DNA of 21,364 nucleotides from a virus. Below the pieces are notes generated by a model. That model made no database searches and was not told the DNA's origin. It was given only the letters and a program-made list of their open reading frames with translations. Below, one piece after another: positions 1 to 21,364 of the stretch (position 1 is the first letter of the stretch; each line of letters begins with the position of its first letter). Location of the stretch: the IMG/VR virus record IMGVR_UViG_3300042527_000274, positions 1 through 21,364 of that record; one strand, 5' to 3'. The position numbers and the translations under genes are program-made.

Positions 1-495
1 TGAAGCAGTAGAGTTAGCCAAGACGCGACATCCGTTTTCCAATTCAATGTCGCCCTTGTTCCAGACTTTGACGCCCTGCTGAATCCACATTGGTAATGCT
101 TCGTATGCTAGTTTGATACGAGCAAGAATTTCTCTTGATGTGCTGGCTTTGTTAGCAAGAATTGCGACAGTCTTATCTTGATTGAATAGAATGTACCAGA
201 GAATATATCCGACGATAATCGTAGTCTTACCAACCTGACGACCTGCCTTTACAATCACGCGGCGATTGTTATTGATATCATTGACGACTTGTTTTTGGAA
301 TGGATAGAGTTCAATCTGAACAAAACCTCTATCAAGTGTAATGATCTTAACATAGTTTTCAATAAAGTATGTTGGATCTTGAGCACACTTAACGAACTCA
401 CGGACTTCATCCTCAGTGAGATTCATCGCCATGTTAACTCGTTTTAGGCGTGGATTCCCAAGATAATGCTTTAGTTTAGCCGCTATTCGATTCAT
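1..495 (-). CDS. 17: Terminase large subunit (T4 gp17-like), N-terminal part, cut by window edge
   Basis: ATPase/nuclease motor that packages DNA into the prohead and cuts the concatemer. The 165 visible residues begin MNRIAAKLKHYLGNPRLKR. They include the adenine-binding-type region around YPFQKQ and a clear Walker A motif, AGRQVGKTT, equivalent to the SRQLGKTT type of T4 gp17. ANKASTSREILARI follows, as in phage terminases. The Walker B and the RNase H-like nuclease domain lie beyond position 1. The start at 495 is the first ATG after an in-frame stop six bases upstream, so no earlier start exists. The shorter MAMNLT start would remove conserved NPRLKRVN residues. It overlaps the end of the small subunit by 20 bases, consistent with the adjacent 16-17 pair of T4. 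The reading frame stays open to the edge. Identification is firm. Confidence 0.95.
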   Translation of the reverse strand, partial: MNRIAAKLKHYLGNPRLKRVNMAMNLTEDEVREFVKCAQDPTYFIENYVKIITLDRGFVQIELYPFQKQVVNDINNNRRVIVKAGRQVGKTTIIVGYILWYILFNQDKTVAILANKASTSREILARIKLAYEALPMWIQQGVKVWNKGDIELENGCRVLANSTAS

Positions 496-892
496 TCTTT
501 AATTGTCGCAATAATTCAGCAGTGCTTCCAACGAATACTGCTTTATCTACATTGATATTGGTTGGTGCTGCTAATTCTTTTGGCTGAAGTTCTTGCTGCT
601 GCTTTTGAAGAATCATTAATTTCTCTGTGACATCAGAGAGATTCTTGATCATATTTGCTGCTACTTCATACGCTCTTGGGTGCTGCGATTCTTTTGCCAC
701 TTCAAGAATGCCGTCCAAAGCCTCATTACCCTTTTCGATAAGGTTGTAATAATTAGCACGAGAATAGTCAGCGTCAGGATTATCAGCTGATCTGTCTGGC
801 TCATGAATAGTAACACTTTTATTACCCTCGCTCACCACAGGAATATAATCAGTGTTTAAAATATCAGAAAGATTTTTATCAACTTCACTCAT
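476..892 (-). CDS. 16: Terminase small subunit (T4 gp16-like)
   Basis: DNA-recognition and regulatory partner of the large terminase in headful packaging. The 138 residues carry the stretch typical of T4-like small subunits: a central helical part with NYYNLIEKGNEALDGILE (about residues 47-64), then AKESQHPRAYEVAANMIKN and DVTEKLMILQKQQQEL, a predicted coiled coil of the kind that forms the gp16 oligomer ring. The N-terminus has the usual short DKNLSDILNTDYIPV segment. Length is slightly below T4 gp16 (about 164 aa). It starts one base after the gp15 stop and its end overlaps gp17, so the packaging pair is likely translationally coupled to the neck genes. Confidence 0.92.
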   Translation of the reverse strand: MSEVDKNLSDILNTDYIPVVSEGNKSVTIHEPDRSADNPDADYSRANYYNLIEKGNEALDGILEVAKESQHPRAYEVAANMIKNLSDVTEKLMILQKQQQELQPKELAAPTNINVDKAVFVGSTAELLRQLKNESNSG

Positions 893-893
893 A

Positions 894-1898
894 TTAACTT
901 ATATTTGGGAACTCAAGAATTGTTTCATCAAAACCAAATGCTGTTTGAGCATTTGCTGTTGTCGGATTTGGTACAATAACCAATTTTGTCAATTGACTAT
1001 CGGCTGTATTAAACGTTTGTATCTTATATGCAGTATTTGTGACTGCGCCAGTTAAATAACGATCTGCTCTGAGAATTCCGTTTACATCGGAAACAATTAA
1101 TGTTTTAGTTGTATTGCTCCAACTATCAACAAAGCCTGTTGCATTTGCTGCGCTCAATGTGCGCCCTTCGAATACGAGTTCACCAGCTTGATAGTTACCA
1201 GTGCCAGTGCTTGCGTTCATCGTTAGTGAACGCTTGTTGTCTAATTCAAAGACTGCATTATATGTATTCGCAGTTGCCTTTCTAATGATATCGCGAGAAA
1301 CGATCGGACCAAACATATAACCTTTAGCAGTAAAGGTAAGCGTCCAAATCAATACTCTTGTTGTATCTCCAGTGCCAACATCATCAACTCTGTATGAAAC
1401 ATTTTGTAGAATAAATGGTATATCTACCTTTTGATCAGATAAGCCAATGATGTCAATAGTCAAGTTATAATCAGGATTGAAGTATGGTAGAATTTGTTCT
1501 ACAATTTGAGTGCCATCTTCAGTATTACGAACATAGATGTTTAACTCAAACTCAAAATTATATGGTGTTGTGCGAATCGACTTTACTGTGGAGTTTGTTT
1601 CAGGAGAAAAACTCTCAGTAAATAAATTTCTTTTTCTCAGTGGGTCGTATGATATTGCAGTCAACTCAAATGACATTCTTGGCAATGTAATCTGAACTTC
1701 TTTTGTGAGTTCAGGATCTTGCGTTATACGTTGATAGAACTTTTCTTTTTGCGAATATTGCAAAGGAACATTAATGCGTTCAATTTCTTGAGTGCCTGCT
1801 TTGTTATAGCGAACCAAGCGAATGTTGTTAAACAACGTTCCAAATGCAACCACCATTTTACGAGTGATGCGATGATAAAAGTGAATATTAGATAACAT
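894..1898 (-). CDS. 15: Tail sheath stabiliser / tail completion protein (T4 gp15-like)
   Basis: Hexameric terminator that caps the tail tube and sheath and meets the neck. The N-terminal half matches gp15: YHRITRKMVVAFGTLFNNIR (residues 8-27), LPRMSFELTAISYDP (72-86), and the family signature IVEQILPYFNPDYNLTI (132-148), followed by RVLIWTLTFTAKGYMFGP (181-198). At 334 aa it is longer than T4 gp15 (about 272). The extra length is a C-terminal beta-type module at about residues 233-295 (FEGRTLSAANATGFVDSW...) that also occurs in the neighbouring gp14. Its ATG shares a base with the gp14 TAA stop (TAATG), suggesting coupled translation. Confidence 0.93.
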   Translation of the reverse strand: MLSNIHFYHRITRKMVVAFGTLFNNIRLVRYNKAGTQEIERINVPLQYSQKEKFYQRITQDPELTKEVQITLPRMSFELTAISYDPLRKRNLFTESFSPETNSTVKSIRTTPYNFEFELNIYVRNTEDGTQIVEQILPYFNPDYNLTIDIIGLSDQKVDIPFILQNVSYRVDDVGTGDTTRVLIWTLTFTAKGYMFGPIVSRDIIRKATANTYNAVFELDNKRSLTMNASTGTGNYQAGELVFEGRTLSAANATGFVDSWSNTTKTLIVSDVNGILRADRYLTGAVTNTAYKIQTFNTADSQLTKLVIVPNPTTANAQTAFGFDETILEFPNIS

Positions 1899-2785
1899 TA
1901 TGGCTCACCAAACGGATTGATCTCAGTGAAGTCGATAATTCCGTCAGCTTCTTGCTCGACCCTTTCATTATCTTCCATGTTCTCATTATTAATATTTCTC
2001 ATTACATCTGGCGCTTCATTCAACGTCCATTGAGCGTTACTCGTAACGCCTTTGATCAATGTGCCACCAGTAAATGCGCCATAGACGTTTCGTAACTTCA
2101 ACTTTCTCGTTGGTAAATTCCATTTAGCAACAACTGCCTTTGCAGTTGCAGCTGCAAGACTTGCGCCTTGATACACAACCTCAAAGTGTTGGAATGTTCC
2201 AGTTCCACCAGCATTAACATCTAGTTCAAGTGCATAGCCTTGGACGTCAGCAATACGATCAATTTCTTCTGTTCCAGTTTGAAGCAATTCGCCATTATAC
2301 TTGAATGCTTCAACTGTCAATCCATACATGTATGGATTCTTTGAGTCTCTGCCTAATTGAAAAAAGTTTTTTTCTTCTTCAACAAACTTAATTTCCATCA
2401 ATTTAAATTGAATTGGTAGATAGATTAAGTCGCCTTCTTTCGGAACATGCCAACCACTACCCATGATTGCGCCTACTTGACGCTCAAATCTTCTACGAGC
2501 CATACAAAGTCGAGCAGTTTCTTGAATCTCAAGACCAAATTTAGAGAAGAATTCTTTATTGCCTTCGTATTCTTGGAAAGACTCAAGATACATTTCTATC
2601 TTGATTGACTTTCGATATAATTTTACTGGATCATCGCCAAACAATTCACCAATATATGATTGAGATTCTCTTGGCAAATAATAAACGTCAATGCCGTGAT
2701 TCTTGATTGATTCGATAATCAAATCTTCAAGAAGATTTTGCTCAACGGTTGCTCTTTGATTATTGAAATATACGCTAGTTGCCAT
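1898..2785 (-). CDS. 14: Neck protein (T4 gp14-like)
   Basis: Head-completion/neck protein that joins DNA-filled heads to tails. Family hallmarks: LLEDLIIESIKNHGIDVYYL (residues 18-37), PRES, GDDPVKLYRKSIKIEMYLES, FQEYEGNKEFFSKFGLEIQE (70-89) and PKEGDLIYLP (115-124). These match T4 gp14 segments such as ESIQMRGVECYYVPRE and EGAKSFFSNFGMQVQD and the PKEGDLIYFP block. It is 295 aa, with an inserted module at about residues 194-257 (FEVVYQGASLAAATAKAVVA...) that resembles the gp15 insert, and ends in an acidic Asn/Glu-rich tail. One base separates it from the gp13 stop. Confidence 0.92.
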   Translation of the reverse strand: MATSVYFNNQRATVEQNLLEDLIIESIKNHGIDVYYLPRESQSYIGELFGDDPVKLYRKSIKIEMYLESFQEYEGNKEFFSKFGLEIQETARLCMARRRFERQVGAIMGSGWHVPKEGDLIYLPIQFKLMEIKFVEEEKNFFQLGRDSKNPYMYGLTVEAFKYNGELLQTGTEEIDRIADVQGYALELDVNAGGTGTFQHFEVVYQGASLAAATAKAVVAKWNLPTRKLKLRNVYGAFTGGTLIKGVTSNAQWTLNEAPDVMRNINNENMEDNERVEQEADGIIDFTEINPFGEP

Positions 2786-2786
2786 T

Positions 2787-3545
2787 TTAGCCCACTAAGA
2801 ACATTGTTGGTTCTTCGTAAGTGTCGCGAAGTTTTTCATTTAGTTTTTCTACTTCTAACGACGCTTCATCATAAATTTGCTGACCGTTGATGACCAAACC
2901 ACCAGGAAGAACATAGTTACCGTATTTCTTTAAATTTGTTCCCCATTGCTGTTTGAAGAGAGCAGTGGTATATTCTTTCAACCATAAATCGTTATAGACC
3001 TTGCTATAAGTTTCTTCGTCGACAACTCTATGCGCTTCGAAAGCCATATAGTTTCCGATGTTAAATTTATTCCAATCGGTGATAACTTCTAGTTTATTTA
3101 CTTTTCGATTGTATGTGTATGGCATCTCGCCAGTAACGATCATATCAAGCATCGCTAGATGCTCACGAGCGATAACGTAATATGTGTACGAAGAAGATGT
3201 TAGATTGTAAAAATCGTTTAGACGCAACTGGTAGTTAATATCGAACATATTAAAACCAGTAGAAGAAGTTGAACCAACTGTCGTTCCTGTAAACGCAAAT
3301 ACACGAGACACACCTACGATGTTATCGCAAAGTCGCAAATATCCGTTTAGAATATCTGCATTTGTTAAAGCCTGTGCCAGATAAACTCTCTCAGTTCCAT
3401 CATAGTGATAGTTCGAGAAGTATTGGAGTGCGTCATCAATACGATCTTCGAGCTGGTCATCGTCGACATTGATATCAATTACGGGAAATCCGAGTTTGCG
3501 GAGGCAGTAATCTTTAAGTTGAGTTCGAGTGCTAGGTTGCGCCAT
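2787..3545 (-). CDS. 13: Neck protein (T4 gp13-like)
   Basis: Head-tail connector protein that works with gp14 to complete the head and lock the DNA inside. The N-terminus TRTQLKDYCLRKLGFPVIDI (residues 6-25) followed by DDQLEDRIDDALQYFSNYHYDG is the usual gp13 opening. Downstream are REHLAMLDMI, the NIGNYMAFEAHRVVD block and FKQQWGTNLKKYGNYVLPGG (residues 197-216), a conserved gp13 segment. At 252 aa it is somewhat shorter than T4 gp13 (309). A strong ribosome binding site, GAGAGG, lies about 7 bases before the ATG, and a late-promoter-like box lies about 24 bases upstream. This gene probably begins its own late unit 13-14-15-16-17. Confidence 0.92.
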   Translation of the reverse strand: MAQPSTRTQLKDYCLRKLGFPVIDINVDDDQLEDRIDDALQYFSNYHYDGTERVYLAQALTNADILNGYLRLCDNIVGVSRVFAFTGTTVGSTSSTGFNMFDINYQLRLNDFYNLTSSSYTYYVIAREHLAMLDMIVTGEMPYTYNRKVNKLEVITDWNKFNIGNYMAFEAHRVVDEETYSKVYNDLWLKEYTTALFKQQWGTNLKKYGNYVLPGGLVINGQQIYDEASLEVEKLNEKLRDTYEEPTMFLVG

Positions 3546-3568
3546 TTAGAACCTCTCTGAGTATTCTA

Positions 3569-3576
3569 TATTTAGT
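3569..3576 (-). promoter_or_regulatory. Possible T4-type late promoter ahead of gp13
   Basis: On the minus strand this reads ACTAAATA, one base off the TATAAATA/NATAAATA late-promoter box used by T4-like phages. It lies in the 30-base gap between the glycosyltransferase stop and the gp13 start, about 24 bases before the ATG, at a sensible distance. A similar CTAAATA form precedes the 668-aa repeat protein gene and the GT4 gene. Function is inferred only from the match and position. Confidence 0.4.
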
Positions 3577-4322
3577 TACTCCACCAATTTCCCATTTCTA
3601 GAGTCATAGACTCGATTTGGGTCCATATGCGCAAATTGTTCCCAGTTTGGCTCTCCTGGCTCGAGCCGTTTACCAACGGTCTCTTCTCCGATATGAAAGA
3701 TTAGATTCTCGCTATTCGATCCTTTTAGAGTCGCAGAATACATCTGATGAAAGAAATTTAGATAAACCATGATCATTCCTTCGTTCACATTGAATTTCCA
3801 GTACTCTCGAAACGCATATTCGATTACGTTCTTACGATACAAAGAGAATATAATCGGGAAAGTCTTTACATTTTGACTATAGTAATAGTTTCCAATTTTA
3901 ATATCAGTCGGATCAGTGGTAGATTCTGTTTCATGGAAATACCATGGCTGGCGTTGAAGAACGACTGAAGCCATCTTTTCATCTGATTCTAGAACCGTGA
4001 TTAAATCGTCAATCCGAATGGGACTCGTTAATAATACATCGTCTTCTTGATGTAGAATATAGTCGTAGTCTTGCGTTTTGAGCCAATCAAAGAATGCGCT
4101 CCAATTCACAGAAAGTCCCAAGTTGGTTTCGTTGAATCTTACATTAAATCCATAAACCTTTGCGATTAAATCGAATATGGCAATATTTCTATTTCTTGGG
4201 TAATCGTCTATGATTAATTTATCGACTGTGTGATTCCCATAGTCTAGATTCTTTAAAGACTCTAGAGTCGGCATCAAATATCTGATTCGATTTGTAGAAA
4301 ATACTACATGTAAGATCTTCAT
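3576..4322 (-). CDS. GT2-like glycosyltransferase (GT-A fold)
   Basis: Likely transfers a sugar from a nucleotide-sugar donor, acceptor unknown, in the cytoplasm. The 248 residues open with ILHVVFSTNRIRYLMPTLES (3-22), a GT-A start where a strand is followed by a helix bearing TLESL. DKLIIDDYPRNRN follows, then NETNLGLSVNWSAFFDWL (64-81). The metal-binding acidic motif is in YILHQEDDVLLTSP, with EDD at residues 93-95. This is the usual family-2 layout, but the C-terminal half is not a close textbook match. No membrane segment is visible, so it is a soluble enzyme. Its ATG overlaps the TGA of the preceding 2OG-type gene (TGATG), and it is the last accessory gene before the neck genes. Confidence 0.7.
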   Translation of the reverse strand: MKILHVVFSTNRIRYLMPTLESLKNLDYGNHTVDKLIIDDYPRNRNIAIFDLIAKVYGFNVRFNETNLGLSVNWSAFFDWLKTQDYDYILHQEDDVLLTSPIRIDDLITVLESDEKMASVVLQRQPWYFHETESTTDPTDIKIGNYYYSQNVKTFPIIFSLYRKNVIEYAFREYWKFNVNEGMIMVYLNFFHQMYSATLKGSNSENLIFHIGEETVGKRLEPGEPNWEQFAHMDPNRVYDSRNGKLVE

Positions 4323-4879
4323 CAGTATTCCGTATTAAAGAAGAATGTTTGGAATAATCGACCATTTTCTAGATTATTGCCGAAATAATCTAGTGAAGCG
4401 TGATATAGATTGCCGCGATAAAGAACAATACGATTATATTTGTTCGCAACATAATCTGCCTTTTCCCATTTCGTATAATCATATCCATCAAGATATGGTG
4501 CGTTGTTATCAGCTCGTTCATATTCTTTTGTTTCTTTCCATCGATACAAAGCAGTTCCCGATGAGAGCGGTGCATCTGGAGTCAGATAACAAACAGCAGC
4601 CCAAGTATTAAAACTGTCGGCGTGGATCCACGTGCGATCTTTTGCAGTACAAATTTGAAATGCGCCAGTGTACCCAGAATCTTCGAACCAATTGGTGATA
4701 CGACCGCCTGCATTTTGCATGATGTATTGGATCGAATTCTTTAAATCATCAGGAAGCCATGGCTTTGTTCGAACTCCTGGATAATTTCCAGAGACTTCGA
4801 AGGGCTGCGACAAAGCATATGCTCTTACTTGGTCGGGGTTTTGATAAAAGTCGTCAACAATAATTAAAGTGGTTTTCAT
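4322..4879 (-). CDS. DUF6445-like protein, probable 2OG-Fe(II) oxygenase
   Basis: Probable non-haem iron, 2-oxoglutarate-dependent oxygenase; substrate unknown. From MKTTLIIVDDFYQNPDQVRA the protein has 185 residues. The opening 'DDFYQNPDQVRxYAL' is typical of phage DUF6445-type proteins. Candidate iron ligands are H86 and D88 in WIHADS and H160 in LYRGNLYHAS, and R174 in NGRLFQTF could bind the co-substrate. This is the HxD...H...R pattern on a double-stranded beta-helix. The frame is open further upstream, but the ATG at 4879 has AGGTG in front at good spacing and sits 7 bases after the previous stop. The enzymatic role is inferred from residue pattern alone. Confidence 0.7.
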   Translation of the reverse strand: MKTTLIIVDDFYQNPDQVRAYALSQPFEVSGNYPGVRTKPWLPDDLKNSIQYIMQNAGGRITNWFEDSGYTGAFQICTAKDRTWIHADSFNTWAAVCYLTPDAPLSSGTALYRWKETKEYERADNNAPYLDGYDYTKWEKADYVANKYNRIVLYRGNLYHASLDYFGNNLENGRLFQTFFFNTEY

Positions 4880-4886
4880 ATAACAC

Positions 4887-5639
4887 CTAGTAATACATGA
4901 ATCGCGCTGAGGTTCCATCCCATCCTGAAACTATCCAGTCAGTCTCAATTATATCCTTTTCGAATGGTCTAGTAAAGTAATACGACAAAGTCTCGATATC
5001 GTAGTGCGCCATCTTTTCGTTGCTTAGAAGATTTACAACTGCATCGTTTATGTCTATAAACTTGTCAAACTGATGAATACCAAACCCATATAACACCGTG
5101 CAGTATTGATGCAGTCGATTATTGTTTTGCTGTATTCTACGATCTACAAATTGGTATCTCCAATTATCATTCCATTCAAAATTTAATGGTTTCTTGAAGA
5201 AAATCTTGTTTGTATTCTCTTGAGTGAACAATGCATCATTAAAATTGAAGTAGAAATATCTACCAGTTGTCTTAATTACATAGTCATATTCTTTAATTTC
5301 ACTTTTAAATTTCTTGTAATAACTATTTAAAAGTGCACACTCACATAAACTTTTATTTTGATGATGATTTACAAGATTAAAGATTTCTGGCGCATACTCT
5401 TTGACGGGCAAATACTCAACATTCTTAAGATGCCTTAATGTCACAATGTAATCTGCATAGTTTTCTGATGAATCCACAACTACAATTTTATCATCAGGAA
5501 ATGATGCTTGTATCGAATTGATTGTAAAGATCGTTTGCCTAAATCGTTCCTCTGCTCCAAACACAGAGCGAGTTGGACTATATGTAAAAGTCCCAGGCTT
5601 TGGGGCGATAGAAGAACTAACTACAAATAATTTACGCAT
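4887..5639 (-). CDS. Uncharacterised protein, possibly glycosyltransferase-like
   Basis: I do not recognise a named family with confidence. The 250 residues open with strand-like RKLFVVSSSIAPKPGTF, then ERFRQTIFTINSIQASFPDD (31-50) and KIVVVDSSENY (51-61). This arrangement, a helix of repeated sugar-enzyme type followed by a strand ending in D-S/D, is seen in GT-A glycosyltransferases. Later come EYDYVIKTTGRYFYFNFND (117-135), where phage and LPS sugar transferases often have 'xxKxxGRY', and a C-terminal WIVSGWDGTSARFMYY. No canonical DxD is seen. It overlaps the GT4 gene by 8 bases, so it is translated with the sugar-enzyme cluster. A role in the same decoration pathway is inferred from context. 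Confidence 0.5.
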   Translation of the reverse strand: MRKLFVVSSSIAPKPGTFTYSPTRSVFGAEERFRQTIFTINSIQASFPDDKIVVVDSSENYADYIVTLRHLKNVEYLPVKEYAPEIFNLVNHHQNKSLCECALLNSYYKKFKSEIKEYDYVIKTTGRYFYFNFNDALFTQENTNKIFFKKPLNFEWNDNWRYQFVDRRIQQNNNRLHQYCTVLYGFGIHQFDKFIDINDAVVNLLSNEKMAHYDIETLSYYFTRPFEKDIIETDWIVSGWDGTSARFMYY

Positions 5640-6636
5640 AAAATGAATTTAAAATCACTTTGTCAATATACTGTTTGTGCTTATAGTGGATTTGTTCATC
5701 AGAGAAATTTAATCCCCATGCTCGACAATCGCTTGATTCTATCTTATCAATAGATTCGATTGCAGTTAATAGTGATTTGAAATCACGAACTCTAAATCCA
5801 GTATTACCCTCACGAACAATCTCTGGAAATGCACCCCAATCAGTTGTAATCACAGGAGTGCCAGATAAATTTGCCTCGATGACCATATTACCGAATGGCT
5901 CAACATAATGCGTTAATCCGATTAAACACTTTGCCTTACGCATCAATTCTTTTCGCTGTTCAGCATTTGCAACACCGAACATTTCAACATGATCTGGAGT
6001 TTTGCTGTACCCTAAACTCTGTAATGATCCAGGACCAGCGATGACGAGTTTCTTGCCCATCTTTTCTGTTGCTTGAATGGCTAGATGTACGCCCTTTTCT
6101 TCACACACTCTGCCAAAATACAAGAAATAATCTTCTTTATCTTCGCTGTACTCAAATTCTTTAATAGTAAATGGGTTTCCAATTACAGCATCGAACCAAC
6201 TTGGTTCCATCAACATGCCACGCTCGCCATAAAAATAATGCATGTTTGCATATGAGGTGAATACTCTATATGGAGCAAACACACCATTGGCACGATATCC
6301 AATTGATGGCTCAACAACCTTACATCCAGGATTCATTTCGCAAGCAACTTTATTGTCTACGCCAAAAAAACAAACGATAATATCACCTGTGCTTGCTCGC
6401 TTTTGAATCTCTTCACCTGCCAACAAATTAAATTTGTTTACTTCAACTGGCGTTGTTGGAATGTCGACATGCTCGCATTCTAACCAATCTAGTTGTGCGC
6501 CTGGAACTCCATAATGAATCATATGGAAGTGCGGCGATAGATGCTTAATATATTTGTACGCATGAACCGCGAATGGATCAACGCGGTTCATCAATCCTGT
6601 TGGATTGCGTGGATTTGCCAATACATGGATCTTCAT
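5632..6636 (-). CDS. Glycosyltransferase, GT4 family (GT-B fold)
   Basis: Retaining glycosyltransferase acting on an unknown acceptor. The 334 residues show the C-terminal donor-binding Rossmann domain of GT4 enzymes: FLYFGRVCEEKGVHLAIQA (171-189), KLVIAGPGSL, HVEMFGVANAEQRKELMRKA and the EX7E motif EPFGNMVIE, with E246 and E254, followed by GTPVITTDWGAFPEIVREG (259-277). The N-terminal acceptor domain includes VDPFAVHAYKYIKHL and a GDIIVCFFG strand. Its length is near the family minimum. It follows the collagen-like fibre gene by 26 bases, with only a weak ribosome site before the ATG. A late-promoter-like GCTAAATA overlaps the fibre stop upstream. Likely co-expressed with the fibre. Confidence 0.88.
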   Translation of the reverse strand: MKIHVLANPRNPTGLMNRVDPFAVHAYKYIKHLSPHFHMIHYGVPGAQLDWLECEHVDIPTTPVEVNKFNLLAGEEIQKRASTGDIIVCFFGVDNKVACEMNPGCKVVEPSIGYRANGVFAPYRVFTSYANMHYFYGERGMLMEPSWFDAVIGNPFTIKEFEYSEDKEDYFLYFGRVCEEKGVHLAIQATEKMGKKLVIAGPGSLQSLGYSKTPDHVEMFGVANAEQRKELMRKAKCLIGLTHYVEPFGNMVIEANLSGTPVITTDWGAFPEIVREGNTGFRVRDFKSLLTAIESIDKIESSDCRAWGLNFSDEQIHYKHKQYIDKVILNSFYA

Positions 6637-6653
6637 AACAAACTCAAAAAGTA

Positions 6654-6672
6654 ATTATAAAATTATTTAGCG
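6654..6672 (-). promoter_or_regulatory. Possible late promoter ahead of the GT4 gene
   Basis: The minus strand carries GCTAAATA (6665-6672), overlapping the last codons of the fibre gene, about 29 bases before the GT4 ATG. A separate TATAAT (6654-6659) follows. The nearest -35-like TTGACG is 21 bases from it, too far for a good host promoter. GCTAAATA is one base off the late consensus. It could equally be the coding sequence for the Ala-Lys-stop end of the fibre, so confidence is low. Confidence 0.3.
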
Positions 6673-9600
6673 TCCTTCATCGTCAACGTTCCCCAATACG
6701 TTGTACCACCATCGTAAGTGATAAACGTCCACAAGTCACGAGCATTTGCTGCTGTTGTTGCAGGAGGAATTGCACCACCAGCCCAATAAATTGTATTGGA
6801 GAATGATGGATTTCTTCCACCAGTTGCATCTTGCAATAACAAGAGCGAGAACATCTGACCAGTGCCTGATGATGGTGCATTAGTGAACGTGAACGCAACG
6901 TTTGCAGTCAACACATGGCGGAAATAATTCGAATCTGCAAGATTGACAGTGTTTGCGCCATCAGTATTTGTATTTGCAACAATAAAGTCTTTTACTGCCT
7001 TGAGCGTTGCACCCTCATTTGGTCCAGTTGGTCCTTGTGGACCCTGTGGTCCTTGCGGACCTTGAGGACCAGCAACACCCTGTGGACCCTGTGGTCCTTG
7101 TGGACCCTGTGGACCAGCATCACCCTTATCACCAGTGCGAACAAATGTCATAATCACATTGGTGCTATTTGGGAAGTTTGATCCAGTTAATGTTGAATTC
7201 AATCCTGCAACTGGAACAACAAACCAATCATTGACATGGAGATGAGAACCATTAATATTGAAGAATGTATACTCAAGAGTATTTGCAGCATTTGCAATTT
7301 TAAATGTGCCCTTGATTGTCGATGTTGAGTCATCAATTGTGTTTAGATAATTGAACACATTTGCATTCAAGCGATCAATGTAATCAATGTACATCTCAGT
7401 TGCAGATAGCAATGTTGTGTTATTGAATTTAACAAAGCCAGCTGTTGGATCAGTGTTTGCTGTATTGGTGTTGAACACATATTCAAACGTTGCACCACCA
7501 AATTCACCAGTGTCACCCTTAACACCTTGTGGTCCTTGTGGACCTTGTGGACCTTGTGGACCAACGACACCTTGTGGACCCTGAGGACCTTGTGGTCCTT
7601 GTGGACCTTGTGGACCTTGTGGACCAGCGCCACCAGTTGAACCAATTGAACCTTGTGGACCCTGTGGTCCTTGCGGACCTTGAGGACCGACTGGACCAAC
7701 ATCACTGATGTTGATTGTTCCAGCCATTGATGAATGATATTGACACACATAATACAATGTGCTTGGCGCATTATAAGGAACAGCGAATGTTATTGTTCCG
7801 ACAGCAGCACCACCATTCGTTATACCAGAGCTGTATATACTTCCAGAGGAATAAGCACCAGAAACTGTTTGAATCCAGAAAGGATGACCAGAAGCATTTA
7901 CACTAAATTGATAAGTAAATCCACGCAGTAAATTTAATGTTGGATTGCTAGAACCATCGATTGAATATGCACCAGCACCAACATTCGTAACTGTGTATGT
8001 TCTTGCACCTGCAGGTCCTTGTGGACCTTGAGGACCTTGCGGACCTGCAACGTTTGATGCGGCACCTTGTGGACCGCTTGGTCCTTGAGGACCTTGAGGA
8101 CCAGGAACAGTTGAAGCGTCGCCTTGTGGACCCTGTGGACCTTGCGGACCAGCATTACCAGTTAGACCTTGAATACCTTGTGCGCCTTGTGGACCTTGAG
8201 GTCCTTGAGGTCCAGTTACTGAATTTCCTTGCGGACCTTGAGGACCCTGAGGACCGACAGTTCCTTGTGGACCTTGAGGACCCTGTGGACCTTGTGAACC
8301 AGCGTCGCCAGTAAGACCTTGGACGCCTTGTGGACCTTGCGGACCTTGTGGACCTGCATTACCTTGTGCGCCTTGCGGACCTTGTGGACCAGGAACAGTT
8401 GAAGCGTCGCCCTGAGGACCCTGTGGTCCTTGTGGTCCTTGTGGACCTTGTGGTCCAGTATCACCAGTAAGACCTTGAATACCTTGTGTGCCTTGTGGAC
8501 CTTGAGGACCAGCAACACCCTGTGGACCTTGAGGACCAGCAACAGTTGAATCTGCGCCAGTTGGTCCTTGTGGACCCTGTGGTCCTTGTGGACCAACAAC
8601 ACCTTGCGGACCTTGTGGACCAGTATTGCCAGCTGGACCCTGTGGACCTTGCGGACCAGTGTCACCTTGATCGCCCTGCGGACCCTGAGGACCAGTATTG
8701 CCAGTTGCACCTTGTGGACCCTGTGGTCCTTGTGGACCTTGTGGACCTTGTGGACCAGCATTACCAGTTAAACCCTGTGAGCCCTGCGTTCCAGTCGGAC
8801 CTTGTGGACCTTGTGGACCAACGACACCTTGTGGACCTTGTGGTCCTTGCGGTCCTTGTGGACCCTGTGGACCGACAATTGGACCAGCATCAATCCAAGA
8901 AGATGATCCTGCATTCCAAACATATAAATGATTGTCAGCGATTACAATATATGCATCGCCGTCAGAGGCACCGCCAGGAAGATTACCAACAGTTGCAACA
9001 GTTCCTAGAATAGAAAGACCTGCGCCAGCTGCACCAGTTGGTCCTTGTGGTCCTTGTGGTCCTTGTGGACCAGCAGCGCCTTGCGGACCTTGCGGACCAT
9101 GAGTTCCTTGTGGACCCTGTGGACCTTGTGGTCCTTGAGGACCTTGTGGTCCAGTATCACCATTATTACCCTGTGCACCGATTAATCCTTGTGGACCTTG
9201 AGGACCTTGCGGACCCTGTGGACCCGCGACACCTTGAGGACCTTGTGGACCCTGAGGACCAACAACACCCTGCGGACCTTGTGGACCAGTCTCACCAGTA
9301 TCACCTTTTGGTCCTTGTGGACCTATTGAACCTTGTGGACCCTGAGGACCTTGCGGACCACCAAGACCTTGATCACCCATAACACCTTGTGGACCTTGTG
9401 GACCAACAACACCTTGTGGACCTTGTGGACCTGTCGCACCAGATGGACCTTGAGGACCAGTGACTCCTTGAGGACCCTGAGGACCAACAACACCTTGTGG
9501 ACCTTGTGGACCTGTCGCACCAGATGGACCTTGAGGACCAGTGACTCCTTGAGGACCCTGAGGACCAGTTACACCTTGTGGACCTTGTGGACCAGTTACG

Positions 9601-10139
9601 CCTTGTGGACCCTGTGGTCCAGTGGAGCCAGTAGCACCTTGTGGTCCTTGTGGACCAGTAGAACCTGTCGTACCTTGCGGACCTTGCGGACCAGGAACGT
9701 TTGAAACACCAGATGGACCTTGTGGTCCTTGTGGACCAGTTACGCCTTGTGGACCCTGAGGACCAGTTACGCCTTGTGGACCCTGTGGTCCAGTGGAGCC
9801 AGTAGCACCTTGTGGACCTTGAGGACCAGCAACATTTGACGCAGCACCTTGTGGACCTTGTGGACCTGTTGATCCTTGTGGTCCTTGTGGACCAGTTACG
9901 CCTTGCGGACCTTGTGGACCAGTATTACCAGTTGGACCTTGTGGACCAGGAACGTTTGAGACACCAGATGGACCTTGCGGACCTTGCGGACCCTGTGGAC
10001 CTGTAGAACCAGAAGGACCTTGCGGACCCTGTGGACCAGATGCACCTTGTGGACCTTGTGGACCTATCGCGCCATTTGGACCTTGTGGACCCTGAGGACC
10101 TTGAGGTCCAGAAGCGTATGTGACTCCAATTGTCGTCAT
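6663..10139 (-). CDS. Collagen-like tail fibre with embedded cupredoxin-like domain
   Basis: Probable receptor-contacting fibre, 1158 aa. A short N-terminus, [10 protein letters not shown], is followed by Gly-Pro-Gln-dominated collagen triplets (residues 11-370). Next is a small module, [20 protein letters not shown] to SWIDAGPI (about 377-421), and a second collagen tract (423-711). A beta domain (about 712-812) has type-1 copper ligands: H752 in SGHPFW, and C799, H802 and M805 in [10 protein letters not shown]. Short collagen linkers (814-880, 1003-1040) flank a further beta domain (881-1002). The C-terminal domain (1044-1158, KAVKDF... to TMKDAK) is shared with the 517-aa fibre. Collagen triplets imply a trimer. 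Its ATG overlaps the TGA of the 111-aa gene (ATGA), so the two are coupled. Adhesin role is inferred from architecture. Confidence 0.9.
7704..8006 (-). other. Cupredoxin-like domain inside the collagen-like fibre
   Basis: About 100 residues (roughly 712-812 of the fibre) from [16 protein letters not shown] through [20 protein letters not shown] and [20 protein letters not shown] to AGTINI. The order His, then Cys-x2-His-x2-Met near the C-terminal end matches the ligand order of small blue copper proteins such as plastocyanin. All four candidate ligands (H752, C799, H802, M805) are present. C799 is the domain's only cysteine, so a disulfide is not an alternative. Copper binding is inferred, not shown. 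Confidence 0.75.
8007..8873 (-). repeat. Second collagen-like Gly-X-Y tract of the fibre
   Basis: Residues 423-711 are unbroken Gly-X-Y triplets, mostly Gly-Pro-Gln, with recurring longer units such as [28 protein letters not shown] and [11 protein letters not shown]. Synonymous codons differ between copies, so most repeats are old or have been kept apart by drift. Two short linker tracts of the same type lie at 7500-7700 and 7020-7133. Confidence 0.92.
9030..10109 (-). repeat. First collagen-like Gly-X-Y tract of the fibre
   Basis: Residues 11-370 are Gly-X-Y triplets. Pro sits almost always in the X position and Gln in Y, with occasional GVT, GST, GAT, GVV, GPS and GDT triplets. Charged residues are rare (examples: K278, D280 and E283 in GPKGDTGE). 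The tract holds an exact 81-base tandem duplication and another near-identical 56-base pair of segments 171 bases apart. Confidence 0.93.
9400..9561 (-). repeat. Exact 81-bp tandem duplication in the fibre gene
   Basis: Positions 9400-9480 and 9481-9561 are identical base for base, encoding 27 residues (nine triplets) twice, each with [20 protein letters not shown] in register. Identity runs six bases further on the right. The neighbouring triplets use varied synonymous codons, so this is a recent in-frame expansion. Confidence 0.9.
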
Positions 10140-10471
10140 TTCGTTACCTGCGGATTAACTGTGATAATACCCTCAAACATTCTTGTTGTCGTGTTTGAAG
10201 TATCAATTTGTTTAATGTCAAAAACATAACGACCTGCTTTGATATTAGCAGTTGAAGCAGAATTTAGAGAAAAGCGCACATTACCGTTTGCAGCGTTTAA
10301 AACGGAAACTGTTAGATTTGCTGTTGCGCTGGAAGAATAGAATGATTTGCGCATCGAAGAAGAGAACGTATAACCTGCAACGTTAATAACGCTACCATCA
10401 TCTCTCTTAACGACAACGTCAAGGTTAAAATCTGTACCTTGATCGAGATCTACTTCTACAAATTGCGCCAT
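10136..10471 (-). CDS. Small virion or fibre-accessory protein, BppU N-terminal-like
   Basis: A 111-residue beta-rich protein. It opens [20 protein letters not shown], then [20 protein letters not shown] (23-42), ends its core with [20 protein letters not shown] (64-83) and [20 protein letters not shown] (84-103), and finishes with ITVNPQ. The pattern 'dd-G-s..vagyt...G.v.f.L....t..i..G.Y.fDi' resembles the N-terminal domain of phage baseplate upper proteins (BppU type). This is a pattern judgement, not a tested match. A clear ribosome site (AGGAA, 8 bases before the ATG) and a late-promoter box lie upstream. It overlaps the collagen fibre start by 4 bases. Tight coupling suggests it anchors or helps assemble that fibre. 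Confidence 0.6.
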
Positions 10472-10496
10472 TTAAAGATTCCTGCTTTTATGTTAT

Positions 10497-10504
10497 TATT
10501 TATT
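10497..10504 (-). promoter_or_regulatory. T4-type late promoter before the 111-aa gene and collagen fibre
   Basis: On the minus strand the box reads AATAAATA, a full match to the NATAAATA late-promoter form of T4-like marine phages. It lies in the 42-base gap after the 173-aa gene and about 26 bases before the next ATG. A late mRNA starting here would carry the 111-aa gene and the fibre. Confidence 0.6.
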
Positions 10505-10513
10505 AAATCTAAA

Positions 10514-11035
10514 TTAGACGGGTTCGACGTAAACCAATTCGCAAGAACCAGAAGTAGATACTTGCACTTCTCGAGAACCATTAGCAGTCAACACTCTAGA
10601 AGGTGCACCGCCGATATTTTCTATACCATCGATAGAGTAAGAGGAACCGAAAACAACCAAATAGGAATTGGCGTTCATTGTTTTAGACAGGCTTGTATTG
10701 TCTAACTGAGTAACAGAGGAGGTGAATGCAATTGCATTATTGGTGTTTCCCTCAACAAGAGAAACAATAGCGAATTTTGTAGATGGTTTAACTGTTAAGA
10801 GAACGTTTTTTTCATAATTCCATTGATTAGAATATGAAGACCAGCTAGAATTATATGGGGAAGAAATTTCTGCTGCGTTTTCTCCCTCGTAGTCGATTAC
10901 TACATTGCCTCGTAGAAGATAGTAAGCCTTAATCGCATTGAATTTTTGAGGAGAAACGATGTTATCGAAATTTATGTTGCATCCGTTCTGATTGCTGCAA
11001 TCGGCTCCTCGAAATATCTGAATTTTTATAGGCAT
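10514..11035 (-). CDS. Uncharacterised 173-aa protein
   Basis: No family recognised. The protein (MPIKIQIFRGADCSNQNGCN...) is rich in Ser, Asn and Val, with alternating hydrophobic residues suggesting beta structure. It has segments NYEKNVLLTVKPSTKFAIVS and NANSYLVVFGSSYSIDGIEN and a C-terminal GSREVQVSTSGSCELVYVEP. Three cysteines are visible, two close together near the N-terminus (CSNQNGC) and one near the end. The ATG at 11035 shares its A with the stop of the GT60-like gene (TGATG). A longer reading would need a TTG start. It lies between the sugar enzyme and the fibre unit, so a virion or fibre-related role is possible but unproven. Confidence 0.6.
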   Translation of the reverse strand: MPIKIQIFRGADCSNQNGCNINFDNIVSPQKFNAIKAYYLLRGNVVIDYEGENAAEISSPYNSSWSSYSNQWNYEKNVLLTVKPSTKFAIVSLVEGNTNNAIAFTSSVTQLDNTSLSKTMNANSYLVVFGSSYSIDGIENIGGAPSRVLTANGSREVQVSTSGSCELVYVEPV

Positions 11036-11997
11036 CAATCACTCCTGTTCGGCACCTCCCAATCGTTAACAACCCCAGGATTAGGCGAAATTTTACGAGA
11101 GATGGCGCGATCTTCTAGTTTTCTATTTATATAATCGACACCTGTTATGCGGCGATAGTGCTCGAGTTGTTCTTCCGATAGAGAGTAGATATAATCGACG
11201 ATTTCTTTCTTTGATCGATCGTGATTCATCTTGAGTTTTTCCTGGCTGGCGACAGGATTGATCGTCTGCTTCGTATCATGGCTACCAGATCGAAGATAAT
11301 GATACACTCTAATCTTACGATGATGGAATATGCTATATCCAGCAAGAATCGAACTAATAACGAAAATTTGTTCTTCTCCTTCGAAGAATATTTTCGTATT
11401 GTATCCAACGTCTTTGATCCAACTTACAGGCATAAAGAAATTGCCAGCACAAATATGAATCGATGGCGTCACATGCTCAGTTGCTGGAACCCATGGACCA
11501 TGAGCGTGTAATCTCAAATCCTTATCAAACTGGAAGTATCCCAACTTTACAGTAATATCATCAGTCAACGTATGCTTGATAATCTTATCATTTTCTAGAT
11601 CGAAGTTTTTTGTGCCAGAAGTTAGAACTACCTTTTTGTTTCCAGCGACTTTACATGCGTCGTTGTAATCAAGTATCAATTGGTGGTCCCAATCTTTATC
11701 GAACAGCATGTGAGAGTCGACTTGATATTGAAACTCTTCATCGTAGATTTGCATCGAATTGATGCATCGCGCCCAAACGACTCCATCAGAGAATTGCGGG
11801 TCAATTCTTTTGTATCGGATTTGTTTATGATTAACGAGATCTGGATGCGTTGTTTGCAAACTATCTTCGAGTTTTGTTTGCTCAAAGACTCCATACGTGA
11901 TGGTATTTCGCCCAGACTCAGTTTCTAGCAAACTATAAAGAGTTGGTGCGAGTAATTTGTCTCGATAAGAACAAACGTTGACGAAGATTTTTGCCAT
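11035..11997 (-). CDS. GlcNAc-transferase-like glycosyltransferase (GT60 / PF11397 type)
   Basis: Probable nucleotide-sugar transferase of the Skp1 GlcNAc-transferase class, which in eukaryotes glycosylates hydroxyproline. Visible family features in 320 aa: IFVNVCSYRDKLLAPTLYSL (4-23), the opening strand and helix; IRYKRIDPQFSDGVVWARC (60-78); QYQVDSHMLFDKDWDHQLI (90-108), containing the DSH metal motif at 94-96; and IKDVGYNTKIFFEGEEQIFV (194-213) followed by RKIRVYHYLRSGSHDTKQ (227-244). No membrane segment. The ribosome site is modest (AAGAG about 10 bases before the ATG). It lies directly downstream of an oxygenase gene group. Since known relatives act on hydroxyproline, the pairing with the prolyl-hydroxylase-like gene is notable, though the acceptor here is unknown. 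Confidence 0.8.
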   Translation of the reverse strand: MAKIFVNVCSYRDKLLAPTLYSLLETESGRNTITYGVFEQTKLEDSLQTTHPDLVNHKQIRYKRIDPQFSDGVVWARCINSMQIYDEEFQYQVDSHMLFDKDWDHQLILDYNDACKVAGNKKVVLTSGTKNFDLENDKIIKHTLTDDITVKLGYFQFDKDLRLHAHGPWVPATEHVTPSIHICAGNFFMPVSWIKDVGYNTKIFFEGEEQIFVISSILAGYSIFHHRKIRVYHYLRSGSHDTKQTINPVASQEKLKMNHDRSKKEIVDYIYSLSEEQLEHYRRITGVDYINRKLEDRAISRKISPNPGVVNDWEVPNRSD

Positions 11998-12002
11998 TGA
12001 TA

Positions 12003-12737
12003 TTAACTCTTTTTAACGATCTTATATTTTTTACGAATCATATAATATTTTCTGTAGAAATTAGATTCATGAAACCATTTAAGTAATTTGCTGTAGTGTA
12101 CTTGTTCTTTTGATGCTGGTCCATAACTCGCCACAATGTCTTTATTGGTTATAAATGGAATTACATGCAGTAAAGGGTCACCAGCTTTAATTTCTACTTC
12201 ACATTCACGTTTTGGTGAACAAATGAAATTGATAGTTGTGAATCTATTATAATCCACTACTCCTGGATAAATGTATAAATCATCTAAAAATTTTGAATGG
12301 TAGAATGCTGGCATTACTAACGCTGACACATTTCCGTTACCATGAACTTTCCATGCACCTGGAAAGTTCCAAACACATGAATCAACTCCATTCAGTTCAA
12401 ATAAGCCATCAGTGATATCGTCAGCCATTCTTTGAGGTTGACCTAGTGGCGTTTGTCGCTTTTTTCCATCTTCGCCGCTACTTCCTGCAAACGCAACGCA
12501 ACCAGCCTTGTTTGCTTTAATATGAAAATTGCTCCATGCTGGAATGATATAACCCATTCTAGCATAGTCATGCATTCCAGGGCATTTAGGAAAACAATAG
12601 TCCCCAAACTTCTTTTCTTGATGTTCTTTTAAAGGTTTTAAATCTTTTGCAAGAATTGGTGGGTAATGCGGATAAACAACTTCTGAAGCGTCTGCAAACT
12701 CAAGATCTGGTTTATCTTTTTTAAATAGATTAAACAT
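12003..12737 (-). CDS. Uncharacterised protein, distant DUF6065-like relative of its neighbour
   Basis: The 244 residues show no catalytic motif I can name. GDYCFPKCPGMHDYARMGYI (45-64) then IPAWSNFHIKAN parallels the block 'KKCLPLLDGMSLGFTIP...DVHIRTN' of the next gene upstream. EVEIKAGDPLLHVIPFITN also parallels 'HIPAGTPLVTVIPIKRN' there, so the two are probably divergent paralogues. The C-terminus is basic (KKYKIVKKS). DUF6065-type proteins are seen among phage and bacterial sugar or oxygenase clusters and are of unknown function. Only two bases separate it from the stop of the upstream gene, so it belongs to the same transcript started at the consensus promoter near 14100. Confidence 0.55.
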   Translation of the reverse strand: MFNLFKKDKPDLEFADASEVVYPHYPPILAKDLKPLKEHQEKKFGDYCFPKCPGMHDYARMGYIIPAWSNFHIKANKAGCVAFAGSSGEDGKKRQTPLGQPQRMADDITDGLFELNGVDSCVWNFPGAWKVHGNGNVSALVMPAFYHSKFLDDLYIYPGVVDYNRFTTINFICSPKRECEVEIKAGDPLLHVIPFITNKDIVASYGPASKEQVHYSKLLKWFHESNFYRKYYMIRKKYKIVKKS

Positions 12738-12739
12738 GA

Positions 12740-13474
12740 TTATTTCTTCTCTCTCAATTCATAGGTATAATGATGCGTACGCATGTTTTGTCGTTTTTGT
12801 ATTACAGAAATTTCTTTGAATTCTTTTGTTGACATTGATCGAACGCGAGGTTTCTTTTCAAAAGAATTTCTCTTAATTGGAATCACTGTAACTAATGGTG
12901 TTCCTGCAGGAATGTGATAATCAGCATCAGTTTCATGCCACAGAGCAGGAAAGTTAACTTCCTTTGGATATTTGTCTGTGTCTACCATTGCACCCAAACA
13001 TGTGAATGGGTGTTCATAATTGTTCATTGGATTGATAAACAGCGAAGACCAGCCTGGAGCAGTCTTAACAACCCAGTGATTGAGAAACTTTAAAGGATTA
13101 CCGTGATTTAATTTTATTGCGCTATTTCCGCCAACTTGATTCGCGTCATGATGCTCGCAAACTCTAAGACCAGGTGGATTTGTTATCTCAAACTGACTAT
13201 TGTTGTGATTAGTTCTAATATGCACATCACCGCATAAGGGAATTGTGAACCCTAATGACATCCCGTCTAATAGTGGAAGACATTTTTTAGCAGACATGGT
13301 TTTGTTGCCAAAAGAATCTCGACCTTCACCATACGAAGGTTCTAGATTCTTAAACCAATCAGGCAGATTCTTTACTGCTGCTTTTGGTTCAGGAATGATA
13401 CCATAAAGTTCTGGGTGGCAATAAAACTCAATTATTGGATTGTCCCAGAATTTGAGTTTTTGAAATTTTACCAT
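12740..13474 (-). CDS. DUF6065-like protein of unknown function
   Basis: The 244 residues from MVKFQKLKFW carry features I associate with DUF6065: an N-terminal PEPKAAVKNLPDWFKNLEP, then SAKKCLPLLDGMSLGFTIPL and DVHIRTN, KFLNHWVVKTAPGWSSLFIN and PHNNYEHPF-type Pro/Asn segments, GAMVDTDKYPKEVNFPA, and C-terminal AGTPLVTVIPIKRNSFEKK. Several Trp and His residues are conserved-looking, but no catalytic set is certain. The ATG at 13474 overlaps the oxygenase stop (ATGGTAA). An in-frame ATG at 13498 would add eight residues and a longer overlap. It is coupled behind the hydroxylase and may act on the same substrate; that is inference. Confidence 0.65.
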   Translation of the reverse strand: MVKFQKLKFWDNPIIEFYCHPELYGIIPEPKAAVKNLPDWFKNLEPSYGEGRDSFGNKTMSAKKCLPLLDGMSLGFTIPLCGDVHIRTNHNNSQFEITNPPGLRVCEHHDANQVGGNSAIKLNHGNPLKFLNHWVVKTAPGWSSLFINPMNNYEHPFTCLGAMVDTDKYPKEVNFPALWHETDADYHIPAGTPLVTVIPIKRNSFEKKPRVRSMSTKEFKEISVIQKRQNMRTHHYTYELREKK

Positions 13475-14070
13475 GTGTTTTTGCCCATGATCCAACATAC
13501 TAACGATTTACGAACACCAGCAGTAACTGGACGTACACGATGAGGCATGCGAGAATCAAAGAAAATAACATCACCAACTTCTGGTTTTGCAACAAAAGGT
13601 TCATCGACACGACCATTCATCACACACTCAAATTCACCACCCTCATACTTACTTGGATCTGTGAGAACTAATGACGCGCTAATCTTGCGTTCAAATGGGC
13701 TTGATAGATTTCCAGCATCGATATGCCAGTCGTAATGCTGCTTGTCTTTAGATTTGTAAACAGTATATTGAAAGTTCTCAAAACCATCAACATCGTACAT
13801 AAAATGGTCGTAATTGACGGCAGAAACAAGACTTGAAAACTTTTGGTATAGCCAATCAGAATTTGGCTCGTGCATCACCCACATGACATCGCTGTCGCGG
13901 TTTTTCTTGCTGACTTGCCCCTTTCCTGCACCACCACCGACTGCACCTTTTTGAAACTTTTGCAAGTCTTCAAGGGCAACAATTTTTTCTATTTCTTCTT
14001 TGGTGAATGCTTTTGTGGCGACACAAAAACGATTTAAAACACGAGCATAACGTTGCACTGGATATGGCAT
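13468..14070 (-). CDS. 2OG-Fe(II) oxygenase, prolyl 4-hydroxylase-like
   Basis: Non-haem iron, 2-oxoglutarate-dependent hydroxylase of the type common in T4-like cyanophages. In 200 residues the iron ligands are H116 and D118 in YDWHIDAG and H177 in MPHRV, and R187 in AGVRKSL lies ten residues after the distal His, where 2OG is bound. LTDPSKYEGGEFE (137-149) and GDVIFFDSRMPHRVRPVTAG are standard prolyl-hydroxylase fold blocks. KNRDSDVMWV near residue 60 is the usual phage N-terminal part. It has GAGG about 8 bases before the ATG and lies about 20 bases downstream of a consensus host-type promoter. Substrate unknown; a protein prolyl target such as the collagen-like fibre is possible. Confidence 0.9.
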   Translation of the reverse strand: MPYPVQRYARVLNRFCVATKAFTKEEIEKIVALEDLQKFQKGAVGGGAGKGQVSKKNRDSDVMWVMHEPNSDWLYQKFSSLVSAVNYDHFMYDVDGFENFQYTVYKSKDKQHYDWHIDAGNLSSPFERKISASLVLTDPSKYEGGEFECVMNGRVDEPFVAKPEVGDVIFFDSRMPHRVRPVTAGVRKSLVCWIMGKNTW

Positions 14071-14099
14071 AAAATAGACCTCAAGAATAACGAAATCAA

Positions 14100-14128
14100 A
14101 TTATAACTTATTTATCAGACTTTGTCAA
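14100..14128 (-). promoter_or_regulatory. Consensus sigma70-type promoter, TTGACA-N17-TATAAT
   Basis: Minus strand: TTGACA (14123-14128), a 17-base spacer, then TATAAT (14100-14105). Both hexamers match the bacterial housekeeping consensus in full and the spacing is optimal. The start would fall near 14093, giving an untranslated leader of about 22 bases before the oxygenase ATG at 14070, which has its own GAGG. This is a host-type early promoter inside a late structural region, so the oxygenase, DUF6065-like pair and GT60-like gene may be expressed early. Confidence 0.85.
14109..14116 (-). promoter_or_regulatory. T4-type late promoter box inside the spacer of the host-type promoter
   Basis: On the minus strand this reads GATAAATA, a full match to the NATAAATA late box, placed in the 17-base spacer of the sigma70-type promoter, about 39 bases before the oxygenase ATG. 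Both early and late polymerase forms could start transcription here. The box could also be chance in AT-rich DNA. Confidence 0.5.
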
Positions 14129-14133
14129 GTATA

Positions 14134-16140
14134 TTATTCCAACTTGATTGTGATTTGACCACCTGGAGGAACAGGCACAGCAAGAGTATCAGTTGGGAAT
14201 GTATCGTAAGGGACCACTGTTTCTGATATCGTTGGAGCAACTGTAGAAATTGCACCACCTGGGAAGTATACGCCAAGAATTGTTTGAGCCTGACCGACAT
14301 TTCCTGGAGTATATGCGGTAATTGGTCGACCAGTTTCTGGTTGATTAGCGATTGGATATACAACATTATAATTCGTGTTATAATTGGTTGAATATGCCGT
14401 TGCTGGTCTTGATGCCTCTGGTTGATTTGCTATTGGATAAGCAATATTGTAATTGGTGTTATAAAGAATCGTGAAGGCTGTTGCTGGCTGGTTAGCAATT
14501 GGCTGATTGGCGATTGGGTAAGCAACATTGTAATTCGTATTGTAGAGAATAGAGTACGCTGTTGCTGGCTGATTGGCGACTGGATACACAGTATTATAAT
14601 TAGTGTTATAAAGAATTGTATATGCAGTCGCTGGTTGATTTGCAATTGGCTGATTGGCGACTGGATACACTGTGTTATAATTGGTTGAATATGCAGTTAT
14701 AGGACGAGATGCTTCAGGTTGATTTGCTACTGGATATGCGACGTTATAGTTGGTAGAATACGCAGTGATTGGTCTAGATGCTTCTGGTTGCGATGCGATT
14801 GGGTATGCAACGTTATAGTTCGTATTGTAAAGAATTGTATACGCTGTAATTGGTCGACCAGTTTCTGGTTGATTGGCAACAGGGTAAACTGTGTTATAAT
14901 TGGTATTATAAAGAATCGTATATGCTGTTGCTGGCTGATTAGCAATTGGATATGCAACGTTGTAGTTTGTTGAATATGTTACGGAATAGGCTGTTGCTGG
15001 CTGATTTGCGACAGGATATGCTACGTTATAGTTAGTATTATAGTTTGCATTATTTCCAGTGCCAGTACAGCTGAAGTTGATTTGATAATACTGCTCAAAT
15101 TCTGGATAAAAGTTGTAATCTATGTTGAATGTTGTGAATGGAGATGGGCATCCAGCATTGCTTCCAGAATAATTTGTTTGATATGCAGCTCCACCAAGAC
15201 TATCAAAATAATACTCCTGAGAGTTCCAATTGAAATTTGATGGTGGATTGTAATTCGCCAATGGCTGATTTGCAACAGGATATGCAACGTTATAATTCGT
15301 ACTGTATGCTGTAATTGGTCGACCAGTTTCTGGTTGATTGGCAACTGGATACACTGTGTTATAATTGGTTGAATATGCAGTTACAGGTCTTGATGCTTCA
15401 GGTCTATTTGCTACTGGATAAGCGACGTTGTAGTTTGTTGAATATGTGATAGAATATGCTGTTGCTGGTCTAGACGCTTCTGGTTGATTTGCAACTGGAT
15501 ATGCAACATTATAATTTGTGTTATACAAAATGCTATAAGCAGTTGCTGGTTGATTTGCAACTGGATAAGCAACATTATAATTTGTGTTATAAAGAATACT
15601 ATAAGAAGTTGCTGGTTGGTTAGCAATCGGGTAAGCGACGTTATAATTTGTGTTATAGTTTGTAGAATATGCTGTCGCTGGTCTTGAAGCCTCTGGCTGA
15701 TTAGCAACAGGATACGCGACATTATAGTTCGTAGAGTATGCAGTTACAGGACGAGATGCTTCAGGTTGATTTGCTACTGGATAAACAACATTGTAATTAG
15801 TGTTGTAGTTGGTGCTATAGGCAGTGGCTGGACGCGATGCTTCTGGTTGATTGGCAACAGGGTAAACTGTGTTATAATTGGTATTATAAAGAATCGTATA
15901 TGCTGTCGCAGGTTGATTCGCGATCGGCTGATTAGCGATCGGATAGGCAATATTATAGTTGGTTGCATAAGTGATCGTGTATGCAGCTGCAACTGGATCG
16001 TTACCTGTTCCAGCACGACCAGAAATAGTCCCCTTAAACTGTCCGTATGGAATCGCCAGATTTCCAGGAGAATTGAAAATGGTTGTGGCTCGTGCAGCAC
16101 CACCGATCCAAGTTTTTCTTAAATTTAATGCCTTTGTCAT
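14134..16140 (-). CDS. Asn/Tyr-rich tandem-repeat structural protein (668 aa)
   Basis: No named family; probably a fibre-like virion protein. Conserved N-terminal cap: LRKTWIGGAARATTIFNSPG (7-26) to GTISGRAGTGN. Then two blocks of tandem repeats (52-296 and 366-609) of the form A-[YF]-...-TNYN-x-x-YP-[VI]-A-[NS]-[QR]-P, with the variable tail EASRP, ETGRP or IANQP. The blocks flank a non-repeated island (297-365) with two cysteines, C331 and C358. The C-terminal cap (610-668) has TILGVYFPGGAISTVAP and ends VPPGGQITIKLE. Both caps and the island are shared with the 584-aa neighbour. There are no charged clusters and no signal peptide. The ribosome site GTGAG and a CTAAATA box lie upstream. Placement beside the fibres suggests a tail or virion component; function unknown. 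Confidence 0.75.
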   Translation of the reverse strand: MTKALNLRKTWIGGAARATTIFNSPGNLAIPYGQFKGTISGRAGTGNDPVAAAYTITYATNYNIAYPIANQPIANQPATAYTILYNTNYNTVYPVANQPEASRPATAYSTNYNTNYNVVYPVANQPEASRPVTAYSTNYNVAYPVANQPEASRPATAYSTNYNTNYNVAYPIANQPATSYSILYNTNYNVAYPVANQPATAYSILYNTNYNVAYPVANQPEASRPATAYSITYSTNYNVAYPVANRPEASRPVTAYSTNYNTVYPVANQPETGRPITAYSTNYNVAYPVANQPLANYNPPSNFNWNSQEYYFDSLGGAAYQTNYSGSNAGCPSPFTTFNIDYNFYPEFEQYYQINFSCTGTGNNANYNTNYNVAYPVANQPATAYSVTYSTNYNVAYPIANQPATAYTILYNTNYNTVYPVANQPETGRPITAYTILYNTNYNVAYPIASQPEASRPITAYSTNYNVAYPVANQPEASRPITAYSTNYNTVYPVANQPIANQPATAYTILYNTNYNTVYPVANQPATAYSILYNTNYNVAYPIANQPIANQPATAFTILYNTNYNIAYPIANQPEASRPATAYSTNYNTNYNVVYPIANQPETGRPITAYTPGNVGQAQTILGVYFPGGAISTVAPTISETVVPYDTFPTDTLAVPVPPGGQITIKLE
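14314..15045 (-). repeat. Distal repeat block of the 668-aa protein
   Basis: Residues 366-609 hold tandem copies of the Tyr/Asn unit, for example AYTILYNTNYNTVYPVANQP, with ETGRP, EASRP and IANQP spacers. Copy length varies by in-frame steps. Copies use differing synonymous codons, so the array is partly diverged. Confidence 0.88.
15253..15987 (-). repeat. Proximal repeat block of the 668-aa protein
   Basis: Residues 52-296 consist of the same Tyr/Asn/Pro unit as the distal block, with the core TNYNVAYPVANQP repeated many times and EASRPATAYSTNYN as a common joining segment. It is separated from the distal block by the two-cysteine island. Confidence 0.88.
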
Positions 16141-16165
16141 TTTCGCTCACTACATCTGGTGTAAG

Positions 16166-16173
16166 TATTTAGC
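16166..16173 (-). promoter_or_regulatory. Possible late promoter before the 668-aa repeat gene
   Basis: On the minus strand this reads GCTAAATA, one base from the late consensus. It sits in the 43-base gap between the two repeat-protein genes, about 26 bases before the ATG at 16140. The same variant appears before the GT4 gene and a similar one before gp13, so CTAAATA may be an accepted form in this phage. Confidence 0.4.
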
Positions 16174-16183
16174 GAAAATCAGA

Positions 16184-17938
16184 TCACTCGATTTTTACAA
16201 CGATTTGTCCACCAGGAGGAACTGCCACAGGATAATTAGAGTTATCTGGATATTGCCAATATTGAACTTCAGTTTCTGAGATATATGGAGCAAGAGAAGC
16301 CACATCGCCTCCAGGGAAATATACACCCAAGACTGTCGTTGCAGGACCAGGAGCTCCAGGGATATAACTCGTCAATGGTTGATTCGCCAATGGTTGATTT
16401 GCAATCGGATATACAACGTTATAGTTTGTGTTATAATTTGTGGACCACGTTGTTATAGGCTGGTTTGCGATTGGATAGATTAAATTATAGTTCGTGTTGT
16501 AATTTGTGGAATACGCTGTTGCAGGTTGATTTGCAATAGGTCGATTTCCTTCTGGATAAATGATATTATAGTTTGTCGTCCAAGCAGTAGCAGGGCGAGA
16601 TGCTTCTGGTTGATTATCAATTGGATATGCAACATTATAGTTAGTGCTGTAAACAATTGTCCAAGCAGTTGCTGGCTGATTAGCGATCGGTCTATTAGCA
16701 ATAGGATATGCCGTGTTAAACGTTGGAATAAAGTTTGTTGTCCAAGCAGTTGCTGGTTGATTTCCTGGAAGCGCAGGTCCAGGTCCATATACAATGTTAT
16801 AGTTTGTCGTCCAAGCAGTTGCTGGTTGATTTCCAATATGGTAATTAATGTTATAATTTGTCACCCAAGCAGTTGCTGGTTGGTCTCCAATCGGATATCC
16901 AATGTTATAGTTTGTTGTCCAAGCAGTGATAGGGCGAGATGATTCAGGTTGATTTGCAATTGGATATACGACGTTATAGTTTGTATTATAATTTTCCGTA
17001 TTTCCAAAAGGAAAGCATTCGTAAGAGATATAGTCACCGCCAATATTATATGGAGTAGGACATGTCGGATCGGATCCAGAACCAATCAATGTGGCAACGC
17101 CACCATAACTTGGTCCAATACCAGTTTCATTCCAATTAAATCCTGTTGCTGGATTATAATTTCCAGTTCCAGGTTGATTGCCAACTGGATATTCAATATT
17201 GTAATTCGTATTGTAAAGAATTGTGTATGCAGTCGCTGGTTGGTTTCCAGGTCCATATACAATGTTGTAGTTAGTTGTCCAAGCAGTTGCTGGTTGGTTT
17301 CCAGGACCCTGTACAACATTGTAGTTTGTCGTCCAAGCAGTTGCTGGTTGATTACCAATAGGATAAACTGTATTAAATGTTGGAACAAAGTTTGTTGTCC
17401 AAGCAATTGCTGGTTGATTGCCAGGAAGCGCAGGACCTGATGGATATGCGATATTGTAAAATGTGACGTAGTTTGTTGTCCAGGCAACTTCAGGGCGAGC
17501 ATTTTCTGGTCTATTCGCGACTGGATACACAGTATTGTAAACGGTATTATAAAGAATTGTGTATGCTGTCGCTGGCTGATTGGCTATTGGATAGGTAATA
17601 TTGTAATTGGTATTATAATTTGTCACCCAAGCAGTTGCTGGTTGGTTAGCGATCGGTTGATTAGCGGTCGGATAAACAATATTATAGTTTGTTGTCCAAG
17701 CAGTTGCTGGACGATTTGCTATCGGTTGATTGGCAATTGGATACGCAATGTTATAATTTGTATTGTAGTTTGATGTGTATACTGGACTTGGAACATTTCC
17801 AGAACCACCACGACCAGAAACAGTTGCAACATGGCGACCATAATCAATAAAAAGATTTGATGGTGCATTAAACGTCTGCGTTCCACGCGATGGACCAACG
17901 ATCCACGATTTTTCTAATGTATCTGGTCTACGTGCCAT
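16184..17938 (-). CDS. Asn/Tyr/Trp-rich tandem-repeat structural protein (584 aa)
   Basis: Paralogue of the next gene; no named family. N-terminal cap LEKSWIVGPSRGTQTFNAPS (8-27) to SGRGGSGN matches the 668-aa cap. Repeat blocks (52-257 and 316-526) use the core TNYN-x-x-YP-x-x-NQPATAW, with Trp where the neighbour has Tyr, and some units with YGPGNQPATAW or SGPALPGNQPA. An island (258-315) begins NYNPATGFNWNETG and has C293 and C308. The C-terminal cap includes TTVLGVYFPGGDVASLAP and ends VAVPPGGQIVVKIE. It starts five bases after the fibre stop, with no clear ribosome site, and is probably co-transcribed with the 517-aa fibre. Likely a virion protein; mode of action unknown. Confidence 0.75.
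   Translation of the reverse strand: MARRPDTLEKSWIVGPSRGTQTFNAPSNLFIDYGRHVATVSGRGGSGNVPSPVYTSNYNTNYNIAYPIANQPIANRPATAWTTNYNIVYPTANQPIANQPATAWVTNYNTNYNITYPIANQPATAYTILYNTVYNTVYPVANRPENARPEVAWTTNYVTFYNIAYPSGPALPGNQPAIAWTTNFVPTFNTVYPIGNQPATAWTTNYNVVQGPGNQPATAWTTNYNIVYGPGNQPATAYTILYNTNYNIEYPVGNQPGTGNYNPATGFNWNETGIGPSYGGVATLIGSGSDPTCPTPYNIGGDYISYECFPFGNTENYNTNYNVVYPIANQPESSRPITAWTTNYNIGYPIGDQPATAWVTNYNINYHIGNQPATAWTTNYNIVYGPGPALPGNQPATAWTTNFIPTFNTAYPIANRPIANQPATAWTIVYSTNYNVAYPIDNQPEASRPATAWTTNYNIIYPEGNRPIANQPATAYSTNYNTNYNLIYPIANQPITTWSTNYNTNYNVVYPIANQPLANQPLTSYIPGAPGPATTVLGVYFPGGDVASLAPYISETEVQYWQYPDNSNYPVAVPPGGQIVVKIE
16361..16993 (-). repeat. Distal repeat block of the 584-aa protein
   Basis: Residues 316-526. 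Units such as TTNYNIGYPIGDQPATAW and TNYNVVYPIANQPLANQ recur with variable joints (ESSRP, EASRP, IANRP). Trp appears in nearly every unit at the position that is Tyr in the 668-aa paralogue. Confidence 0.85.
17168..17785 (-). repeat. Proximal repeat block of the 584-aa protein
   Basis: Residues 52-257. The same unit as the distal block, with extra variants VVQGPGNQPATAW and IVYGPGNQPATAY in which a Gly-Pro-Gly turn replaces the YPIA segment. Confidence 0.85.
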
Positions 17939-17943
17939 GAATT

Positions 17944-19497
17944 TTATCTAGCGTCTTTAACAGCGAGCGTACCGATATAAGTTGCGCCACCATCATAGGT
18001 TGTAAATGTCCACAAATCTGTGTTTCCAGTAGATGTTGTAGTTGCTGGTGGAACTTGGCCACCAGCCCAATAAACTGTATTACCCCACGAAACAGTTTTT
18101 CCACCACCAGATCCTTGAATGACAATTAGTGAGAATGTCATTGAGGTTCCAGAGGCAGGAGCATTAATGAAGTTAAATGTTGTGTTGCCAGATAAAGTAT
18201 ACCTGAACCAGTTTGAATTAGCAAGGTTTGCAGACACAGTTCCTGAAACAGTGCTTGTGTCCAAGAAATCCTTCACAGATTTCATCGTGCCTGTGATGTT
18301 TCCAGTTGTATTGATAGCACCTGTTACAGTCAAATTTGCAGCAGATAGATTTCCTGTATTCAACGCTGCTGGCAATCCATTAGCCAAGAAATTCCAAGTG
18401 TCTGTTATATCATTCCAGAACAATTCGGCATTACCAGAAACTGCAGAACGCTGAACTCTGATAGTTCCGTTACCATCTGTTGTTGCACCGAAACGAAGAA
18501 TATACTTGTCGTCAGCAGTAGTTGCAGGTGCTTGAATCGGATCAATTACAGTCAATGTTGTAATTGTTGCATTGATCAAATTAGCATTTGCAATATTTGC
18601 AAGGCTGACTACTGCTAAATTATTTGTTTGGGTTCTATTCGCAACAACTAGGTTTCCTGATGTCGTATTTTGAGTAACAGCAAGATTTCCCGTTGACGTA
18701 TTTTGGGTGACAGCAAGATTACCTGAGAAAGTATTTTGCGCAACAAAGGCATTACCTGTAAATGTATTCCATGTCACTCCGAGATTAGAATAAAGGTTTG
18801 CGTTACCAGTAACTTCTAATCGTGCACCAACATTCACATTGTAAGAAACATTTGCGCTTGCAAAGATAAACGTATTTGGTGTCACTTCAAACGTTGCAGC
18901 ACCATGAGTATTTGCTACATTGACATGATTACCGAAGAAGTAAGTGTTTGGGGAAACATTGAATCTTGCATCAGCAGTCGTGTTTGAAACTCTTACTTTC
19001 TGAGAAGAGATAGTCGTGTTTGATTCGACGTTAAATGTACCACCTGCTTGCGTGTTCGAGATCACAACATTCGATGCAGTGATCAACGTATTTGATGAGA
19101 CGTTAAATGTTCCACCAACAGTCGCATTTGAGATACTTACGTTTGTTGCGTAGATAACTGTATTTGTATTGATTTGATACAGATCAGTTGCACCCATACG
19201 ACGGTAGTGGATGTCACCAGCGTCGACGTATAGATGGTTCGTGGAGTTGTCTAACTCAACATTGAATACAGTTAGAGTTCCGTCGATATTCGTGTCGTCT
19301 GCAACGTCAAGAATAACGCCACCAGCCGTATTCGCAATTCGTAGATAACCCTCGTTGATTGTGACGTTTCCGCGAGGCTTTACGAAGTTGCCGCGAGTAA
19401 TTTCGTTCACATCATTTGCAACGAGATTATCATTAATACGCCATTGATTGAACGTATTTGCTGTGCTAATAATTGCAACGTTAATTGTATTTGCCAT
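17944..19497 (-). CDS. Repeat-built tail fibre protein (517 aa)
   Basis: Probable fibre or adhesin. The N-terminal ANTFNQWRINDNLVANDVNE (13-32) and VKPRGNVTINEGYLRIANTAGGV-type segments are common in marine phage fibres and likely mark attachment to the particle. Residues about 112-240 hold five degenerate repeats of about 23 residues (GGTFNVSSNT, GGTFNVESNT, ARFNVSPNT, ATFEVTPNT). Residues 244-300 hold 11-residue repeats of the form GNLAVTQNTST, likely a beta-stack. A small module with LRFGATTDGNGTIRV and FWNDITDTWNF (330-370) follows. The C-terminal domain (404-517), MKSVKDF to AVKDAR, is homologous to the end of the collagen-like fibre. Ribosome site GAGAAG precedes the ATG. Confidence 0.82.
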   Translation of the reverse strand: MANTINVAIISTANTFNQWRINDNLVANDVNEITRGNFVKPRGNVTINEGYLRIANTAGGVILDVADDTNIDGTLTVFNVELDNSTNHLYVDAGDIHYRRMGATDLYQINTNTVIYATNVSISNATVGGTFNVSSNTLITASNVVISNTQAGGTFNVESNTTISSQKVRVSNTTADARFNVSPNTYFFGNHVNVANTHGAATFEVTPNTFIFASANVSYNVNVGARLEVTGNANLYSNLGVTWNTFTGNAFVAQNTFSGNLAVTQNTSTGNLAVTQNTTSGNLVVANRTQTNNLAVVSLANIANANLINATITTLTVIDPIQAPATTADDKYILRFGATTDGNGTIRVQRSAVSGNAELFWNDITDTWNFLANGLPAALNTGNLSAANLTVTGAINTTGNITGTMKSVKDFLDTSTVSGTVSANLANSNWFRYTLSGNTTFNFINAPASGTSMTFSLIVIQGSGGGKTVSWGNTVYWAGGQVPPATTTSTGNTDLWTFTTYDGGATYIGTLAVKDAR

Positions 19498-19500
19498 GTT

Positions 19501-19728
19501 TTACTTCTCGCCGCCGACGGCTTTTAAAATTTGCCCTAACATATTTTTGATTTCAGAGACTTCTGACTTCAGATTATTTATCTCTGATTCTACGAGCTTC
19601 GCTCTCTTTAATTCAGCCATCTTCTGCTGATGCTTTACTACAGCTGACATGTTGGTGTTTAATAATGCAAAGTTATTCATGTCCTTCACAAAATTCATAT
19701 TATCTGACACTCTTGCTTTGTCTTCCAT
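19501..19728 (-). CDS. Small coiled-coil protein
   Basis: A 75-residue helical protein of unknown role. MEDKARVSDNMNFVKDMNNF opens the chain. The second half, KHQQKMAELKRAKLVESEIN and SEVSEIKNMLGQILKAVGGE, has hydrophobic residues at heptad spacing, so a parallel coiled coil is likely. The ATG at 19728 is preceded by GAGGG at good spacing and lies one base after the stop of the upstream gene. A longer version would need a TTG start. Its place between the baseplate-type protein and a fibre suggests a connector or assembly helper, by context only. Confidence 0.72.
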   Translation of the reverse strand: MEDKARVSDNMNFVKDMNNFALLNTNMSAVVKHQQKMAELKRAKLVESEINNLKSEVSEIKNMLGQILKAVGGEK

Positions 19729-19729
19729 A

Positions 19730-21364
19730 TCAACCCTCTGGAACAGCAATGATTCTCAAGTTGCGAACCTTTGGAACGATAGAAGCATCGCTAGAGGTTA
19801 AGCAAACCTTGACCTGGAAGTTCTTGAACGCTCCACCGATTGGGTAAGAGATACCATTTTCAGTATAATTGATTCTGTTCTCTTCCAATGATGGGCGATA
19901 TTCCAATCCAACCATGGTTTGAGCGTTTCTAGAATAGATTTCTTTTACCTTTTCCATTCTACGCCAGCTCTTGTCTGAGATTCTTTGTGGATCATCAGAG
20001 GAAAGAACCTTGTAGTAAACTTCAATTCCGCAAGCAGTTGGTAGGATTGCATCCATAAAGACGCGAATGTCACCAGACTCAAATCCATCACCCAACACAA
20101 TCTCGCGAGTGATATACTTGGCAAGGATATTACCGCCGTCTTTTCCTGTTTCACCAGAAACAAGAGCAGAGGCTTGAACTGCAGTGGTAGAGTTGCCGTT
20201 CGCAATAGAGATTGTTGGTGTCTCCAAGTATCCCTTACCGACAGTTGTAATCACAATATGGCTAATCGTATTTGAACCGTCAGTATTTGCAACAGCAAAG
20301 CCAGTTGCACCACTACCATTATCGTTTGCGTTATTCGTGATTGTTACATTATAGAAACCGACGTTCCAGTTATTTGCGTAGAATGTTTCACGATATAGTT
20401 GAGCAAAATTATTAAGTGACGTATTTGAGCCACCAACAATCGCATTTCCACTTGTAACGTGAGCATTGTATCCTGAACCAACATTCGTAATCGAAATATC
20501 GGTATTAGTCAAGCCAGCGTTGTTGATGCCGTAAGTTACAGCAGCAACAGACAAACGTTCAGTATTCACGATTGGTGAAACGTCTGGGTTGCTTGAGGAC
20601 ATTTGAACTGTCATCACGAAACTATTTGCATTGCCGCGCTCAAGAACACGACGGTTCAAGAACGTTGCTGAAGATTCTTTACCAGAACGATCAAGCAATG
20701 TACCATATTCAAGAGCAACATGCGGCGTTAAGAACACACCAGCATTTTCCATTGTTCCGTCAATGGCATACTTGCCCTTAAGATTATAGTCGACGATACC
20801 CACTGGGAATCGCAAATCAGATGACATCAACATAACACGATCAATGAGCGTATTTGCTGTTGGTGTTTCATAAAGATTAAAAGTTGCAGTGCCAGCAGAT
20901 TCGAACACAGCCTTGTTCAACACAAACATCAGATCTTGATTCTGATATGGTGTCCAAGTTGATGAGTTTTGTGAACGAAAGAATGAACCAGAATATGGCT
21001 GCTCAGAGATACGACGTGCTGGTGTTACACCAAGAACATCTGTACCCAATTCAGCAATCCAAACTTCGTAGTCTGGTGAATCAGAACCGATGATGATTGC
21101 ATACTCACGATTTGGCTCTAAGTAAACAGGATCATCAAATGTAAACTTGGTTATCGTTGCTGTATTTGACACACTTGGAACTTCTGAGATTTTAACATCT
21201 TTGGCTTGTATTGTCTTAGCAGCCAAGTAGTTCTTTGTTGGATAACCGTTTTGAACTTCAGCAATCTTTACAGTGACTGGAAGTTGTAGCGAACCGCGAG
21301 AAATCAACTTGGAGTTTTGGAAATATTGCGCAACTGATGGCTTGCTCTTAAAGAACAGATCAAT
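19730..21364 (-). CDS. Large baseplate/virion structural protein (gp10 or DUF4815-type), C-terminal part, cut by window edge
   Basis: The 544 visible residues are open to the right edge, so the start is missing; the TTG at 21307 is internal. The N-terminal part, IDLFFKSKPSVAQYF...LPVTVKIAEVQNGYP, then FDDPVYLEPNREYAIIIGSD, YEVWIAELGTD, RRISEQPYSGSFFRSQNSST and WTPYQNQDLMFVLNKAVF, is the standard segment of a large virion protein in T4-like marine phages, often placed at gene 10. A middle insert has two 'GxGY' beta units (NVGSGYN and TVGKGYLETPTISI). The C-terminal FESGDIRVFMDAILP... IEVYYKVLSSDDP is also typical. I favour a baseplate wedge-type protein, but the exact gene number is uncertain. 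Confidence 0.72.
   Translation of the reverse strand: MDLFFKSKPSVAQYFQNSKLISRGSLQLPVTVKIAEVQNGYPTKNYLAAKTIQAKDVKISEVPSVSNTATITKFTFDDPVYLEPNREYAIIIGSDSPDYEVWIAELGTDVLGVTPARRISEQPYSGSFFRSQNSSTWTPYQNQDLMFVLNKAVFESAGTATFNLYETPTANTLIDRVMLMSSDLRFPVGIVDYNLKGKYAIDGTMENAGVFLTPHVALEYGTLLDRSGKESSATFLNRRVLERGNANSFVMTVQMSSSNPDVSPIVNTERLSVAAVTYGINNAGLTNTDISITNVGSGYNAHVTSGNAIVGGSNTSLNNFAQLYRETFYANNWNVGFYNVTITNNANDNGSGATGFAVANTDGSNTISHIVITTVGKGYLETPTISIANGNSTTAVQASALVSGETGKDGGNILAKYITREIVLGDGFESGDIRVFMDAILPTACGIEVYYKVLSSDDPQRISDKSWRRMEKVKEIYSRNAQTMVGLEYRPSLEENRINYTENGISYPIGGAFKNFQVKVCLTSSDASIVPKVRNLRIIAVPEG

What the first reader, a model, noticed from the sequence alone, without database searches (positions are those of the whole stretch)
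14134..17938. Two adjacent Tyr/Asn/Pro repeat proteins with shared caps and a central two-cysteine island
Both proteins have the same plan: conserved N-cap, a repeat block, a non-repeated island with two cysteines near the midpoint, a second repeat block of about equal length, and a conserved C-cap. The repeat core, TNYN-x-x-YP-x-x-NQP, fits no fold family I know. The near symmetry around the island suggests a hairpin or a hinged fibre, with the cysteines as a cross-link. This is the strongest candidate for an undescribed structural protein class in the window.
Basis: seen in the sequence. Interest (0 to 1): 0.7.

Follow-up and report, generated by a model that had tools for sequence, protein, structure and literature searches.

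The report
Phage fibre proteins with self-complementary arms
These two neighbouring virus proteins belong to an unnamed family of probable tail fibres in which the second half, read backwards, is a module-for-module complement of the first half, so the chain should zip onto itself like a DNA hairpin and carry an exchangeable tip at its bend.

Summary
Both ORFs (668 and 584 aa) have N-cap, repeat arm, island, repeat arm, C-cap. Each arm alternates 'n' runs (tetrapeptide TNYN) and 'p' runs (pentapeptide xANQP), 2-4 modules per run. Read backwards with n and p exchanged, the C arm gives exactly the N-arm run lengths: 17/17 and 19/19 blocks here; 221/223 in 13 representatives (both misses are tokenisation errors); about 46% in direct order. 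Facing modules also covary by residue (TNY with IANQ, INY/ILY/ITY with ExxR). With unrelated repeats the same rule holds: L065 31/31 letters, L075 8/8 linkers, L071 11/11. DNA complementarity does not explain it. Over 48 proteins the arm lengths correlate at r = 0.995. AlphaFold folds the two caps confidently but not the arms. The island is swapped between nearly identical arms and reused on other stems, as a receptor-binding tip would be; the cysteines are optional. The genes lie in the T4-like baseplate-to-neck region, with a 2OG-oxygenase/DUF6065 cassette. Best reading: a fibre stem made of a self-complementary antiparallel hairpin, like the T4 gp37 needle in topology but with an undescribed pairing code. 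No family, PDB or cultured-phage match. Virion location and fold are untested.

The parts
16184..17938 (-). P0002, self-complementary hairpin fibre protein, 584 aa
17789..17938 (-). P0002 N-cap (aa 1-50)
   Evidence: N-cap and C-cap both fold confidently in homologue L024
17171..17788 (-). P0002 N arm (aa 51-256): nnn.ppp.nn.ppp.nnn.pp.nnn.ppp.nnn.ppp.nnn.pp.nn.pp.nn.pp.nnn
16994..17170 (-). P0002 island (aa 257-315), Cys293 and Cys308; predicted distal tip
16364..16993 (-). P0002 C arm (aa 316-525): modular reverse complement of the N arm, 17/17 blocks
16187..16363 (-). P0002 C-cap (aa 526-584)
14134..16140 (-). P0001, paralogous self-complementary hairpin fibre protein, 668 aa, with a different code
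15991..16140 (-). P0001 N-cap (aa 1-50)
15262..15990 (-). P0001 N arm (aa 51-293)
15046..15261 (-). P0001 island (aa 294-365), Cys331 and Cys358; four-stranded in the AF2 model at moderate confidence
14311..15045 (-). P0001 C arm (aa 366-610): modular reverse complement, 19/19 blocks
14137..14310 (-). P0001 C-cap (aa 611-668)
13468..14070 (-). 2OG-Fe(II) oxygenase, next to the hairpin gene in essentially all loci (possible maturation enzyme)
12740..13498 (-). DUF6065 protein a, conserved partner gene
12003..12737 (-). DUF6065-like protein b (PHROG 7084), conserved partner gene

Best explanation
These are tail-fibre or adhesin proteins of T4-like phages built as one long self-complementary hairpin. 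The N-cap and C-cap fold together into one base domain. The N arm runs out, the island forms the distal tip, and the C arm runs back antiparallel against an N arm. Each 'n' module (aromatic/Asn: TNYN, TINY, TILY, TITY) faces a 'p' module (small/Pro: xANQP, EASRP). The aperiodic order of n and p runs works as a key: it fixes one register, sets fibre length, and keeps the two co-encoded paralogues from pairing with each other. The island is swapped by recombination to change what the tip binds. Shown by tools: the reverse-complement code, residue covariation between facing modules, arm-length symmetry, confident prediction of both caps, island swapping, conserved gene cassette. Inferred: the caps packing as one domain, chains running along the fibre axis (about 60-70 nm if one module is about 13.5 A), oligomeric state, location in the virion, receptor binding by the island, modification by the 2OG/DUF6065 enzymes.
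For: Mirror code 221/223 blocks in 13 representatives, against 98/212 in direct order, 108/212 mirrored without exchange, 42-63% in shifted registers, shuffles 130.7 +/- 6.7 with maximum 158 of 20,000 (the two misses are one mis-tokenised stretch, YPIANQPISGYPIAGY). Residue covariation phi 0.90 vs 0.45 +/- 0.04 when facing blocks are shuffled within protein and length class; a polar S residue never faces E (0 of 114); position pairs run antiparallel, S3xP9 z 23, S2xP7 z 16, S6xP2 z 8. Same rule with other repeat chemistries: L065 31/31 letters, 0 of 1e6 shuffles; L075 8/8 linkers and 7/7 TAAV-VSGES; L071 11/11, L072 9/12. Arm lengths r = 0.995 over 48 proteins. Paralogue pairs: own 410/410, cross 178/386. 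Both caps at pLDDT 82-95 in L024. Island swaps. Position between baseplate and gp13; in S-PM2 that stretch is annotated as virion structural and tail-fibre proteins.
Against: AlphaFold2 does not fold the arms, so the pairing geometry is unseen. L110 has 19 vs 16 repeats by my count, and the L082 group has near-equal unit counts but no clear facing code with my tokens. No proteomics or structure exists for any member, and no cultured phage was found to carry one. A domain-swapped intermolecular pairing fits the code equally well.
Confidence: 0.8

Rival explanations
1. The arms are zigzag layers (n out, p back), stacked like the glycine-rich hairpin lattices of S16 gp38 or Pam3 gp24, with the two arms face to face; block length is the width of a layer.
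For: Also gives equal lengths of facing blocks; caps show weak structural similarity to glycine-rich phage proteins; cultured phage tips use such lattices (PMC9608196).
Against: With flush edges the running sum of n minus p modules should stay bounded; it wanders as in shuffles (28 vs 28.3). Same-arm neighbours show little association. Only 4-7% Gly.
Confidence: 0.2
2. The complementarity acts between molecules: N arm of one chain pairs with C arm of a neighbour in a domain-swapped dimer or trimer.
For: The code is equally satisfied; many phage fibres are intertwined trimers (general knowledge; Pam3 gp24).
Confidence: 0.3
3. The mirror pattern is a nucleic-acid feature (DNA inverted repeat or mRNA hairpin) with no structural meaning in the protein.
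For: An inverted repeat would give mirrored order.
Against: No long inverted repeats; N vs reverse-complemented C DNA scores equal synonymous-codon shuffles (16.0/18.5/13.0 vs 14.2/18.4/13.5); paired blocks differ in codon number (4 vs 5).
Confidence: 0.01
4. It is not a virion fibre but a secreted or decoy protein, or a capsid decoration, made late in infection.
For: No virion proteomics; no cultured relative.
Against: Operon position between baseplate/fibre and neck genes in T4-like loci, swappable tip, adjacent fibre genes.
Confidence: 0.15

Closest known systems
T4 long tail fibre gp37 tip (collar D10 + needle D11; PMC6957217)
   Same: Chain goes out and back; base domain D10 made of both ends (residues 811-881 and 1010-1026), elongated D11 needle (882-1009), receptor-binding tip in the middle of the sequence.
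   Different: gp37 needle is short and holds seven irons by His; here almost no His (0 and 2), 200-240 residues of repeats per arm, and a module-by-module reverse-complement code; no sequence match.
S16 gp38 / Pam3 gp24 glycine-rich tips (PMC9608196)
   Same: A beta domain whose loops extend into hairpins with hypervariable distal ends; family caps show weak Foldseek similarity to glycine-rich phage proteins.
   Different: Low Gly here, one very long hairpin instead of several short loops, complementary n/p modules; cap relationship not confirmed.
Collagen-like and pentapeptide-repeat proteins
   Same: Short-period repeats; a collagen-like fibre is encoded in the same operon.
   Different: No Pfam hit to either in these proteins; two different repeat types that face each other in mirrored order.

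Membership tests
T4 gp37-type needle | HxH motifs coordinating iron along the needle | tested here: not met
   P0001 has 0 His, P0002 has 2
T4 gp37-type needle | Out-and-back chain with tip at mid-sequence and base formed by both ends | tested here: inconclusive
   Strongly supported by sequence and AF2 but arms have no model
T4 gp37-type needle | Collar (D10) fold and homotrimer | tested here: inconclusive
   No sequence match and no significant fold match; oligomer not testable
Glycine-rich phage adhesin (gp38/gp24 type) | Glycine-rich motifs making a hairpin lattice | tested here: not met
   Gly 4% and 7%; no Pfam hit
Glycine-rich phage adhesin (gp38/gp24 type) | TNF-like / glycine-rich-domain beta base | tested here: inconclusive
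   Weak BFVD rows, E 0.5 or more for named glycine-rich proteins; hhalign probability 1%
Collagen triple helix | Gly-X-Y repeats, Pfam PF01391 | tested here: not met
   Not in P0001/P0002; strong only in the 6663-10139 protein
Any named Pfam/NCBIfam/PHROG family | Credible hit above curated cut-off | tested here: not met
   (phrog_6733 at 4e-4 is a 24-residue repeat match only; Phage-MuB_C in six relatives judged a repeat artefact)

The most novel reading that the evidence does not exclude
A new class of protein architecture: a natural polypeptide whose two halves are module-wise reverse complements, with at least three unrelated repeat chemistries using the same pairing logic. A sequence-programmed protein hairpin with a readable n/p alphabet, used as a fibre stem of encoded length, with orthogonal codes for paralogues and a plug-in tip.
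Probability: 0.75. Interest if true: 0.93.

Novelty: categorically new. Interest (0 to 1): 0.88.

Why it matters
If the pairing is physical, this is a protein counterpart of nucleic-acid hairpins: fibre length, register and partner specificity would be readable from a simple two-letter module code. That makes the fold directly testable and could give programmable protein rods. It also names a probable host-recognition system, with swappable tips, carried by uncultured T4-like and other phages, and gives the DUF6065/2OG cassette a candidate substrate.

Tried and rejected
BLAST of the proteins and caps against cultured phages: nothing relevant; genome-contig scans: no relatives. Pfam Phage-MuB_C at 1e-10 in six members: regarded as a repeat artefact, not followed. 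Foldseek on the P0001 model: noise. Foldseek and VIA-align on the L024 model: no significant fold; lambda and Bxb1 tail-tip chains at Z 4.2-4.3 only. Cys as a cross-link: rejected as a general feature because Cys-free islands exist. DNA or RNA origin of the mirror: rejected. Zigzag with flush edges: not supported. psbA as a host marker in eight related contigs: absent, host unknown. DUF6065 neighbourhoods in haloviruses and cyanophages: no hairpin gene recognised in the annotation next to it. Papers on reverse-complementary or palindromic proteins: none found.
Full report
1. What is there. The window is a 21,364-base uncultured virus record from a T4-like phage whose gp15 is closest to cyanomyoviruses (35-40% identity). 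On the minus strand the gene order is: end of a baseplate-type protein (phrog_358), phrog_473, a 517-aa fibre, P0002, P0001, a 2OG-Fe(II) oxygenase, two DUF6065-type proteins, a glycosyltransferase, a collagen-like fibre, more glycosyltransferase-like genes, then gp13-gp14-gp15-gp16-gp17. They have no Pfam, NCBIfam, PDB or cultured-phage relative.

2. The code. Two anchors recur: an aromatic after [QR]Pxxx (A) and the Tyr of YP (B). A to B is the S block, 8 or 12 residues (16 in L026), that is 2, 3 or 4 tetrapeptides of TNYN type (n). B to A is the P block, 10 or 15 (20) residues, that is 2, 3 or 4 pentapeptides of xANQP type (p). Counted from the caps, block k of the N arm and block k of the C arm have the same module number, and an S block always faces a P block. 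P0002: 17/17, P0001: 19/19; 13 representatives: 221/223. The two misses come from one mis-tokenised stretch in L014 (YPIANQPISGYPIAGY is a 15-residue P block). Controls: direct order 98/212, mirror without S/P exchange 108/212, shifts of 1-4 blocks 42-63%, within-arm shuffles 130.7 +/- 6.7 of 223, maximum 158 in 20,000. One gene suffices for significance: 22 and 28 of 100,000 shuffles reach the observed value for the two window proteins. The relatives are not independent lineages, but their codes differ, so changes in one arm have been matched in the other (for example P0002, L009 and L010 share the proximal ten blocks and diverge together in both arms towards the island).

3. Facing modules also covary in residue type. 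In 264 facing pairs a hydrophobic second residue of S (INY, ILY, ITY) goes with a last pentapeptide that starts with Glu (136 of 150); a polar one (TNY) never does (0 of 114) and faces mostly IANQP. Phi is 0.90 against 0.45 +/- 0.04 (maximum 0.59) when P blocks are shuffled within protein and length class; same-arm neighbours show little. The strongest column pairs are S3xP9 (N with A/N/T, L with S, T with G; z 23), S2xP7 (z 16) and, further along, S6xP2 and S7xP4, which is an antiparallel register inside the block. Irregular pairs match too: GPALPGNQP faces TNFxPTFN twice in P0002.

4. Generality. A C-cap profile scan brought in proteins with the same caps and quite different arms. L065 uses SYNTxPA and SYPYxPA heptads; writing n for Y-N and p for Y-P, its C arm reverse-complemented equals its N arm in 31 of 31 letters (forward 14, reversed without exchange 0, 0 of 1e6 shuffles). 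L075: linker lengths 13,13,8,13,13,13,8,8 mirrored 8/8, TAAV faces VSGES 7/7. L071: YTPE/D faces YTPA and FxPA faces FxPA, 11/11; the rule, read from L071, gives 9/12 on L072. L098-L101 have 7 and 7 units, with aromatic units facing Gly/Ala units by my reading, and L104 has 13 and 13; L110 (19 vs 16) is an exception (counted by eye). The L082 group has 40/38, 34/34, 37/38, 41/39, 38/38 and 42/43 units, but I could not read its letters. Over 48 proteins of all chemistries N-arm and C-arm lengths correlate at r = 0.995 with a median difference under 2% (null median |log2 ratio| 1.30, observed 0.02).

5. Not nucleic acid. There are no long inverted repeats, and the complementarity of N-arm and C-arm DNA equals that of synonymous-codon shuffles. 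Selection is on the protein.

6. Structure. AF2 of P0001 leaves the arms at pLDDT 21-28 but gives most of the caps and island at 56-82. AF2 of the 279-aa homologue L024 gives N-cap residues about 20-50 and C-cap residues about 220-279 at 82-95, which suggests one domain formed by both ends; coordinates were not inspected directly. No significant fold match was found; weak viral rows include glycine-rich phage proteins and an S-PM2 virion structural protein, not confirmed by profile comparison. A zigzag arrangement with flush edges predicts a bounded running sum of n minus p modules; it wanders as in shuffles (28 vs 28.3), so I favour arms that run along the fibre axis.

7. Tip. Near-identical stems carry unrelated islands: L009_11787/L018 (caps 1.00, arms 0.96, island 0.27), L013/L021 (0.97, 0.93, 0.21), L017/L019 (1.00, 0.92, 0.31). 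Conversely similar islands sit on stems of different chemistry: P0002/L071 52%, L009_11787/L094 60%, L075/L096 53%, L009_10001/L097 62%. This is the pattern expected of a receptor-binding tip. Several islands lack Cys, so a disulphide cannot be the general principle.

8. Two paralogues, two keys. In ten loci with two complete paralogues the own arms agree in 410/410 blocks, cross combinations in 178/386 (the L014 pair was not used). Aperiodic, different codes would prevent slippage and mispairing; this is inference.

9. Cassette. A 2OG oxygenase gene directly follows the hairpin gene in the T4-like relatives and in the other contexts examined except L112, where the oxygenase-DUF6065 cassette is just upstream. 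DUF6065 relatives in cyanophages Syn9 and P-TIM40 lie beside tryptophan halogenases. A role in modifying the arms is a reasonable guess only.

10. Comparison. The topology matches the T4 gp37 tip (base from both ends, needle, mid-sequence tip; PMC6957217), but the iron-binding His motif is not met and there is no sequence relation. It works like a gp37 needle; it is not shown to be one. S16 gp38 / Pam3 gp24 share the idea of hairpins with variable tips (PMC9608196) but are glycine lattices. I found no description of proteins whose halves are modular reverse complements, within an open-access library only.

11. Limits. No experimental structure, no proteomics, no cultured host. Relatives come from IMG/VR contigs, some redundant; statistics on representatives still contain shared ancestry. 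Module tokenisation was mine; controls used the same tokens. The letter rules for L065, L075 and L071 were noticed by eye and then scored by script.

Noticed in passing
window 12003-14070: 2OG-Fe(II) oxygenase plus two DUF6065-type proteins travel with the hairpin genes in essentially every locus, also outside T4-like contexts; DUF6065 is otherwise common in haloarchaeal tailed viruses (HF1/HF2, HRTV) and sits beside tryptophan halogenases in cyanophages Syn9 and P-TIM40.
   Followed up: partly
window 6663-10139: 1158-aa collagen-like (GPQGPQ) fibre with several inserted non-collagen domains; its C-terminal domain resembles that of the 517-aa fibre at 17944-19497.
   Followed up: no
L087:4609-6180: Family member with Cys-rich arms (22 Cys in the central region) instead of n/p modules, same caps.
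   Followed up: no
L104, L110 vs L098-L101: N arm made only of GGNYASTNP-type units and C arm only of PGNxNYNPYV-type units in L104/L110; the opposite order in L098-L101. Unit counts 13/13 and 7/7, but 19/16 in L110.
   Followed up: partly
L082, L084, L094, L096: A second shorter family member (461-538 aa) with its own 2OG oxygenase and glycosyltransferase lies upstream of the long one.
   Followed up: no
window 17944-19497: 517-aa fibre with an 11-aa (33-bp) repeat around 18653-18745 (NTxxGNLAVTQ).
   Followed up: no
window 14320-14335, 14848-14863, 15313-15328: Three copies of a 16-nt near-palindrome AATTGGTCGACCAGTT inside the P0001 gene, apparently just a shared repeat-coding stretch.
   Followed up: no
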